This document shows positions 1 through 64,000 of a stretch of 64,000 bases of DNA, in pieces. Within the stretch, counting starts at the first letter, position 1. Every line of letters begins with the position of its first letter. The stretch spans positions 4,253,560 through 4,317,559 of the forward strand of contig NZ_CP020042.1 of assembly GCF_002028425.1 (NCBI RefSeq), in the 5' to 3' direction. This DNA is from Streptomyces katrae (GTDB lineage Bacteria; Actinomycetota; Actinomycetes; Streptomycetales; Streptomycetaceae). The position numbers and the translations under genes were made by a program. The notes below the pieces were generated by a model, which was not told the DNA's origin, did not search any database, and saw only the letters and a list, made by a program, of their open reading frames with translations.

Positions 1-633
1 CGGATCCCGGATCCGCTGATCCGCTCCGAGCGCCGGATCGACCCGGAGCAGGAGGTGATACTGGCCGACTCGGTGGGGCTGGCGCTGATGGTGGTGATGG
101 AGTCGCTGTCGCCGGCGGAGCGGCTGGCGTTCGTCCTGCACGACATGTTCGCGGTGCCGTTCGAGGAGATCGCCCCGCTGGTCGAGAAGACCTCGGCGGC
201 GACCCGTCAGCTGGCGAGTCGGGCCCGCCGCAAGGTGCAGGGCCAGGCCCCGGCTCCGGACAAGGACCTCGCGCGCCAGCGGGAGGCGGTGGACGCGTTC
301 TTCGCGGCCGCGCGGGACGGGCAGTTCGAGGCGCTGCTGTCGGTGCTCGACCCGGACGTGGTGCTGCGTTCGGACGGCGGGGCCGCAGGTGCGCTCACCG
401 TGGTGCTCACCGGTGCGCGGACGGTGGCGGGCCAGGCGGTCACGTACAGCTCGCTGGTGCCGTTCGTCCGCCCGGCGCTGATCAACGGCGCCGCGGGGGT
501 CGTGGTGGTCCGCAAGGACCGGGCCGTGTCGGTCATGGCCTTCACGGTCGTGGAGGGGCGGATCGTCGCGATCGACGTCCTGTCGGACCCGGAGCGCCTG
601 GGCGCCCTGGACCTGACGGCCCTGGAGGACTGA
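1..633 (+). CDS. ECF41-type RNA polymerase sigma factor, 5' end missing
   Basis: The reading frame is open from base 1, so the gene begins upstream of the window. The visible part carries sigma-70 region 4 (from LSPAERLAFVLHDMF to ATRQLASRARRKV), which binds the -35 element. It is followed by a SnoaL-like domain of about 110 residues (AFFAAARDGQFEALL onward), with the Asp-Gly-Gly stretch seen in ECF41 sigma factors. In that family the extension works as a built-in regulator instead of a separate anti-sigma factor. The gene converges on a DoxX-like gene. ECF41 factors usually sit beside a redox or membrane target gene, so the neighbour may be the target; that is inference. Confidence 0.9.
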   Translation, partial: RIPDPLIRSERRIDPEQEVILADSVGLALMVVMESLSPAERLAFVLHDMFAVPFEEIAPLVEKTSAATRQLASRARRKVQGQAPAPDKDLARQREAVDAFFAAARDGQFEALLSVLDPDVVLRSDGGAAGALTVVLTGARTVAGQAVTYSSLVPFVRPALINGAAGVVVVRKDRAVSVMAFTVVEGRIVAIDVLSDPERLGALDLTALED

Positions 634-682
634 GGTCCCGCTGTTTCCGGGGCCCGGGCCGCCGCCGGCCCCGGCCCCGGTC

Positions 683-1021
683 TCAGACCAGGGCCAGAAC
701 GGCGGCGGCGGGGGCGGCGTAGATCAGCGGGAAGGCGACGTGCGCGTACGAGCGGGCCCGCAGGACGGTGATGACGGCGCCGGTGAAGTAGAGGACCAGA
801 CCGATCGCGGCGGCGATCCCGATGGCGGGGACGGCGAAGCCGGCGAGGAGACCGAGGGCTCCGGCGACCTTGGCGGTACCGAGGAAGGTCCACATCCCCT
901 TCGGGACGCCGTACTCGACGAGCGGCTCGGTGACGAACGTGGCGCCGCGGAAGATCGAGATTCCGGAGAACCCGGCCATGAAGGCGGCGACGAGGGTGAT
1001 GACGGTGGCGGTGGTGGACAT
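683..1021 (-). CDS. DoxX-like small membrane protein
   Basis: This 112-residue protein has four hydrophobic segments. It carries the DoxX-like pattern of a first helix ending in FSGISIFRG, a GTAKVAGALGLLAG helix and a final helix rich in Ala and Pro. DoxX-family proteins are small integral membrane proteins linked to redox stress; the exact reaction is unknown. The ATG at 1021 has a GAAGGAG ribosome site seven bases upstream. It faces the ECF41 sigma gene tail to tail, 49 bp away, a pairing often seen for ECF41 factors and their targets. Confidence 0.85.
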   Translation of the reverse strand: MSTTATVITLVAAFMAGFSGISIFRGATFVTEPLVEYGVPKGMWTFLGTAKVAGALGLLAGFAVPAIGIAAAIGLVLYFTGAVITVLRARSYAHVAFPLIYAAPAAAVLALV

Positions 1022-1147
1022 CGGGGGCTCCTTCGGTTCGGTCTGCGTCGTCGTCGCTCTCTCGCGTCCGACACCCCTCTGACCCGCGCCCGCCCCCGGG
1101 TGTGACAGCCCGCCGAAAAGCTTTTCCCGGGCCAGCTGTGACTGAGC

Positions 1148-2107
1148 ATGGTGGAGATCGCCGTCCGAACAGGGCTTGTCGAGCCGACCCCCGTTCGAAA
1201 TCGCACCCCCGTTCGCCTTCTGCGCGACCTAGACGAGCAGCGGTTCGACGCGTTCGCCCGCGCCACTCGCCTCACGCATGACGAGGTCCAGGGGTTGCTG
1301 ACTGCGCCGCTGGGCGAGCGCTACGGCCCGCTGAACGCACGTCTGCTGGCTGAGTTCCGTACGCCCACGAGAATGGTCCACAACAACCGCTGGGCTCTCA
1401 CCAAGGCGACCCGGTACTGCCCGCGATGCCTCTCCGGCGACGGAACCGAGATCGAACAGCGCCACGGTGGGCGCTGGCGCCGGTCTTGGAGAATGCCTCT
1501 CGTCTTCGCCTGCCTACGACATCAGCGCCTGCTGCTGTCCGGCTACCCTCGCTGCGGCCAGGACATCTACGCAGCCCGGGCGGCAGCCTGATCGCCCGAG
1601 CATCCGAGGGCGGGGCTCCACCCCACCCAGTGCAGAGCCATCCTGCCCGGCACACGAGCGATCTTCGGGGCCAACCTGGCCGGAGGCGAGGCGGACCGAC
1701 ATCCACACGCTCCCTCCACTGTCGCCGCGATGCTGAGACTTCAGCACTACTTCGACGGGCTCTTGGACCCCGATGGCCCTAAGGAAGTGGGCAGTTTCGG
1801 CTGGCTGATTCCTGCGGCCCAGTACTTCGTCGACCTCCGCGCCGTGAGCGCGCTGATCTTCATGACGTGGCCCCGCGCCAGGGAATTCGCCGACGTGGAG
1901 GCTCTGGCCGTGCTGGTCGACCAGACGCCAGTTTTCGTTCCGATGCTCGAACCGCCGCCCCCGGGCGCGCGGCGGGTGCTGCCGGACCCGGTCGAGCGAA
2001 CACATCTCCCCAGGTGGGATGGTCGTCCGGAAGACCTGGCGCGAACCTGCCTGCAAGACCTGGGGCCGGCCGTGACCGCCCCGGACCCGCTGGGGCTGCT
2101 GCAGTAG
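1148..2107 (+). pseudogene. TniQ-like transposition protein, broken
   Basis: Residues 1-147 of the first frame contain a TniQ-type zinc-binding pattern: W-x-L, then YCPRCL, then a CLRHQRLLL stretch and a second cysteine (YPRC). The reading is stopped by a TGA at 1589-1591. The same frame then resumes with more family-like sequence (around HPTQCRAILPGTR, then LQHYFDGLL, then YFVDLRAVSALIFMTWPRA) and ends at 2107. The beginning also looks truncated. TniQ proteins act in target selection of Tn7/Tn5053-like transposition, and Streptomyces carry many domesticated copies. An alternative is a local double frameshift around 1560-1620. It lies at the edge of an accessory patch. Confidence 0.7.
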
Positions 2108-2228
2108 TACGCCGGGCAATAAGAGTCATACCTGCTCCCGTGCAGCCGCACCGCTGCGACCGGCCGGTACCGGAGCGGCGCCGGCCGGGGGCGGAGTTCT
2201 TGACCCGTGTTCAGGTCGGCTGGTCCGC

Positions 2229-2852
2229 CTATGAGACGGCTGCCCGCGTGTTCTGGCCTGGAAGCGGCGGCCTCGGGTTCACCTTGTGGCATGCACACAG
2301 GCAGGTTTCAGAGTTATTCGTATGGAACCTCAGCTTCTTCCTGGAATCTTCGTCGGAGGTCGCTGCGAGGGACCTGCAAAGCTCACCGAAGGAGTCGACA
2401 TACGCGCCGTCGAAGACGGGGTCTTTCTTGTCGGACTCCGTCAGCTTCGCTCTGATCTCGTGAAATGTGCAGACATACTCCTGGACGTGCGTCCGGATCT
2501 GATTGTCCAGGATGGTCAATGCGATGTCATGCGCGTTGCCGTTCTCCTCAAGGAGAACCTTCCGGCCGGCGTGCAGGCGCTCGAAGCGCCATAGCATCGC
2601 GAAGTATGCGCACATCACGTCGCCGCGCTCACCTCCCTTCGATGAGATAGACCTGTTCTGCCAGTGGATGGTGCCCAGGGTATGGCGGTCCTTGATGGCG
2701 GAGTCGCTAATGAGTTCGCCGTGGAGATTTCGAGCGATCTCAAGGCGCGTTATCTGACGTTGCCTGCGATTGAGGCGTACGGAGATGTAGAGGGCAACGA
2801 TGGCGACGATGAAGGAGCCTACCGGTGCTCCGTAACGAACGAGGTCAGTCAT
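2229..2852 (-). CDS. Hypothetical membrane-anchored protein
   Basis: This 207-residue protein starts with one hydrophobic segment (about residues 10-27, VGSFIVAIVALYISVRL). A basic stretch (RLNRRQRQITRLE) follows, then a soluble, mostly helical domain with no motif I recognise. The layout predicts a single membrane anchor with the bulk in the cytoplasm. Base composition is visibly more AT-rich than the flanking core genes, which fits acquisition. A strong terminator at 2891-2930 separates it from the genes upstream on the same strand, so it probably has its own promoter. Confidence 0.7.
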   Translation of the reverse strand: MTDLVRYGAPVGSFIVAIVALYISVRLNRRQRQITRLEIARNLHGELISDSAIKDRHTLGTIHWQNRSISSKGGERGDVMCAYFAMLWRFERLHAGRKVLLEENGNAHDIALTILDNQIRTHVQEYVCTFHEIRAKLTESDKKDPVFDGAYVDSFGELCRSLAATSDEDSRKKLRFHTNNSETCLCACHKVNPRPPLPGQNTRAAVS

Positions 2853-2890
2853 TTACCTGTCTGCCTTTCTTTCCGGCTTTGTCTTGGCCC

Positions 2891-2930
2891 CCGTCCGTCG
2901 GAGCCACCGAGTGGTGGCTCCGACGGACGG
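2891..2930 (-). terminator. Strong intrinsic terminator
   Basis: A perfect 18-bp inverted repeat (2891-2908 with 2913-2930) has a 4-base loop. It lies 21 bp after the stop of the 41-residue zinc-finger peptide gene, so it most likely ends the transcript that begins with the secreted protein gene at 3752. Confidence 0.85.
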
Positions 2931-2951
2931 GCTGGTGTGCTCGCGCCCTGG

Positions 2952-3077
2952 TTAGCCGCGGCCGTTACATGCCTTGCAGTCGCCGCTACCGCGGCAGCTG
3001 TCGCACTTCCAGACGCCCTGGAATCCGGAGCCGCCGCAGGTCGTGCACTTGCCGTCGCCGTTGCATCGCTGGCACAT
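2952..3077 (-). CDS. 41-residue peptide made of four DnaJ-type zinc-finger repeats
   Basis: This short gene starts with ATG at 3077 behind a clear GGAAGGA ribosome site six bases away and ends in TAA at 2952. Four CxxCxGxG repeats make up most of the protein: cysteines 2/5, 11/14, 25/28 and 34/37, each followed by the Gly-x-Gly tail. This is the pattern of the DnaJ cysteine-rich domain, which binds two zinc ions by pairing repeats 1 with 4 and 2 with 3. There is no J domain and no substrate-binding domain. It lies 66 bp after the secreted protein gene on the same strand and before a strong terminator, so the two probably form an operon. A role as a free zinc or redox chaperone is inference. 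Confidence 0.85.
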   Translation of the reverse strand: MCQRCNGDGKCTTCGGSGFQGVWKCDSCRGSGDCKACNGRG

Positions 3078-3143
3078 AGTCAGTCCTTCCTCATCTCGAT
3101 GTGGTTCGGGACGGGCGAGACACGCCCGCCGGTCGGATTCGTG

Positions 3144-3752
3144 TCACAGGTTGTGCGTCGCACCCCAGCCGAACTTCGGCAGGAGGTCGTTGTAGTAGTG
3201 GTTCGGGAACAGGGAGATGCCCAGCGGTTTCGGGTCGGGCAGGTGAGCCGTGTTGTTCAGCCAGGGGCTGTAGGCGTGGAAGATGTCCACGCTTTTGGTC
3301 AGGCAGTTGTTCCAGGCCAGGTTGTAGCCGTTCGTCGCGCTCGTACGGGCCGCCCGCTGCGCCTTGGCCGCGTCGGCGGACGGCGTGCTGAGGCACCGGT
3401 ACTTCACGTACCGCTGATTGCCGCTGTGCCGGGTCTTGAAGTTGTTGAGCATGGCGGTCCAGGACCCCGTGGCGATGAAGGTCTTCTTGGGCTCGCCGCT
3501 GTCGCCCTCGGTAGCGCCGAAGGTCCAGGTGCTGCTGGTGCCGTTGCGGAAGGCCCAGCCGATGTGGCCGACCGGTGCGGCGGGACCGCCGCGGTCGAGG
3601 TCGACGGAGTTCGGCGCCAGGACCAGGCACACCTGGCCTGCGCTGGCGGCTTCGGCGCTGCCAGCGGCGATCACCGGCGCGACCGTGCCGATGAGCGCCG
3701 CCGCGAGCAGGACCAGGACTGTGCGATGCTTCCGGAACCTCGATCGGGGCAT
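3144..3752 (-). CDS. Secreted protein, possible permuted papain-like hydrolase
   Basis: The 202 residues begin with a Sec signal peptide: basic RKHR, then a hydrophobic core at about 11-30, with cleavage probably near AEAASA. The mature part has a GHIGWAF motif with His63, a middle section with Cys120, and YNLAWNNCLTK with Cys150 at the start of a likely helix. A His on an early strand and a Cys heading a later helix is the order found in circularly permuted NlpC/P60 and LRAT-like hydrolases. I infer that fold but do not recognise the exact family. It is followed by the 41-residue zinc-finger peptide gene. Confidence 0.7.
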   Translation of the reverse strand: MPRSRFRKHRTVLVLLAAALIGTVAPVIAAGSAEAASAGQVCLVLAPNSVDLDRGGPAAPVGHIGWAFRNGTSSTWTFGATEGDSGEPKKTFIATGSWTAMLNNFKTRHSGNQRYVKYRCLSTPSADAAKAQRAARTSATNGYNLAWNNCLTKSVDIFHAYSPWLNNTAHLPDPKPLGISLFPNHYYNDLLPKFGWGATHNL

Positions 3753-3949
3753 GGGTGGTTCTCCCTTCAGGGGTCGGGAATTGATGGCGGATCAGCCAAG
3801 TCGTGTCCGCCGCAATCCACCCTGATGGCAGGCAGCGGCCTACTCCAGACCCCTCGGCCGACAGCCGGTTGCACTGCTAGTTGCATGACCAGTGACCTGC
3901 TGTTTCATCACCGGAGTGCAAGAAGTCGCGCGGGGAAGGGAACATCGGT

Positions 3950-5341
3950 ATGGAGGAGCAGAAGGCGGAGGAGCCGGACTTCATCGACTCGGCCCACGCT
4001 CTGGTCCAGGCCCTGGACGCATGGGCAGGCTGCCTGGGAAGGGTGCTGAACGATCGTCTGCCCTCTCGCCCCGCTCTCCTCGGCAGGCTGAAGCACACAG
4101 AGCCGACGATCGACGGCCCACTCCTGACTCAGTGGCTCAAAGGGCGCAACATGCTGCTGGAGAAGAGGGCACGGGGCGGACGGGTGCCGGACGCCCAGGA
4201 CGCGAGCAACCTGGCGGCAGTCTTCTTGCCTCCCGCCCGGCAGCACGGCCAACAGCTGCTGCGCCTCGCCACGGAGATCCAGACCCACAAGCGACGGCTT
4301 GAGCAGCTCGTGGGAAGGGAATGGCGCAAGGCCGTAATCGACGCTCTCTCAGCCCAGCCTGCTTCAGCGCGCCCGGCCCCAGGAACATCAGCCCAGTCCA
4401 GCGCGGAGACCAACGAGCCCGCCTACAGCGCAGTGGAGGGATCTACCTCCACGGAGAGCGAAGGCGGTGGGCAGCCTGCCTACGCCTCGGCCCCGCTCTC
4501 CGAAGCAGGCCCCATCCTCGACCAAGACGTCCTAGGCCCGCACGCCATGCCGGGATCAACTGCTCCGGGGACGGGAGCAGAGCACAAAAATCGCAGCTTC
4601 GGGGAGCCACCCCGCGACAATGTGATGGAGGAAGCCCAACCCCCCGCCGCAGACGGGACAGAGGATCAAAGCCCCGGCCCGCACCCTCCTTCAGACCTGC
4701 GCCGCAGGCCACCCCGCCGCCTGACAACCCACGTTGTGCTCGTCGGCGCCGCAATCACTGTAATCCTGGCAGGCACGGCCGCAGCCAGCTGGTACGGCAG
4801 CGGAGACAAACCCCGATCGACACCCCAGGCTGCTGCTCCCGTCCCGGCGCTCCCCGGCGGGGCTTCCCCGGCCCCAAGTGCTGCCGCAGTGGCAACGCTC
4901 CATTCCGAGCAGCCAGGCTTGGAAAAGGGAACCCTCGGCGACGACAGCCGTTGCAGCGCTCCGATCCAGGGCCCCGACGCGGTGCAGTGGAGGTCGTGCA
5001 TGCGGGTCGAACCTACACGCGTCACCTTCGCAATCAAGATCACAAATCTGGGTCAGGGGCCCGTGAGCCTGAAGATCCGCCTGCAATACACCCAGGGCGG
5101 CGGCGGGCCGGTTTTCCGCGACTGCCCCGGAGCGCCGTCGGCATATTTACTGACCGTTCCGGCCGCAAGCACGGTTATCACGGACCAAGGGCAGTGCGCC
5201 GTTCCTCGTGCCGACCGCTCGCTTGCCTACTCGGCGGCCGGCTGGGTGCTCGCTGCAGATGCCACAGACGGCTCCTACCGCCTCTCCCCAGCCGCGAACG
5301 TGTATGCCGATCACACGATCTGGAAGCCTGATCTGCTGTAG
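3950..5341 (+). CDS. Single-pass membrane protein with extracellular domain and a TTA codon
   Basis: The 463-residue protein has a helical cytoplasmic N-terminus (about 1-135), with a segment like a small DNA- or protein-binding helical domain. A long Pro/Ala/Ser-rich linker (about 136-258) follows, then one membrane helix (about 260-281, VVLVGAAITVILAGTAAAS) and an outer domain. The outer part has cysteines at DDSRCSAP, RSCMRV, FRDCPG and QGQCAV and looks like a beta-sandwich (TFAIKITNLGQGPVSLKIRLQYT). Codon 400 at 5147-5149 is TTA, so full translation should need the bldA tRNA. The family is not recognised. The layout suggests a surface sensor or anchor. Confidence 0.7.
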   Translation: MEEQKAEEPDFIDSAHALVQALDAWAGCLGRVLNDRLPSRPALLGRLKHTEPTIDGPLLTQWLKGRNMLLEKRARGGRVPDAQDASNLAAVFLPPARQHGQQLLRLATEIQTHKRRLEQLVGREWRKAVIDALSAQPASARPAPGTSAQSSAETNEPAYSAVEGSTSTESEGGGQPAYASAPLSEAGPILDQDVLGPHAMPGSTAPGTGAEHKNRSFGEPPRDNVMEEAQPPAADGTEDQSPGPHPPSDLRRRPPRRLTTHVVLVGAAITVILAGTAAASWYGSGDKPRSTPQAAAPVPALPGGASPAPSAAAVATLHSEQPGLEKGTLGDDSRCSAPIQGPDAVQWRSCMRVEPTRVTFAIKITNLGQGPVSLKIRLQYTQGGGGPVFRDCPGAPSAYLLTVPAASTVITDQGQCAVPRADRSLAYSAAGWVLAADATDGSYRLSPAANVYADHTIWKPDLL

Positions 5342-5658
5342 GCGGCCGAAGCCTCGATGCCCGTCCCGGTGATCTCGATCTATCTGCGGCGCCAGGGGTG
5401 GGTCTCGTTCCCGCTGCGGATCGTCAGCATGAACCGATCCAAGAGCATGATGGCCATGGGCGACATCATCGCTCGCGGACCGATCCCCAAGGGGGCAGCG
5501 GAGCGTGCTCGGAGGGGTATCGCCGACGCGCGCGGTGACAGCTGTCCTGCTCAAGTGACAGCTAGCGTGCTCAGGCACACCGGCCGGCCGCCCCCCGGGT
5601 GGGTGCTTCTGCAAGCAGGGTGCTTGCAATAGTTAGCAAAGTGCGGCAGGATCGGAGC
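5342..5658. promoter_or_regulatory. Intergenic region with a candidate operator at 5611-5627
   Basis: No convincing gene is visible in these 317 bases. Near the right end, GCAAGCA and TGCTTGC (5611-5627) form a perfect 7-bp inverted repeat with a 3-base spacer, followed by TTGCAATAGTTAGCAA. The site lies 31 bp upstream of the XRE regulator start. Its position suggests autoregulation by that protein; this is inference. Confidence 0.45.
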
Positions 5659-6111
5659 ATGGCATCGCTCAACGTCGGGAACCTCGGCGAATACCTCCGC
5701 GAGCAGCGGCGGCAGGCCCAGCTGTCGCTGCGGCAGCTCGCCGATGCGGCGGGGGTGTCGAACCCGTACCTGAGCCAGATCGAGCGCGGGCTGCGCAAGC
5801 CGAGCGCGGACATCCTCCAGCAGCTGGCCAAGGCGCTGCGGATCTCCGCCGAGACCCTGTACGTGCAGGCCGGGATCCTCGACGAGCGGGACCGGGACGA
5901 GGTGGAGACGCGGGCCGTCATCCTCTCCGACCCGTCGATCAACGAGCGGCAGAAGCAGGTGCTGCTCCAGATCTACGACGCGTTCCGCAAGGAGAACGCG
6001 GCGGAGGCCGACCAGGCCCCCGGCGCCGATGCCGATGACGATGCCGGAGCCGATGCCGACGCGGCTGCCGGTACCCGTGCCGACGACGGCGCGGTGCCAC
6101 CCACGAACTGA
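5659..6111 (+). CDS. XRE-family helix-turn-helix regulator
   Basis: The 150-residue protein starts at ATG 5659 behind AGGATCGGAG. Residues 9-64 form a Cro/C1-type helix-turn-helix (LGEYLREQRRQAQLSLRQL, then GVSNPYLSQIERG). The middle (DERDRDEVETRAVILSD) and INERQKQVLLQIYDAF are typical of a conserved actinobacterial regulator. The tail is Asp/Ala-rich and low in complexity. An earlier in-frame start at 5599 is less likely because it would run through the candidate operator and lacks a ribosome site. The next gene (HbhA-like) begins 22 bp later, so they are probably co-transcribed. Confidence 0.9.
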   Translation: MASLNVGNLGEYLREQRRQAQLSLRQLADAAGVSNPYLSQIERGLRKPSADILQQLAKALRISAETLYVQAGILDERDRDEVETRAVILSDPSINERQKQVLLQIYDAFRKENAAEADQAPGADADDDAGADADAAAGTRADDGAVPPTN

Positions 6112-6133
6112 CCGGATCCGGGAGGACCCGCAC

Positions 6134-6715
6134 ATGGCCATCGCCGATGACCTGAAGAAGACCCTCACCGACCCCACCCCCCTCTACTTCGCCGCCGGTA
6201 CCGCCGACCTGGCCCTTCAGCAGGCCAAGAAGGTGCCCGGCCTGATCGAGCAGCTGCGTGCCGAGGCCCCGGCCCGGATCGAGGCCGTGCTCGACACCGA
6301 TCCCAAGGTCGTGCAGGAGAAGGCCAAGGTGGCCCAGGAGGCCGTCACGGCCCGGGTCGTCGAGGTCTTCGGGGCGATCGACCCGAAGAAGCTGGGCGAG
6401 ACCGCCCAGGACCTGGCGCTGCGCGGGGTCGGCGTGGCCGCCGAGTACGCCGTCCGGGCCAAGGAGACCTACGACAAGGTCGCCGAGCACGGCGAGCAGG
6501 CCGTCCGCGCCTGGCGCGGCGAGGTCGCCGACGAGATCGTGGACATCGCCGAGATCGTCGAGCCGGAGCCCGCGCGGGCGACGCAGGACGCTCCGGCCGA
6601 GAGCGCCGGGGCCGAGGCCTCCGCCGAGGCCGGGGACAAGCCCGCCGCGAAGAAGCCCGCGGCGCGCCGCAACGGGACCAGGAAGGCCGCCGCCGAGGCC
6701 TCCGAGGAGAGCTGA
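6134..6715 (+). CDS. Heparin-binding haemagglutinin-like (HbhA-like) protein
   Basis: The 193 residues begin with MAIADDLKKTLTDPTPLYFAAG, close to the actinobacterial HbhA-like family. A long helical, coiled-coil-prone region follows (about 20-150), ending in a Lys/Ala/Pro-rich tail (DKPAAKKPAARRNG). In Mycobacterium the Lys-rich tail binds sulfated sugars. In Streptomyces the role is unclear and may be structural at the membrane. ATG 6134 has a GGAGGA site seven bases upstream. It follows the XRE regulator by 22 bp. Confidence 0.8.
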   Translation: MAIADDLKKTLTDPTPLYFAAGTADLALQQAKKVPGLIEQLRAEAPARIEAVLDTDPKVVQEKAKVAQEAVTARVVEVFGAIDPKKLGETAQDLALRGVGVAAEYAVRAKETYDKVAEHGEQAVRAWRGEVADEIVDIAEIVEPEPARATQDAPAESAGAEASAEAGDKPAAKKPAARRNGTRKAAAEASEES

Positions 6716-6831
6716 CCCGTCCGGGGTCGAACCGGGCACCCGCGGGGTGTCCGGTTCGTTCTCGTTTCGGAAGGCCGATCGGACGGTAGCGTGGAGTCGG
6801 AAGTGCTGGACGCGAGAAGGCGGTCGAGACG

Positions 6832-7173
6832 ATGCTGATGCAGGGGTTCGATGACGGGGTCCTCCCGTTGCTCGGTTACGCCATGCTGGCGCTCGCCGTC
6901 GTGGCCTTCGTGCTCGCGCTGCTGGCGCGCGAGGACGCCTACCGGGCGGCGGACAAGCAGACCAAGACCTTCTGGCTGGTCATCCTGGGTGTCACGGTCC
7001 TGGTGGACTTCTTCCTCGGGATGCTGTTCCTGCAGATCGCGGGCCTGGTGGCGACCATCGTGTTCTTCGTCGACGTCCGCCCCGCGCTCAAGCAGGTCTC
7101 GGGCGGAGGCGACCGGCGCCGCGGCGGCAGCAGCAGCGACGGCCCGTACGGTCCCTACAACGGCGGCCGCTAG
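6832..7173 (+). CDS. DUF2516 family membrane protein
   Basis: The 113 residues contain three hydrophobic segments: about 13-34, then TFWLVILGVTVLVDFFLGMLF, then IAGLVATIVFFVDVRPAL. A glycine- and arginine-rich soluble tail follows. The order and spacing match the actinobacterial DUF2516 family of unknown function, which commonly follows this XRE and HbhA-like pair. The stop codon overlaps the stop of the opposing phosphatase gene by four bases. Confidence 0.85.
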   Translation: MLMQGFDDGVLPLLGYAMLALAVVAFVLALLAREDAYRAADKQTKTFWLVILGVTVLVDFFLGMLFLQIAGLVATIVFFVDVRPALKQVSGGGDRRRGGSSSDGPYGPYNGGR

Positions 7174-8432
7174 CCGCGCGAGAGCAAGACGAGGGCGACG
7201 TCGTCGGTGAGCTCGCCGCCGTTGAGGCGCCGGGCCTCGGTGACGGAGGCTTCCAGTAGGTTCTCGCCGGTGAGCCCGTCCTCCAGGTGCCGGTTGATCA
7301 TGTCGACCATCCCGTCCTGGCCGAGGCGCTCGCGGCCCTCGCCGATTCGGCCCTCGATGAGGCCGTCCGTGTAGAGCATCAGGCTCCAGGTGCCGCCCAG
7401 GTCCACCTGGCGGCGGGGCCAGCGGGCCCGGGGGAGCAGCCCGAGGGCCGGTCCGCTGTTCTCGTACGGCAGCAGCCGCGCGGCGCGGCCGGGGCGGGAG
7501 ACCAGCGGGGCCGGGTGGCCGGCCAGGCACAGGCCCGCGCGGCGGCCGTCGGGGGAGATGTCCACCGTGCACAGGGTCGCGAAGATCTCCTCGCAGGGCC
7601 GCTCCACCTCCAGGACCTCCTGGAGGGTGGCGAGCAGGTCGTCCCCGCACAGCCCGGCCAGGGTCAGGGCGCGCCAGGCGATGCGCAGCTCCACGCCGAG
7701 GGCCGCCTCGTCGGGGCCGTGGCCGCAGACGTCGCCGATCATCGCGTGGACGGTGCCGTCGGGGGTGCGGACCGCGTCGTAGAAGTCGCCGCCGAGGAGG
7801 GCCCGGCTGCGGCCGGGGCGGTAGCGGGCGGCGAAGCGGAGGCCGGAGCCGTCGAGGAGGGGGGTGGGGAGCAGTCCGCGTTCGAGGCGGGCGTTCTCCT
7901 GGGCCCGAAGTTTCGATTCTGCAAGCTTGTACTGCGCGATGTCGGCCCGCTTTCTCTCCACGGCGTAGCGGATGGCGCGGCTGAGGAGCCGGCCGTCGAG
8001 CTCGTCGCGGAAGAGGAAGTCCTGGGCGCCGACCCGCACGGCCTCGGCGGCGCGTTCGGCGTCGGCCTCGGCGGTGAGCACGAGCACGGCGTGGCGGGGT
8101 GCGATACGGAGGACCTCGCGCAGGGCGCCGAAGCCGTCCTCGCCGGGGCCGGGCAGGGCCAGGTCGAGCAGCACGCAGTGCACGTCAGGCGTGAGCAGCC
8201 GGGCGGCCTCGGTGAGGTTGCGGGCGGTGCGGAGCCGGATGCGCTGGCCGTCGGCGTCGAGGATCTCGGGGACGGTGAGGCCGCCCGCGGGGTCGTCCTC
8301 GATGACCAGCAGGGTCAGCGAGGCCGCCGCCTGGGGGGCGGGGCCGTTCTCCGGGGCGGGGGTTTCCCTCTGCCGCGGTACAGGTACGGGCATCGTCTCC
8401 GGTTCCTTGCCTCCCCCCGGAAGTGCGCTCAT
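7170..8432 (-). CDS. Receiver domain fused to SpoIIE-type PP2C phosphatase
   Basis: This 420-residue protein has a disordered start and then a receiver domain (about 39-165). The receiver has an acidic pair at EDD (45-47), the phosphorylated Asp90 in CVLLDLALPG and a VLTA switch segment. A linker helix (about 165-190) leads to a SpoIIE-type PP2C Ser/Thr phosphatase domain (about 185-420), with the metal-binding GGDFYD, the GDVCGHG motif and a final LTDDVALVLLSR. Phosphorylation of the receiver probably controls the phosphatase, which usually acts on an anti-anti-sigma factor. No kinase or partner sits next to it. It overlaps the DUF2516 gene by four bases, tail to tail. Confidence 0.9.
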   Translation of the reverse strand: MSALPGGGKEPETMPVPVPRQRETPAPENGPAPQAAASLTLLVIEDDPAGGLTVPEILDADGQRIRLRTARNLTEAARLLTPDVHCVLLDLALPGPGEDGFGALREVLRIAPRHAVLVLTAEADAERAAEAVRVGAQDFLFRDELDGRLLSRAIRYAVERKRADIAQYKLAESKLRAQENARLERGLLPTPLLDGSGLRFAARYRPGRSRALLGGDFYDAVRTPDGTVHAMIGDVCGHGPDEAALGVELRIAWRALTLAGLCGDDLLATLQEVLEVERPCEEIFATLCTVDISPDGRRAGLCLAGHPAPLVSRPGRAARLLPYENSGPALGLLPRARWPRRQVDLGGTWSLMLYTDGLIEGRIGEGRERLGQDGMVDMINRHLEDGLTGENLLEASVTEARRLNGGELTDDVALVLLSRG

Positions 8433-8796
8433 GCCGGGACCCTAGCGGGCGGGGGTGGGGAGGGGGAATGCCGGAGCGGGCAGGTGCCCGCGCCATATGC
8501 CCCCATCCCGGCGGAAACCCGCCCACCCGGGATGACCAACGTCACGGCATGGGGAACCGGCCCGAGACCCCGGTCACAGGGGCCGGGGCGAGACCCCGGT
8601 CACAGGGGGCCGGGCCGCGGATGCCGCAGCGCGGAGCCGCCTTCCCGCCCCGTCCTTCCTCCGTCGCCCTGGGCTGGTTCCAGTTCCGTCGGCGTTCGAG
8701 GCGCGGGGTCTGGGGCGGAGACCGGGAGGCCGGGCGGCCCCGCGCCGCGTAGCGGCAGCGGTAGCCCCCGGAGCCGTACCCCCGCCCGGCCAGGGC
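8433..8796. repeat. Gene-free stretch with a 26-bp-period direct repeat
   Basis: These 364 bases lie between two minus-strand genes. CGAGACCCCGGTCACAGGGG occurs twice, starting at 8563 and 8589. An inverted repeat CATCCCGG/CCGGGATG sits near 8503-8534. No gene is convincing. The direct repeat may be a slippage product. Confidence 0.5.
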
Positions 8797-9912
8797 CTAC
8801 GCGTCGGGCCGGACCACGGCCTTGATCGGCATCGAGCCCGCGCCGGCCATCGTCACGGTCCGCCCCGGCCGCGGCGCATGCACGATCGCCCCGTCCCCGA
8901 CGTACATCCCGACATGGCTCGCGTCGTCGAAGTAGATGATCAGGTCCCCGGGCCGCATGTCCTTCAGCGCGACCTTCGGCAGCAGCCGCAGCTGCTCCTG
9001 CGAGGTGCGCGGGATCGGGCGGCCCGCCGCCAGCCACGCCTGTGAGGTGAGCCCCGAGCAGTCGTAGGAGGCCGGGCCCTCCGCGCCCCAGACGTACGGC
9101 TTGCCCATCTGCGCGGTGGCGAACTGCACCGCCCTCTTCCCCGCCTCCGAGGCCAGGCCCTTGACGTCCTTCATCGCGCCCGACGACAGCCAGGCCGTCT
9201 GTGCCTGGTACTGGGCGTCCTGCTCCAGCTGGATCAGCCGGGCCTTCTCCTCGGCCGCCAGCTTGTTCTCCAGGCCCTCCGCCGCCTTGATCTTGCCCTC
9301 GATCTCCTTCTTGGCGGCTTCCTTCTTGACCCGGTTGTCCTCCATCTTCTGCCAGACGGCGCCCGCGTCCTTGGCGTACCGCTCCAAGTCGGCCTGGGTG
9401 CGGGTCAGTTCCGCCAGCAGGTCCGTGGTGGCCTTCTCGCCCTGCCGCAACCGGCCCGCACCGTCGAGGAACTCGGACGGGCTGCCGCTCAGCGCGAGCT
9501 GCGCGCCCGGCGGCAGGCCGCCGGAGCGGTACTGGGCGCGGGCGGCGGCGCCCGCGCGGTTCTTCAGGGTGGCGATCCGGTCCTGGCCCGCCACCACCAG
9601 GTTGGCGATCTGGACGATCCGCTCGGACTGCGCCTTCGTCTCGCTCTCCGCGAGGTTGTAGGCGTCCGTCGCGCTGCCGGCCTGACGGTAGAGGTCCTCT
9701 ATCTCCTTGCGGACCTGCTCCAGGGTCTTGGCGCCCGGCTCCGGCGCGGGAGCCGAAGGGGCGGAGGGCGCGGACGGGGCGCCGGGCGCGGACGGGGCGG
9801 CGAACGCCGGGCTCGTCGCGAGTCCGGGGGCCGTCAGTATCGCCATCGCGCACAGCAGGGTCAGGGCGGACGCCCCTCTCCGGCGTGACGACGCTCGCTT
9901 CACGGTCCCCAT
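8797..9912 (-). CDS. NlpC/P60 (C40) peptidoglycan endopeptidase
   Basis: This 371-residue secreted protein has a signal peptide (about 1-39, ending in AFAAP) and an Ala/Pro/Ser linker. A coiled-coil region follows (about 62-240, rich in KEAAKKEIEGKI-type heptads), then a C-terminal NlpC/P60 domain (about 255-371). The catalytic Cys285 is in YDCSG, His333 in ASHVGMYVGDG and a third polar position is His345. Such enzymes cut the D-Glu to diamino acid bond of stem peptides during growth and septation, and the coiled coil normally holds them inactive. It starts at ATG 9912. Confidence 0.92.
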   Translation of the reverse strand: MGTVKRASSRRRGASALTLLCAMAILTAPGLATSPAFAAPSAPGAPSAPSAPSAPAPEPGAKTLEQVRKEIEDLYRQAGSATDAYNLAESETKAQSERIVQIANLVVAGQDRIATLKNRAGAAARAQYRSGGLPPGAQLALSGSPSEFLDGAGRLRQGEKATTDLLAELTRTQADLERYAKDAGAVWQKMEDNRVKKEAAKKEIEGKIKAAEGLENKLAAEEKARLIQLEQDAQYQAQTAWLSSGAMKDVKGLASEAGKRAVQFATAQMGKPYVWGAEGPASYDCSGLTSQAWLAAGRPIPRTSQEQLRLLPKVALKDMRPGDLIIYFDDASHVGMYVGDGAIVHAPRPGRTVTMAGAGSMPIKAVVRPDA

Positions 9913-9961
9913 GGCTCCCCCAGGCGCCCCGAGTCAGAGCCGATGCCACCGGACATCAGAT

Positions 9962-9976
9962 CTGACTATTCGTCAG
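9962..9976 (-). promoter_or_regulatory. Small palindrome upstream of the NlpC/P60 gene
   Basis: CTGAC and GTCAG form an inverted repeat with a 5-base spacer, about 50 bp upstream of the NlpC/P60 start. Position and symmetry fit an operator or promoter element. No factor is assigned. Confidence 0.3.
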
Positions 9977-10124
9977 TAACTTGGCACTGCCTCCGGGATG
10001 GTGCCATGAACCGGCGAATTCCAACACCCTCCGGATTCCGCTCCGATCATGACCGGCCACGCACCGTCCACCCCGCACGACTCAACGGGCCGCCCCCACC
10101 CCCGGTTCCCCCACGGCGCGAGGT

Positions 10125-10937
10125 TCACCCCGCCGGGCGCAACGCCTCCCACCGCACCGTCAGTTCCCCCTGCCTCCACCGCACCGGCCCGTCCGCCAGC
10201 GGCCAGTCACCGGCCAGCGCCCGCGCCGTCCGGATCCACCGCTGCCGCGCCCCGTACGAGGCGTACGGCGCCGCCGCCGCCCACGCCCGGTCGAAGTCCC
10301 GCAGGAACGCGTGCACCGGCTCCCCCGGCACGTTCCGGTGGATCAGCGCCTTCGGCAGCCGCTCCGCCAGGTCCGACGGCCGCTCCAGCGAACCCAGCCG
10401 CGTCGCGAACGTCACCGTCCGCGGCCCCTCCGGCCCCAGCGCCACCCACACGTGCCGCCGCCCGATCTCGTCGCAGGTCCCCTCCACCAGCAGCCCCTCC
10501 GGAGCCAGCCGCGCGCACAGCCGCTCCCAGACCGCCTCGACCTGCTCCTCCTCGTACTGCCGCAGCACGTTCGCCGCCCGGATCAGCGCAGGCCGCTCCC
10601 CGCCGTCCAGCGGCACCTCGAAGCCCCCGTGCCGGAAACTCAGCCCCTCCCGCTCGTACGGCTTCGCCCCCGCCACCCGCGCCGGCTCGATCTCGATCCC
10701 CACCACCCGCACCCCCGGCGCCGCCTCCCGCAGCCGCGCCAGCAGCTCCACCGCCGTCCACGGCGCCGCCCCGTACCCCAGGTCCACCGCCACCGGCGCG
10801 TCCGCCCGGCGCAGCGCCGGCCCGTGCACGGCGGCGATCCAGCGGTCCATCCGACGCAGCCGGTTCGGGTTCGTCGTCCCGCGCGTCACGGTGCCCACAG
10901 GGCGCTTCGGCGGTGGCGGAGTGCTGCGGGAGACCAT
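10125..10937 (-). CDS. Class I SAM-dependent methyltransferase-like protein
   Basis: The 270 residues start at ATG 10937 ([13 protein letters not shown]). Longer readings upstream run into sequence without coding character. A Rossmann-like motif ([21 protein letters not shown]) at about residues 50-70 is followed by the acidic loop [11 protein letters not shown], as in SAM-binding methyltransferases. The substrate is unknown. The gene is divergent from mshA, with about 240 bp between them. Confidence 0.8.
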
Positions 10938-11173
10938 GCGCCGAGCGTAAGCGGAGCCCCCGGCCCGCAAAAAAATCCGGCGTCCCGAGCAGGAAGTTCC
11001 CGCGCCCCGGAATGCGGGGGACGGCCATCCGGGTTGCACTCCTTGCAGAGCGCCGCGCGCGCTCCCGCAGTCATGCCGCCAACAGCTTCAACCGTGCCGC
11101 CCCACCGGCACACCGCCCAGCCCGCCGTCCGCGTGATCCGAGCGCCGCGATCCGAGCGAGAGGAACTGCTCCC

Positions 11174-12556
11174 TTGAGCCAGTACGTGTCCCGCCTCGGC
11201 GGCAGCATCAGCGGCCGCATCGCCGCCGCCCGCGGTGCCCGCCAGGACGCGCCCCGCCTGCGCCTCCCCGCCATGGGGCACCACCGCAAGCCCCGCCGCG
11301 TGGCCATGCTCAGCGTGCACACCTCACCGCTGCACCAGCCCGGCACCGGCGACGCCGGCGGTATGAACGTCTACATCGTGGAGCTGGCCCGCCGCCTCGC
11401 CGCCATCAACATCGAGGTGGAGATCTTCACCCGGGCCACCACCGGCGGCCTGCCCCCGGCCGTCGAGCTCGCCCCCGGCGTCCTCGTGCGCCACGTGGAC
11501 GCGGGACCGTACGAAGGCCTCGCCAAGGAGGAGCTGCCCGCCCAGCTGTGCGCCTTCACCCACGGCGTCATGCAGGCCTGGGCCGGCCACCGCCCCGGCT
11601 ACTACGACCTCGTCCACTCCCACTACTGGCTCTCCGGCCACGTCGGCTGGCTCGCCGCCGAACGCTGGGGCGTCCCCCTCGTCCACGCCATGCACACCAT
11701 GGCCAAGGTCAAGAACGCCGCGCTCGCCGAAGGTGACACCCCCGAGCCGGCCGCCCGCGTCATCGGCGAGACCCAGATCGTCGCCGCCGCCGACCGGCTG
11801 ATCGCCAACACCGCCGAAGAGGCCGACGAACTCGTACGGCACTACGAGGCCGACCCCGGCAAGGTCGCCGTCGTCCACCCCGGCGTCAACCTCGACCGCT
11901 TCACCCCCGGCGACGGCCGCGCCGCCGCCCGCGCCCGCCTCGGCCTGCCGCAGGACGCCGTGATCCCGCTCTTCGCGGGCCGCATCCAGCCGCTGAAGGC
12001 CCCCGACATCCTGCTGCGCGCCGTCGCCGAACTCGTCGACCGCGACCCCGCCCTGCGCGGCCGCCTCTTCGTCCCCGTCGTCGGCGGCCCCAGCGGCAGC
12101 GGCCTCGCCAAGCCGGAGGGGCTCCAGAAGCTCGCCGCGAGACTCGGCATCACCGACCTCGTGCACTTCCACCCGCCGGTGGCCCAGGACCAGCTCGCCG
12201 ACTGGTTCCGGGCGGCGTCCGTACTGGTCATGCCGTCCTACAACGAGTCCTTCGGGCTGGTCGCCATCGAGGCCCAGGCCACGGGCACGCCGGTCCTCGC
12301 CGCGGCCGTCGGAGGCCTGCCGGTCGCCGTCGACGACGGCGTCACGGGCATCCTCGTACCCGGCCACGACCCCGTCGACTACGCCCGCGCCCTGCGCCGC
12401 TTCGTCGACGACCCCGGCCTCACCCCCCGCATGGGCGCCGCCGCCGCCCGGCACGCCCAGCACTTCGGCTGGGACACCGCCGCCAGCGGCACCGCCGACG
12501 TGTACACCGCCGCGATGCATGATCACCGCCGTCGCGTACGCTCCCACCATGGCTGA
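11174..12556 (+). CDS. mshA: D-inositol-3-phosphate N-acetylglucosaminyltransferase (mycothiol step 1)
   Basis: This GT4-family enzyme transfers GlcNAc from UDP-GlcNAc to 1L-inositol-3-phosphate, the first step of mycothiol synthesis in the cytoplasm. The protein has 460 residues. It carries a glycine-rich N-terminal motif ([14 protein letters not shown]), VHSHYWLSG, and the nucleotide-sugar E-x7-E motif in [10 protein letters not shown] chose the TTG at 11174 because the protein then starts (M)SQYVSRLGG, as recalled for other Streptomyces MshA, and GAGAGGAA lies about nine bases upstream. The last eight bases overlap the YbjN gene, so the two are translationally linked. Confidence 0.93.
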
Positions 12557-13046
12557 CACCGCCGCGATCATCGAGTCCACGCTGTCGGGTGCCGAGCTGA
12601 GCTGGGAGAGCCCGCAGCCCGGCACGTACGTCGTCCAGCTGCCCGGCACCCGCAAGCTGAGCACCACCTGCTCCCTGCGGGTCGGCCGCCACTCGCTGTC
12701 GGTGAACGCGTTCGTCATCCGCCACCCCGACGAGAACGAGGCGGGCGTCCACCGCTGGCTCCTGGAGCGCAACCTCAAGCTGTACGGCATGGCGTACGCG
12801 GTCGACCCGCTCGGCGACGTCTACCTCACGGCGCGGCTCCCGCTGTCCGTGGTCACCCCGGAGGACCTGGACCGCCTCCTGGGCACGGTCCTGGAGGCGG
12901 CGGACGGCGCCTTCAACACCCTCCTGGAGCTGGGCTTCGCGAGCGCGATCCGCCGCGAGTACGAATGGCGCACGGCGCGGGGCGAGTCCACCCGCAACCT
13001 GGACGCCTTCAAACACCTGACCCGCCCGACCGACACCCCTTCCTGA
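12549..13046 (+). CDS. YbjN domain-containing protein
   Basis: The 165-residue protein begins at ATG 12549 inside the end of mshA. It has the YbjN pattern of alternating strands and helices ([21 protein letters not shown], then [19 protein letters not shown]), the fold shared with type III secretion chaperones. The C-terminal half is one long helix pair ending in [12 protein letters not shown]. Its role in actinobacteria is unknown. The constant coupling to mshA suggests a link with thiol metabolism, but this is inference. Confidence 0.88.
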
Positions 13047-13195
13047 CGCCCGCCCCGCGCCCGCCGGCGTGTGAGGCGCGGGTCCGGGCGCAGCCCGGGA
13101 AACGGGGAAAGGGCGGGGCGGGGAGACGGCTCCGCGCAGCGGCACCTCCGCACCCCCGCACCCGCGCACCCCCGCACCTCCGCCCCCCCGACCGG

Positions 13196-14515
13196 CTATG
13201 CCTCGGCAGCGGCCGCCACCGTCGCCGCCCCGCCACCGGCGCCCGGCCCGCTGCCCGGCGCCGCGCTTCGTCCCGAAGCCCGACCGGCACCCACCGGCAG
13301 CCCCCGCATCAGGGCCCAGTACCCCCCGGCCGCCACCGTCCCCAGGACGCCCGTCGTCGCCCAGAGCCACCCGGCCCCCCACCGGTCGATCACCAGCCCC
13401 GACATCAGCGGAGCCACCAGCGAGGCCACCGACCAGGACAGCGTGTACATCCCCTGGTACCGCCCGCGCCCGTGCACCGGCGACAGCTGCACCACCAGCC
13501 CCATCTGCGTCGGAGAGTTCACGATCTCCGCCAGCGTCCACACGCACACCGTCAGCGCGTACGCCCACAGCGGCCCCGCGAACGCCGTCATCGCGAACCC
13601 GTACCCCGCCAGCAGCGCCGAGACCACCAGCAGCCGCCGCGGGTCGCGGTGCTCGATGAACCGGGTCACCGGCAGCTGGAGCACCACGATCAGCACCCCG
13701 TTCACGGCGATGACCATCCCGTAGTCCCCGGGCGAGAACCCGGCCGAACCCATCGCCACCGGCAGGCCCACCGAGCCCTGCGTGAAGATCAGGGAGATCA
13801 GGAACGACAGCCCCACGACCCCCATGAACCGGCCGTCCCGCAGCACGTTCCCCAGCCCGACCTCGGGCGCCGCCTGCGCCACGGAGCCACCCGAGCCACC
13901 CGAACCCCCCGCGGCCGCCTCCGGCCGCGACTCCGGCAGCTTCACGAACACCAGCACCGCGCACAGCAGCGTCAGCGCCGCCTCGCCCAGGAACCCCGCC
14001 AGGTAGCTGTACTCGGCGACCAGCCCCGCAGCCACCGAGCTCACCGCGAAGCCCAGGTTGATGGCCCAGTAGTTCAGCGCGAAGGCCCGTACCCGGTCCT
14101 CCGGCCGGACGATGTCGGCCATCATCGCCTGCACCGCAGGCCGGGAGGCGTTCGAGGCCATCCCCACCAGCATCGCCACCGCCGCGATCGCCGCCGGGTG
14201 CTCCATGAACCCCAGCAGCGCCACCGTGCCCGCCGTGGACACCTGCGCCACCAGCATCGTCGGCCGCCGCCCCAGCCGGTCGGTCATCACCCCGGCCCCC
14301 AGCGAGGACACGACCCCGCCCAGCCCGTGCAGGGCGGCCACCAGTCCCGCGAAGGAGGCGGAGTAGCCCCGCTCCAGGGTCAGGTACAAGGTCATGAACG
14401 TGGCGACGAAGGCCCCGAGCCGGTTGACGAGCGTGCTGGCCCACAACCACCAGAACGCGCGTGGCAGACCCGAGACGCTCTCCCGGGCAGCACGGCTCAG
14501 ACGGGCAACTGACAT
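13196..14515 (-). CDS. MFS transporter
   Basis: The 439-residue protein has about twelve membrane helices. It carries the MFS loop 2-3 signature [13 protein letters not shown] at about residues 75-90, a long central loop of Gly/Ser (about 200-215) and an Ala/Gly-rich tail. It probably exports a drug or small metabolite by proton antiport; the substrate cannot be read from the sequence. It faces the mshA-YbjN pair tail to tail and diverges from gpmA. Confidence 0.9.
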
Positions 14516-14665
14516 AAGGATCCCCCCGGGGATGTAAGAGTCACTGATCCGTCCGGCACATTACGAGAGGGGTCCGCCGCCCGCCACTCAATTGACGCCG
14601 CGCGTCAATCGACCCCCGCCCGGACCGCGCGCAGGCGCGCCCGGCCGTCCACTAGGCTCGTACGC

Positions 14666-15424
14666 ATGGCCGACGCACCGTACAAGCTGATCCTCCTCCG
14701 CCACGGCGAGAGCGAATGGAACGCGAAGAACCTGTTCACCGGCTGGGTGGACGTCAACCTCAACGAGAAGGGCGAGAAGGAGGCGGTCCGCGGCGGTGAG
14801 CTGCTCAAGGACGCCGGCCTGCTCCCCGACGTCGTGCACACCTCCCTCCAGAAGCGCGCCATCCGCACCGCGCAGCTGGCCCTGGAGGCCGCCGACCGCC
14901 ACTGGATCCCCGTCCACCGCTCCTGGCGCCTGAACGAGCGCCACTACGGCGCCCTCCAGGGCAAGGACAAGGCCCAGACCCTCGCCGAGTTCGGCGAGGA
15001 GCAGTTCATGCTGTGGCGCCGCTCGTACGACACCCCGCCGCCGGCCCTCGAGGACGGCACCGAGTTCTCCCAGTCCGCGGACCCGCGCTACGCCTCCATC
15101 CCGCCGGAGCTGCGCCCGCGCACCGAGTGCCTCAAGGACGTCGTCGTCCGCATGCTCCCGTACTGGTACGACTCGATCGTCCCGGACCTCCTCGACGGCC
15201 ACACCGTCCTGGTCGCCGCGCACGGCAACTCCCTGCGCGCCCTGGTCAAGCACCTCGACGGCATCTCCGACGCCGACATCGCGGGCCTGAACATCCCGAC
15301 CGGCATCCCGCTCTCCTACGAGCTCGACGCCGACTTCAAGCCCCTCACCCCGGGCGGCACCTACCTCGACCCGGAGGCCGCCGCGGCCGCCATCGAGGCC
15401 GTCAAGAACCAGGGCAAGAAGTAA
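14666..15424 (+). CDS. gpmA: 2,3-bisphosphoglycerate-dependent phosphoglycerate mutase
   Basis: This glycolytic enzyme interconverts 3- and 2-phosphoglycerate through a phosphohistidine. The 252 residues carry the RHG motif ([10 protein letters not shown], His near residue 12), [13 protein letters not shown], and the second catalytic His in [15 protein letters not shown]. Length is normal. The last 15 coding bases recur at 18368-18382, and the region between looks foreign. I therefore read the 3' end of gpmA as the attachment site of an integrative element that left the protein intact (ending NQGKK). Confidence 0.96.
15403..15421 (+). repeat. Left attachment-site repeat in gpmA (attL candidate)
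   Basis: CAAgAACCAGGGCAAGAAG here matches CAAcAACCAGGGCAAGAAG at 18364-18382 in 18 of 19 bases, with the last 15 exact. It is the 3' end of gpmA. With an integrase start fragment beginning 188 bp inward, this looks like the left end of an integrated element. Confidence 0.65.
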
Positions 15425-15440
15425 CCCGTTAGCTCAAAGG

Positions 15441-15476
15441 GCCCCTCACCTGCCGTTTCCCGGCGGGGGAGGGGCT
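15441..15476 (+). terminator. Terminator-like hairpin after gpmA
   Basis: GCCCCTC at 15441 pairs with GAGGGGC at 15470-15476 through an imperfect GC stem with a TTTC loop, followed by TCTTC. If the element reading is right, this hairpin is part of the inserted DNA and replaced the original gpmA terminator. Confidence 0.7.
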
Positions 15477-15525
15477 CTTCGCTCTCCTGGGGCCGCCCGT
15501 GGGCCGTCAGACGCGCCGGACGTGC

Positions 15526-15612
15526 CGGCTGCAGTGGATCTGGACCCTCGACGGGCTTGCCGCCGGGGCCGGGTCCGACCTTGTACCAGCGGTCCTGGAT
15601 GTGCCCGGCCAT
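15526..15612 (-). pseudogene. N-terminal fragment of a phage-type tyrosine integrase
   Basis: The reading from ATG 15612 starts MAGHIQDRWYKVGPGPGGKP, very close to the start of Streptomyces tyrosine recombinases of integrative elements (typically MAGH-x-QDRWYK with a DGKPV turn). A GGGAGGAGG ribosome site precedes it. After about 23 residues the similarity stops. The frame runs on into GC-rich noise, and a shifted frame ends at 15507. The whole arm-binding remainder and catalytic domain are gone. Its place beside the gpmA 3' end is where an element integrase would lie. Confidence 0.6.
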
Positions 15613-15766
15613 CAGGCGGCCTCCTCCCGGTCCGTGGGGGAGGTGACCTACGCGCGTACGTCTTGAGGGGTTGTCCACAGGGTCCGCCACCGGCCCCCGC
15701 GCAGTGCTGCTCCCGATCACGAGCACGGGGTGTGCGACGACGGGCAGGGGACCCTGTCCGGACCGC

Positions 15767-16612
15767 TCATTCTCCGGCGACAACGAGGGTGTGCACGCGG
15801 TCAGGGCGGCCGATTGACGTCCAGGACATCCCGGAACCGTCGTATTGGAAAACGGTCCCGTTAGCGCCCACTCTGTATACCGTGTCGTCGGTGACCGCGC
15901 ACGAGATACTAAAGTCGCCTATGCGTTCCCAGTTGCCAGGGTTACCGCGATATCGGAATAGCCCATTCGCTACAAATGCGGTAGCGATGAGCCCGAAACC
16001 TCCTGCAGTGAGCGTATCGGTACCACCACGGGGACTCCCTATGTCGGTCCAGGAGGTTCCGACGCCGTCATATTGGAAGACCGTGTTGCCGTGAGGTTCC
16101 GTTCTGTATACGGTATCGGATGAGAGTGCGTACGCACCGCCCTTTTCCCCTATGTGTTCCCATTTACCTGGAGTTCCAGTGTAGAGGAATGTGAGACCGT
16201 CGATAGAGTTCGGCATCCGTGCCATCAGCCCAAATCGGCCACCAATGAGTTCGAAGGAAGAATCGCCGATCTTGCTCCACAGCGGACTTCCATCGTCTTC
16301 GAAGCCATCGAACTGGAGCACTGCGCTTCCGTCGGCGGACCTTTTGTACACCGTGTCGTCGGTGACAGCGTACGACGCACCACTGAGACTCAGGAATTGC
16401 CAGTCGAACGGGCTGCCGTTGTAACTGAACTCCTGATCTGCCGTGGCTCCGTCAGCACTCCCGATGACTAGCCCCCACCCGCCTCCAAAAGTACCGGAGA
16501 CGGTGACCGGGCCTTTGATTTTAGTCCACGAAGTTCCAAATCCATCGTACCGATAGACGGCGTTGATGCGATTTTGACCGTCGACAGTTACCGCATTAAC
16601 AGTAAGGGCCAT
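15767..16612 (-). CDS. Tectonin/lectin-like seven-bladed beta-propeller protein
   Basis: The 281-residue protein starts at ATG 16612 behind AGGAGGAAACC. It is built of alternating repeats of about 35-42 residues. One type begins with an FQYDG-like strand and SWT-x-IG (VYRYDGFGTSWTKI, VLQFDGFEDDGSPLWSKIG, VFQYDGVGTSWTDIG, VFQYDGSGMSWTSIG). The other carries NW-x-x-IG and DTVYR (around PFDWQFLSL, PGKWEHIG, PGNWERIG). Seven units can be counted, and the N-terminal strand could close the last blade. No signal peptide is visible. GC content is clearly lower than in the core genes. It resembles tectonin-like sugar-binding propellers; the ligand is unknown. Confidence 0.75.
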   Translation of the reverse strand: MALTVNAVTVDGQNRINAVYRYDGFGTSWTKIKGPVTVSGTFGGGWGLVIGSADGATADQEFSYNGSPFDWQFLSLSGASYAVTDDTVYKRSADGSAVLQFDGFEDDGSPLWSKIGDSSFELIGGRFGLMARMPNSIDGLTFLYTGTPGKWEHIGEKGGAYALSSDTVYRTEPHGNTVFQYDGVGTSWTDIGSPRGGTDTLTAGGFGLIATAFVANGLFRYRGNPGNWERIGDFSISCAVTDDTVYRVGANGTVFQYDGSGMSWTSIGRPDRVHTLVVAGE

Positions 16613-17034
16613 GGTTTCCTCCTGTAAGAATGAGCGGGGCTGCCTGACGGCGGCCCCGCAGGCATGGGTACATTCCGGCGGTCGAACCAATGGAGTTCCG
16701 CCGCCTCGGGAGGGGCACCTGACCTCCATCCCGCGCTACCAGTGGGCCGCACTCGGAGTGCTCCGGTCACGTCACGGGACCTCGGACCTTGACGACGAAT
16801 CTGTGCTGTGGCTGACGAGCGGTGTTTCTGGGAGAGAGCGCGACAGGGTGTGCCGTCCTCCCGCGAAGGCGATCCGACCTTGCAGCCGTGCCGTACTCCC
16901 TGCGCCGCGCGGGCGCTTTCTGACCTGCTGAAACGCGTGAGACGCACGGGGCCTCCGGAGTCGTGTGCGCCCCACGACAGGGCGGCCCGTAATGCTCTTG
17001 TGGCTGCCCTGTCGCTGGTTGAGGAGTGCTGCGG
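16613..17034. other. Gene-free stretch upstream of the propeller gene
   Basis: About 420 bases without a convincing gene, of mixed composition. It must hold the propeller promoter, but I see no clear -35/-10 pair. It is part of the presumed integrated segment. Confidence 0.4.
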
Positions 17035-17634
17035 CTAGTGGAACGCCGGCGGATGCAGGGGCGCGGGAGGTCCCGTCCGGGTGCCGAGGGTCCGGCTGGC
17101 TAGGCGGTGGCCGCGGCTCTTGGCTACTCGGATTGCGGCGTGTAGGGCGCCCGTGAGGTCGGCGGCCAGGAGGTGGAGTTCCTCCGGGTCTGCCTCCGTG
17201 TCGGCGAGTACTTCACGGGCGTGGTCCAGGAGTTCGGTGCCCAGGCCCAGCTGTATCTCCTCCGTGCTGTCGGCCAGGCGGGAGCGGGCCGTCTCGCGGA
17301 CTTCGGCCAGGGGCGGGCGGAGTTCGGTCAGGTGGGTCGCTATTTCGGCGGGGGCCGACAGGTCGGCCGGCATCAGGTCGCGGGGGATGTAGATGCGGGA
17401 CAGGCTCTGCGGCGACCAGCCCTCGTGCGTGATGCACAGGAATTCGGTGAGCGAGGTGCCGTCCGCCACCTTGAGGAGCGTGGTCAGGGGGGCGCGGGCC
17501 CGGAGGTTCCTGGCATGGACGGTTGATCGGAGGGGCGCGGAGGGCGTGGTCCAGGCCGAGGGTCGGCCGCCGGTGTACGTGGTCCTGCGCCGTGGGTGGC
17601 GGACGAAAGTTGAACGAGATCGGTGACCCGGCAC
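17035..17634 (-). CDS. Hypothetical protein, UTRA-like segment, start uncertain
   Basis: The C-terminal two thirds looks truly coding: LLKVADGTSLTEFLCITHEG, SRIYIPRDLMP, then a helical part LLDHAREVLADTEADPEEL and AIRVAKSRGHRL. The phrase YIPRDL and the following EVRETARSRL resemble the effector (UTRA) domain of GntR regulators, but the last 60 residues do not. The first 55 or so residues overlap the preceding small gene in another frame, so the real start is further in or the gene is a frameshifted fusion. It belongs to the foreign segment after gpmA. Confidence 0.45.
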   Translation of the reverse strand: MPGHRSRSTFVRHPRRRTTYTGGRPSAWTTPSAPLRSTVHARNLRARAPLTTLLKVADGTSLTEFLCITHEGWSPQSLSRIYIPRDLMPADLSAPAEIATHLTELRPPLAEVRETARSRLADSTEEIQLGLGTELLDHAREVLADTEADPEELHLLAADLTGALHAAIRVAKSRGHRLASRTLGTRTGPPAPLHPPAFH

Positions 17635-17732
17635 GCTCGGCCGCCGATCTGAATGACGTCGCCGCGCCGAACGCTGAGCGAGGTGATTTCGATGGTGATC
17701 GCGAGTGCACCAGTAGCGGACCAGCCTCTCAC
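17484..17732 (-). CDS. Small Streptomyces protein of the GDVI-x-x-GG type, possibly frameshifted
   Basis: The GTG start at 17732 overlaps the stop of the gene before it (GTGA), which implies translational coupling. The protein begins MRGWSATGALAITIEITSLS and then VRRGDVIQIGGRACRVTDLVQL, a short beta-rich motif that recurs in small Streptomyces proteins near GntR regulators. After that the sequence becomes Pro/Arg-rich without pattern, as if a frameshift had destroyed the second half. The function is unknown. Confidence 0.5.
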   Translation of the reverse strand: MRGWSATGALAITIEITSLSVRRGDVIQIGGRACRVTDLVQLSSATHGAGPRTPAADPRPGPRPPRPSDQPSMPGTSGPAPP

Positions 17733-17962
17733 TGCTCTGCCTCCGGCTGGTTGGCTGCCGGGTGACAGGGGCAGTCGCACACTTCGTAGATCACGGGGAT
17801 GCCGATCGGGGCCTTGGCCGGAGACGAGTGGGCGCACTCGTGGTGTGTGCCGATCGCGCATGAGGCCGACCGGTAGGCGGGGGTTCTCGCGTGCCCTGTC
17901 GAGGGGTGCCGGTTAGCAGACGTGGGTGTGCCGCCTCGGCTGGGCGGCGGGTGTGGCCGCAC
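17729..17962 (-). CDS. Small Cys/His-rich protein
   Basis: The C-terminal part (SCAIGTHHECAHSSPAKAPI, then VIYEVCDCPCHP) has a Cys/His pattern that could bind one zinc ion. It belongs to a type of short protein common in Streptomyces. The GTG at 17962 is a guess and gives 77 residues; only the last 50 look conserved. It precedes and overlaps the next small gene by four bases and is antisense to part of the GntR fragment. Confidence 0.5.
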   Translation of the reverse strand: MRPHPPPSRGGTPTSANRHPSTGHARTPAYRSASCAIGTHHECAHSSPAKAPIGIPVIYEVCDCPCHPAANQPEAEQ

Positions 17963-17977
17963 GCCGGGGTCGGCGTC

Positions 17978-18208
17978 GTGAACCGGATGGCGGAGATCGG
18001 CATCACGGTCAGCCATGCCGTCGAGCAGCCCGAGCCGCGGCATGCGAGTGCTGAGGAGGCCTCGCTCCTCGGGGTCCAGAAGGGCGCACTCGTCACCCAC
18101 ATCCGGCGGACGTACTACAGCGACCAGGGCCAGCCCGTGGAAACGGCGGACATCGTGATCCCTTCCGCTCTGTGCGAGGTCGTCTACGAGATCCCCGTCA
18201 GTCGGTAG
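17978..18208 (+). pseudogene. C-terminal fragment of a GntR-family regulator (UTRA domain)
   Basis: The reading VNRMAEIGITVSHAVEQPEP, then EEASLLGVQKGALVTHIRRTY and GQPVETADIVIPSALCEVVY is a typical end of a GntR/HutC regulator effector domain. No winged-helix DNA-binding half is present; upstream sequence in this frame is not GntR-like. It is therefore a 5' deleted remnant, on the plus strand inside the presumed integrated segment. GntR-type (KorSA-like) regulators are common cargo of Streptomyces integrative elements. Confidence 0.7.
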
Positions 18209-18363
18209 CCCGGTTCGAAGGGCCCACGGGGGCCGGGCCGTGGGGCCGTCCCTGGGCCGTCGCTGGGCCGTGGAAGGGTGATCGGGGGTGGCCGGCGGTG
18301 ACCATCGCTGACTGCTCGACCGCAGGTCAGGGCATCTTTACCCGGTAAAGCCCCAGCCCGGAG

Positions 18364-18382
18364 CAACAACCAGGGCAAGAAG
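18364..18382 (+). repeat. Right attachment-site repeat (attR candidate)
   Basis: This copies the gpmA 3' end (18 of 19 bases). It continues as AAGTAG, so the open frame would read NQGKKK-stop, a plausible ancestral GpmA tail. A terminator follows at 18401-18437. Three GGGCCGT repeats lie just inside (18237-18271), and two related copies lie just inside the left end (15488-15508). Confidence 0.65.
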
Positions 18383-18400
18383 AAGTAGGTCCTGCGATCA

Positions 18401-18437
18401 CGCCTCCCACCCGCGCGTACGGCGCCGGTGGGAGGCG
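18401..18437 (+). terminator. Terminator after the gpmA-tail repeat
   Basis: CGCCTCCCACC (18401-18411) and GGTGGGAGGCG (18427-18437) form a perfect 11-bp stem followed by TTT. Its place 13 bp after the displaced TAG suggests the original gpmA terminator. Confidence 0.75.
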
Positions 18438-18486
18438 TTTGTGCGTGCCGGGCCGGCTGAGGAGGCCGCGCGGCACCCCGGCCGGA

Positions 18487-18744
18487 TCAGAGGTGGACGG
18501 ACGCGGAGCCGCATGCGGTGCAGGCCGCCGTGCCGGTCGCCTCGGGTGCGGCCGCGGGCAGGCTCATCCGGGGTGGTCTCGTCGCCTCGACGTGCAGGGA
18601 CAGGATGTCTTCGAAGCGTTGCTGGCGCCGCAGTTCGCGGGCGTCCAAGTGGTGCAGGCGGCCAACGCCCGACGAGGTCAAGGCGGTGGCACCCGTGCCC
18701 AGTACCGAGCAGATCAGTGCGAACCACACGAGGGTGTCTGTCAC
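18487..18744 (-). CDS. Small single-pass membrane protein
   Basis: GTG 18744 follows a GAGAGGAG site. The 85 residues start with one hydrophobic helix (MTDTLVWFALICSVLGTGAT), then a basic helical part (LDARELRRQQRFEDILSLHV) and a tail with two cysteines (CTACGSASVHL). The family is not recognised. It is tail to tail with the gpmA-side segment. Confidence 0.6.
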   Translation of the reverse strand: MTDTLVWFALICSVLGTGATALTSSGVGRLHHLDARELRRQQRFEDILSLHVEATRPPRMSLPAAAPEATGTAACTACGSASVHL

Positions 18745-19194
18745 TGCGGCTCCTCTCCGGTGGAGGTGATCGGGGGGCGCCCTCCGGCCCCCCGGCGATA
18801 CCTCGTCATAACGCGAAGGCATATGCCGGGTTGCGCTGCGTCAGCCGTTCGGATGGCCGGGGGGAGTTCCCGGTCGGGGGCGCGCGAGCCGGTGTGAGCG
18901 CCCGTGGTGCGGCTCAGTGCGCGGCGTACTCCCCCGGCCCGATGATGTGACCGCAGCGGGCGGGGTGGGGGTCACGGGCGCCTGAGCCGATCGAGTCCGA
19001 ATCGCACCGATCTGGCTCCGCCTCCCCCGCTGCGAGCTGGCAGGATCGCTGCGCCAACCGGGTGCGGACCAGCGTCCTGGCGGGTGGCCGGTGGGCGTAG
19101 AACCGATAAAAGACACTGGTCAACACACGTCTGGTTCGCCACCATCACCTGGACGGAGCACACCCTCGCCGGTATCCGGAGCGTTGGGTGGACT
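18745..19194. other. Gene-poor stretch
   Basis: About 450 bases. A minus-strand reading ending at 18914 with RCGHIIGPGEYAAH could be the end of a tiny Cys/His protein, but no start or ribosome site supports it. The right end must carry the promoter of the plus-strand genes that begin at 19195. Confidence 0.3.
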
Positions 19195-19503
19195 ATGACA
19201 ACAGCACAGCACACAGCAACGTTCCCGTGGGGCGCTCAGAGCGACGTGCGCGACGGTCAGAACCGGGCCGCACGGGTGGGGAAGTGGACGTACACGCCCG
19301 TCTCGACGGGCTCGGCCCTGGAGAAGGGCGCGACCCTCCAGTGCGAGGGGCTGGAGGTCGACCTCCAGTACTCGTCCTCGGTGTTCGAGGACTTCCTGGA
19401 CGTGGTGCGCCGGATCCAGAACGAGTTCAACCGCAGGTCCCAGGAGGCCGCGTCGCTCAAGACGCCGGCCGGCGAGTGCTCCGGGCAGATGTTCCGTGAA
19501 TGA
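19195..19503 (+). CDS. Conserved-type hypothetical protein, 102 residues
   Basis: The reading from ATG 19195 is MTTAQHTATFPWGAQSDVRD and so on, with a helical C-terminus (VFEDFLDVVRRIQNEFNRRS). It has no membrane segment and no motif I recognise. The next gene starts at GTG 19496, overlapping by eight bases, so the two are translationally coupled and likely act together. Confidence 0.65.
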   Translation: MTTAQHTATFPWGAQSDVRDGQNRAARVGKWTYTPVSTGSALEKGATLQCEGLEVDLQYSSSVFEDFLDVVRRIQNEFNRRSQEAASLKTPAGECSGQMFRE

Positions 19504-20455
19504 GCAGTACGGACATTACGCCCCGCAGCCGGAGCCCACCGCGTTCTGGCAGGAGCCGGACCTGACGCAGCAGACCGCCTACGGCTACCCGCTCTTCGGG
19601 CTGGGCGAGGCGAACGCCCCCTGGGACCCCGCGGAGGAGCTGGCCCATCTCTGCCGGGAGGCCATGGCGCCGAGTCGGGCGGAGCCGCTCGACCAACTCG
19701 CCTTCGGCGAGACCGGCGAGACCGGCGAGACGGTCAGCGGAGCCGGCCTCGCCTCCGGCCTGTCCGCCGGCTTCACCCCGCCCCTCGCCCCGGGCCTCTC
19801 CTCCGGCCCGGCCGGCGGAGGGTTCTCGCCGGGGGCCGGGCAACGGCCTCGCACGCCGGCCCCGGGCGGGCACCGCCGGGGGAGCCGGGCGAAGACGTCG
19901 GTGGTGGCCCTCCTGCGTACCGGCAGCCTCTGCACCGCCGTGCTGGTCGCCGTCATCGCCGCCGTGGTCAGCATGTACAGCGGCCTGGCCGTCTGCGAGG
20001 CCCTGCGCCACAGCGCCGGTCCGCGCACCGCGCACGACGTGGCCGGCTGGTGGCCCCTGCTGATCTACGGGCCCTGGATGGTCGCCTCCCTGTCCATCCT
20101 CAGGGCCGCCCTGCACCAGCGCAGGGCCGTGCACTCCTGGTCCGTCGTCCTGTTGTTCTCCACCCTGGCCACACTGCTCTGCGTGGCCCAGGCGCCGAGA
20201 ACCCTCGCCGCGCAGGCGGCGGCCACACTGCCGCCCATCGCCGCGCTGGCCTGCTTCCAGCAACTCGTACGGCAGATCACCCTGACCCGCCCGCCGCGGC
20301 AACTCGCACCCCGGCACCGCAACAGCCGGCCCGCCCAGCTCCGGCCGCAGGCCGCGGCGGGCGGCCCGGACGCCGGGCTCCCCGACTACCCGGTGCGGGA
20401 CTGGAGGGAATCCCTCCGCGCCTCCACCGGCTACCGGATCCGCTACGGATCATGA
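19496..20455 (+). CDS. DUF2637-like membrane protein
   Basis: The 319-residue protein begins at GTG 19496. A long disordered N-terminus (about 1-133) contains GETGETGET and Pro/Gly-rich stretches. Four hydrophobic helices follow (about 138-265), in the DUF2637 pattern: ALLRTGSLCTAVLVAVIAAV, GWWPLLIYGPWMVASLSIL, SVVLLFSTLATLLCVAQAP and AATLPPIAALACF. DUF2637 proteins are found on Streptomyces mobile elements near SpdB-type spread genes and in chromosomal clusters; the role is not established. It is coupled to the preceding gene. Confidence 0.7.
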   Translation: MNEQYGHYAPQPEPTAFWQEPDLTQQTAYGYPLFGLGEANAPWDPAEELAHLCREAMAPSRAEPLDQLAFGETGETGETVSGAGLASGLSAGFTPPLAPGLSSGPAGGGFSPGAGQRPRTPAPGGHRRGSRAKTSVVALLRTGSLCTAVLVAVIAAVVSMYSGLAVCEALRHSAGPRTAHDVAGWWPLLIYGPWMVASLSILRAALHQRRAVHSWSVVLLFSTLATLLCVAQAPRTLAAQAAATLPPIAALACFQQLVRQITLTRPPRQLAPRHRNSRPAQLRPQAAAGGPDAGLPDYPVRDWRESLRASTGYRIRYGS

Positions 20456-20784
20456 GCCCGCAGGGGTCCGAGACGGCGGCCCCGCGGGGCGCGGCGTCGC
20501 CGGCACGCGACGCGACGAAGTCGGGCGTCGCTGACTCCTCGGACACCTCGGGCCCCCTCCCGGACTCCAACGAACGTGATCACGTGCATCTCAGGAACGA
20601 AGATCGAAACCCATAGGTCACGGGCGGCGCACAGTCTCAGCCCTACGGGTCTCCCGCGCTGACCGGCCGCGACCCCGTCCCCGGACCCCTGCCACCACCA
20701 GGGGCCCTGGCCCGCCGTGTCCGCGGCGCGGCGGCGCGGCGCGGCGCGCTTCATCCACTCCACACAGACCGAGAGGGCGACACC
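20456..20784. promoter_or_regulatory. Intergenic region with a perfect palindrome
   Basis: These 329 bases hold no convincing gene. ACGTGATCACGT at 20574-20585 is a perfect 12-bp palindrome, about 200 bp upstream of the next start. It could be an operator; nothing identifies the binding factor. Confidence 0.35.
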
Positions 20785-21045
20785 ATGGTCCATGAACTCA
20801 CCCATGCCGAGCGCATCCGGTACAAGCGGCTCCAGGACACCGCCTACCAGGCCGGTGAGGAAGCCGTCGCGAACCTTCAGGCCGCACTCGCGCTCGCCGG
20901 TCTGGTCCTTCCCTCGCTGTGCAACGACGGACCCCTGGGCTGCCGGGGTTTCGTCCGGCTCGGGGGGTGCAGCGTCGCCTTCGCCAACCGGCTCGCCGAG
21001 GTCATCGCCGCGGGCGCCCGCGCCCTGGAAGCCGGGCAGCCGTGA
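20785..21045 (+). CDS. Small hypothetical helical protein, 86 residues
   Basis: ATG 20785 opens MVHELTHAERIRYKRLQDTA. The protein is helical, with a hydrophobic middle (NLQAALALAGLVLPSL) and two cysteines (LCNDGPLGCRGF). It has a normal codon pattern but no known domain. Small genes of this sort are common upstream of XRE/DUF5753 regulators in Streptomyces, as here. Confidence 0.65.
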   Translation: MVHELTHAERIRYKRLQDTAYQAGEEAVANLQAALALAGLVLPSLCNDGPLGCRGFVRLGGCSVAFANRLAEVIAAGARALEAGQP

Positions 21046-21099
21046 GCCCCGTGGCCGGGCCGGAGACCTCCGGCAGGTGACCGGTTCGGAGGAGGCCGC

Positions 21100-21393
21100 A
21101 TGAACGCGTGGCAGACCGACCCCTACCGGCTCCCCGGCTTGCGGGGCTTACCGCACGAGGAGGAAGCCGACGCCCGGCTTCCCCCGACCCCCCTGTCGGC
21201 TCCCCTCCCCGACCCTGCCCTCCGGCCGGCCGTCCCGGAATCCGCCGACCGCCGGCGCCTCGACCTGCACGCGTGCCTGACCGCCGCGGGCATCCCGCCG
21301 CGCGCCGGAGACCGGCACGCCATCGAGGTGCTCACCCTGGTGGACGACACCACCTACGCGGCCCTTCGGCGATGGATCACCGGCACCTCCTGA
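21100..21393 (+). CDS. Hypothetical protein, 97 residues
   Basis: The reading begins MNAWQTDPYRLPGLRGL after GGAGG. The first half is Pro-rich. The second (LDLHACLTAAGIPPRAGDR, then AIEVLTLVDDTTYAALRRWI) looks like a small helical domain. It has no recognised family. It is 54 bp after the previous gene and 250 bp before the XRE regulator. Confidence 0.6.
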   Translation: MNAWQTDPYRLPGLRGLPHEEEADARLPPTPLSAPLPDPALRPAVPESADRRRLDLHACLTAAGIPPRAGDRHAIEVLTLVDDTTYAALRRWITGTS

Positions 21394-21641
21394 CCGAGCC
21401 CCGATCCGGCTCCGTCCCCGCCGCCCGTCCCCGACAGTGCGGTATGAATATGCGCATCCATGCTTTGATCGGCCATTACGGGCCCCAAGCGGACGTCCGG
21501 TCAATCCGCATTGGGCCGAACAGGTGGTGCTCGCCATGCGGGTGCACGGCCTGTTCGGCCGCGTATGCACAATGCGTCTGTCGGTGTCGACCGTGGGGGT
21601 GTGCAGCCTGCGCGTGTTCTGGAGCTGGAGGTAGACCGCCC

Positions 21642-22565
21642 ATGGCGGCGAACGGACATCCCACGGTCAGGAGGCGCCGTCTGGGTGCCGAACTCCGGCA
21701 GCTCCGCAAGGCCGCGGGTATGACGTCCACACAGGCGGCAGGCCGTCTGCTGGTGTCGCAGTCCAAGATCAGCCTCATCGAGACCGGCCGCCGCCCCATC
21801 AATCCGCGGGACGTGCGCGACCTGTGCCGGCTCTACGGGGTCGCCGACCAGGACGTCATCGAGGCACTGATGCGGGCGGCGAGGGAATCGGGCCAGCAGG
21901 GCTGGTGGGTCTCCTGCGGCGACGTCCCCTACGGCGTCTACATCGGACTGGAGACGGGGGCCTCCTCCATCCACACCTACGAGCCGCTCGTGATCCCCGG
22001 CCTGCTGCAGACCCGGGCCTACGCGGCCGCCCTCATCGTCGAAACGGTCCCCGGCATCACGGACGAACAGGCCGCCATCAGCCTGGAGGTCCGGCTGCGG
22101 CGCCAGCACCGGGCGCACCACCCCGCCCGCCCCTTCCGCTTATGGGCGGTCCTGGACGAATCCGCGCTGCACCGCAGGGTCGGCGACCGCGAGATCATGC
22201 GCGAACAGCTGGAGCACCTGAACACGCTCGGCGCCCAGCCGCACATCACCGTGCAGATCCTCCCCCACACCACCGGGGCCCACGCCGGGCTCCTGGGGCA
22301 GTTCTCCATCCTCGGGTTCCCCGACTCCGATACGGGAGTCGTCTACCTGGAACGCTTCACCAGCGACCTCTACCTGGAGAAGTACGCCGACCGGTACCCG
22401 TACCACGTCATGTACGACCACCTCCAGGCGCAAGCGCTCAACCCCGAGGACACACGGTACTTCGTCAACGACCTCATCAAGGGGCTCCAAGCCGTTCCGC
22501 CGGCACGGGCGGGAGATCCGCTTCTCGCACCTACGGGCAGCTCCACCGCCGGATCCGCAGTGTGA
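21642..22565 (+). CDS. XRE-family regulator with DUF5753 domain and a TTA codon
   Basis: The 307-residue protein has an N-terminal helix-turn-helix (about 8-65: LRQLRKAAGMTSTQAAGRLL, then SQSKISLIETGRR). A DUF5753 domain follows (about 95-275) with YEPLVIPGLLQTRAYA, RRQHRAH and VYLERFTSDLYLEK. This architecture is specific to actinomycetes and abundant in Streptomyces, often next to small DUF397-type partners, in developmental or antibiotic control. ATG 21642 has GGAGG nine bases upstream. Codon 167 (22140-22142) is TTA, so translation should depend on the bldA tRNA. A terminator follows. Confidence 0.92.
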   Translation: MAANGHPTVRRRRLGAELRQLRKAAGMTSTQAAGRLLVSQSKISLIETGRRPINPRDVRDLCRLYGVADQDVIEALMRAARESGQQGWWVSCGDVPYGVYIGLETGASSIHTYEPLVIPGLLQTRAYAAALIVETVPGITDEQAAISLEVRLRRQHRAHHPARPFRLWAVLDESALHRRVGDREIMREQLEHLNTLGAQPHITVQILPHTTGAHAGLLGQFSILGFPDSDTGVVYLERFTSDLYLEKYADRYPYHVMYDHLQAQALNPEDTRYFVNDLIKGLQAVPPARAGDPLLAPTGSSTAGSAV

Positions 22566-22576
22566 GGCGGTACGCG

Positions 22577-22612
22577 AAAGGGCCCCGTCCGGTGTGGTGG
22601 ACGGGGCCCTTT
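22577..22612 (+). terminator. Terminator of the XRE/DUF5753 gene
   Basis: AAAGGGCCCCGTCC pairs perfectly with GGACGGGGCCCTTT across an 8-base loop, twelve bases after the stop codon. It may also stop transcripts from the opposite strand. Confidence 0.88.
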
Positions 22613-22644
22613 CACGGCTTCGCGGGCGGGCAGCGGTGGGGCCG

Positions 22645-22794
22645 TCAGCCCCCGCACTGGCAGGGGGCGCCGGACTGGCAGCCGCAGCCGCAGCCGGACC
22701 CGCAGCCGCAGGCCGCGAGCAGGGGCAGGCGCAGGGGCTCCGGACGGGGCGGCTGCTCCTGCTCCGGGGTGATGGGGACGGGGGAATCGGGCAT
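22645..22794 (-). CDS. Cysteine-rich small protein, 49 residues
   Basis: ATG 22794 follows GAGGAGG. The first half is Pro/Glu-rich (PVPITPEQEQPPRPEPLRL). The C-terminus is a run of alternating Cys and Gly (ACGCGSGCGCGCQSG, then PCQCGG), with eight cysteines in the last 22 residues. Such density suggests metal binding. The gene lies in the phoU-side intergenic space and reads in the same direction as phoU. No characterised homologue is recalled. Confidence 0.65.
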   Translation of the reverse strand: MPDSPVPITPEQEQPPRPEPLRLPLLAACGCGSGCGCGCQSGAPCQCGG

Positions 22795-22925
22795 GGATCC
22801 TCCTCGCGGGCGGCGTACAGGACGCCGTACGGGACGGCGCAGTGCCTTCGCCTCATTCATGCCCAGCCACAGCGGCGCGTCAACGGCGCATTGGGGCCCC
22901 GCAGGGGCGCGGAACGCCCGGGCGC

Positions 22926-23603
22926 TCAGATGCCCTCCACCTGCGTCGGCTGCTGCAGCTCGTCCGCGTGCTCGCCCGTCACCAGGTACACGACGCGCTT
23001 GGCCACCGACACCGCGTGGTCCGCGAACCGCTCGTAGTAGCGGCCCAGCAGGGTCACGTCCACGGCCGTCTCGATGCCGTGCTTCCAGCGGTCGTCCATC
23101 AGGTGCTGGAAGAGGGTGCGGTGCAGCTGGTCCATCTCGTCGTCGTCCTGCTCCAGCTGGAGGGCCAGGTCGACGTCCTTCGTGATGATGACCTCGGCCG
23201 CCTTCGCCATCAGGCGCTGCGCCAGCTGCCCCATCTCCAGGATCGTCGCGTGCAGGTCGCGCGGCACCGCGCGGTCCGGGAACCGCAGCCGGGCCAGCTT
23301 CGCCACGTGCTGCGCCAAGTCGCCGGAGCGCTCCAGGTCGGCGCTCATGCGCAGCGAGGTGACGACGATGCGCAGGTCGGTGGCGACCGGCTGCTGGCGG
23401 GCCAGCAGGGCGATGGCGCGGGCCTCCAGGTCGTGCTGGAGGTCGTCGACCTTCTGGTCGGCGGCGATGACGCTCTCGGCGAGCTTCAGGTCGGCGTCCA
23501 GCATGGAGGTCGTGGCCCGCCCGATCGCGGAACCGACGAGCCGGGCCATCTCGACCAGGCTCTCTCCGATCGAGTCCAGTTCCTCGTGGTACGCGTCGCG
23601 CAT
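22926..23603 (-). CDS. phoU: Phosphate signalling protein PhoU
   Basis: The 225-residue protein starts at ATG 23603 (AGGAGAAGGA site); the longer reading from 23684 lacks a site. It has two PhoU repeats (about 5-100 and 115-210), each a three-helix bundle with the acidic metal-binding pattern seen in DLQHDLEARAIALLARQQPV and YYERFADHAVSVAKR. PhoU links phosphate uptake to the PhoR-PhoP system and keeps the Pho regulon off when phosphate is ample. It is divergent from phoR, as in other Streptomyces. Confidence 0.95.
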   Translation of the reverse strand: MRDAYHEELDSIGESLVEMARLVGSAIGRATTSMLDADLKLAESVIAADQKVDDLQHDLEARAIALLARQQPVATDLRIVVTSLRMSADLERSGDLAQHVAKLARLRFPDRAVPRDLHATILEMGQLAQRLMAKAAEVIITKDVDLALQLEQDDDEMDQLHRTLFQHLMDDRWKHGIETAVDVTLLGRYYERFADHAVSVAKRVVYLVTGEHADELQQPTQVEGI

Positions 23604-23737
23604 TGTCCTTCTCCTGCCTGCTTGCCTGCTACTCGCTGTCACTGCTGCTACTGCGGTGTGGTCCGTCGGGCCCCACGTTGACACGTTCGGCCGCCAACGC
23701 GTCCGACTCCGGCATCACAAATGAATCAACACCATCG

Positions 23738-23748
23738 CCAGGGTGAAC
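23738..23748 (-). promoter_or_regulatory. Candidate PHO box unit between phoU and phoR
   Basis: Read on the minus strand, GTTCACCCTGG is a good match to the 11-base repeat unit bound by PhoP in Streptomyces. The flanking 11-base units are weaker. It lies 74 bp upstream of phoR and about 135 bp upstream of phoU, so PhoP could control both genes. Confidence 0.55.
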
Positions 23749-23821
23749 TCTGGGCGACGACTGTTCGAGCTGCCACCCGAACGGCTGTGGAAGTGTCCTG
23801 CCCCCTGCTTAACCTGGACAC

Positions 23822-25096
23822 ATGGACGTGAACGCGGCGGTCGCCGCAGCTGCGGCGATCGCCGGTCTTTGCACCGGTGTCATCGCCATGCTGGCGTTCC
23901 GCTGGAGCGAGCGCGACCAAGCCCGCCCCACGAGGAGCTCCATGCGCCCCGACATCAACGCGGTGCTCCCGCCCGGCGTGGACACGGTGCTCTCCGTACT
24001 CCGCTCCTCCGCCGTCGTCCTCGACGAGGGCGACGCGGTGGTCAAGGCCAGCTCGGCGGCTTACGCCCTGGGCCTGGTCCGCGGCGGGAAGCTCGCCGTG
24101 GAGCCCATGCTCCACATGGCCCGTGACACCCGCCGTGACGGTGAGATACGCCAGATCGAGCTCGACCTGCCCCGGCGCGGTACCGGACGCGGCGAGGCCC
24201 TCGCGGTCTCCGCCCGTGTCGCCCCGCTGGGCTCCCGGCTGGTGCTCCTGCTCGTCGAGGACCTCACCGAGGCCCGCCGCATCGAGGCGGTGCGCCGCGA
24301 CTTCGTCGCGAACGTCTCGCACGAGCTGAAGACCCCGGTCGGCGCGATCTCCCTGCTCTCCGAGGCGGTGATGGACGCCGCGGACGACCCCGAGGCGGTC
24401 AGCCGCTTCGCGGGCCGCATGCAGATCGAGGCCACCCGCCTGATCAACCTGGTACAGGAGCTCATCGACCTCTCCCGGGTGCAGAACGACGACCCGCTGG
24501 AGGACGCCGAGCCCGTACGGGTGGACACGCTGGTGGCGGAGGCCATCGACCGCTGCCGGCATACGGCCACCTCCAAGCAGATCACCATGGCCGCCGGCGG
24601 CACCGCCGACCTGCGCGTCTGGGGCAACCGCGGTCAGCTGGCCGCGGCCCTCGGCAATCTGGTGGAGAACGCCGTCAACTACAGCCCGGCCCGCACCCGG
24701 GTCGGGATCGCCGCCCGCCGCGTGACCGCGCCGGGCGGGGACCTGATCGAGATAGCCGTGACCGACCAGGGCATCGGCATCCCCGAGAAGGACCGCGAAC
24801 GCATCTTCGAGCGCTTCTACCGGGTGGACCCGGCCCGCTCCCGCGCCACCGGCGGAACCGGACTGGGCCTCGCGATCGTGAAGCACGTGGCGGCCTCGCA
24901 CGGCGGGGAGGTGTCGGTGTGGAGCTCCGAGGGCCAGGGTTCCACGTTCACCCTGAAGCTCCCCGAGGCGGCCGCACCGGCCCCCGCGCCCGCCCCGGAC
25001 ACCCCCGGCGGGACGGAACCGGCCCCGGCCCCCGGTCCCGCCCAAGCCCTGCCCGACCCAGAACCAGTCGTCCCCTCCCCGGAGGTCCTTCCGTGA
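23822..25096 (+). CDS. phoR: Phosphate sensor histidine kinase PhoR
   Basis: The 424-residue protein has one membrane helix (about 5-26) and a PAS-like segment (about 50-150). The dimerisation/phosphotransfer domain has His167 in FVANVSHELKTP. The ATPase domain has N (LGNLVENAVNYS), G1 (TDQGIGIPEKD) and G2 (GGTGLGLAIVKH) boxes. A Pro/Ala-rich tail of about 50 residues follows. It phosphorylates PhoP under phosphate starvation. Its TGA stop overlaps the GTG start of phoP (GTGA), so the two are coupled. Confidence 0.95.
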   Translation: MDVNAAVAAAAAIAGLCTGVIAMLAFRWSERDQARPTRSSMRPDINAVLPPGVDTVLSVLRSSAVVLDEGDAVVKASSAAYALGLVRGGKLAVEPMLHMARDTRRDGEIRQIELDLPRRGTGRGEALAVSARVAPLGSRLVLLLVEDLTEARRIEAVRRDFVANVSHELKTPVGAISLLSEAVMDAADDPEAVSRFAGRMQIEATRLINLVQELIDLSRVQNDDPLEDAEPVRVDTLVAEAIDRCRHTATSKQITMAAGGTADLRVWGNRGQLAAALGNLVENAVNYSPARTRVGIAARRVTAPGGDLIEIAVTDQGIGIPEKDRERIFERFYRVDPARSRATGGTGLGLAIVKHVAASHGGEVSVWSSEGQGSTFTLKLPEAAAPAPAPAPDTPGGTEPAPAPGPAQALPDPEPVVPSPEVLP

Positions 25097-25773
25097 CCCG
25101 AGTGCTCGTCGTCGAGGATGAGGAATCCTTCAGCGACGCCCTGTCCTACATGCTCCGCAAGGAAGGCTTCGAGGTCGCGATCGCCGCGACGGGGCCCGAC
25201 GGGCTCGACGAGTTCGAGCGCAACGGCGCCGACCTCGTCCTCCTGGACCTGATGCTGCCCGGCCTGCCGGGCACGGAGGTCTGCCGGCAGCTGCGCGGCC
25301 GTTCCAACGTCCCCGTGATCATGGTGACCGCCAAGGACAGCGAGATCGACAAGGTCGTCGGCCTGGAGATAGGAGCCGACGACTACGTCACGAAGCCCTT
25401 CTCCTCCCGCGAGCTGGTCGCCCGCATCCGCGCGGTCCTGCGCCGCCGCGGCGAGCCGGAGGAGGTCACCCCGGCCGCCCTGGAGGCCGGCCCGGTGCGG
25501 ATGGACGTGGACCGGCACGTGGTCACCGTCGGCGGGGCCAAGGTGGACCTGCCGCTCAAGGAGTTCGACCTGCTGGAGATGCTGCTGCGCAACGCGGGCC
25601 GCGTGCTGACCCGTATGCAGCTGATCGACCGGGTGTGGGGCGCGGACTACGTCGGCGACACCAAGACCCTCGACGTCCACGTCAAGCGCCTGCGCGCCAA
25701 GATCGAGCCGGACCCGGGCGCCCCGCGCTACCTGGTCACGGTCCGCGGCCTCGGCTACAAGTTCGAGCCGTAG
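25093..25773 (+). CDS. phoP: Phosphate response regulator PhoP
   Basis: This OmpR/PhoB-type regulator has 226 residues. The receiver domain (about 1-120) carries Asp52 (VLLDLMLPG), the acidic pair VVEDEE and Lys101 (VTKPF). The C-terminal winged helix (about 130-226) contains FDLLEMLLRNAGRVLTR and VHVKRLRAKIEP, ending VRGLGYKFEP. It binds PHO boxes and controls phosphate uptake, teichoic acid and antibiotic genes. GTG 25093 overlaps the phoR stop. A terminator follows at 25795. Confidence 0.96.
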   Translation: MTRVLVVEDEESFSDALSYMLRKEGFEVAIAATGPDGLDEFERNGADLVLLDLMLPGLPGTEVCRQLRGRSNVPVIMVTAKDSEIDKVVGLEIGADDYVTKPFSSRELVARIRAVLRRRGEPEEVTPAALEAGPVRMDVDRHVVTVGGAKVDLPLKEFDLLEMLLRNAGRVLTRMQLIDRVWGADYVGDTKTLDVHVKRLRAKIEPDPGAPRYLVTVRGLGYKFEP

Positions 25774-25794
25774 CCCTGCCGGGTGTGAAAGGGG

Positions 25795-25829
25795 AAGGGG
25801 CCCCGGCCGCGATGCGGCTGGGGCCCCTT
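25795..25829. terminator. Bidirectional terminator between phoP and a lipoprotein gene
   Basis: A 16-bp stem with one mismatch (AAGGGGCCCCGGCCGC with GCGGCTGGGGCCCCTT) and a 3-base loop is followed by TTTCTCT. It lies between convergent genes and can serve both. Confidence 0.85.
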
Positions 25830-25882
25830 TCTCTCGCCTGGCGGCGTCGTGCTCCTGCGTCGCCAGGCGTGCGTGCGCTGCG

Positions 25883-26554
25883 TCAGTGGCCGGCGCCGTG
25901 CGACGCGGAGGCCGAGGGGGAGCCCGACGGGTTGCCCGAGGCGGCACCCGAAGGGGTGGTGCTCGGGGAGCCGGAGGGGCTGCCGGACGGGGAGGCGGAG
26001 GCCGAGCCGGACGGGGCCGGGGTGGCGCCCGCGGCCGGGGCCTCGGTGGGGCCGTAGCCGGCGTACATGCCGGTGGCCGGGACGACGTAGGCCTCGAGCT
26101 TCACGTCACCGGCGGTGCTGAGCTGGAAGGTCATCTCCTGCACGTTGCCGTTCTGGACGGCCTCGCGGCCACCCTCGACGACGGCGGAAGCGTTGCCCTT
26201 GCCGCCGATGACCACGGAGCCGCCGGCGGGTACGGTGATCTTGTCGGAGCCCTCGGCGCCCTTCAGGGTCACCTTGGACTTGCCACCCGCCAGGGTGATC
26301 GCGTCCAGGGTCTGGGCCTTGGTGCCGGTGTTGAAGAGGGTCGCCGAGACCGAGGCCGGGCCCTTCTTCTCCTTGTCGCCCTTGGTGATCACCAGGGCGT
26401 TCTGGACCTTGATGTCGCCCTTGGTGACGGCGGCGTTGTCCGGCTTGATCTGGAGAGTCTGCGCGTCGTTGCCCGCGCCGCACGCGGCAAGCGAGGCGAG
26501 CGAGAACACTACGGCGGAAGCGGCGAGGGCGCCGCGTCGAAGGCTGCGGCTCAC
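25883..26554 (-). CDS. Secreted lipoprotein with Ser/Pro/Gly-rich tail
   Basis: The 223 residues begin with a lipoprotein signal peptide; the lipobox LAAC places the lipid on Cys25. The mature part is a beta-rich domain (about 30-165: KVQNALVITKGDKEKKGPAS, ATLFNTGTKAQTLDAITLAG), resembling the copper-chaperone-like DUF461 type, but without the Met/His metal pattern. A low-complexity Ser/Gly/Pro tail follows from about residue 170. It is convergent with phoP and is probably anchored on the outer face of the membrane. Confidence 0.8.
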   Translation of the reverse strand: MSRSLRRGALAASAVVFSLASLAACGAGNDAQTLQIKPDNAAVTKGDIKVQNALVITKGDKEKKGPASVSATLFNTGTKAQTLDAITLAGGKSKVTLKGAEGSDKITVPAGGSVVIGGKGNASAVVEGGREAVQNGNVQEMTFQLSTAGDVKLEAYVVPATGMYAGYGPTEAPAAGATPAPSGSASASPSGSPSGSPSTTPSGAASGNPSGSPSASASHGAGH

Positions 26555-27109
26555 GGCGGCGGCAACTCCTTGGACGTACGGACGGGACGGTGGGCTCTCG
26601 GAGCGGCCGAGGTAAAGCCGCCCTAAGGGTGTGTCAGCGGGCTTAGGTTACCGAGCCGCCACCCCGCCCCCGCACCCGACCCTCCGCAGCGCGCGCACCG
26701 CGCCGCACGCGTGCGCGATCTTGCATTCCGCTATCCCGCCGGAGGGTCCCCCGGTGATCGAATTCAGGCATTCCGTCGAACGCCGGCCCGTGATCAATTC
26801 GGGATTGGGCCGGAACCCGCTCCGTACGCGTGCCCGCCAGTCGAACGGAGTACTTCGGTTTCCTGTCCCAGAACCCGGCAAAACGGGACGTACGTCACAC
26901 CCGTGGGCGCGTCCGCCAGGTGTAACGTGGTTGTTTCGCCCGGTCCGCACAGCGCCTCCGACCTGCGAATACCCCCCTCCGGAAGCCTTCCGCAGCACGT
27001 TCGTGTCGCTGTTGTCAAGCCCCGAGATGTGCCCTGACCTGCGAAAACGCCATTCATAACAGTCAGTTCTCGTGTTACCCTGGATAGCCACGGAAGGGGT
27101 ACCTGTCAC
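26555..27109. other. Gene-free region upstream of carD
   Basis: About 555 bases between divergent genes. Several open frames exist on both strands, but none has a Streptomyces codon pattern with a ribosome site. The stretch 26900-27100 is more AT-rich and must hold the carD promoter and leader. I see no clear hairpin or riboswitch motif. Confidence 0.5.
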
Positions 27110-27592
27110 ATGACGTTCAAGGTTGGCGACACCGTGGTCTATCCCCATCACGGGGCCGCGCTGATCGAGGCCATCGAAACTCGCCAGATCAAAGGCGTGG
27201 ACAAGACCTACTTGGTGCTCAAGGTCGCCCAGGGCGACCTGACGGTTCGTGTGCCTGCGGACAATGCGGAGTTCGTCGGCGTTCGCGACGTAGTCGGCCA
27301 GGACGGGCTGGACCGGGTCTTCGAGGTGCTCCGCGCACCGTACGCAGAAGAGCCCACGAACTGGTCCCGTCGCTACAAGGCAAATCTGGAGAAGCTCGCT
27401 TCGGGCGATGTCATCAAGGTCGCCGAAGTGGTGCGCGACCTGTGGCGTCGTGAGCGTGAGCGTGGGCTTTCCGCTGGTGAGAAGCGGATGCTCGCGAAGG
27501 CGCGTCAGATTCTGGTGAGCGAGCTCGCGCTCGCCGAAAACACGAACGAGGACAAGGCAGAGGCCCTCCTCGACGAGGTTCTCGCGTCCTGA
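27110..27592 (+). CDS. carD: CarD-family RNA polymerase-binding regulator
   Basis: The 160-residue protein starts [20 protein letters not shown]. The N-terminal Tudor-like domain (about 1-60) binds the beta subunit of RNA polymerase. The C-terminal helical domain (about 65-160) has [17 protein letters not shown] and [16 protein letters not shown]. CarD stabilises the open promoter complex and is a general factor in actinobacteria. It lies upstream of ispD-ispF, as in mycobacteria and Streptomyces. Confidence 0.95.
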
Positions 27593-27822
27593 CGCTCGAA
27601 CCGATCACAGTGTGCCGCGGTGCCCGATGACAGGCCCTCTCCTCCACGAGAGGGCCGTTGCCGGGCGCTGCGGCATGTCTGCGTCCGCGCGTGCTTCCTG
27701 GTGTGCCGGGTCCGGGCAGCCGTCTCGACCGGTCGTCACGGAAGGGGCGAGGGCGTCGCACCCGGCACCCTTCAGGCCATACCCATGTCGGCCGAAGTCA
27801 CAAACCTGGCTCGGAGCTACTG

Positions 27823-28569
27823 ATGTCTGACGAATCCCGCCCCCACCGCACCGCCGCGGTGATCCCGGCCGCCGGCCGCGGGGTACGCCTCGGCCCCGGC
27901 GCCCCCAAGGCCCTGCGGGCCCTCGGCGGGACACCGATGCTGGTCCACGCCGTCCGCGCCATGGCCCGCTCCCGCGCGGTGTCCCTCGTCGTGGTCGTCG
28001 CCCCGCCCGACGGGGCCACCGAGGTGCGCCACCTCCTCGACGAGCACCCGCTGGCCGGGGGCACCGACGTCCTCGTCGTCCCCGGCGGCGACACCCGCCA
28101 GGAATCCGTGCGGGCCGGCCTGGACGCCCTCCCGGCCGACATCACCTCCGTCCTCATCCACGACGCCGCCCGCCCGCTGGTCCCCGTCGACACCGTGGAC
28201 TCCGTGGTCGAGGCCGTCCGCGGCGGCGCCCCCGCCGTCGTGCCCGCCCTGCCGCTCGCCGACACCGTCAAGGAGGTCGAGCCCGGCCGCCCCGGCGAGC
28301 CCGAGCCCGTCCTCGGCACCCCCGAGCGCGCCCGGCTGCGCGCCGTCCAGACCCCGCAGGGCTTCGACCTGAAGACCCTCCTGCACGCGCACGAGACCAT
28401 CGCCGTCGACGGCGAGGGCGCCACCGACGACGCCGGAATGGTGGAGCGCACCGGGGTCACCGTGGTGGTCGTCCCCGGCCACGAGGAGGCCTTCAAGGTC
28501 ACCCGCCCCCTCGACCTGGTCCTCGCCGAGGCCGTACTCGCCCGCAGGAGGGCCACCGATGCGTACTAG
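27823..28569 (+). CDS. ispD: 2-C-methyl-D-erythritol 4-phosphate cytidylyltransferase
   Basis: This enzyme joins CTP and MEP in the non-mevalonate isoprenoid pathway. The 248-residue protein starts at ATG 27823 (CGGAG eight bases upstream). It shows the nucleotide-binding motif [28 protein letters not shown] and the signature [16 protein letters not shown] region of unusual length between LADTVKEV and RLRAVQTPQ is rich in Pro and Glu. It overlaps ispF by 11 bases, so the two steps are co-translated. Confidence 0.95.
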
Positions 28570-29107
28570 TCCCGCAGGGTCCGAGGAGTCCGCCGGCGCG
28601 GCCGCCGGCCCGGCCCCCGCCGCCCCCCTCATGCCGCTCGTCGGCATCGGCACCGACGTGCACGCCTTCGAGGCCGGCCGCGAGCTGTGGTGCGCGGGCC
28701 TGCTCTGGGAGGGCGAGGACGGGCTCGCCGGGCACTCCGACGGCGACGTCGCCGCCCACGCCGCCTGCGACGCCCTCTTCTCCGCCGCCGGCGCCGGCGA
28801 CCTCGGCGCCCACTTCGGCACCTCCCGCCCGGAGTGGTCCGGCGCCGCCGGCGTCACCCTCCTGGCGGAGGCCGCCCGCATCGTCCGCGCCGAGGGCTAC
28901 GAGATCGGCAACATCGCGATCCAGGTGATCGGCGTACGCCCGAAGATCGGCAAGCGGCGCGAAGAAGCGCAGAAGGCGCTCTCGGCCGCGGCGGGCGCCC
29001 CCGTTTCCGTCTCCGGCACCACCACCGACGGACTCGGCCTCACCGGCCGGGCCGAGGGCCTGGCCGCCATCGCCACCGCCCTCGTCTACCGGACGGACCG
29101 GGACTGA
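28559..29107 (+). CDS. ispF: 2-C-methyl-D-erythritol 2,4-cyclodiphosphate synthase
   Basis: This enzyme closes the cyclodiphosphate ring in the MEP pathway as a zinc-dependent trimer. It has the metal ligands in [29 protein letters not shown] and the loop [11 protein letters not shown]. The 182-residue reading from ATG 28559 carries an Ala/Pro-rich extension of about 24 residues before MPLVGIGTD. An internal start at 28631 would give the usual family length, but the overlap with ispD favours the longer form. Confidence 0.93.
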
Positions 29108-29187
29108 GTACGGGGTATGCCCACCGGGCGGCCGTTACGGATGTCAGGCCGCCGATGACCGATGTCACCTCTTCGGCAACAAAGCGT

Positions 29188-29213
29188 CCCCGCGACCTCA
29201 AACGGTCGCGGGG
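29188..29213 (+). terminator. Hairpin between ispF and cysS
   Basis: CCCCGCGACC and GGTCGCGGGG form a perfect 10-bp stem with a 6-base loop, 30 bp before the cysS start. It most likely ends the ispDF transcript. A cysS leader attenuator is possible but nothing else supports it. Confidence 0.7.
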
Positions 29214-29243
29214 CACTGCCGCAGGCGCACTACCCTGGATGCC

Positions 29244-30644
29244 GTGACTATTCGCCTGTACGACACCAGCGCCCGGCAGATCCGCGACTTCACCCCGCTC
29301 GTCCCGGGCTGCGTCTCGATCTACCTCTGCGGTGCCACCGTCCAGGCGGCGCCGCACATCGGACACATCCGCTCCGGCCTCAACTTCGACATGATGCGCC
29401 GCTGGTTCACCTACCGCGGCTACGACGTGACCTTCGTCCGCAACGTCACGGACATCGACGACAAGATCATCGCCAAGTCGGCCGACCAGGGCCGCCCCTG
29501 GTGGTCCATCGGCTACGAGAACGAGCGCGCCTTCAACGACGGCTACACCGCCCTCGGCTGCCTGCCGCCCACCTACGAGCCCCGCGCCACCGGCCACGTC
29601 ACCGAGATGGTCGAGATGATGCGCGGCCTGATCGAGCGCGGCCACGCGTACGAAGCGGACGGCAACGTCTACTTCGACGTGCGCTCCTTCCCCGGCTACC
29701 TGGAGCTGTCGAACCAGGAGCTCGACAACCTCCTCCAGCCCTCCGGCGAGGGCGAGACCGGCAAGCGCGACCCGCGCGACTTCGCCATGTGGAAGGCCGC
29801 CAAGCCCGGCGAGCCCTCCTGGGAGACCCCCTGGGGCCGCGGCCGCCCCGGCTGGCACCTGGAGTGCTCCGCCATGGCCCACAAGTACCTCGGCTCGGCC
29901 TTCGACGTCCACGGCGGCGGCCTGGACCTGATCTTCCCGCACCACGAGAACGAGATCGCCCAGGCCAAGGCCTTCGGCGACGAGTTCGCCAACTTCTGGG
30001 TGCACAACGCCTGGGTCACCATGTCCGGCGAGAAGATGTCCAAGTCCCTCGGCAACTCCGTGCTGGTCTCCGAGATGGTCAAGCAGTGGCGTCCGATCGT
30101 CCTGCGCTACTACCTCGGCACCCCGCACTACCGCTCGATGATCGAGTACAGCGAGGAGGCGCTGCGCGAGGCCGAGTCCGCGTTCGCGCGCATCGAGGGC
30201 TTCTGCCAGCGCGTGGTCGAGAAGGCGGGCGGGCCCGTCGAGGCCGCCGCCGAGGTGCCGCCGGCCTTCGCCGAGGCGATGGACGACGACCTGGGCGTCC
30301 CCCAGGCCCTCGCGATCGTCCACACCACCGTCCGCCAGGGCAACAGCGCGCTCGCCGCCGACGACAAGGACGGGGCCATCGCCCGCCTGTCCGAGGTACG
30401 GGCCATGCTCGGCGTGCTCGGCCTGGACCCGCTCGACCCCCAGTGGGCCGGCGAGTCCGATCGCGGCGAGGAACTGCACGGCGCCGTCGACACCCTCGTA
30501 CGCCTCGTCCTGGACCAGCGCGAGTCCGCCCGGGCCCGCAAGGACTGGGCGACCGCCGACGCCATCCGCGACCAGCTCCAGCAGTCCGGCCTGGTCATCG
30601 AGGACAGCCCCACCGGCCCGCGCTGGACGCTCGGCCCGCGCTGA
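29244..30644 (+). CDS. cysS: Cysteine-tRNA ligase
   Basis: This class I aminoacyl-tRNA synthetase has 466 residues. It starts at GTG 29244 ([12 protein letters not shown]). The zinc ligands are [16 protein letters not shown] and HHENE. The ATP-binding signatures are [12 protein letters not shown] and [11 protein letters not shown]. The C-terminal anticodon-binding helices (about 345-466) are present. The mycothiol enzyme MshC is a paralogue, but the full-length C-terminal domain and HIGH/KMSKS layout fit CysS. The following rlmB is in the same direction after a terminator. Confidence 0.96.
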
Positions 30645-30668
30645 CCCGGACCCGATCCGGACCCGGCC

Positions 30669-30696
30669 GGGTCCGGTCCGCAGCCGGACCGGACCC
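30669..30696 (+). terminator. Terminator after cysS
   Basis: GGGTCCGGTCC (30669-30679) pairs perfectly with GGACCGGACCC (30686-30696), with a second overlapping GGACCCGG-type repeat just upstream. It lies 25 bp after the cysS stop. Confidence 0.8.
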
Positions 30697-30788
30697 GCTC
30701 GGACCAGCGCCGTTGTGCCGCTCGGCCCTCCGGGCGGCACACTCTTCATACGTACATATCGCAGCACGAACGAAAACAGGTAGAGGTC

Positions 30789-31760
30789 ATGGCCGGTAAC
30801 AGCCAGCGCAGGAACCGCCGCACGTCCAACAAGAAGGGCGCCACGGTCGGTAGCGGTGGCCAGCGGCGCCGGGGCCTGGAAGGCAAGGGCCCCACGCCCA
30901 AGGCCGAGGACCGCAAGGGCCACAAGGCCTTCCGCGTCTCCAACGCCATGGCCCGCCAGGCCGCCAAGCGCCGCCCCGCCCCCCGCCGCGGCGGCCCCAA
31001 GGGCACCAGCGAGATGGTCGTCGGCCGCAACCCCGTGTTCGAGGCCCTGCGCGACGGCGTCCCCGCCACCACCCTCTACGTGCAGCAGTTCATCGACAAC
31101 GACGAGCGCGTCCGCGACGCCCTCAAGCTCGCCGGCGAGCGCGGCAACATCAACCTGATGGAAGCCCCCCGCGCCGAGCTGGACCGCATGACCAACGGGC
31201 TCAACCACCAGGGCCTCGTCCTCCAGGTCCCGCCCTACGAGTACGCGCACCCCGAGGACCTCACCGACGCCGCCTACGACAACGGCGAGGACCCCCTCAT
31301 CGTCGCCCTCGACGGCGTCACCGACCCGCGCAACCTCGGCGCCATCGTCCGCTCCGTCTCCGCCTTCGGCGGCCACGGCGTGGTCATCCCCGAGCGCCGC
31401 GCCGCCGGCATGACCGCCGGCGCCTGGAAGACCTCCGCCGGCACCGCCGCCCGCACCCCGGTCTCCCGCGTCACCAACCTGACCCGCGCCCTCCAGGAGT
31501 ACAAGAAGGCCGGCATCGCCGTCGTCGGCCTCGCCGCCGAGGGCACCCACGAGGTCCAGGACCTCGACGCCCTCGCCGGCCCCGTCGTCATCGTCGTCGG
31601 CTCCGAGGGCAAGGGCCTCGGCCGCCTCGTCGGCGAGAACTGCGACTACCTCGTCCGCATCCCCATGCCGGGCGGCGCCGAGTCCCTCAACGCCGGCGTC
31701 GCCGCGGGCGTCGTCCTCTACGAGGCCGCCCGCCGCCGCGCCACCCGCGGCCGCGTCTGA
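30789..31760 (+). CDS. rlmB: 23S rRNA (guanosine-2'-O-)-methyltransferase RlmB
   Basis: This SpoU-family enzyme has 323 residues. A basic, disordered N-terminal extension (about 1-70, many Arg/Lys/Gly) is followed by the substrate-binding domain ([20 protein letters not shown]). The trefoil-knot SPOUT domain has [31 protein letters not shown] and [20 protein letters not shown]. It modifies G2251-equivalent in 23S rRNA. The long basic tail is usual for actinobacterial members. Confidence 0.93.
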
Positions 31761-31765
31761 CCCGT

Positions 31766-31820
31766 ACGGCCCCTGGGCCGCCGTACGGCACGTACGCCGT
31801 GCGGCGGCCCCCCGGGCCGT
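31766..31820 (+). terminator. Terminator after rlmB
   Basis: A long GC-rich imperfect stem of about 24 bp with an ACGTA loop (GCCGCCGTACGGC against GCCGTGCGGCGGC) starts six bases after the rlmB stop. Confidence 0.75.
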
Positions 31821-32038
31821 CCGTCAGCCGGCCAGGCCCAGCTGATCGTGCGCACGCTGCATGTGTTCCACGGACGGTCCTCCGGATGTCTGCCGACGCA
31901 ACTCCCGGGATTCTCACGCCAGATGGGGACGCGCGTCCGAACAATGATTCTGCCGTGACCAAGGTGGCTTGATCTTGACGGGCCTCGGACAGATCCCTGC
32001 CGTCAAAGCAGTGTCCTAAACACTGATCACTCGGTTAG

Positions 32039-33604
32039 ATGAGTGTGGACACCAGAACGTCAGGGTTCGACGACCAGCCCGCGCTGAGCATGGTCAAGGT
32101 GCCGTGCGACCCCGCACAGGTCATCGTCAACCACGCCAGCTTCCGCGTGCGGCTCGCACCGAGCCCGAGCGCGCGTTCCAAGCCCGCGAATGCCCCCGGC
32201 CCCGGCCGCGCACCGGTCCTCGCCGTCGGAGCCGTCGCGGCCGCCGGAGCCACCCGCCGCCGCGCCCCCGTCGTCTGGAGCGGCAAGACCGCCCCGGGCG
32301 GCGACGCCGCGGCCACCGGCGGACTCCTCCAGGCCGTCCGCGAAGCCGGACGCGCCCACGACGACTACGACGGCGGCGCCACCCAGACCATCCCCCGGGT
32401 GGATCTGGCGCGCGACCTCGCCGAGGACACCCTCGCCACCCCCACCGTCATCGGCCAGCGCACCTACGCCGACCCCGACGAGACCCGCCCCCTGGCCGCC
32501 GTACCCGACCAACCGCGCCAGGCCTACGAGCCCTACGAGCCGTACGAGCCCTACGACCAACAGCCCCCGTACCCCGGCGGCCCCGCCGCCGACACCCGCC
32601 GCCCCGCCGACACCCGCGCCCAGGCCTCCTACTACCCCGGCCGCCGCATGAACCTCGGCGTCGTGCTGCTCCCGCTGCGCGTCTTCCTCGGCTTCATCTC
32701 CATCTACGCCGGCATGGGCAAACTCTGCGACCCCGTCTACTTCGACGGCGGCGAACGCGGCTCCATGGTCACCTGGCTGCGCACCCTGCACCCCTGGGCC
32801 CTCGCCGAACCCCTGCGCGACTTTGCCCTCGCCCACCCCGTCGGCGCCGGCCTCACCGTCGCCTTCCTCCAGGTGCTCGTCGGCGTCCTCACCGTCTTCG
32901 GCCTCTGGCAGCGCTTCGCCGCCTGCATCGGCGCCCTGCTCTCCGCCGCCCTGCTGATGACCGTCAGCTGGAAGACCGTCCCCGCCTACGACGCCCCCGA
33001 CATCATCTACCTCGCCGCCTGGAGCCCGCTGATCATCGCCGGCGCCCCCGTCTACTCCCTCGAGGGACGTCTCGCCGGCGAAGCCTGGCGCACCCTCGGC
33101 CCCCGCTCCGAGGTGTGGCAGCTCCGCCGCCGCGTCCTGCGCCGCGGCACCGTCATGGCCACCGTCGTCTGCGGACTCACCCTCCTCATCGGCTCCCTCC
33201 TCGGCGGGGCCGTCCGCTCCAGCACCGTCGTCACCGTCCCCGGCCCCGGCCAGGCCCCCAGCAACTACCTCCCCGGCAGCCCCCTGCCCCAGCCCCCCGC
33301 CCACCAGCAGTCCGGGCCGGCCAAGCAGCAGCCCTCCAAGCAGCCCTCCCCGTCCGCCTCGGCCTCCGCCTCCGCACCCGCCGCCAAGTCCGGCCGTACC
33401 GCAGGCGGGACCCCCACCCGCGACGGCGCCGCCGCCGGCTCCGGCGCCCCCACCGCCACCAAGGGCAGCAGCAGCGGCCAGAGCCCCCGCAGCAGCACCC
33501 CCAGGCAGTCCAGCCCGCAGCAGCCCCCCGCCACCTCGGGCAGCCGCAGCGGCGGCGACACCACCGCCAAGAAGCCCGGCCTCGTCGGCGGCCTCCTCGG
33601 CTGA
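32039..33604 (+). CDS. DoxX/DoxD-family membrane protein with long disordered ends
   Basis: The 521-residue protein has a disordered N-terminal half (about 1-200) with YEPYEPYEPY repeats, then a DoxX-type bundle of four or five helices (about 205-395: VVLLPLRVFLGFISIYAGMG, FLQVLVGVLTVFGLW, IIYLAAWSPLIIAGAP). One more membrane helix follows (VMATVVCGLTLLIGSLLGG), and then a Ser/Pro/Gly/Lys-rich outer tail of about 110 residues. DoxX proteins take part in redox or sulfur-linked electron transfer; here the role is unknown. A strong terminator follows. Confidence 0.85.
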   Translation: MSVDTRTSGFDDQPALSMVKVPCDPAQVIVNHASFRVRLAPSPSARSKPANAPGPGRAPVLAVGAVAAAGATRRRAPVVWSGKTAPGGDAAATGGLLQAVREAGRAHDDYDGGATQTIPRVDLARDLAEDTLATPTVIGQRTYADPDETRPLAAVPDQPRQAYEPYEPYEPYDQQPPYPGGPAADTRRPADTRAQASYYPGRRMNLGVVLLPLRVFLGFISIYAGMGKLCDPVYFDGGERGSMVTWLRTLHPWALAEPLRDFALAHPVGAGLTVAFLQVLVGVLTVFGLWQRFAACIGALLSAALLMTVSWKTVPAYDAPDIIYLAAWSPLIIAGAPVYSLEGRLAGEAWRTLGPRSEVWQLRRRVLRRGTVMATVVCGLTLLIGSLLGGAVRSSTVVTVPGPGQAPSNYLPGSPLPQPPAHQQSGPAKQQPSKQPSPSASASASAPAAKSGRTAGGTPTRDGAAAGSGAPTATKGSSSGQSPRSSTPRQSSPQQPPATSGSRSGGDTTAKKPGLVGGLLG

Positions 33605-33622
33605 CCGGAACACACCGACGGC

Positions 33623-33657
33623 AAGGGCCCGGCGCGCCAACAGCGCGCCGGGCCCTT
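33623..33657. terminator. Bidirectional terminator
   Basis: A perfect 15-bp stem (AAGGGCCCGGCGCGC with its complement) and 5-base loop lies between the convergent DoxX-family gene and the TPR gene. Confidence 0.9.
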
Positions 33658-33676
33658 CCCACTGCGTCACGCCCGG

Positions 33677-34465
33677 TCAGGCACCGTCGATACGGTCGAG
33701 CAACACGCGGGCCTGGACGGTGCGGGGATGCTCCGCGCCGTAGAAGGCCAGACAGTCACGGTGGGCGGCCGCGGCCAGCGGACGGGCCTGGGCACCACGG
33801 CCCAGCCCGAACAGGGCAGCGGCCTCGTTCAGCTCGGCCATCCCGGTCTCCGGGGCATTGAGGGCGTGGGCCAGAGCGAACCGCACCTTCACGGTGAACC
33901 GGTCCTGCCCGTCATGAACGGCCAGGATGTTCCGCGCCACCGCCTCCACCGCCGGGTAGTCGCCCTTCATGTCGAGCGCCCGGATCTGCGCGGCCAGGGC
34001 GTCCATCGCCACGTACGGCATCTCGGCCCGGCTCGCCGCCCGGCAGACGGCCACGCACTCCGACTCGGACTCGTCGTACCGGCCCAGCTCGTTCAGCACC
34101 TCGGCACGGCCCAGGCGCAGCTTCAGGGTCACCCGGTGTTCCTCACCGAAGACCTCGCTCACGACCGGCAGCTGCCCGTCGTACAGGGCGAGCGCCTCGT
34201 CCGGGCGGCCCTGAGCGCTCGCCGCGAGCGCGGCGATGCTCAGCCCCATCGGCACGACCAGGTCGTCCGGCTTCCGCCCCGTCGCCCCTGCCACCGAGCG
34301 CGCCTCCGCCTCGGCCTCGGCATAGCGCCCCGCGGCGAACAGGGCCCTGGCCCGCGCCAGGAGGTCGTCCGCCCGCTGATTGTCCTCGCGCCGGCCGCGC
34401 GACCGAAAGAATGCCGTACCCGGAGCATATGAACGCCGCGTACGTCTGTTCGGGAAACGGGACAA
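33677..34465 (-). CDS. Tetratricopeptide-repeat protein
   Basis: The 262-residue reading uses a TTG start at 34465; no better start lies further in before RREDNQRADDLLARARALFA. It contains several TPR-like helical pairs: ALFAAGRYAEAEAEARSV, SAQGRPDEALALYDGQLPVV, VLNELGRYDESESECVAVC and AALFGLGRGAQARPLAAAAH. The spacing of about 40 residues fits the TPR_10/TPR_12 type. It probably serves as a protein-binding scaffold. The partner is unknown. Confidence 0.8.
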   Translation of the reverse strand: MSRFPNRRTRRSYAPGTAFFRSRGRREDNQRADDLLARARALFAAGRYAEAEAEARSVAGATGRKPDDLVVPMGLSIAALAASAQGRPDEALALYDGQLPVVSEVFGEEHRVTLKLRLGRAEVLNELGRYDESESECVAVCRAASRAEMPYVAMDALAAQIRALDMKGDYPAVEAVARNILAVHDGQDRFTVKVRFALAHALNAPETGMAELNEAAALFGLGRGAQARPLAAAAHRDCLAFYGAEHPRTVQARVLLDRIDGA

Positions 34466-34482
34466 CTGGTGCGCGGAAAGCC

Positions 34483-35253
34483 TCAGACGGCGCTCTGAGC
34501 CCCCAACTCCCGTGCCGCCTCGGCCAGGTCCTTCGCCGTGTCGATCGCCCGCCAGTAGGCCCCCTGCGGCAGCGGAAACCCCGCCAGCCGCCGCTCCCGC
34601 GCCAGCCGCGGGAACGTCGTCCGCTCGTGATCCCCCAAATCCGGCAGCAGCGCGGCGAATTCAGGCGCGAACACATACACCCCGGCGTTGACCGGATAGG
34701 GCGAAAGCGGCGCCTCGACGAAGTCCAGCACCTGCCCGAACTCGTTCGTCTCCACCACCCCCCACGGAAGCCGCGGCCGCGCCAGCGCCAGCGTCGCCAC
34801 CGCCCCCCGCTCCGCATGGAAGGCCGCCATCTCCCGCAACGGGAACCGCGTCCACACGTCCCCGTTCGTCGCGTACCACGCCCGGTCCGGATACGGCAGG
34901 TGCCGGGCCGCGTACTTCAGCCCGCCGCCGCGCCCCAACGGCTCCTCCTCCACCACCGTCGTCACCCGCAACGGCAGCACCGCCCCCGCCAGCCACTCCT
35001 GTAGCACCCCCGCGAGATGCCCGCACGAAACCACCGCATCCGTCACCCCCTCCGCCGCCAGCCACGCCAACTGGTGCCCGATGATCGGCACTCCCGTCCC
35101 CGGGATCTCGACCATCGGCTTCGGCCGGTCGTCCGTATACGGCCGCAGCCGCGAACCCTGGCCCCCCGCCAGGACGACGGCCTGGACGGGCGGGGGCGGG
35201 AACGCGGCCGCGCGGTCGGTGGATTGTGCAGCTGGGGGAGGGGTGTCGGTCAT
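34483..35253 (-). CDS. Sugar-1-phosphate nucleotidyltransferase family protein
   Basis: The 256-residue protein starts at ATG 35253 and lacks a signal peptide. The nucleotidyltransferase signature AVVLAGGQGSRLRPYTDDRP and KPMVEIPG is followed by the metal-binding Asp in YATNGDVWT. The rest ends without a beta-helix acyltransferase domain. It should activate a sugar phosphate with an NTP, most like mannose-1-phosphate guanylyltransferase. The true substrate cannot be read. No glycan cluster surrounds it. Confidence 0.88.
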   Translation of the reverse strand: MTDTPPPAAQSTDRAAAFPPPPVQAVVLAGGQGSRLRPYTDDRPKPMVEIPGTGVPIIGHQLAWLAAEGVTDAVVSCGHLAGVLQEWLAGAVLPLRVTTVVEEEPLGRGGGLKYAARHLPYPDRAWYATNGDVWTRFPLREMAAFHAERGAVATLALARPRLPWGVVETNEFGQVLDFVEAPLSPYPVNAGVYVFAPEFAALLPDLGDHERTTFPRLARERRLAGFPLPQGAYWRAIDTAKDLAEAARELGAQSAV

Positions 35254-35305
35254 GGCCGCCAGCGTAGGGACGGCACCCGCCCCGGAGGGGGCGGCACGGC
35301 GGGCG

Positions 35306-35719
35306 TCAGCCCATCGAGGCGACCCCGGACGCGTACGAGGTGTCACACACCGGACGCGAGTAGGACTGCGCCTTCGTCGGCCCGTACGCCTCGACCGCGG
35401 CCCGCCCCAGCGCCCGGGCGATGCCCATGCAGTGCTCGGCGAGCGACGGCCGCCCGTTCACCTGCTCCTGCAGGTGGCCGAGCACGACACCCGGGTTCTC
35501 CCCCTGCTGCAGCTCGCTCAGCAGCTTGTCACGGAGCACGTCCTGCGCGGCACGCGGCTTCGCGGGCACGGAGACGTCCTCGGCGGAGGCGGTCAGGACC
35601 TGGGAGGGCGAATTGTTCGCCCAGGGGACCATGGTGACCGCGAGGGTCCCGGACAGGACCAGGACGACGGGCAGGACCAGGGCGAGGGAACGGCCGATTC
35701 GGCGGGCAGTGTGGGTCAC
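35306..35719 (-). CDS. Secreted or membrane-anchored hypothetical protein
   Basis: The 137 residues begin with MTHTARRIGRSLALVLPVVL, a signal peptide or anchor (hydrophobic about 11-32). The mature part is helical (QDVLRDKLLSELQQGENPGV) and has two cysteines (EHCMGIAR and RPVCDTSY) that may form a disulfide. The family is not recognised by name. It lies between the nucleotidyltransferase and msiK, in the same direction. Confidence 0.7.
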   Translation of the reverse strand: MTHTARRIGRSLALVLPVVLVLSGTLAVTMVPWANNSPSQVLTASAEDVSVPAKPRAAQDVLRDKLLSELQQGENPGVVLGHLQEQVNGRPSLAEHCMGIARALGRAAVEAYGPTKAQSYSRPVCDTSYASGVASMG

Positions 35720-35925
35720 GAGGGCGAGAGTAGCGCTCGGTGAGGATTTGGCGACATTTAGTCACCCGGTCGGGGGATGGTTCGACGCGGCTTTTCGATT
35801 TAAAGGTTGACGCATGCGGCCGAATGGCCCGGTCTGCCGGGGTTCATGGGAAACGCTACCCACAACTGCCGTGGGAGGAAGGCCCCTTCACGGAACCTCC
35901 CTCCCACGGCGCCCTGCCGGCCTCG

Positions 35926-37002
<1,077 letters not shown>

Positions 37003-37050
37003 GGTGATGCATCCCTTCTACCGGCAGGAACGTGCCGGACGATCCGAGTG

Positions 37051-37066
37051 GAAGGTCTAGTCCAAT
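37051..37066 (-). promoter_or_regulatory. DasR-type operator (dre) upstream of msiK
   Basis: GAAGGTCTAGTCCAAT shares the core GGTCTAG-x-CCA with the published dre consensus AGTGGTCTAGACCACT (11 of 16 bases). DasR is the GlcNAc-responsive repressor, and msiK is described as a DasR target in Streptomyces, which supports the call. Confidence 0.7.
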
Positions 37067-37220
37067 ATTCAGGACTCGGCCCGACGCTACCCGGTGTGAG
37101 GGGTTCTGTCAGCAATCTGACGGCGCGGATTCCGGCCCGCTCGCGGGCGGCCCCGCCGGTGCCTGGCGGAGCCAACGGATGGCCCGGGGCAGAGCGCCCT
37201 GTGTAGAGTGTTGGCGGCCA

Positions 37221-37294
37221 CGCCTCCTTAGCTCAGCTGGCCAGAGCAACGCTCTTGTAAAGCGTAGGTCGTCGGTTCGAATCCGACAGGGGGC
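37221..37294 (+). tRNA. tRNA-Thr (anticodon TGT)
   Basis: A complete cloverleaf is visible. The acceptor stem is GCCTCCT/AGGGGGC with one G-U pair. The D arm is GCTC...GAGC, the anticodon stem is ACGCT/AGCGT around CTTGTAA, and the T arm has GGTTCGAATCC. The anticodon TGT reads ACA. CCA is not encoded. A strong terminator follows ten bases later. Confidence 0.97.
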
Positions 37295-37303
37295 TCTGCT
37301 CTC

Positions 37304-37334
37304 GAAGGCCCCGGACCGCCCTGGTCCGGGGCCT
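37304..37334 (+). terminator. Terminator of the tRNA-Thr gene
   Basis: AAGGCCCCGGACC pairs perfectly with GGTCCGGGGCCTT (13 bp, 5-base loop) and is followed by TT. It also lies just after the stop of the opposing FAD oxidoreductase gene. Confidence 0.9.
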
Positions 37335-37345
37335 TTTCGTGTGCC

Positions 37346-38722
37346 TCACGAGCGGCCCGAGATGTGGTTGGCCAGGCGGGCCAGGGGGGTTGTCGTGGGG
37401 GTGTGGGTCTTCGATTCGTGGCGGTCCGCCTCGCGGTAGGCCGCGTACAGGGCGTGGACGCCCAGCCAGCGGAGGGGTTCCGGTTCCCAGCGGCGGACGC
37501 GGTGGTGGACCCAGGGGAGGGTGGTCAGGGGGGTGGACTCGCCCAGGACCAGGTCGCGCAGGGTGCGGGCGGCGAGGTTGGCGGTGGCCACGCCCGAGCC
37601 GACGTAGCCGCCGGCCCAGCCCAGGCCCGTGCCGGCGTCCAGGGTGACCGTGGCGCACCAGTCGCGGGGGACGCCGAGGACGCCCGACCAGGCGTGGGTG
37701 ATCTCCGTGCCGGTGAGGATCGGGAAGAAGGTGAAGAGGAGCTCGCGCAGGGCGTCGATGGTGGCCGGCTGGGTGCGGCCGTCGTGGTCCGTGCGGGAGC
37801 CGAAGCGGTAGGGGACCCCGCGGCCGCCGATCGCGATGCGGTCGTCGGCGGTGCGCTGGGCGTACATGTAGGCGTGGGCCATGTCGCCGAGGAGCGGGGC
37901 GTCCGTCCAGTGGAGCTGGGCCCAGACCGAGGGCGGGAGGGGGGCCGTGACGATCATCGAGGAGTTCATCGGGAGCCAGGTGCGCTTGTGGCCCTTGAGG
38001 GAGGCGGTGAAGCCTTCGGTGCAGCGCAGGACGTGGCGGGCGCGGACGGTGCCGTAGGGGGTGACGGCGCGGCGGGGGGCGAGTTCGGTGACGGGGGTGG
38101 ACTCGTGGATGACGACCCCGAGGCGTTCGCAGGCGGCGGCGAGGCCGCGGAGGAGTTTGAGGGGGTGGATGCGGGCGCCGTGCGGGGTCCAGCTGGAGCC
38201 GACGGCGTCGGCGATGCCGATGCGGCTGCGGGTGTCGGTGGCGTCGTAGAGCTCGCGGTCGGTTTCGCCGAAGGAGAGTTCGGCGGTGTGGAAGGCCTTG
38301 AGGCGGGTGAGCTGGGCGGGGGTGCGGGCGACTTCGAGGACCCCGCCGCGGTGGATGTCGGCGTCGATGCCTTCCTTGGCCGCGATGTCGATGACTTCGG
38401 TGACGGTGTCGTTCATGGCCTGCTGGAGGCGTTGGGCGACGTGGTGGCCGTGGAGTGCGGCGTAGCGGTCGCGGCCGGCGATGCCGTTGTAGAGCCAGCC
38501 GCCGTTGCGGCCGGAGGCGCCGTAGCCGCAGAACTTCTGTTCGAGGACGGTGACGCGCAGGTCGGGGGCGGCGCGCTTGAGGTAGTAGGCGGTCCACAGG
38601 CCGGTGTAGCCGCCTCCGACGATGGCGACGTCGGCGGTGGCGTCGGTGGTGAGGGGGGCGCGGGGTGGCTCGTGGGGTCCGGTGGTCGCGTACCAGAAGG
38701 AGATGCCGCCGTTGATCGTCAT
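37346..38722 (-). CDS. FAD-dependent amine oxidoreductase (DAO family)
   Basis: The 458-residue protein has the FAD-binding Rossmann motif VAIVGGGYTGLWTAYYL (about 30-46) and the DAO-family turn GYGASGRNGGW. A C-terminal catalytic and FAD-closing region carries WSGVLGVPRDWCATV and GLGWAGGYVGSGVATANLAAR. It resembles gamma-glutamylputrescine oxidase-type enzymes that oxidise amines or amino acids. The substrate is unknown and no polyamine genes are adjacent. Confidence 0.88.
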   Translation of the reverse strand: MTINGGISFWYATTGPHEPPRAPLTTDATADVAIVGGGYTGLWTAYYLKRAAPDLRVTVLEQKFCGYGASGRNGGWLYNGIAGRDRYAALHGHHVAQRLQQAMNDTVTEVIDIAAKEGIDADIHRGGVLEVARTPAQLTRLKAFHTAELSFGETDRELYDATDTRSRIGIADAVGSSWTPHGARIHPLKLLRGLAAACERLGVVIHESTPVTELAPRRAVTPYGTVRARHVLRCTEGFTASLKGHKRTWLPMNSSMIVTAPLPPSVWAQLHWTDAPLLGDMAHAYMYAQRTADDRIAIGGRGVPYRFGSRTDHDGRTQPATIDALRELLFTFFPILTGTEITHAWSGVLGVPRDWCATVTLDAGTGLGWAGGYVGSGVATANLAARTLRDLVLGESTPLTTLPWVHHRVRRWEPEPLRWLGVHALYAAYREADRHESKTHTPTTTPLARLANHISGRS

Positions 38723-38839
38723 GGGGGAGTTGGTACAGGGGGCGTCGGAGGGGTGTCCAGGTGCGGGGTGTCGTGGGTTGGGGGCGGGTTGTGGGCTGGG
38801 TGTCTGGTGTGGGGAGGGCTGGGGTGGGCGTGGTGGGGG

Positions 38840-39850
38840 TCAGGGTTCGAGGACGACCTTGCCGGTGGTGGCGCGGGTTTCGAGGTCGTGGTGGGCGCGG
38901 GCGGCTTCGGCGAGGGGGTAGCGCTGGAGGGCGGGGCGCAGGCGGCCGGTGGCGGCTTCGGTGAGGGCGCGGGTTTCGAGGACGCGGAGGGGGTCGGGGG
39001 CGCCGACGGCCTGGAGCATGGCGGGGCCGAGGACGTGGTGGGTGGTGATGTGGCGGGCGTCGAGGTCGGCCTGTTCGGCGGGGGTGAGGGTGAGGGGGGT
39101 GCCGCTGGACCAGCCGTAGACGAGGTGGCGGGCGCCGGGGGCGAGGAGGGTGAGGGCGGTGCGGGCGGTGGTGCCGCCGACGGAGTCGAAGAGGACGGTG
39201 GCGCCGTGGGGGTGGTGGGTGCGCAGGGTGTGGGCCCAGTCGGGGGTGGTGTAGTCGAGGGCGAGGTCGGCGCCGTTGGCGGTGGCGCGGGCGGTTTTGG
39301 CGGGGCCGCCGGCGAGGGCGATGACGGTGGCGCCGGCGTTCTTGGCGTACTGGACGAGGAGAGTGCCGATGCCTCCGGCTGCGGCGGTGACGAGGGCGGT
39401 GGAGTGGGGGCCGAGGCCGGCGAACTGGAGGATGCCGAGGGTGGTGCGGCCGGTGCCGATCATGGCGACGGCTTCGGCGGGGTCGAGGCCGTCGGGTACG
39501 GGGTGGAGCCGGGTGGTGTCAGCGACGGCGTGTTCGGCGTAGCCGCCGGGGTTGAAGCCGAGGTGGGCCACGACGGTGCGGCCGAGCCAGTCGGGGTCGG
39601 TGCCGGGGCCGAGGGCGTCGACGGTTCCGGCGACTTCGCGGCCGGGGATGGTGGGGAGTTCGGGCAGGGGTGCGGGCGGGCCCTGGATGCCCTGGCGGAG
39701 GGAGGTGTCGAGGAGGTGGACGCCGGCGGCGGCGACCTTGATGCGGACCTGGCCGGGGGCGGGGACGGGGCGGGGTGTCGTCTCGTAGGTGAGGTGGTCG
39801 GCGGGGCCGAAGGCGTGGAGGCGGATGGCCTTCATGGTGGTGTCGGTCAT
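38840..39850 (-). CDS. Zinc-type NADPH:quinone oxidoreductase (MDR family)
   Basis: The 336-residue medium-chain dehydrogenase has a GroES-like N-terminal half (about 1-125) and a Rossmann half with the nucleotide motif TAAAGGIGTLLVQYAK. The catalytic zinc cysteine is missing, as usual for quinone oxidoreductases. It probably reduces quinones or enones with NADPH. The start at 39850 (MTDTTMKAIRLHAFG) could also be five codons later. It reads in the same direction as the FAD oxidoreductase, 117 bp upstream of it. Confidence 0.88.
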   Translation of the reverse strand: MTDTTMKAIRLHAFGPADHLTYETTPRPVPAPGQVRIKVAAAGVHLLDTSLRQGIQGPPAPLPELPTIPGREVAGTVDALGPGTDPDWLGRTVVAHLGFNPGGYAEHAVADTTRLHPVPDGLDPAEAVAMIGTGRTTLGILQFAGLGPHSTALVTAAAGGIGTLLVQYAKNAGATVIALAGGPAKTARATANGADLALDYTTPDWAHTLRTHHPHGATVLFDSVGGTTARTALTLLAPGARHLVYGWSSGTPLTLTPAEQADLDARHITTHHVLGPAMLQAVGAPDPLRVLETRALTEAATGRLRPALQRYPLAEAARAHHDLETRATTGKVVLEP

Positions 39851-39941
39851 GGGGTCAGGTTCTGACCTCGAGCGGAGTTGAGGTCAAGGGGGTGGGGGCG
39901 GGTCGGGGCGGGCTGTCAGTGCCATCGGTCACGATGGGGGT

Positions 39942-40622
39942 ATGGCGCGGAACGGGCGGAGTGGCGGGCAGTCGGTGAAGGCGGCGCGGCGGGCGGAGGT
40001 GGTGCTGCCGGAGCTGGTGGTGTGGGAGGGCGGTGAGCTGGAGCCGGACGGGGATTACGACGGGCTGGAGTTCGCCGATCTGGATCTGGCGGGGCAGGAG
40101 GCGGTGGGGGCGCGGTTCATGGACTGTGCGCTGCGGCGGTGCGGGCTGGACGGGGCCGGGCTGGGCAAGGCGCGGGTCCTGGATTCGGTGCTGGAGGGCG
40201 TCCGGGGGGTGGGCGTGGATCTGGCCGGGGCCTCGTTGCGGGATGTGGAGCTGGTGGACGCCCGGCTGGGTGGGGTGCAGTTGCACGGGGCGGTGCTGGA
40301 GCGGGTCCTCGTGCGGGGCGGCAAGGTCGAGTACCTGAACCTGCGGCGGGCGAGGCTGCGGGACGTGGTGTTCGAGGGGTGCGTGCTGGTGGAGCCGGAC
40401 TTCGGGGGTGCGGTGCTGGAGCGGGTGGAATTCCGGGACTGTGTGGTGCGGGGGGTGGACGTGACGGGGGCGCGGCTGGTGGACGTGGATCTGCGGGGTG
40501 CGGTGGAGCTGGGGGTGGCGCGGGGGGTGGAGTCCTTGGCCGGGGCGGTGATCAGTCCGGCGCAGCTGTTCGATCTGGCTCCGGTGCTGGCGGCGCAGCT
40601 GGGGGTGCGGGTGGTGGGGTAG
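39942..40622 (+). CDS. Pentapeptide-repeat protein
   Basis: The 226 residues contain repeated A(D/N)LxG-like pentads such as FADLDLAGQEAVGARFMDCA, LEGVRGVGVDLAGASLRDVE and LVDARLGGVQLHGAVLERV. They should build a right-handed quadrilateral beta-helix. Some relatives mimic DNA and protect gyrase (MfpA/Qnr type), but this one has an acidic start and no clear evidence for that role. It diverges from the quinone oxidoreductase gene. Confidence 0.85.
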   Translation: MARNGRSGGQSVKAARRAEVVLPELVVWEGGELEPDGDYDGLEFADLDLAGQEAVGARFMDCALRRCGLDGAGLGKARVLDSVLEGVRGVGVDLAGASLRDVELVDARLGGVQLHGAVLERVLVRGGKVEYLNLRRARLRDVVFEGCVLVEPDFGGAVLERVEFRDCVVRGVDVTGARLVDVDLRGAVELGVARGVESLAGAVISPAQLFDLAPVLAAQLGVRVVG

Positions 40623-40639
40623 GGAGGGCGGCCGGGCCG

Positions 40640-40801
40640 TCAGATGAGGTCCGTCTTCGGGTTCACGCACCAGTGGTTGGTGCGGAAGATCTGCCCGGCG
40701 AACGGGACGTCGGTCTCGGAGACGGGGCCGTCGTCGGTGTCGTGCGACCAGAGGGTGACCGTGCCCGCCACCACGTCGGGGGTGGCGTCGCGCAGCTTCA
40801 C
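40640..40801 (-). CDS. Small hypothetical protein, 53 residues
   Basis: The GTG start at 40801 has AGGGGG four bases upstream. The reading MKLRDATPDVVAGTVTLWSH, then DVPFAGQIFRTNHWCVNPK has good codon usage and a beta-rich look. The family is not recognised. It could also be the surviving end of a longer gene, since the sequence starts abruptly. It lies between the pentapeptide gene and the next minus-strand gene, 31 bp after the latter. Confidence 0.5.
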   Translation of the reverse strand: MKLRDATPDVVAGTVTLWSHDTDDGPVSETDVPFAGQIFRTNHWCVNPKTDLI

Positions 40802-40832
40802 GTTCCCCCTGGTGCGTCGAGGGAGGGGGTCG

Positions 40833-41336
40833 TCAGGCGGGGACGCGGGGGAAGCGGGCCTGGAGGGTCCAGATGACCGGGTTGTCGGCGAGGCCCTCGT
40901 GCATGTCGACGAGGTCGGCGACGAGGTCGTGGAGGAAGTCGCGGGCCTCGCGGCGCAGGAGGCGGTGGCTGAAGGTCAGCGGCTCCTCTTCCGGGGGCAT
41001 CCAGTCGGCTTCGATGTCGACCCAGCCGAAGCGGCGTTCGAAGAGCATGCGGTCGCTGGACTCGGTGAAGTCGAGTTCGGCGTACTGGCTGTGGGAGGAG
41101 CGGCTGCCGCGGGGGTCCTGGTCGAGTTGTTCGACGATGTCGCACAGGGCCCAGGCGAAGTCGAGTACGGGCACCCATCCCCAGGCTGTGGACACCTCGG
41201 TGTCCTTCTCGGTGTCGGCGAGGTAGACGTCGCCGCAGAAGAGGTCGTGGCGCAGGGTGTGGACGTCCGCCGAGCGGTAGTCGGTCTGCGGGGGGTCGGG
41301 GAAGCGCCGGGAGAGGGAGTAGCCGATGTCGAGCAC
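40833..41336 (-). CDS. Hypothetical protein, 167 residues
   Basis: The protein is acidic and rich in Trp and Asp (YAELDFTESSDRMLFERRFG, WGWVPVLDFAWALCDIVEQL), with no membrane segment. The pattern resembles small immunity or conserved Streptomyces proteins, but I cannot name the family. It starts MLDIGYSLSRRFPDPPQTDY at 41336. It is followed by the 53-residue gene, and both could be one transcript. Confidence 0.65.
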   Translation of the reverse strand: MLDIGYSLSRRFPDPPQTDYRSADVHTLRHDLFCGDVYLADTEKDTEVSTAWGWVPVLDFAWALCDIVEQLDQDPRGSRSSHSQYAELDFTESSDRMLFERRFGWVDIEADWMPPEEEPLTFSHRLLRREARDFLHDLVADLVDMHEGLADNPVIWTLQARFPRVPA

Positions 41337-41416
41337 GTAGCCGATGGTGTCACGGGTGGGTGCGGGGTGGGGGGTCGGGCTCGTGCCGGGGGGTGGGGGG
41401 TGGTGCGTCGTGGGGG

Positions 41417-42040
41417 TCAGGACGGCAGGAGGCGTTGTTCCTTGGCCACCGCCACCGCGCCCGCTCGGGTGTCGACGCCGAGCTTGTCGTAGATGCGGCC
41501 CAGGTGGGTTTTGACCGTGGCTTCGCTGATGAACAGGGCGCGGGCGATGTCGCGGTTGCCGAGGCCGCGGGCCAGCTGGCCGAGGATGTCGAGTTCCCGG
41601 TCGGTGAGGGTGGGGCGGGTGCCGCGCATGTGGGCCATGACGCGGCTGGCGACCGGGGCGGAGAGGGTGGTCCGGCCGGCCGCGGCCGAGTGGATGGCGG
41701 CGAAGAGTTCTTCGGGGCGTTCGGCTTTCAGGAGGTAGCCGGTCGCGCCGGCGCCGATGGCGCGGGTGATGTCGGCGTCCGTGTCGTAGGTGGTGAGGAC
41801 GAGGACGTGCGGGGGGTGGGGGAGGGCGGTGATGCGGCGGGTGGCTTCGACGCCGTCGATGCCCTCGCCCAGCTGGAGGTCCATGAGGACGACGTCGGGG
41901 TGGAGCTTGGCGGCCAGGGCGACGGCTTCCTCGCCGCTGCCGGCCTCTCCCAGCACCTCGATGTCGGGCTCGCTGCCGAGCAGGGCGAGCAGGCCGGCGC
42001 GGACGACGACGTGGTCGTCGCAGAGGAGGATCGTCGTCAT
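41417..42040 (-). CDS. senR: NarL/LuxR response regulator, SenR-like
   Basis: The 207-residue protein has a receiver domain (about 1-120) with Asp54 in VLMDLQLGEG and Lys109 near YLLKAERP. A LuxR-type helix-turn-helix follows (about 140-200: LTDRELDILGQLARGLGNRD, ISEATVKTHLGRIYDKLGV). The ATG at 42040 overlaps the kinase stop by four bases. A HbpS gene on the other side of the kinase gene is the arrangement known for the SenS-SenR-HbpS redox/haem system of Streptomyces, so SenR is the best assignment. Confidence 0.8.
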   Translation of the reverse strand: MTTILLCDDHVVVRAGLLALLGSEPDIEVLGEAGSGEEAVALAAKLHPDVVLMDLQLGEGIDGVEATRRITALPHPPHVLVLTTYDTDADITRAIGAGATGYLLKAERPEELFAAIHSAAAGRTTLSAPVASRVMAHMRGTRPTLTDRELDILGQLARGLGNRDIARALFISEATVKTHLGRIYDKLGVDTRAGAVAVAKEQRLLPS

Positions 42041-43251
42041 CCTGTGGGCTCCAGGGGGATCGAGGCCGAGAGGACGGTGCCTTCGCCCGGGGTGGATTCG
42101 ATGGTCAGGGTTCCGCCGAGCTGGCGCACGCGGGCGCGGATGGCGGGGAGGCCGTGGCCGCGGTCGGTGGGGGTGGCGGTGGCGGAGCCGGTGGGGGCGG
42201 TGGTGAAGCCGGTGCCGTCGTCGGCGATGTCCAGGACGACCTGGTCGCCGAGGAAGCTGAGGGTGAGGGCGGCGGTGCGGGCGCCGGAGTGTTCGCGGAT
42301 GTTGGCGAGGGCGCCTTGGGCGATACGCAGCAGGGCGGATTCGGCGCGGTCGGGGAGGGGCGCGGGGGTGCCCTCGAGGTGGAAGCGGACCTCGATGTCG
42401 GGGCCGGCGTCCAGGGCGCGCAGGGCGTCGGCGAGGCCGGTGCCGTTGTCCAGTTCGGGCGGGGCCAGGTCGTGGACGAGGCGGCGGGCTTCGGCGAGGC
42501 CGCGGGCGGCGATGCCGGTGGCGGTGCGGACGTGGGCGCGGGCGGTGGCGGGGTCGGTGTCCCAGGTCCGGTCGGCGGCCTGGAGGAGCATCTGCTGGCT
42601 GGAGAGGTGCTGGGCGAGGGTGTCGTGGATCTCCATGGACAGGCGCTGGCGTTCGGCGAGGGTGCCTTCGCGGCGTTCGGTGGCGGCGAGTTCCCTGCGG
42701 GTGCGGATCAGGTCGTCGATGAGGGCCCGCTGGGCCTGGGCCTGGCGCTCCATGTGGATGAAGACGGCCGTCGCGAGGGCGGCGATGGCGGGTGGGGCGA
42801 GGAGGAGGTTGGGGTCGAAGGCGGTGGAGAGCTTGAGCTGGGCCGCGACGACGAAGACGGTGAGGACGGTGACGAGGGCTGCCGCGGCGCGTGGGGGGAG
42901 GGTGCGCAGGGCGGTGAAGAAGAGGGGGACGGCGCACCAGGCGAAGCTGGGTGCGAGGACGACGAGGACCACCCAGGTGGCGACGACGAGGCCCAGCCAG
43001 AGCCTCCGGCGGTGGAGGGTGGGGGCGGGGGTGGTGCGTTCGGGGGGTGCGGCTGCGGTGCCGCCCACGGCGGGGCCGAGGACGTAGAGGAGGGCCAGGG
43101 TGATGCTGAGGGCGATGATCCAGGGGGTGCGGGGTTCGCCGGGGTGGCGGAGGAGGAAGCGGGCCACGGAGGCGCCGAGCAGGAGGAAGAACGCCGCGTG
43201 CATGACGGTGGCCAGGGCGCGGGTGTCGGGTTTCCGCGGGGGGTGGCTCAC
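42037..43251 (-). CDS. senS: Sensor histidine kinase, SenS-like
   Basis: The 404-residue protein has about five membrane helices in the first 165 residues. It has a HisKA_3 dimerisation domain with His209 in SMEIHDTLAQHLSSQ, and an ATPase domain with DIADDGTGF and RGHGLPAIRARVRQLGG. A five-helix sensor paired with a NarL-type regulator and facing a secreted HbpS protein matches SenS, which responds to haem and iron-dependent oxidative stress. It is coupled to senR by an ATGA overlap. Confidence 0.8.
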   Translation of the reverse strand: MSHPPRKPDTRALATVMHAAFFLLLGASVARFLLRHPGEPRTPWIIALSITLALLYVLGPAVGGTAAAPPERTTPAPTLHRRRLWLGLVVATWVVLVVLAPSFAWCAVPLFFTALRTLPPRAAAALVTVLTVFVVAAQLKLSTAFDPNLLLAPPAIAALATAVFIHMERQAQAQRALIDDLIRTRRELAATERREGTLAERQRLSMEIHDTLAQHLSSQQMLLQAADRTWDTDPATARAHVRTATGIAARGLAEARRLVHDLAPPELDNGTGLADALRALDAGPDIEVRFHLEGTPAPLPDRAESALLRIAQGALANIREHSGARTAALTLSFLGDQVVLDIADDGTGFTTAPTGSATATPTDRGHGLPAIRARVRQLGGTLTIESTPGEGTVLSASIPLEPTG

Positions 43252-43291
43252 GGCGGGGCTCCTGGGGGGTGGGGGTGCTGTCCATTTTGCC

Positions 43292-43374
43292 GTTGCCCTG
43301 GCCGGGCGGTTACGGGGTCGGCCGTTGCCCTGGCCGGGCGGTTACGGGGTCGGCCGTTGCCCTGGCCGGGCGGG
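43292..43374. repeat. Tandem repeat, 32-bp unit, 2.6 copies
   Basis: GTTGCCCTGGCCGGGCGGTT plus twelve bases is repeated exactly from 43292 and 43324, with a partial third copy from 43356. It lies in the senS-hbpS intergenic region, just upstream of senS. Confidence 0.85.
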
Positions 43375-43409
43375 GTGGGGGCGGGGTCGGGGGTGGCCGG
43401 GGTCGGTGC

Positions 43410-43530
43410 CGGGGTGGGGTGTCGTCCGGGGCGGGCTTCGATGTTCGGCGCTCCGAGCCGGATCACTGCTGTGGGTCGGTACAGGGCGCCGAAGTCATCT
43501 CGTTTTAGCCCCGGACGACACCCCACCCCG
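43410..43530. promoter_or_regulatory. 22-bp perfect inverted repeat with 77-base spacer upstream of hbpS
   Basis: The 22 bases at 43410-43431 (CGGGGTGGGGTGTCGTCCGG plus two) are the exact complement of 43509-43530. Inside the spacer, TTCGGCGC and GCGCCGAA form a second inverted pair. It lies between divergent senS and hbpS. It could hold SenR sites, form a structured leader RNA, or be a small mobile repeat. Confidence 0.7.
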
Positions 43531-43708
43531 TCCCCGCCCCCGGCCGGGTGCCCCCACGAAACCGGGCGGCCAGCCCCGCCGCATCGGCCGATCGGATGAC
43601 CCCCGGGTCAGCCGGTGGGGTCGTCGGGGCGAGCCGGTACGGGGACGGGGCGGGGTGGGGGTGGCGGTGATGGTTGGAGGGAGCCAGTCGAGACCACCAG
43701 GAGCAGAG

Positions 43709-44236
43709 ATGAACACCCGTACCCGCGTCCTCACCGGTACCGCCCTCGCCGTCGTTCTCGGCGCCGGGACCTTCGGGGCCGTCAGCGCGAGCGCCACCCC
43801 TGCCAAGAAGGACGAGGTCAAGAGCGGCAACTTCACCACCTCGACCCACCTGACCGTCGACGCCGCCACTCGTGCCGCGCAGGCCGCGCTCACGGCCGCC
43901 GAGAAGGAGAACCAGAAGGTCACGGTCGCGGTGGTGGACCGCAACGGCAACACGATCGTCACCCTGCGCGGTGACGGCGCGGGCCCGCAGTCGTACGAGT
44001 CCGCCCAGCGCAAGGCCTACACCGCCGTGTCCTGGAACGCTCCGACCTCGGTGCTGGCCGGCCGGCTCGCGCAGGCCCCGAACCTGAAGGACATCCCGGG
44101 CACCCTGTTCCTCGCCGGTGCCGCCCCGGTGCAGGCCGACGGTGCGCCCGTCGCCGGGATCGGCGTGGCCGGTGCGCCGAGCGGTGACCTGGACGAGAAG
44201 TTCGCCAAGGCCGGTGTCGAGGCCCTGGGCAAGTAA
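43709..44236 (+). CDS. hbpS: HbpS-like extracellular haem-binding protein (GlcG/HbpS family)
   Basis: The 175-residue protein starts at ATG 43709 after AGGAG. It has a signal peptide (about 1-30, ending SASA) and a GlcG/HbpS domain: LTVDAATRAAQAALTAAEKE, VTVAVVDRNGNTIVTLRGDG and a final VAGIGVAGAPSGDLDEKFAK. In S. reticuli the octameric HbpS binds haem and iron outside the cell and tunes the SenS kinase. The divergent SenS/SenR-like genes here support the same role. Confidence 0.85.
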   Translation: MNTRTRVLTGTALAVVLGAGTFGAVSASATPAKKDEVKSGNFTTSTHLTVDAATRAAQAALTAAEKENQKVTVAVVDRNGNTIVTLRGDGAGPQSYESAQRKAYTAVSWNAPTSVLAGRLAQAPNLKDIPGTLFLAGAAPVQADGAPVAGIGVAGAPSGDLDEKFAKAGVEALGK

Positions 44237-44256
44237 GCCCACTTAGGATCGGGCGT

Positions 44257-45672
44257 GTGGAACTCCGCGCGCTCACCCGTCTCGCCGCCCCCGCCCTCGC
44301 CGTCCTGATCGCCCTCTGCGCGGGGTGTACGGGGGCGACGGTGCAGGGGCGGCCCGGCGCGTCGGGGCTGCGGGATCCGTACTTCCCCCGGGCGGGCAAC
44401 GGCGGGTACCAGGTCGAGCACTACGCGCTGGACCTGGCGTACGACCCGGCCGACGGGGAGCTGCGCGGTACGGCGGTGGTCACGGCGCGGGCCGAGCAGG
44501 GGCTCAGTTCGTTCAACCTCGATTTCAGCGGGCTGAAGGTCGAGGCCGTGGACGTGCAGGGTGTGGCGGCGCGCTACAACCGAACCGGCAGCGAGTTGAC
44601 GGTGCGTCCGGCGAAGGACGTGCGCAAGGGCGAGGTGTTCCGGACGAAGGTGGAGTACGGCGGCCGGCCGAAGCCGCTGGTCGATCCGGACGGGTCCAAG
44701 GAGGGCTGGATCAGCACCGGGGGCGGTACCGCGGTCGGTGTGGGGGAGCCGGTGGGGTCGATGGGCTGGTTCCCCGGCAACCACCATCCCAGTGACAAGG
44801 CCGCGTACGACGTCACGGTGACGGTTCCGGCGGGGTACGAGGCGGTGTCGAACGGGGAGTTGCTTTCCCGGCGGGACGTGGGGGGCGGGCGGACCGCGTT
44901 CGCGTGGCGGAGTGCGGAGCCGATGGCGAGCTATCTGGCGACGGTCGCCGTGGGGAAGTTCAAGGTGACCACGGGGCGGACCGCTTCGGGGGTGTCCGTG
45001 TACCAGGCCGTGTCGCCGGGGGAGGAAGAGGCGTCCCGTGCGGTGCTGGCGCGGGTGCCGGAGATGGTGGAGTGGGGGAGTGCCACGTTCGGGCCGTATC
45101 CGTTCGGGACGGTGGGTTCGATCGTGATGCCCGCGCGGTCGCTGGGGTACGCGCTGGAGACGCAGACCAAGCCGGTCTACCCGGGTGCGCCCGACGAGGA
45201 GCTGGTGCTGCACGAGCTGGCGCACCAGTGGTTCGGGGATTCGGTGTCGCCGAGGTCCTGGAAGGACATGTGGCTGAACGAGGGGTTCGCCACGTACGCG
45301 GAGTGGTTGTGGGCGGAGTCCCACGGGGGTGTGAGCGCGCAGCGGCGGTTCGAGGCGTTCCTGGCCGGTGACACGTCCGTGGACGGCCATGCCGGTGTCG
45401 ACTGGGCGGCTTTCCCGCCGGCTTCGCCGCCCGGCGCCGAGCACATTTCCGATGATCCGGTCTATTACCGGGGTGCGATGGTGTTGCACCGGATCCGGCA
45501 GGAGGTGGGGGACGAGAAGTTCTTCGACCTGTTGCGGGGGTGGGCCGCCGATCACCGGTACGGGAACGCGAGCACGGCCGATTTCACCGCGTACGCGCAG
45601 CGGCGTACGGGGGCGGACTTGAAGAGGGTGTGGGACGTGTGGCTCTACGGGGACGCGCGGCCCAAGGCGTAG
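44257..45672 (+). CDS. M1-family metallopeptidase lipoprotein
   Basis: The 471-residue protein starts at GTG 44257 with a lipoprotein signal (lipobox LCAGC, lipid on Cys25). It has an M1 N-terminal beta domain (about 40-215). The catalytic domain has the zinc motif HELAHQWFG and the third ligand in NEGFATYAEWL, plus the downstream YYRGAMVLHRIRQEVGDEKFF segment. The exopeptidase GAMEN-type loop is replaced by a shorter stretch (SLGYALETQ). It is probably anchored outside the membrane and cuts peptides. It follows hbpS by 20 bases and may be co-transcribed. Confidence 0.9.
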   Translation: MELRALTRLAAPALAVLIALCAGCTGATVQGRPGASGLRDPYFPRAGNGGYQVEHYALDLAYDPADGELRGTAVVTARAEQGLSSFNLDFSGLKVEAVDVQGVAARYNRTGSELTVRPAKDVRKGEVFRTKVEYGGRPKPLVDPDGSKEGWISTGGGTAVGVGEPVGSMGWFPGNHHPSDKAAYDVTVTVPAGYEAVSNGELLSRRDVGGGRTAFAWRSAEPMASYLATVAVGKFKVTTGRTASGVSVYQAVSPGEEEASRAVLARVPEMVEWGSATFGPYPFGTVGSIVMPARSLGYALETQTKPVYPGAPDEELVLHELAHQWFGDSVSPRSWKDMWLNEGFATYAEWLWAESHGGVSAQRRFEAFLAGDTSVDGHAGVDWAAFPPASPPGAEHISDDPVYYRGAMVLHRIRQEVGDEKFFDLLRGWAADHRYGNASTADFTAYAQRRTGADLKRVWDVWLYGDARPKA

Positions 45673-45736
45673 CGGTGGCGTCGGCGGGCGCGGACCCTTC
45701 CCGGGGACGGTGGGGAAGGGGCCGCGCCGTGCCCGG

Positions 45737-46312
45737 TCAGACGTTGACGCCGAAGTCCTGGGCGATGCCGGTGAGGCCGGAGGCGTAGCCCTGGCCGACG
45801 GCGCGGAACTTCCACTCGGCGCCGTTGCGGTAGAGCTCGCCGAAGACCATGGCGGTCTCGGTGGCGGCGTCCTCGGAGAGGTCGTAGCGGGCGATCTCGG
45901 CGCCGCCGGCCTGGTTGACGACGCGGATGTACGCGTTGCGCACCTGGCCGAAGTTCTGGCTGCGGGAGTCGGCGTCGTAGATGGAGACCGGGAAGACGAT
46001 CTTGTCTACGCCGGCCGGCAGTCCGGCCAGGTTGACCTTGATGGACTCGTCGTCGCCGGAGCCCTCGCCGGTGCGGTTGTCACCGGTGTGGACGATGGTC
46101 TGGTCCGGGGTGGACTTGTTGTTGAAGAAGACGAAGTGGCCGTCGGAGACGACCTTGCCCGTGGCGTCGACCGCGATGGCCGAGGCGTCGAGGTCGAAGT
46201 CGACACCGGTCGTCGTACGGACGTCCCAGCCGAGGCCGACCGTGACGGCGCTGAGGCCGGGGGCCTCCTTCGAGAGCGAGATGTTGCCGCCCTTGGACAG
46301 GCTTACTGCCAT
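45737..46312 (-). CDS. TerD-family calcium-binding stress protein
   Basis: The 191-residue protein starts [20 protein letters not shown] and has the TerD calcium ligands in [19 protein letters not shown] and the acidic loop [10 protein letters not shown]. Ca2+-binding TerD proteins are abundant in Streptomyces and affect differentiation and stress resistance (the ter genes were first named for tellurite). A longer reading upstream (from 46384) lacks a site and conserved sequence. Confidence 0.93.
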
Positions 46313-46485
46313 GTGACTGGTGTCCTTCCTCGTCATTCCGGGTGCTCGGTCCCGATGTGGGGTCAAGCTACCGCTGCCCTTCATAACGCGGGGAGGGGGC
46401 GTGGAGGTTCCAGGGGGTTCCGCGGGGGCGGCCGGGGCGGGAAATGAGGGTGACGGGGGCGGGGCGGGGGCGGATCATAGGGGGC

Positions 46486-46911
46486 ATGCCTGGTCCCTAT
46501 GTCATCCGCGGTGCGGTCGTGCTCCCCGAGGCGGAGCTCGCCTGGCGGTTCTCGCGTTCCTCCGGGCCGGGCGGACAGCACGTGAACACCTCGGACTCGC
46601 GGGTGGAGCTGCTGTTCGACGTGGCCGCGACGACGGCGCTGCCGCAGGTGTGGAAGGAGCGGGCGCTGGAGCGGCTCGCCGGGCGGCTGGTGGACGGGGT
46701 GCTGACGGTACGGGCGTCCGAGCACCGGTCGCAGTACCGCAACCGGGAGATGGCGCTGGTGCGGATGGCGGCGGTGCTGGCGGAGGCGACGGCGGCCCCG
46801 CCGAAGGTCCGGCGGCCGACGAGGATCCCGCGCGGGATCAACGAGCGGCGGCTGCGGGAGAAGAAGGCGCGCGGGGAGACGAAGCGGGGGCGCAGCGCGC
46901 GGGACTGGTAG
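46486..46911 (+). CDS. arfB: Alternative ribosome-rescue factor ArfB (peptidyl-tRNA hydrolase)
   Basis: The 141-residue protein contains the release-factor motif SSGPGGQHVNTSDSRVEL with GGQ at about residues 28-30. A basic tail (RRLREKKARGETKRGRSARD) can enter the empty mRNA channel. No codon-recognition domain is present. It frees stalled ribosomes without a stop codon. The start at ATG 46486 leaves the normal family length. It is divergent from terD. Confidence 0.9.
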   Translation: MPGPYVIRGAVVLPEAELAWRFSRSSGPGGQHVNTSDSRVELLFDVAATTALPQVWKERALERLAGRLVDGVLTVRASEHRSQYRNREMALVRMAAVLAEATAAPPKVRRPTRIPRGINERRLREKKARGETKRGRSARDW

Positions 46912-46950
46912 GTCCCGCGGCCCGTTCCGGCCGGGTGCCGTTCCGCCGGT

Positions 46951-47541
46951 CTACGGCAGCAGGTGGCGGTAGCGGCCGCGGAAGTAGGTGAGGGGCTGGG
47001 CGTCCGGTGACGGGAACGAGGCCGTCAGGACGTGGCCGATGACCAGCGTGTGGTCGCCCGCCGGGACCCGGGACCGCGTACGGCACTCCAGGGTGGCCAG
47101 GGCGCCCGAGAGCAGCGGGGCCCCCGAGGCGGCGCCGCGTTCGTAGGGGAGGTCGGCGAAGAGGAGCCGGTCGCTGATCCGGCCCTTCATCGAGAAGCGG
47201 CTCGCGACCTGGAGCTGGTTGTCCGCGAGCACGGACACCGCCCACAGGGGCTGCTCCGCCAGCAGGTCGTCCATCCGGGAGCCCTCGCGGACGCTGACCA
47301 GGACCAGTGGCGGGTCCAGGGACACCGACATGAAGGCGGTGGCGGTCATGCCGACGTCCTCGCCGCGCGGCCCGTCGGCGGTCAGGGGCGGTTCGTGGGC
47401 GGTGATCAGGCACACGCCCGCTGCCAGCCGGGACATGGCGGCGCGGAACTCGTCGTTGCTCACCCCCTCAGGATGGGGGGAGAGGGGCGCGGCGGGGGAG
47501 TAGGGCTGGATTGCGGGGGTCGTCTTCGGCACGTACCGCAC
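46951..47541 (-). CDS. Flavin reductase family protein
   Basis: The 196-residue protein has the flavin reductase fold: FRAAMSRLAAGVCLITA, MTATAFMSVSLDPPLVLVSV for FMN binding, and the C-terminal PLTYFRGRYRHL. Such enzymes supply reduced FMN/FAD to monooxygenases. No monooxygenase gene is adjacent, so the partner is unknown. The first 25 residues are Pro/Thr-rich and the start could lie slightly inside. Confidence 0.88.
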   Translation of the reverse strand: MRYVPKTTPAIQPYSPAAPLSPHPEGVSNDEFRAAMSRLAAGVCLITAHEPPLTADGPRGEDVGMTATAFMSVSLDPPLVLVSVREGSRMDDLLAEQPLWAVSVLADNQLQVASRFSMKGRISDRLLFADLPYERGAASGAPLLSGALATLECRTRSRVPAGDHTLVIGHVLTASFPSPDAQPLTYFRGRYRHLLP

Positions 47542-47722
47542 GCTAGTGCGGCCCCCGTGCGCCGCACATCGGACGCTGGTCCGAGCCGTGTCCCCGCCGT
47601 AGGGCCTAGGCCGGGCGTATCGTTTGCGCGTGGGAAGGCGGGGGAAGGTCTCTCGTCCTCAACGTGCCTACGCCACCGCACTATTCATCTCATGTGACTT
47701 GAGTCACAGAGGGCAAGATTTG

Positions 47723-47737
47723 TTGACCCTGTGTACC
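47723..47737 (+). promoter_or_regulatory. BldD-type box upstream of cdgB
   Basis: TTGACCCTGTGTACC matches the BldD consensus NTNACNCWGNGTNAN at all fixed positions but one. It is 97 bp upstream of the cdgB start. BldD is known to repress cdgB in S. coelicolor. A nearby GTGACTTGAGTCAC palindrome (47695-47708) is a second possible site. Confidence 0.6.
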
Positions 47738-47834
47738 TGCCGCACAGCTCACTGTGATTCAGTGGACGGGACACCGCAACGAAACGCCGATGACAAACCT
47801 GGAGTTGCTGTCGAGGTCTCGGGGAGAGCGAGCA

Positions 47835-49550
47835 ATGGAGACCGAGTCGGAGCCGTACGTCCGTCTTGCGACCCTGCGGCAGCTGCACCAGGCGGTGGCC
47901 GAGCTCAACACGGCCCGGAGCCTGGCGGACACTCTGCAGACCGTCGTGGACGGCATCGTGCGCGGCCTCGGCTACGAGCTCGCCTGCGTCAACCTCGTAC
48001 GCCCCGACGGCGATCTGGTCGTCGCCGCCTTCGCCGGTGACCCCGCCGCCGAAGCCCTGATCACCGGCCGCGTCGGCTCCCGCGCCGCCTGGGAGCGCCG
48101 CCTGACCATGGGCGAGGCCTGGGACGGCCTGCGCTTCATCCCGCACACCGAGGGCTGGGTCCTGCTGGAGGACGACGTACCCCAGTGGCACACGGACGGA
48201 CCCGATCCGCGCTTCGAGGACGAGTGGCACCCCGAGGACCGGCTCTACGCCCCCATGTATGCGACGGGCGGGGAACTCCTCGGTGTCATTTCGGTGGACA
48301 GGCCGCGCAACGGCCGCCGCCCCGGCGCCTGGGGCCGCGAGGCGCTCCAGATGTACGCCTTCCAGGCGGCCATTGCGATCAGCAACGCGCGCCTGCGCGC
48401 GAACATGCAGCGGGCCCTGGTCCGGCTGGAGCGCGAACAGCAGGCGCTGCGGGCCAGCGAAGAGTCGTTCCGGCAGGCCTTCGAGTACGCCCCGAGCGGC
48501 ATGGCCATCGCCGAGATGGGCGGCGACCAGCACGGCCGGCTGCTGCGCACCAACGACGCCCTGTGCCGGCTGCTCGGGCGGCCCGCCTCCGTGCTGCGGC
48601 GCTACTCCTTCTCCGACCTCGTCCACCCCGAGGACATCGGGACCCTGCTGCGCACCTCGGCCGAGGGCGGCCGGGCCGAGCTGCGGCTGGGGCGGCGCGA
48701 CGGCACGTACGTGTGGGTGAGCCTGCGCAACTCCGTCGTCGCCGACGCCGCCGACGGGCCCAGGTTCCTCCTGACGCACGTCGAGGACATCGAGGAGCGC
48801 AAACGGCACGAGCTCCAGCTCGCGCACCGCGCCAGCCACGACTCCCTCACCGGCCTGCCCAACAGCGCCGAGCTGCGCGCCCGCCTCGGCGCCCGGCTGT
48901 GCCGGCGGCCCCAGTCGGTGCGGGCCGGCGCCGTGGAAGCGCTCGATGCGGCCTTCGAGGGCCGGCCGGAGGGCGTCGGCACCGGCGAGCACGGCTACGG
49001 CGGCTTCGCCGCGCCCGCCGCGGGACCGGGACCGGGCGCGGAGGGCTTCGACTTCCCCGGCGACTTCCCCGGCGGCTTCCCCGGGCAGCCCGAGGGCCCG
49101 TACGACCACCACGTGCACACCGTGGCGCCCGCCTCGGAAACCGACGACGGCACCAAGGGGCTCGCGGTGCTCTTCTGCGACCTCGACGGCTTCAAGTCGA
49201 TCAACGACCGCTTCGGACACCACACGGGCGACGCCGTCCTGATCGAGGTGGCCCGCCGGCTGACCACGGGAGTCCGGGACGGGGACACGGTCGCCCGCCT
49301 CGGCGGGGACGAGTTCGTCGTCCTCGCCGACGGCCTCGGCGCGGCCGACGCGGCCGATCTCGCCGTACGGCTGCGCAACGCGATCATCCCGCCGATCCGG
49401 GTGGACGGGCGGGCCGTGCGCGTCGGGGCGAGTTTCGGCATCGGCTGGGCCAGCTGCGGGATGTCGGCGGACGAGGTGCTGCGCTCCGCCGACCAGCGGA
49501 TGTACATCGAGAAGAGGTCCCGCTCCAAGGCCCACCGCCGGGCCGGGTGA
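47835..49550 (+). CDS. cdgB: Diguanylate cyclase CdgB (GAF-PAS-GGDEF)
   Basis: The 571-residue protein has a GAF domain (about 12-190), a PAS domain (about 205-325) and a GGDEF domain (about 330-560). The GGDEF sequence is at 490-494 and an RxxD inhibitory I-site at 481-484, so it should be active and product-inhibited. A Gly/Pro-rich insertion of about 85 residues (about 356-440) splits the start of the GGDEF domain. It makes c-di-GMP, which keeps BldD in its DNA-binding form. I chose METESEP at 47835 because GAGAGCGAG lies just upstream and homologues start there. A BldD-type box lies upstream. Confidence 0.9.
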   Translation: METESEPYVRLATLRQLHQAVAELNTARSLADTLQTVVDGIVRGLGYELACVNLVRPDGDLVVAAFAGDPAAEALITGRVGSRAAWERRLTMGEAWDGLRFIPHTEGWVLLEDDVPQWHTDGPDPRFEDEWHPEDRLYAPMYATGGELLGVISVDRPRNGRRPGAWGREALQMYAFQAAIAISNARLRANMQRALVRLEREQQALRASEESFRQAFEYAPSGMAIAEMGGDQHGRLLRTNDALCRLLGRPASVLRRYSFSDLVHPEDIGTLLRTSAEGGRAELRLGRRDGTYVWVSLRNSVVADAADGPRFLLTHVEDIEERKRHELQLAHRASHDSLTGLPNSAELRARLGARLCRRPQSVRAGAVEALDAAFEGRPEGVGTGEHGYGGFAAPAAGPGPGAEGFDFPGDFPGGFPGQPEGPYDHHVHTVAPASETDDGTKGLAVLFCDLDGFKSINDRFGHHTGDAVLIEVARRLTTGVRDGDTVARLGGDEFVVLADGLGAADAADLAVRLRNAIIPPIRVDGRAVRVGASFGIGWASCGMSADEVLRSADQRMYIEKRSRSKAHRRAG

Positions 49551-49618
49551 TCGGATCGGCCACCCGTGGGCGCACGTGTTCGGGGTAGGCTCCCGTGGGT
49601 CGAAAGGAGTGACCTGCG

Positions 49619-50635
49619 ATGACGACGCCCGCGAACAACGGCCCGCACGGTGGGGCGAACCAGCCCGAGGACGACGACCCGTTCGGCTACCTCTACGCGG
49701 ACGGCCAGGCCGCCGGAGCCACCCCGCCCGGTCAGGGCGGCGGATACGGCTACCCCGGTCCCGCGGTCGGAGGGCAGCCCGGCGTGCAGCCCGGGGTCCC
49801 CCGCACCTCGTACAACCAGGTGCGCACGGTCGGCGAGCGGACCTACGGCGGCCAGCGCGGCGCCGTCCCCCAGCAGCAGCCCCCGCAGGCCTACCAGGCC
49901 CAGTACCAGGCCCCCGAGGCCCTTCAGGCCGGCGGCTACGGGGTCCCGCAGCAGCCGGCCCCGCAGACCCGCCAGACGGCCCCGGCCGGCGGCCGCGGCC
50001 GCGGGGGCGGCGGCTCCAGCCGCAAGGGCGTGCTGATCGCGGCGGTCGCCGTGGTGGCGGCGGTGGCGATCGGCATCGGCGCGGCCCTGGTCTTCGGCAA
50101 CAAGGACGACGACAAGAACAAGAACCAGGCCTCCTCCCAGTCCCCGGGACCGGCCCAGCCGAAGGGCAACCAGCCCTCGGACGACACGAGCGCCTCACCG
50201 CAGCCGTCGAAGACCCCGCTCCCCAAGGGCGAGGCCGCCGGCGCCGGCATGGCCCTCACCGGTGGCGCGACCCTGCAGAACACGGTGCAGGGCGCCAAGA
50301 GCTCCGGCGGTCAGTACGTCGGCAACTTCAACCAGGTCGGGGCCGCGCTGACCTGGACGCTGGACGTGCCCACGGCGGGCCAGTACAAGCTGAAGATCAG
50401 CTACGCGGTGCCGGGCAAGCCCGCGAGCACGACGCTGACCGTCAACGGCGAGCAGCAGACCCGCCCGATAAACATGAACAACTTCTCCAACGCCAAGCCG
50501 GGCGAGTGGGACAAGTGGACCTATACCCACTCCAACGTGGACATGAAGAAAGGCACGAACACCGTCAAGATCTCCTGCGAGACGGGCAACCAGTGCGACA
50601 TCATCATCGATCAGCTCTGGCTGGAGCCGCTGTAA
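49619..50635 (+). CDS. Membrane-anchored carbohydrate-binding module protein (CBM35/CBM6-like)
   Basis: The 338-residue protein has a Gly/Pro/Gln-rich N-terminal part (about 1-135), one membrane helix (about 137-159) and a Ser/Pro linker. A C-terminal beta-sandwich follows (about 205-338) with TWTLDVPTAGQYKLKISYAV, PASTTLTVNGEQ and IIIDQLWLEPL, typical of CBM35/CBM6 sugar-binding modules. It has no catalytic domain. It is likely exposed on the cell surface, binding glycans. It follows cdgB by 68 bases and may share its transcript. Confidence 0.82.
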   Translation: MTTPANNGPHGGANQPEDDDPFGYLYADGQAAGATPPGQGGGYGYPGPAVGGQPGVQPGVPRTSYNQVRTVGERTYGGQRGAVPQQQPPQAYQAQYQAPEALQAGGYGVPQQPAPQTRQTAPAGGRGRGGGGSSRKGVLIAAVAVVAAVAIGIGAALVFGNKDDDKNKNQASSQSPGPAQPKGNQPSDDTSASPQPSKTPLPKGEAAGAGMALTGGATLQNTVQGAKSSGGQYVGNFNQVGAALTWTLDVPTAGQYKLKISYAVPGKPASTTLTVNGEQQTRPINMNNFSNAKPGEWDKWTYTHSNVDMKKGTNTVKISCETGNQCDIIIDQLWLEPL

Positions 50636-50689
50636 CCGCCGGCTCGCAGCACGGCTCCCGGCCCGGCTTCCGGCGCGGCTCGGCCCGGC

Positions 50690-51616
50690 TCAGCCCGGCT
50701 GGCAGGGCGTGACCTTCACCGACCCCCGTACCTCCGCGTAGGTGCGGGGGTCGAACTCTCCCGCCGTCGGGGCGTGGACGGTCGCCGTCGCCAGCGCCAC
50801 CGCGCGGGTCAGCCGGTCCGGCCAGGGCAGGTCCTCCGTCAGGGCCGACAGCAGGCCCGCCACCGCCGAGTCGCCCGCTCCCGTCGGGTTGCCGCGCAGG
50901 GTGCGGGGCGGGGTGGCCTGCCAGGTGCCCTCGGGGGTGGCGGCCAGCAGGCCCTCGGGGCCCAGGGAGGTGACCACCGCGTGGGCGCCCCGGCGGCGGG
51001 CGTCGCGGGTGGCGGGGAGCGGGTCGCGCGAGCCCGTCAGCTCGGCGAGTTCCGCCGCGTTCGGCTTGATGATCTCCGGCCGGGCCGCGACCCCGCGGCG
51101 CAGGGCCTCGCCGCTGGTGTCGAGGAGCACGGGGGCGCCGGCCGCGCGGGCCGCCCGTACCAGGACCGCGTAGGCGCCGACCGGCACGCCCGGCGGCAGG
51201 CTGCCGCACAGGGCCACCGCGCGGGCCCCGGCGGCGAGTTCGGTGTAGCGGGCGAGGAAGGCCGACCACTCGGCGGCCGAGATCTGCGGGCCCGGCTCGT
51301 TGAACTGGGTGGTGTCGCCCGTGCTTTCGTCGACGACCGCCAGGGTGCGGCGGGTGGGGCCGGCGCAGGGGACCAGGGCGTCCACCACGCCGGCGGATCC
51401 GGCGAGGAGGTCCCGTACGACCGCGCCCGCCGGGCCGCCCGCGAAGCCCGTCGCCGTCACCTCGTGGCCGAGCGCGGCGAGCACCCGGGCCACGTTCAGG
51501 CCCTTGCCGCCCGCGCGTTCGGTGACGGCGGTGACGCGGTGGGAGGTGTGCGGCAGCAGTCGCGGCACCCGGTGGGTGACGTCGAGCGCGGTGTTGAGCG
51601 TCACGGTGAGGATCAT
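50690..51616 (-). CDS. PfkB-type sugar kinase (1-phosphofructokinase/tagatose-6-phosphate kinase family)
   Basis: The 308-residue protein has the PfkB N-terminal pattern (VTLNTALDVTHRVP, RAGGKGLNVARVLAALG) and the ATP/anion-hole motif NPTGAGDSAVAGLLSAL. It phosphorylates a hexose phosphate; the fructose-1-phosphate kinase branch is most likely. It follows nagA in the same direction, 104 bp away, so it may belong to the nagKA operon and act on GlcNAc-derived sugars. Confidence 0.85.
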   Translation of the reverse strand: MILTVTLNTALDVTHRVPRLLPHTSHRVTAVTERAGGKGLNVARVLAALGHEVTATGFAGGPAGAVVRDLLAGSAGVVDALVPCAGPTRRTLAVVDESTGDTTQFNEPGPQISAAEWSAFLARYTELAAGARAVALCGSLPPGVPVGAYAVLVRAARAAGAPVLLDTSGEALRRGVAARPEIIKPNAAELAELTGSRDPLPATRDARRRGAHAVVTSLGPEGLLAATPEGTWQATPPRTLRGNPTGAGDSAVAGLLSALTEDLPWPDRLTRAVALATATVHAPTAGEFDPRTYAEVRGSVKVTPCQPG

Positions 51617-51720
51617 GGCCAGCCCCGGTCTTGGTGTGTGCCGGGATCATGCCAAATGGAGGGCGGCCAGCCCAGTCCTCCGGGCCGGACGCCCCGCTTT
51701 GCCCTGGCCGAAAGGCCGGT

Positions 51721-52872
51721 TCAGCCCAGCGGGCTGACGATCCATTCGCCCCTCCGCATGACGCCCTTGACGTCGAACTGCGCATTCAGGACCACCAGGT
51801 CGGCGTACTTGCCGGGCTCCAGCGAGCCCACCTCGCCGTAGAGGCCCAGCAGCTTCGCCGGGTTGGCGGAGATGGCCTGCACCACGGACTCGACGGGCAG
51901 CCGGTCGACCGTCACCGACCGCTTGAAGGCGGTGTCGAGGGTGAGGGTCGAGCCCGCGATGGAGCCGCCCTCCACGAGCCGGGCGACGCCCTCGCGGACC
52001 TCCACCTCCAGCGGGCCCAGGTGGTAGGTGCCGTCCCCGAACCCGGCCGCGTCCATCGCGTCGGTGATCAGGGCCACGCGGTCGGCGCCCGCGTGGTGGA
52101 AGGCCAGCTCCAGCATCGCCGGGTGCAGGTGGGTGCCGTCGTTGATCAGCTCGACGGTGACCCGCTCGTCCTCCAGCAGCGCCGCGATCGGACCCGGGGC
52201 GCGGTGTTCCAGGCCGGGCATCGCGTTGTACAGGTGGGTGGCGACGGTCGCGCCCGCCTCGATGGCCTGGACGGTCTGGTCGTAGGTGGAGTCCGTGTGG
52301 CCGATCGCCGCGATCACGCCGTGCTCGGCGAGCAGGCGCACGGAGTCCAGGCCGCCCGGCAGCTCCGTGGCGAGGGTGACCATGCGTGCGGCGCCGTGCG
52401 CGGCGTCGATCAGCTTGCGGACCTCCGCCGGGTCGGGGTCGCGCAGCAGGTCCTCCTTGTGCGCGCCCTTGCGGCACGGGTTGATGAACGGGCCCTCGAA
52501 GTGGACGCCCGCGATCTCGCCCTGCTGGGTCAGCTCGGCGAGCAGCGCCGCCCGGCGGGCCAGCTCGTCGAGGTCGCCGGTGACGGTGGAGGCGACGAGG
52601 GTGGTGGTGCCGTGCTCGCGGTGGGTCCGCACGCCGGTGAGGACCTCCTCGGCGGTGCCGGAGGTGAAGGAGGCGCCGCCGCCGCCGTGGTTGTGCATGT
52701 CCACGAAGCCGGGGACGATCCAGTGCCCCGGGAGGTCCACGAGTGCGGCGTCCTCGTGGGCGCTGCCCGCGATCCGGGCGCCCTCGACGATGACGCGGCC
52801 GCCCGCCACGATCCCGGTGGGCAGCACCACCCTGGCGCCGGAGAGAACGGTGCTCTGTGCGCGTCCGGACAT
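51721..52872 (-). CDS. nagA: N-acetylglucosamine-6-phosphate deacetylase
   Basis: The 383-residue amidohydrolase has the metal motif VDMHNHGGGGASF, the acidic ligand in GVHFEGPFINPCRKGAH, AAIGHTDSTYDQ with a second His, and the catalytic Asp in LITDAMDAAGF. It makes glucosamine-6-phosphate, the effector that releases DasR in S. coelicolor. Its ATG overlaps the nagK stop by one base (TGATG). Confidence 0.95.
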   Translation of the reverse strand: MSGRAQSTVLSGARVVLPTGIVAGGRVIVEGARIAGSAHEDAALVDLPGHWIVPGFVDMHNHGGGGASFTSGTAEEVLTGVRTHREHGTTTLVASTVTGDLDELARRAALLAELTQQGEIAGVHFEGPFINPCRKGAHKEDLLRDPDPAEVRKLIDAAHGAARMVTLATELPGGLDSVRLLAEHGVIAAIGHTDSTYDQTVQAIEAGATVATHLYNAMPGLEHRAPGPIAALLEDERVTVELINDGTHLHPAMLELAFHHAGADRVALITDAMDAAGFGDGTYHLGPLEVEVREGVARLVEGGSIAGSTLTLDTAFKRSVTVDRLPVESVVQAISANPAKLLGLYGEVGSLEPGKYADLVVLNAQFDVKGVMRRGEWIVSPLG

Positions 52873-53831
52873 CAGGCAGGTACCTCCGTGGCGAGTAGGT
52901 CCCAGGCGAGGAGCCCTGCGCCCAGGCATCCGGCGGTGTCCCCGAGGGCGGCCGGAACGATCTCGGGCAGCCGCTGGAACGTCACGCGTTCCCCGACGGC
53001 CGTCCGCAGTGGTGTGAACAGGGTTTCCCCGGCCTCGGCGAGCCCGCCGCCGATGATCAGCGTGCTCGGGTCCAGCAGCGTGATCGCGGTGACCAGGCCG
53101 TCGGCGAGCGCGCCGATCGCGGCCTGCCAGACCTCCCCGGCACGGGGGTCGCCCGACTCCACGGCCTTGGCGCAGTCGGCGGCGTCGGCCCCGGGGTCGC
53201 CGGAGGCGGCCGCCCAGGCGCGCGAGACGGCGGAGGCGGAGGCCAGGGTCTCCAGGCAGCCGTGCTGGCCGCAGCCGCAGGCGGGGCCGCCGGGGCGGAC
53301 CACGATGTGGCCGATCTCCCCGGCGTAGCCGTGGGCGCCGGCCTCGATGCGGCCCGCGATGCCGATGGCTCCGGCGATGCCGGTGCCGAGGGGGACGAAC
53401 AGGAAGCGGTCGGCGCCCCGGCCGGCGCCGATGCGGCCCTCGGCGAGCCCGCCCGTGCGCACGTCGTGGCCCAGGGCCACGGGGATGCCGCCGAGACGTG
53501 CGCCGAGCAGGTCGCGCAGGGGTACGTCGCGCCAGCCCAGGTTCGCCGCGTACACGGCCATGCCGCGCTCGGAGTCGACGATGCCCGGCACGGCGACCCC
53601 GGCGGCCGAGGCGGGCGCGCCGAAGCGGTCCCGGCCGAGGTCGTGGAGCTCGGCGGCGAAGTCCAGGATCGTCTCGACGACGGCTTCGGCGCCCCGCTCG
53701 CGGCCGGTGGCGCGGCGCGCCTCGTGCAGCAGGGTGCCTCCCCCAGCTACCGCTGGGTGGTGCCCCCAGTCGGCGATGAGGGCGGCCTTCATCCCGGTGC
53801 CGCCCACATCGAGGGCGATGACGTGTTTCAC
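52872..53831 (-). CDS. nagK: N-acetylglucosamine kinase (ROK family) with an in-frame repeat insertion
   Basis: The 319-residue ROK kinase has the phosphate loop ALDVGGTGMKAAL, catalytic Asp in GHDVRTGG, and the ROK zinc motif CGCGQHGCLE. The start is GTG 53831 (MKHVIALDVGG) or GTG 53840; neither has a clear ribosome site. Between MKAALI and GTLLHEARR about eleven extra residues (ADWGHHPAVAGG) are encoded by a 33-bp palindromic repeat that also occurs at 55438. It is the first gene of the operon with nagA and the PfkB kinase. A DasR-type site lies 38 bp upstream. Confidence 0.93.
   Translation of the reverse strand: MKHVIALDVGGTGMKAALIADWGHHPAVAGGGTLLHEARRATGRERGAEAVVETILDFAAELHDLGRDRFGAPASAAGVAVPGIVDSERGMAVYAANLGWRDVPLRDLLGARLGGIPVALGHDVRTGGLAEGRIGAGRGADRFLFVPLGTGIAGAIGIAGRIEAGAHGYAGEIGHIVVRPGGPACGCGQHGCLETLASASAVSRAWAAASGDPGADAADCAKAVESGDPRAGEVWQAAIGALADGLVTAITLLDPSTLIIGGGLAEAGETLFTPLRTAVGERVTFQRLPEIVPAALGDTAGCLGAGLLAWDLLATEVPA
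53737..53769 (-). repeat. Palindromic 33-bp repeat inside nagK
   Basis: Read on the minus strand, CTGGGGGCACCACCCAGCGG then TAGCTGGGGGAGG matches the copy at 55438-55470 in 30 of 33 bases. It sits in frame in a loop of the kinase near the N-terminus, adding residues absent from the usual ROK pattern. Confidence 0.8.
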
Positions 53832-53868
53832 GGGTTTCACAGAAGACAGTCTCGCGTGCTCGAAGGGG

Positions 53869-53884
53869 AAAGGTCTAGTCCATT
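53869..53884 (-). promoter_or_regulatory. DasR-type operator (dre) upstream of nagK
   Basis: AAAGGTCTAGTCCATT matches 12 of 16 bases of AGTGGTCTAGACCACT. It lies 38 bp upstream of nagK. nagKA is an established DasR target in S. coelicolor. Confidence 0.8.
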
Positions 53885-53999
53885 GGGTGGGATTGTTGAG
53901 CGGCCATACAAATCCGGAAGGCCTGTTCGGGCCGCGCCCGGAGACGGTTTGGAAACAGTCCGCGCGCGAGGCCTCCGCCGGATGTGGAAGAGCCGCCAA

Positions 54000-54015
54000 A
54001 GTGGTGTAGACCTTA
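54000..54015 (+). promoter_or_regulatory. Second DasR-type operator, upstream of the sugar-binding lipoprotein gene
   Basis: AGTGGTGTAGACCTTA matches 12 of 16 dre positions, with the left half perfect. It lies 38 bp upstream of the lipoprotein start, so both divergent genes could answer to DasR. Confidence 0.6.
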
Positions 54016-54053
54016 CGTGGATCGTACGTACAACCTGGGGTGGATCGAGAACT

Positions 54054-55358
54054 GTGAAGGGCCGTTACCTGAGGCTGGCCGCGTCCGGCGCCGCACTGTG
54101 GCTGACCGGCGTGACACTGACCGGCTGTGGAGCCGTGCCGGGCCTCTCCGGGGACAACGAGGTGACCCTCCGGGTCGTGGCGGCCGACTACGGCGACAAT
54201 CCGCAGAACTCCTCCGCCGGCTACTGGAAGAACCTCGCCACCGCCTTCGAGAAGGACAACCCCGGCGTCAAGGTCGAGGTCAGCGTCTACTCGTGGTCGG
54301 AGGTCGACGCCAAGGTCGCCGCGATGGTCAAGGCCGGCAAGGCCCCCGACATCGCCCAGATCGGCGCCTACGCCGACTACGCCGAGGCCGGCAAGCTCTA
54401 CACCGCCGACGAACTGCTGTCCGTCAAGACCGAGGCCGACTTCCTGGCCCCGCTCGCCGACGCCGGCAAGGTCCGCCGCGTCCAGTACGGCATGCCCTTC
54501 GTCGCCAGCACGCGGCTGCTCTTCTACAACACCAAGCTCTTCGGCGACGCCGGGATCATCCCCAAGGACGGCTCCACCCCCTGGCAGCCCAAGAGCTGGG
54601 CGGACGTCGAGGCCGCGGCCAAGAAGCTCAAGGGCACGGGCGTCCCCACCCCCTTCGCCCTGCCGCTGGGCCGCGAGGAGGCCCAGGCCGAGACGATGAT
54701 GTGGCTGCTCTCGGGCGGTGGCGGCTACACCGACAACGAAGAGGCCTACGCGATCGACTCCGCGGAGAACGTCAAGACCTTCGAGTTCCTCCGCGACCGC
54801 ATGGTCGGCCAGGGCCTCACCGGCCCCGTCGACCCCGGCAAGCTCGACCGCCAGGCCGCCTTCGACGCCTTCACGCGCGGCGAGGCCGGCATGCTCAACG
54901 GCCACCCGACGCTGCTGAAGCAGGCGGCCGGCAAGGGCGTGAAGTTCGGCATGGTCGCCATGCCGACCATCGACGGCACCGACCACTCCACGATGGGCGT
55001 CGCGGACTGGGTCATGGCCTTCAAGAACGGCCACAAGAAGGAGGCCGGCAAGTTCCTCGACCAGCTGTACGCGGCGAAGAACGTGACCACCTTCACCAAC
55101 CAGTACGACCTCCTGCCCGTCACCACCAGCGGCTACCGCGCGATGGAGTCGGCGCCCGGCGGATCGGCCACCCAGCTGCGCACCTTCCTCACCGCCCTGC
55201 CGACCTCGCGGCTCTACCCGGTGGGCAAGAAGTCCTGGGCCGGGGTCAGCGAGGACATCAAGCAGAACATCGGCAAGGCGGTCCAGCCGGGCGGCCAGCC
55301 GGCGAAGATCCTGGAACGGATCGCGGACTCGGCGCGCAAGGCGGACGGGGAGAAGTAG
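54054..55358 (+). CDS. Sugar ABC transporter substrate-binding lipoprotein
   Basis: The 434-residue protein starts at GTG 54054 with a lipobox (LTGC; lipid on about Cys24). It has the family-1 solute-binding fold: VTLRVVAADYG, FEKDNPGVKVEVSVYSWSEV, GKAPDIAQIGAYADYAEAG and GMPFVASTRLLFYNTKLF. It probably binds an amino sugar or oligosaccharide, given the divergent nagKA genes and shared DasR-type sites. No permease genes follow, so it must work with components elsewhere and possibly with MsiK. Confidence 0.92.
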   Translation: MKGRYLRLAASGAALWLTGVTLTGCGAVPGLSGDNEVTLRVVAADYGDNPQNSSAGYWKNLATAFEKDNPGVKVEVSVYSWSEVDAKVAAMVKAGKAPDIAQIGAYADYAEAGKLYTADELLSVKTEADFLAPLADAGKVRRVQYGMPFVASTRLLFYNTKLFGDAGIIPKDGSTPWQPKSWADVEAAAKKLKGTGVPTPFALPLGREEAQAETMMWLLSGGGGYTDNEEAYAIDSAENVKTFEFLRDRMVGQGLTGPVDPGKLDRQAAFDAFTRGEAGMLNGHPTLLKQAAGKGVKFGMVAMPTIDGTDHSTMGVADWVMAFKNGHKKEAGKFLDQLYAAKNVTTFTNQYDLLPVTTSGYRAMESAPGGSATQLRTFLTALPTSRLYPVGKKSWAGVSEDIKQNIGKAVQPGGQPAKILERIADSARKADGEK

Positions 55359-55437
55359 CCCGACCGCCGGGGCCTGCCCGCCCCCGCGCGGCGCTCCTGG
55401 GGCCCCGCCCCCCCGCCCCCCGTTCTCCCGGCCTCGC

Positions 55438-55470
55438 CTGGGGGTACCACCCAGCGGCGGCTGGGGGAGG
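55438..55470 (+). repeat. Second copy of the 33-bp palindromic repeat
   Basis: CTGGGGGTACCACCCAGCGG then CGGCTGGGGGAGG is 30/33 identical to the copy inside nagK. It lies between genes, 80 bp after the lipoprotein stop. Confidence 0.8.
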
Positions 55471-55563
55471 AACGGTGGAAGGGCGGGAGGGGCAGCCCCG
55501 TGCAGCGGCACACCCCCCCGCACCGGCGCGGGCGCTGTCGGCGGGGCCCGTTAGTGTGGCCGT

Positions 55564-55845
55564 ATGACAGACGGCGGCCAGGCGGGTGAGACGGGCACGG
55601 CGGCGGAGCAGACGGCCGAGGGCCGCCTGACCGACGCCGAGGCGGCCGTGCTCGCGTACGAGGGCCGCAGCTGGCCCGGCCCCGGGGCCAAGGAGCGCGC
55701 GATACGGGAGGGGCTGGGGCTCACCCCGGTGCGGTACTACCAGCTGCTCAACGCCCTCATGGACGACCCCCGCGCCCTCGCCCACGCCCCCGGCACCGTC
55801 AACCGCCTCCGCCGCATCCGCGAGGCCCAGCGGGCCCGGCGGTAG
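55564..55845 (+). CDS. DUF3263 domain-containing protein
   Basis: The 93-residue protein has a low-complexity start and then the DUF3263 motif: LTDAEAAVLAYEGRSWPGPG, AIREGLGLTPVRYYQLLNAL and a basic tail (RLRRIREAQRARR). The helix pattern resembles a small DNA-binding protein. Its function is unknown. It lies upstream of otsB, 155 bp away. Confidence 0.88.
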   Translation: MTDGGQAGETGTAAEQTAEGRLTDAEAAVLAYEGRSWPGPGAKERAIREGLGLTPVRYYQLLNALMDDPRALAHAPGTVNRLRRIREAQRARR

Positions 55846-56000
55846 GGCGGGCCGGACCGGGCCGGGGCCCCTGCCGTTCACTACCGGGTTCTGGCGCGGG
55901 ATCGGGTGCGGGATCGGGCGCGGGTTCCGGCGCGGGACAGGGCTGGATCGTGGCTGGAGGGTCTGGGCGGGGTCCCGGCCGCCCCGGTAGGGTCGTGGCC

Positions 56001-56855
56001 ATGGGGAGCCATCCGCACCAACCGCCGATGCCCGTGCCCGCCACCGCCGCCGGACGCGAGGGACTCGAAGCCCTCCTCCGTACACCCCGCAGAGCCGTCA
56101 TCGCCCTCGACTTCGACGGCACCCTCGCCGACATCGTCCCCGACCCCGACCAGGCCCGCGCCCACGCCGACGCCGTGCCGGCGCTCGCCGCACTCGCCCC
56201 TCGGGTGGAGGCCGTGGCCGTGGTCACCGGCCGGCCCGCGGGGGTGGCCGTCCGCTACGGAGGCTTCGCCGGGGTGCCCGGGCTGGAGCACCTGGTCGTC
56301 CTCGGCCACTACGGCGCCGAACGCTGGGACGCCGTCACCGGCGTCGTGCACGCCCCCGCCGAACACCCCGGCGTGGCGGCGGTACGGGCCGAGCTGCCCG
56401 GCTTCCTCGACGCCATCGGGGCGTGGCGGGGGACCTGGATCGAGGAGAAGGGCCAGGCCCTGGCCGTCCACACCCGCCGGGCGGAAGACCCCGAGGCGGC
56501 GTTCCAGGCCCTGCGCGAACCCCTCGCGGAGCTCGCGGCCCGCCACGGCCTGATCGTCGAGCCGGGGCGCGCCGTCCTGGAACTGCGCCCGCCGGGGATG
56601 GACAAGGGCGTCGCCCTGACCGAGTTCCTTCAGGAGCGGGACGCGGGGCCGGTCCTGTACGCGGGGGACGACCTGGGCGACCTCGCGGCGTACTCGGCGG
56701 TCGAGAAGCGCCGGGCGGAAGGCCTCCCGGGCCTCCTGGTGTGCAGCGGCTCGGCGGAAGTCCCGGAACTCGCGGCCCGCGCCGACCTCGTCCTCCCGGG
56801 CCCGGCCGCGGTAGCGGCGTTCCTGGCCCAGCTGGCGGGGGCGCTGAGGGGGTAG
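56001..56855 (+). CDS. otsB: Trehalose-6-phosphate phosphatase
   Basis: This HAD-superfamily enzyme removes phosphate from trehalose-6-phosphate. The 284-residue protein has motif I in ALDFDGTLADIVPDPDQA, motif II in VVTGRP, LGHYGAERWD, and motif III/IV in YAGDDLGDLAAY. The start at ATG 56001 gives MGSHPHQPPMPV. Its stop lies only eight bases from the left arm of the large inverted repeat, beyond which the convergent otsA lies. Confidence 0.92.
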   Translation: MGSHPHQPPMPVPATAAGREGLEALLRTPRRAVIALDFDGTLADIVPDPDQARAHADAVPALAALAPRVEAVAVVTGRPAGVAVRYGGFAGVPGLEHLVVLGHYGAERWDAVTGVVHAPAEHPGVAAVRAELPGFLDAIGAWRGTWIEEKGQALAVHTRRAEDPEAAFQALREPLAELAARHGLIVEPGRAVLELRPPGMDKGVALTEFLQERDAGPVLYAGDDLGDLAAYSAVEKRRAEGLPGLLVCSGSAEVPELAARADLVLPGPAAVAAFLAQLAGALRG

Positions 56856-56862
56856 GCCTCGG

Positions 56863-57293
56863 GGCCCGGGCCCGCCATCTCCCCCTCGAGGGGCCGGGGC
56901 CGGGCGGGTGTTTGCCCACCCGCCTCCCCGGATGCGGGTGAGTGGGTTGGCGGCGGTCTCCCGCCGGGCGGGAGCGAGCCGCTGAACGGTACCGGTGACC
57001 GTCGGGGTCCGAGCCGGCCGGTCTCAGAGATGCCTTGGGGCTTTCCCGTCAGTCCCACTGTCCTTCCGGTTCGGGCCGCCCTGTCAAGGGCGCTCCCTTC
57101 GGTCGCGTCGCTTCGCGATCGCCTACGGCGACCCTTGACAGCCCGTCCCGCCCCGGAAAGACAAGGACTGCCGGGAAACCCCCAAAAGGACGGCACGGTC
57201 GTACCTTGACCATCCGGCTCCCTCAGCGACCAGCCGGGGGGCCGGGGGCCGCCTCGCCGAGCATCCGGGCCGACGAGGCAGTGCCTCGGGGCC
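56863..57293. repeat. Left arm of a large inverted repeat
   Basis: This arm of 431 bp is complementary to 58851-59276. It is strongest over 57023-57293, where long exact blocks occur (for example GGGGCTTTCCCGTCAGTCCC and CGCCTCGCCGAGCATCCGGG). The outer 150 bp are less similar but clearly related (GCCCGCCATCTCCCCCTCGA). Within the arm CTGTCAAGGG (57081) and CCCTTGACAG (57132) form a nested hairpin. Confidence 0.9.
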
Positions 57294-57300
57294 TCTCTCC

Positions 57301-57660
57301 GCGACAGATCGCTACGCGCTCCTCCCGTTTCAGCGTCCGCCGCCCGCCTGTGCCCGCTGCCCGCACCAAAAGCCGACGGAAGCGGCGTCCGGGGCCAGTG
57401 GGCGCGACAAATCGCTACGCGCTCCTCTGATTTCGGCGTCCGGCGACCGCCTGGGGCTGGTACCCGCACCGGATGCCGACGGAATCGGCATCCGAAGCCG
57501 CCAAGCGCACCAGATCGCTACGCGCTTCTCTCTTGTCGGCGTCCGGCGGCCGCCATGGGCTGATACCTGCACCAAATGACGACCGGAGGAGCATCCGGGC
57601 CGTCGGGCGCGGCAGATCGCTACGCGCTCCTCATATCTCAGCGTCCGCGGCCCGTGGGGG
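57301..57660. repeat. Tandem repeats of about 103 bp, four units (left array)
   Basis: The motif AGATCGCTACGCGCTCCTC with variants recurs with its ATCGCTACGC core at 57308, 57411, 57514 and 57616, a spacing of 103, 103 and 102 bases. Each unit continues with a TCGGCGTCCGG-like block, a CCCGCACC-like block and GACGGAATCGGCATCCG or a variant. It fills the space between the left arm and the enclosed gene. Confidence 0.88.
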
Positions 57661-57690
57661 GCCCGACGGGGGATGCCTTAGTGTTCGGCC

Positions 57691-58428
57691 ATGTCCATGC
57701 CGTCTTCCTCGGATGCCGCGGTTCCCTCGGGGTCCGTGGATCAGTCTCGTTCGAACAGCACGCAGACAGAGCCGCACACCCAGAGCGGCCCCGGCGGCCG
57801 CCGGACCGGGAGGGTGATCGGGATCGTCGCCGTCTCGGTTGCCGGGCTCCTGCTCGCGGGCTTCGGGGTGCGCCAACTCGCCTCCAGCGGGCTCCCCGAC
57901 GCCACCCACCGGCTCACGCTGCCCGAGACCGTGGGCGACGGCACCTACGAGCTGTCCAAGGACCTGTCGCAGACCGAGAGAGCCGACGCGCTCGGCCGCG
58001 CGCTCTCCGCCGGTTCGCGCACCCCCCAGGCGGTCATCGCCCAGTACGCGAGCGTGTCCTCGGAAGCACCGAGTGTCCTTGCCCTTTCCGGGGCGTACGG
58101 GCAGTTCGCCAACCCCGCGAAGATCCGCCAGAGCATGATGGACGGTGGCGCGCGCGCAGCGAACGCCACCGCGACGGTGGTCCAGCCGGAGGACATCACC
58201 CCGGCCGGCTCCGACACGACCGTGACCTGCCAAGCCGTCAAGATTCTCAGCACGACGGCCGTCTGGACCGTTCAGCCCATGTGCGCATGGGCGGACGGGA
58301 ACACGGTGGCCCTGGTGACGGTGCTCACCGCGGAAACTCCGGAGCCGACCCCGGAGAACGTCGACCTCGGCCGTCTCGCCGCCCTGACGGTCAAGGTGCG
58401 GACGGAGGCCCGTCAACCGATCGGCTGA
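57691..58428 (+). CDS. Membrane-anchored hypothetical protein enclosed by the inverted repeat
   Basis: The 245-residue protein starts MSMPSSSDAAVPSGSVDQSR. It has a Ser/Thr/Gly-rich cytoplasmic part (about 1-42), one membrane helix (about 43-62, IGIVAVSVAGLLLAGFGVRQL) and an outer domain with two cysteines (VTCQAVKIL, QPMCAWADGN). The outer part (THRLTLPETVGDGTYELSKD, then DTTVTCQAV and WADGNTVALVTVL) resembles a group of Streptomyces surface proteins, but no function is known to me. The gene lies between two arrays of 103-bp repeats. Confidence 0.8.
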   Translation: MSMPSSSDAAVPSGSVDQSRSNSTQTEPHTQSGPGGRRTGRVIGIVAVSVAGLLLAGFGVRQLASSGLPDATHRLTLPETVGDGTYELSKDLSQTERADALGRALSAGSRTPQAVIAQYASVSSEAPSVLALSGAYGQFANPAKIRQSMMDGGARAANATATVVQPEDITPAGSDTTVTCQAVKILSTTAVWTVQPMCAWADGNTVALVTVLTAETPEPTPENVDLGRLAALTVKVRTEARQPIG

Positions 58429-58461
58429 CGACCATCCGGCCGGTCCGTCGAGTTGGCTCGG

Positions 58462-58626
58462 GTGGTGCGGGCGAACGTTTCCGACACCGGAGCCGGGTAC
58501 TGGATGGAACTGGCATACATCCGTGCCGCGTCCGGCCGGGAGTTCACCACGGCCGTCGCCCACGTCCAGCCCGCCTATGACCAGCCCAAGACGGCCGCCG
58601 GACGCCGAGACCTGGGCAGCGCGTAG
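58462..58626 (+). CDS. Short ORF after the enclosed gene, possible gene fragment
   Basis: In the same frame as the enclosed gene, after its stop, the sequence reads VVRANVSDTGAGYWMELAYI, then RAASGREFTTAVAHVQPAYD, and ends at a TAG inside the first right-hand repeat unit. It has good codon usage and a natural protein look, but no clear ribosome site (GTG 58462 and ATG 58504 are possible starts). It may be the end of a lost gene. The family is not recognised. Confidence 0.4.
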   Translation: MVRANVSDTGAGYWMELAYIRAASGREFTTAVAHVQPAYDQPKTAAGRRDLGSA

Positions 58627-58850
58627 CGATCTGTCGCGCCCGGCGGTCCCGAATGCCCCTCCGGTCGTCATTTGGTGCGGGTACCAGCCCAGGGCGGTCG
58701 TCGGACGCCGAAATCAGAGGAGCACGTAGCGATCTGTCGCGCCTCCCGGCCCCGGATGCCGATTCCGTCGTCCTTTCCTGCGGGCAGCGGCCCCGGACGG
58801 GCTGCGGACGCTGAGAAATGAGGAGCGCGTAGCGATCTGTCGCGGGCGGC
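58600..58850. repeat. Tandem repeats of about 103 bp, three inverted units (right array)
   Basis: The complementary motif GCGTAGCGATCTGTCGCG with variants has its core ending at 58630, 58733 and 58836, an exact period of 103 bp. The units are inverted relative to the left array and share its blocks, for example CATTTGGTGCGGGTACCAGC against its counterparts on the left. Confidence 0.88.
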
Positions 58851-59276
58851 GGCCCCGAGGCACTGCCTCGTCGGCCCGGATGCTCGGCGAGGCGGCCCCC
58901 GGCCCCCCGCCTGGTCGCTGAGGGAGCCGGATGTCTCAGGTACGACCGTGCCGTCCTTTTGGGGGTTTCCCGGCAGTCCTTGTCTTTCCGGGGCGGGTCG
59001 TGCTGTCAAGGGTCGCCGCAGGCGATCGCGAAGCGACGCGACGAAGGAGCGCCCTTGACAGGGCGGCCCGGACCGGAAGGACAGTGGGACTGACGGGAAA
59101 GCCCCAACCCTTCTCTGAGACCGCCGAGTGAGGTCCCGCCCCCACCGGTACCGGCCGGCTGCCCGCTCCCGTCCAGCGGGGCCCCGCCCCCCACCCACCG
59201 TCCCGCACCCGGGGAGGCGGGTGGGCAAGCGCCGCCCGGCCCCCACCCCTCGAGGGGGAGATGGCGGGCGCGGGCC
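58851..59276. repeat. Right arm of the large inverted repeat
   Basis: This 426-bp arm is complementary to 56863-57293. It contains the same nested CTGTCAAGGG (59003) and CCCTTGACAG (59052) hairpin. Its outer end is 41 bp from the otsA stop. Confidence 0.9.
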
Positions 59277-59316
59277 GTGAGCCGTGCGGGTGGGGCCCGG
59301 GGGAGTGCGACGGGCG

Positions 59317-60777
59317 TCAGCCCCCCAACGCCTCCAGCTGGGTCGTGAACCATGCCGCCGGGGGGAGGGACGTGGCGGCTGCTGCCAGGCGTTTCGTGCG
59401 TTCCGTGCGTTCCGCCTCCGGCATCGTCAGGGCCGCGTGCAGGGCTTCGGCCGTCGCCGTGACGTCGTACGGGTTGACCGTCAGGGCGTCCTGGCGGAGT
59501 TCCTCGTACGCCCCCGCCCCCGTCGACAGGACCAGGACGCAGCCCGCCTCCGAGACCACCGGGATCTCCTTGGCGACCAGGTTCATGCCGTCCCGCACCG
59601 GGTTGATCAGGGCCACGTCCGCCATCCGGTACGCCGCCAGGGAGCGGGCGAAGTCGTCCTGGACGGAGAGCAGCACCGGCTCCCAGTCCTCCGTCCCGAA
59701 CTCGGCGTTGATCTCCGCCGCCAGGGACGCGACCGCCGCCGTGTAGTTCCGGTAGACCTCCAGGTCCTGGCGGGAGGGGTAGGCGGAGGCCAGGTGGACG
59801 ACGCGGCCCCGCCACTCGGGGTGGGCGGTCAGCAGCTCCCGGTAGGCGAGGAGCCCGCGCAGGACGTTCTTCGACAGCTCGGTGCGGTCCACCCGGACGA
59901 TCGTCTTGCGGTCCCCGACCTCCGCGCGCAGCGCGGCCAGCTTGTCGTCGACCTCCGGCCGGTGGGCCAGGGCCCTCAGGTCGTCGCCGTCGACGCCGAG
60001 CGGGTACTGGCCGACGCCGGTGAAGCGCATCTCCCCGAACAGGCCCTCCTCCGTCAGCCTGCGGTGGTGCACCCCGCCCTGGTGCCCCTCGCGGGGGACG
60101 AAGCCCTCCGCGACGCCGTGCACGTCGTCCATGGTGGCTCCGCTGATGAACGCGGCGGCCCATCCGGCGGTGTGGAAGCCGAGCTGGTCGGCGCCGAGCA
60201 TGCCCCACACCAGCCGGCTGCGGATGTCGTCCGGGAGCATGTGCAGGACGTCCGGCGAGGCCCACGGGGTGTGCGTGAAGTGCGCGATCCGCAGGTCGGG
60301 GCGCAGCTCCCGGAGCGCTCCCGGGACCAGGGCCAGGTGGTAGTCCTGGACGAGGACGCGGGCGCCCTCGGCGGCCTCCTCGGCCAGGGCTTCGGCGAAG
60401 GCCTGGTTGTAGGCGGTGTACGAGTCCCAGCGCCGCCGGAACTCCGCGTCGAAGACGGGCTCGCGGGGGACGTCGTAGAGGTGGTGGTGGGTGAACCAGA
60501 GCACCGAGTTCGCGATGCCGTTGTACGCGTCGTCGTACACCGCGCGGTCGATGTCCAGCATGCGCACGCCGTGCTCGGAGACCCCCCGCCGGACCGCTTC
60601 GCGGTCGGCCTCGGAGAGGGCGGCGCAGATCCACAGGGCCTCCGGCTGCGCCGCGAGGGCCGCGGACAGGCCGGAGACGAGACCGCCCCCGCCGCGCCGG
60701 GCGCTGAGGGCGCCGTCGGCGGCGAGGGCGTACGAGAGCGGGCCGCGGTTGGCGGCGACGAGTACCTGAGAAGCCAT
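59317..60777 (-). CDS. otsA: Trehalose-6-phosphate synthase
   Basis: This GT20 enzyme joins UDP- or GDP-glucose and glucose-6-phosphate. The 486-residue protein has RGPLSY, the GGGGLVSGL phosphate loop, VQDYHLALVPG, HTPWASPDVLHMLP, the binding motif RVDRTELSKN and NPVRDGMNLVAKE. Between AAFISGATMDDV and VGQYPLGVD is an insertion longer than in E. coli OtsA (about 45 residues), as I recall for actinobacterial forms. It converges on otsB across the inverted-repeat structure. Start ATG 60777 (MASQVLVAANRG). Confidence 0.95.
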   Translation of the reverse strand: MASQVLVAANRGPLSYALAADGALSARRGGGGLVSGLSAALAAQPEALWICAALSEADREAVRRGVSEHGVRMLDIDRAVYDDAYNGIANSVLWFTHHHLYDVPREPVFDAEFRRRWDSYTAYNQAFAEALAEEAAEGARVLVQDYHLALVPGALRELRPDLRIAHFTHTPWASPDVLHMLPDDIRSRLVWGMLGADQLGFHTAGWAAAFISGATMDDVHGVAEGFVPREGHQGGVHHRRLTEEGLFGEMRFTGVGQYPLGVDGDDLRALAHRPEVDDKLAALRAEVGDRKTIVRVDRTELSKNVLRGLLAYRELLTAHPEWRGRVVHLASAYPSRQDLEVYRNYTAAVASLAAEINAEFGTEDWEPVLLSVQDDFARSLAAYRMADVALINPVRDGMNLVAKEIPVVSEAGCVLVLSTGAGAYEELRQDALTVNPYDVTATAEALHAALTMPEAERTERTKRLAAAATSLPPAAWFTTQLEALGG

Positions 60778-60882
60778 GCCGCGAACCTAGCCCGGCACCC
60801 GCTCGCTCAAACGTCCGGGAAATGACCGGTTCGTCACCTACCGGATGGAGGGCCGCCCGCCCCCCGCCCGGGCCGTCCCGCC

Positions 60883-61833
60883 TCAGGCCACGCGGCGGAC
60901 CGCGTACTCCTCGATCTCCCGCATCGGCGGCCGTTCCTCCGTGTCCACGGGGTAGGTGCGCGGAACGAACCCGTCCGGCCCCCTCTCGAACTGGATGAGC
61001 TCCGGACGCACGAGGTGCCCGCGCGAGAGCCGCAGCTGCGCGGTGCGGTAGATCGCCGCGGCCATCCGGCCCAGTGCCTGCCCGCTCTGGTGCTTGTGCA
61101 GCCGGACCCCGACGTCCACCTGGGCCATCGCGTCCAGTCCGACGGTGTGCAGCGCGTCGACGAGCAGGCCGAGCTCGACGCCGTAGCCGACGGGGAAGGG
61201 GAGACGTTCCAGCAGGGAGCGGCGTACGGCGTACTCGCCGCCCAGGGGCTGGACGAAGCCGGCCAGCTGCGGCCAGTGGAGGTTCAGGAGCGGGCGTGCC
61301 ACCAGCTCGGTCACCCGGCCGCCCTGGCCGGGAGCGTCCCCGAGGGGGCGGTCGTACATCGCCTTGACGAACTGCACCTGCGGGTCGGTGAGCAGCGGGC
61401 CGACGATGCCGGAGACGAAGGCGGACGAGAAGTCGCGCAGGTCGGCGTCGACGAAGCAGACGATCTCGCCGGTGGTGGCCAGCAGCGAGCGCCACAGCAC
61501 CTCGCCCTTGCCGCGCACGGCGGGCAGGCGCGGCAGGATCTCGTCCCGGTGCACCACCCGGGCGCCGGCCTTGGCCGCGATCTCGGCGGTCCGGTCGGCC
61601 GACCCGGAGTCGACCACGACCAGCTCGTCCACCAGCGGCACCGGCAGGCCCTCGATCAGGTCGCGCCGGATCACCTCGACGATCTCCCCGACCGTGGCCT
61701 CCTCGTCGAGGGCCGGCAGCACCACGCTCACGGTGGTCCCGGCCGCCCGTTTGCGCTCGAGGAGCTGGTCGAGCGGTCGGTCGGCGGCGGACCAGGAGCG
61801 GTCGGCCAGCCAGCGCTCCACCTCATCCAGCAC
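60883..61833 (-). CDS. gpgS: Glucosyl-3-phosphoglycerate synthase (GT2/GT81)
   Basis: The protein transfers glucose from a nucleotide sugar to 3-phosphoglycerate, the first step of glucosylglycerate synthesis. I chose GTG 61833 (MLDEVERWLADRSW; GGGAG about nine bases upstream), giving 316 residues; the longer reading upstream has no conserved sequence. Motifs are SVVLPALDEEATVGEIV, VVDSGSADRTAEIA, the metal-binding DADLRDF and GQGGRVTELVARPLLNLHWP. It follows otsA upstream, so trehalose and glucosylglycerate solute genes sit together. Confidence 0.88.
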   Translation of the reverse strand: MLDEVERWLADRSWSAADRPLDQLLERKRAAGTTVSVVLPALDEEATVGEIVEVIRRDLIEGLPVPLVDELVVVDSGSADRTAEIAAKAGARVVHRDEILPRLPAVRGKGEVLWRSLLATTGEIVCFVDADLRDFSSAFVSGIVGPLLTDPQVQFVKAMYDRPLGDAPGQGGRVTELVARPLLNLHWPQLAGFVQPLGGEYAVRRSLLERLPFPVGYGVELGLLVDALHTVGLDAMAQVDVGVRLHKHQSGQALGRMAAAIYRTAQLRLSRGHLVRPELIQFERGPDGFVPRTYPVDTEERPPMREIEEYAVRRVA

Positions 61834-62038
61834 TCTCAGCACTCCCTGGCTACTCGGAGGCGGCATCAGACCCGGCGGTTTTCGGCCGAATCGTGATCCA
61901 TCTCGCGGTTCGGACGGCTGTCTCAACCCACCGCCCCTTCGGTTACAGTCTTGAACAACGCGAAGGTCCACCGCATGCCGGGGGCCTCGCGACAAACGCA
62001 CCGGCGCGCCTGAGAGCGCGTGTGCCGGTGCCATACCG

Positions 62039-62173
62039 CTCATCCAGAGGGGCAGAGGGACACGGCCCGTTGAAGCCCCGGCAACCCTCCAGTCGGTTCT
62101 CGCTCGCGCGGGGCCCCGGCTAGGGAAGGTGCCAATTCCGTCTCATGGCGAAGTGCGCCATGGGGAAGATGAG
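62039..62173 (+). ncRNA. SAM riboswitch in the thrC leader
   Basis: The core of the S-box/SAM-I or the related SAM-IV class is present. P1 is CTCATC with GATGAG, the first conserved block is CAGAGGGGCAGAGGGAC, followed by GAAGCCCCGGCAACC and, after a variable stem, GGTGCCAATTCC. A P4 hairpin CATGGCG/CGCCATG and GGGAAGATGAG follow. The 3' strand of P1 runs into GAGGAGAAAGG, the ribosome site of thrC, so SAM binding probably hides or frees it. The class (I or IV) cannot be settled by eye. Confidence 0.93.
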
Positions 62174-62192
62174 GAGAAAGGGCCTCGCCATC

Positions 62193-63494
62193 ATGGCTGC
62201 ACAGACTGCCGCTACCTCTGCCGCTCCCGGCTCCCACTCTGCCGGGTCCGTCGATCTGGGCCCCGCCACCGGTCTTTCCTGTCGTGAGTGCGGCACCCGT
62301 TTCGAGCTCGGCCCCATTTTCGCCTGCGTCGAGTGCTTCGGTCCGCTGGAGGTGGCCTACGAGCTGCCCGCCGGTGACCCGGAGGCCCTGCGCGCGGCGA
62401 TCGAGGCCGGCCCGAACAACATCTGGCGGTACGCGCCGCTGCTGCCCGTCCCCGCGGACGTGGCCTCCAAGCCGAGCCTGAACCCGGGCTTCACCAAGCT
62501 CGTGGACGCGCAGAACCTGGCCAAGGAGCTGGGCGTCACCGGCAAGCTCTACGTCAAGGACGACTCCGGCAACCCGACGCACTCCTTCAAGGACCGCGTC
62601 GTCGCCATCGCCGTCGAGGCCGCCCGCGCCTTCGGCTACACCACCCTCTCCTGCTCCTCCACGGGCAACCTGGCCGGCGCCGTCGGCGCCGCGGCCGCCC
62701 GCGCCGGCTTCCGCTCCTGCGTGTTCATCCCGCACGACCTGGAGCAGGGCAAGGTCGTCATGGCCGGTGTCTACGGTGGCGACCTGGTCGGCATCGAGGG
62801 CAACTACGACGACGTGAACCGCTTCTGCTCCGAGCTCATCGGTGACCCGCTGGGCGAGGGCTGGGGCTTCGTCAACGTCAACCTGCGCCCCTACTACGGC
62901 GAGGGCTCCAAGACCCTGGCGTACGAGATCTGCGAGCAGCTCGGCTGGCAGCTGCCCGACCAGATCGTCATCCCGATCGCGTCCGGCTCGCAGCTGACGA
63001 AGATCGACAAGGGGCTGCAGGAACTGGTCAAGCTCGGGCTGGTCGAGGACAAGCCGTACAAGATCTTCGGCGCCCAGGCAGAGGGCTGCTCGCCGGTGTC
63101 CACGGCCTTCAAGGCCGGCCACGACGTGGTGCGCCCGCAGAAGCCGAACACGATCGCCAAGTCCCTGGCCATCGGCAACCCGGCGGACGGCCCGTACGTG
63201 CTCGACATCGCGCGCCGCACCGGCGGCTTCGTCGAGGACGTCAACGACGAGCAGGTCGTCGAGGCGATCCGGATCCTGGCGCAGACCGAGGGCATCTTCG
63301 CCGAGACCGCGGGCGGCGTGACCGTCGGCGTGACGAAGAAGCTCATCGAGAACGGGGTCCTCGACCCCTCGCTGACCACCGTGGTCCTCAACACCGGTGA
63401 CGGCCTCAAGACCCTGGAGGCGGTGTCCGGCAGCGGCCAGACCGCCACCATCCGCCCGAGCCTGGACGCGTTCCGCGCCGCCGGCCTGGCCTGA
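62193..63494 (+). CDS. thrC: Threonine synthase
   Basis: This PLP enzyme converts O-phosphohomoserine to threonine. The 433-residue protein starts at ATG 62193 (MAAQTAATSAAPG). A zinc-ribbon-like pair (LSCRECGTRFELGPIFACVE) precedes the fold-type II domain, with the PLP lysine in THSFKDRVV and the glycine loop in CSSTGNLAGAVGAAAA. The upstream reading from 62145 would start inside the riboswitch and is rejected. The gene is followed 36 bp later by a CysO/MoaD-like gene, as in other actinobacteria. Confidence 0.95.
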   Translation: MAAQTAATSAAPGSHSAGSVDLGPATGLSCRECGTRFELGPIFACVECFGPLEVAYELPAGDPEALRAAIEAGPNNIWRYAPLLPVPADVASKPSLNPGFTKLVDAQNLAKELGVTGKLYVKDDSGNPTHSFKDRVVAIAVEAARAFGYTTLSCSSTGNLAGAVGAAAARAGFRSCVFIPHDLEQGKVVMAGVYGGDLVGIEGNYDDVNRFCSELIGDPLGEGWGFVNVNLRPYYGEGSKTLAYEICEQLGWQLPDQIVIPIASGSQLTKIDKGLQELVKLGLVEDKPYKIFGAQAEGCSPVSTAFKAGHDVVRPQKPNTIAKSLAIGNPADGPYVLDIARRTGGFVEDVNDEQVVEAIRILAQTEGIFAETAGGVTVGVTKKLIENGVLDPSLTTVVLNTGDGLKTLEAVSGSGQTATIRPSLDAFRAAGLA

Positions 63495-63530
63495 CCCTTC
63501 CCTCGCACTACACGGAAAGGCGGTAGCGCC

Positions 63531-63809
63531 ATGAGCGTCAACGTCCGCATCCCCACCATCCTGCGCACCTACACCGGTGGCGCCGCCGAGGTCCCGGCCG
63601 AGGGCGCGACCCTGGCCGAGGTGATCGACTCCCTGGAGGCGAACCACCCGGGCATCGCCGCGCGCGTCCTGGACGACCAGGGCAAGCTGCGCCGCTTCGT
63701 GAACGTGTACGTCAACGACGACGACGTGCGCTTCGAGGGCGGCCTGCAGACGGCGACGCCGGACGGCGCCGGCGTGTCGATCATCCCGGCCGTCGCGGGC
63801 GGCTGCTGA
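63531..63809 (+). CDS. MoaD/ThiS-family sulfur carrier, CysO-like, ending Gly-Gly-Cys
   Basis: The 92-residue ubiquitin-like protein (VNVRIPTILRTYTGGAAEVP, FVNVYVNDDDVRFEGGL, IIPAVAGGC) closely resembles mycobacterial CysO, which carries sulfur as a C-terminal thiocarboxylate for cysteine synthesis by CysM. Carriers normally end in Gly-Gly. Here a Cys follows, so a JAMM-type protease (Mec-like) would have to cut it before activation. ATG 63531 has GGAAAGG upstream. A strong terminator follows. Confidence 0.9.
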   Translation: MSVNVRIPTILRTYTGGAAEVPAEGATLAEVIDSLEANHPGIAARVLDDQGKLRRFVNVYVNDDDVRFEGGLQTATPDGAGVSIIPAVAGGC

Positions 63810-63831
63810 GCCGTCTGACGCCCCACGGAAT

Positions 63832-63872
63832 CAGAATTGCCCCCTCCGCTAAAAGCGGAGGGGGCAATTCTG
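63832..63872 (+). terminator. Strong intrinsic terminator
   Basis: A perfect 19-bp stem with a 3-base AAA loop (CAGAATTGCCCCCTCCGCT and complement) follows the sulfur carrier gene by 22 bases. Confidence 0.93.
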
Positions 63873-64000
63873 CTTGATTGGGCGCGGTAGAGTTGGGGAA
63901 GTCCCCTCCGTTGTTCTTGCCCGCCGCATATGAGCGGGCCGCGAGAGGGTTGACATTGAGTCAACATGCGCGTGCCTTTTGGGGCATTGGTGCGGCTTGT

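Follow-up and report, generated by a model that had tools for sequence, protein, structure and literature searches.

Between the convergent genes otsB and otsA of Streptomyces katrae, two long inverted arms enclose a gene, and the question they raise is whether the structure is a mobile element, a source of structured RNA or something else. The initial annotation of the DNA analyzed here (a 64,000-nt stretch, the window) had described arms complementary over about 430 bp. Local alignment places 56863–57562 against the reverse complement of 59276–58582 with a score of 901, compared to 22 to 32 for 20 shuffled sequences; the alignment is continuous and far above the shuffles, rather than a scatter of short matches. 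Two inverted arms are therefore present (89% identity over the 431-bp left arm), but the length given for them was too short: because the inverted similarity runs on from the arms into tandem units, the mirrored stretch is about 700 bp long. An assembly artefact is unlikely, since members of the same family turn up at many sites and in numerous genomes.

The left flank is otsB (trehalose-phosphatase, 56028–56855, plus strand; PF02358 on the ORF 55950–56855, start from a codon-usage caller) and the right flank is otsA (glycosyltransferase family 20, 59317–60777, minus strand; PF00982), both with their 3′ ends towards the element. The arms end, as first read, 8 positions past the otsB stop (56855) and 41 before the otsA stop (59317). 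The left arm (56863–57293, plus strand), delimited by its similarity to the right arm and by an outer-end consensus, consists of an outer part (GGGCCCGCCATC...TGCCCACCCGCCTC), a hairpin of about 150 bp with a conserved apex (57038–57186, plus strand; −91.6 kcal/mol) and an inner part. The right arm (58851–59276, minus strand) holds its own hairpin at 58958–59104 (minus strand; −86.8 kcal/mol). Both hairpins are matched by a covariance model, and the left one is also a row of our hairpin alignment. The tandem arrays noticed at the outset were recovered inside the arms by unit mapping and TRF, which gives a period of 103 on both sides: four 103-bp units with the motif AGATCGCTACGCGCTCCTC on the left (57300–57654, plus strand; starts 57300, 57403, 57511 and 57608) and three inverted units on the right (58589–58844, minus strand; starts 58589, 58645 and 58748).

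The enclosed part had been read as one membrane-anchored gene and a short ORF. The gene stands as a single ORF of 245 aa (57691–58428, plus strand), with no Pfam match; by eye, a single hydrophobic stretch is visible close to the N-terminus. The short ORF (58453–58626, plus strand) is a remnant of another, older cargo gene of a small-ORF family, 72% identical to residues 28–84 of the L031 small ORF; it enters the innermost right unit and stops at a TAG inside it. The 245-aa protein has 94 homologues, nearly all from Streptomyces where the source is named, the nearest being 64% identical when one near-identical entry is set aside. None of the 57 otsB loci examined in relatives encodes a match to it; 12 of these loci stop short of otsA.

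Every arm holds one hairpin of about 150 bp, and this hairpin, rather than a cruciform of the whole element, is the best conserved feature. RNA folding energies average −94.1 kcal/mol across 177 hairpins, which represent 171 distinct contexts. Swapping the 3′ side of a stem with that of a dissimilar copy destabilised the fold in 141 of 150 trials (mean −78.2 versus −97.1 kcal/mol for native), and shuffled stem sides gave −67.3 versus −91.7 kcal/mol for native (40 trials). Subtypes such as AAGAGCG/CTCTTGA (L033, L039 and L040) differ on both sides of the stem with pairing preserved. RNAalifold on the whole hairpin alignment returned 24 pairs only, with a covariation term near zero; the consensus is weak because the stems of distant subtypes fail to align, and the swap test was used instead. 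The apex is almost invariant in the alignment, partly as a selection effect, since the hairpins were picked by their apex pattern. A structured-RNA or single-stranded-DNA role for the hairpins is possible, and the combination of a conserved apex with a variable but paired stem makes them a candidate unrecognised protein or RNA recognition structure.

The element belongs to a family. Within its own genome, the left arm has at least 72 matches, itself included (40 of 180 candidates scored), and the left units have at least 56 (40 of 110 candidates scored). We extracted 27 stretches of this genome for mapping of arms and units and found a common plan of arm, units, centre, inverted units and inverted arm. 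The unit arrays almost touch in L039, L048, L050, L051 and L055, while one to three genes lie between them in the others. A covariance model built from 29 hairpins (20 base pairs) gave 102 matches in the window genome, 51 of which we read as antisense matches of the same palindromes. The 51 hairpin places, on contigs C1 and C2, form 20 inward-facing pairs (plus, then minus) and 11 singles (150 of 12,473 candidates scored), and every pair of hairpins less than 4.5 kb apart in this genome faces inward. We call such a pair of arms a socket. Two copies at C1:4497385–4515535 (L045 and L046), about 15 kb apart, form a divergent subfamily with arms up to 97% alike and with differing cargo, SDR and MerR versus VOC and DUF4097. 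At L036 (3873–3964 and 4005–5255; C1:2467000–2476000), a lone 103-bp unit without a hairpin lies beside a GntR gene and a small ORF; this place is possibly the donor locus of GntR/small-ORF cargo, or a decayed socket.

Beyond this genome, the arm search (E ≤ 0.001) detected the family in 23 of 61 genomes of the genus, in 12 of them at values weaker than 1e-10. The hairpin model (E ≤ 1e-4, with 10 candidates per genome scored) detected it in 45 of 293 genomes from the order. Of the 45 carriers, 44 are in the window's genus and one is in another genus of the same family. The exact apex pattern occurs in 107 stretches of GTDB contigs, of which 80 were listed, 79 under Streptomyces titles and the other as 'Actinobacteria bacterium OV450'. 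Four of 72,556 plasmid records carry it, all four from Streptomyces. In a linear plasmid of Streptomyces sp. NBC_00158 (NZ_CP108163.1, L271), an aminotransferase gene is followed by one arm and its units, with a GNAT gene adjoining the units; no second arm lies within the piece read. A phage origin was rejected, with no exact apex match in viral contigs and no blastn match in phage records. The sockets are centred on the Streptomyces group around S. lavendulae and S. virginiae. No description of the hairpin-arm family was found in the open-access literature searched, which most subscription papers lie outside. We regard the family as real, widespread across one part of the genus and apparently undescribed in that literature.

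We compared the otsB–otsA gap across relatives and found that the element is absent from many and that its interior differs where it is present. Among 57 otsB loci (some genomes represented twice), otsA is also present in 45: 35 of these have gaps of at most 320 bp without the apex, seven have longer gaps without it, and the three rows with the apex come from two genomes, G189 and G458. In the next-closest relative by otsB (G038), the gap holds genes for a 240-aa unknown protein and a TetR regulator (L127:3890–5329), and nothing in it matches the arm. The gaps of two further relatives are filled by unrelated GC-rich repeats (L077:2319–2798 and L082:2319–3613), with apparently a further reading frame in L082.

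Two other sites were followed in the same way. At the L053 site, the apex is absent from all 23 relatives, 20 of which have both flanking genes at gaps of 18 to 719 bp. Consequently, an extra insertion step, beyond homologous recombination alone, must exist behind new sockets, unless the socket was lost in all relatives. Of 25 relatives compared at the L047 site, 12 have facing flanks 0 to 639 bp apart and no apex, three have the apex, and ten lack the second flanking gene in the piece. GntR matches lie downstream of the same gene, with no apex in 1.5 kb, in G054, G039, G560 and G285, and also in G325 (53%); the unit motif is there in three of the first four and absent in G054. Since GntR matches occur at these apex-less sites, part of the cargo may consist of genes already resident, with sockets forming around them or being lost from them.

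Grouping the elements by the homology of their flanking genes (identity of 55% or more), we found that at least some sockets occupy the same chromosomal site in several species. Between otsB and otsA, three interiors were found: the 245-aa gene with the small-ORF remnant in the window; the C-terminal 94 residues of a GntR protein in L126 of G189, the closest relative found, where the right arm is cut to its outer part; and, in L277 of G458, a gene 83% identical to a PIN-like gene that lies elsewhere, in S. lavendulae (L187), and is called on a Pfam PIN score of 21.8 bits, under the 23.6 cut-off. Different cassettes also lie between the same conserved genes in other groups that contain a pair, or more than one, with both flanks matching: a two-domain VOC protein in L047 versus a small ORF and GntR in L205 and no called cargo in L197, and an unknown protein in L042 versus NUDIX in L176. 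The interiors differ likewise in the group L187/L191/L273, and L276/L288 is a further group with such a pair.

Seven of the ten G189 loci examined share a site with the window genome by at least one flank (the window element with L126, and L035–L175, L042–L176, L047–L205, L041–L286, L034–L287 and L292–L288), a paralogous neighbour being possible at several shared sites that were matched by one flank only. In none of the seven is the same intact called cargo present on both sides. L035 and L175 have a small ORF in common, and the small ORF just outside the arm in L041 lies inside in L286. Downstream of an ftsW-type gene, GntR and a small ORF are oppositely oriented in G054 and G189 (L298 versus L296), as if the segment had been inverted. 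The same cargo also occurs at different sites: the GntR proteins of L205 and L126, from one species, are 95% identical over 94 residues, and the NUDIX proteins of L216, L288 and L040 are 85–92% identical. By Pfam, the cargo families include NUDIX, VOC, SDR with MerR, AKR with TetR, MarR, GNAT, HAD, CYTH, CutA1, GntR, GDSL and DJ-1/PfpI. Comparison of these loci provides good evidence that interiors turn over at standing sites.

Further analysis of the copies shows that some are mosaics. L041 and L044 have 1042 bp in common at 96.5%, ending at the innermost right unit within the element, and their right halves come from different sources, matching L043 (97%) and L039 (94%). Arm identity within genomes is 0.848 in the window genome (G000), calculated from all 51 arms without selection bias, and 0.894 and 0.890 in G189 and G458, where the values are inflated because the loci came from top-scoring or exact-pattern matches. 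Between genomes it is 0.814, 0.799 and 0.829, and the unbiased margin is modest (0.848 versus 0.814 and 0.799). Arms at shared sites in two species are 0.74–0.89 identical (11 locus pairs), like arbitrary between-genome pairs. The two arms of one element are mutual best matches in only 2 of 20 elements in the window genome and 1 of 7 in S. lavendulae. Arms within an element versus across elements are 0.798 versus 0.748 identical in the window genome and 0.717 versus 0.726 in S. lavendulae; in some copies elsewhere the two arms are 93–95% alike. Half-elements exist, two of them in G540 being 96% alike at two sites, and halves could move by themselves.

We propose that these elements act as cassette sockets scattered through the genome, and that homologous recombination swaps both their cargo and their halves, a reading to which we give slightly better than even odds (about 0.55). 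In this model the two arms of a socket are inverted relative to each other, and each contributes a long hairpin and tandem units that point inwards; between them lies either almost nothing or a cargo of one to three small genes. Sockets would swap the enclosed cargo, and whole half-elements, by homologous recombination or gene conversion, and incoming DNA carrying a socket would provide a further exchange partner. The likeness of arms within one genome points to homologous recombination as the route of exchange between sockets. Taken with the mosaic copies, it would place the recombination in the arms and not in the flanking genes. The family, its inward pairing, the sites empty in relatives, the shared sites with differing interiors, the recurrence of cargo at different sites, the mosaics and the arm likeness emerge from comparison of loci and genomes; RecA-type recombination we infer as the agent of exchange.

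Alternatively, the elements could be non-autonomous transposons that have long terminal inverted repeats and depend for movement on a transposase gene elsewhere, with hairpins and units as binding sites and with internal deletions and captures giving varied cargo. The initial annotation had included a non-autonomous mobile element among its suggestions, and this part of it gains from the dispersed copies, the sites empty in many relatives and the differing interiors, although the shared sites and the mosaics fit exchange at least equally well. Inverted arms with repeated inner units and the two nearly alike G540 half-elements would also be expected of a transposon, as would the small number of copies in divergent gaps. 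With three doubly represented loci removed and genes taken from a simple codon-usage caller rather than curated annotation, the outer neighbour gene presents its 3′ end to the hairpin in 119 cases and its 5′ end in 52, and is absent from the piece in five; the sockets mostly adjoin gene 3′ ends. Pairs with both neighbours (n = 56) lie in 23 convergent, 28 tandem and 5 divergent gaps, compared to 99, 307 and 135 among 541 background gaps, so that divergent gaps are scarce.

The search for an enzyme and for insertion footprints weighs against a transposon. Inspection of 30 arm ends by eye revealed no target duplication; both ends were listed for eight elements only, this one included, and degraded duplications are possible because the arm ends are fuzzy and GC-rich. 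The early observation that no transposase or integrase is visible holds more widely, as none recurs in the Pfam scan of cargo genes and their neighbours. The sole transposase in that scan, a DDE_5 protein beside a GDSL lipase gene inside a G189 socket (L287:3507–4757), matches none of the other loci searched and was taken as a passing insertion sequence. The Y1 transposase PF01797 has no match in the window genome (control positive in 5 of 14), which led us to reject a REPIN/RAYT system. Together with arms that are seldom each other's closest relatives and sites common to several species, these results make a transposon doubtful.

In a second alternative, the 103-bp unit would be a recombination site at which cargo enters and leaves at a set position through a site-specific recombinase, as in an integron. 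Unrelated cargo genes do end at or near the same unit position: 16 of 38 outward cargo 3′ ends lie within 53 bp of the unit motif, seven of them inside it, and the median distance is 70 bp for these 3′ ends versus 271.5 bp for 24 outward 5′ ends (one locus, L134/L208, being counted twice). The junction TGACCAGCCC is found with a DUF4097 protein, a VOC protein and a GNAT protein. However, the distance from cargo to unit varies from 37 to over 100 bp, and the seven closest cases are not independent, since all belong to the small-ORF and NUDIX families. Selection could also give compact 3′ ends, and no integrase or other recombinase gene was found among the Pfam-scanned cargo and neighbour proteins. 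We consider this explanation improbable.

It is likewise very unlikely that the hairpins are a structural RNA or terminator/insulator family at gene 3′ ends, with pairs and cargo as by-products of recombination: the swap test and the excess of neighbouring 3′ ends would fit, but inward pairing and tandem units are left unexplained, Rfam has no family match up to E = 1 within 56000–60000, and a gene-end bias is expected of any tolerated insertion.

The proposed sockets resemble several known systems in part. REPINs, with their RAYT transposases, are dispersed units of two inverted hairpins, and our 20 inward pairs recall them; the hairpins here are, by contrast, about 150 bp long, stand 0.5–4 kb apart and can hold genes, and the genome has no Y1 transposase. 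Eukaryotic foldback elements have long inverted arms, inner tandem subrepeats and a variable loop, all of which are found here. Unlike them, our elements are bacterial, and the two arms of a copy are, by the counts given above, rarely closest relatives; a foldback-style coupling of the arms is thus mostly absent. Integrons turn over gene cassettes in one array by means of an integrase. As in integrons, small genes of stress, regulator and toxin-antitoxin type turn over here and repeats lie near cargo 3′ ends, but the sockets are dispersed single sites and have no integrase among the scanned genes. Mobile insertion cassettes and bacterial MITEs have inverted repeats, no transposase of their own and an optional passenger gene. 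In these respects our elements are alike, whereas their arms are hundreds of base pairs long with a hairpin and tandem units, with no target duplication by eye and no parent insertion sequence among the scanned genes. The consulted passages of a review of such elements make no mention of Streptomyces (PMC10969869). The minimal mobile elements of Neisseria (Saunders & Snyder 2002), as presented in passages of a later source (PMC3898611), are whole-gene cassettes that differ between strains, lie between two conserved genes and have their exchange attributed to homologous recombination. Judged from those passages, the likeness lies in the different cassettes between the same two conserved genes, and the difference in the paired inverted repeats common to about 20 sites and in the occurrence of the same cargo at different sites.

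A broader form of the socket reading, which we hold tentatively, is that the dispersed paired arms at gene ends serve as homology pads through which cassettes would move among about 20 addresses, and between species, without a transposase or integrase. If true, the family would be a distributed, enzyme-free counterpart of the integron. It would explain the turnover of small stress, regulator and toxin-antitoxin genes at fixed places of the Streptomyces chromosome, and would offer a natural system for testing exchange through dispersed inverted repeats.
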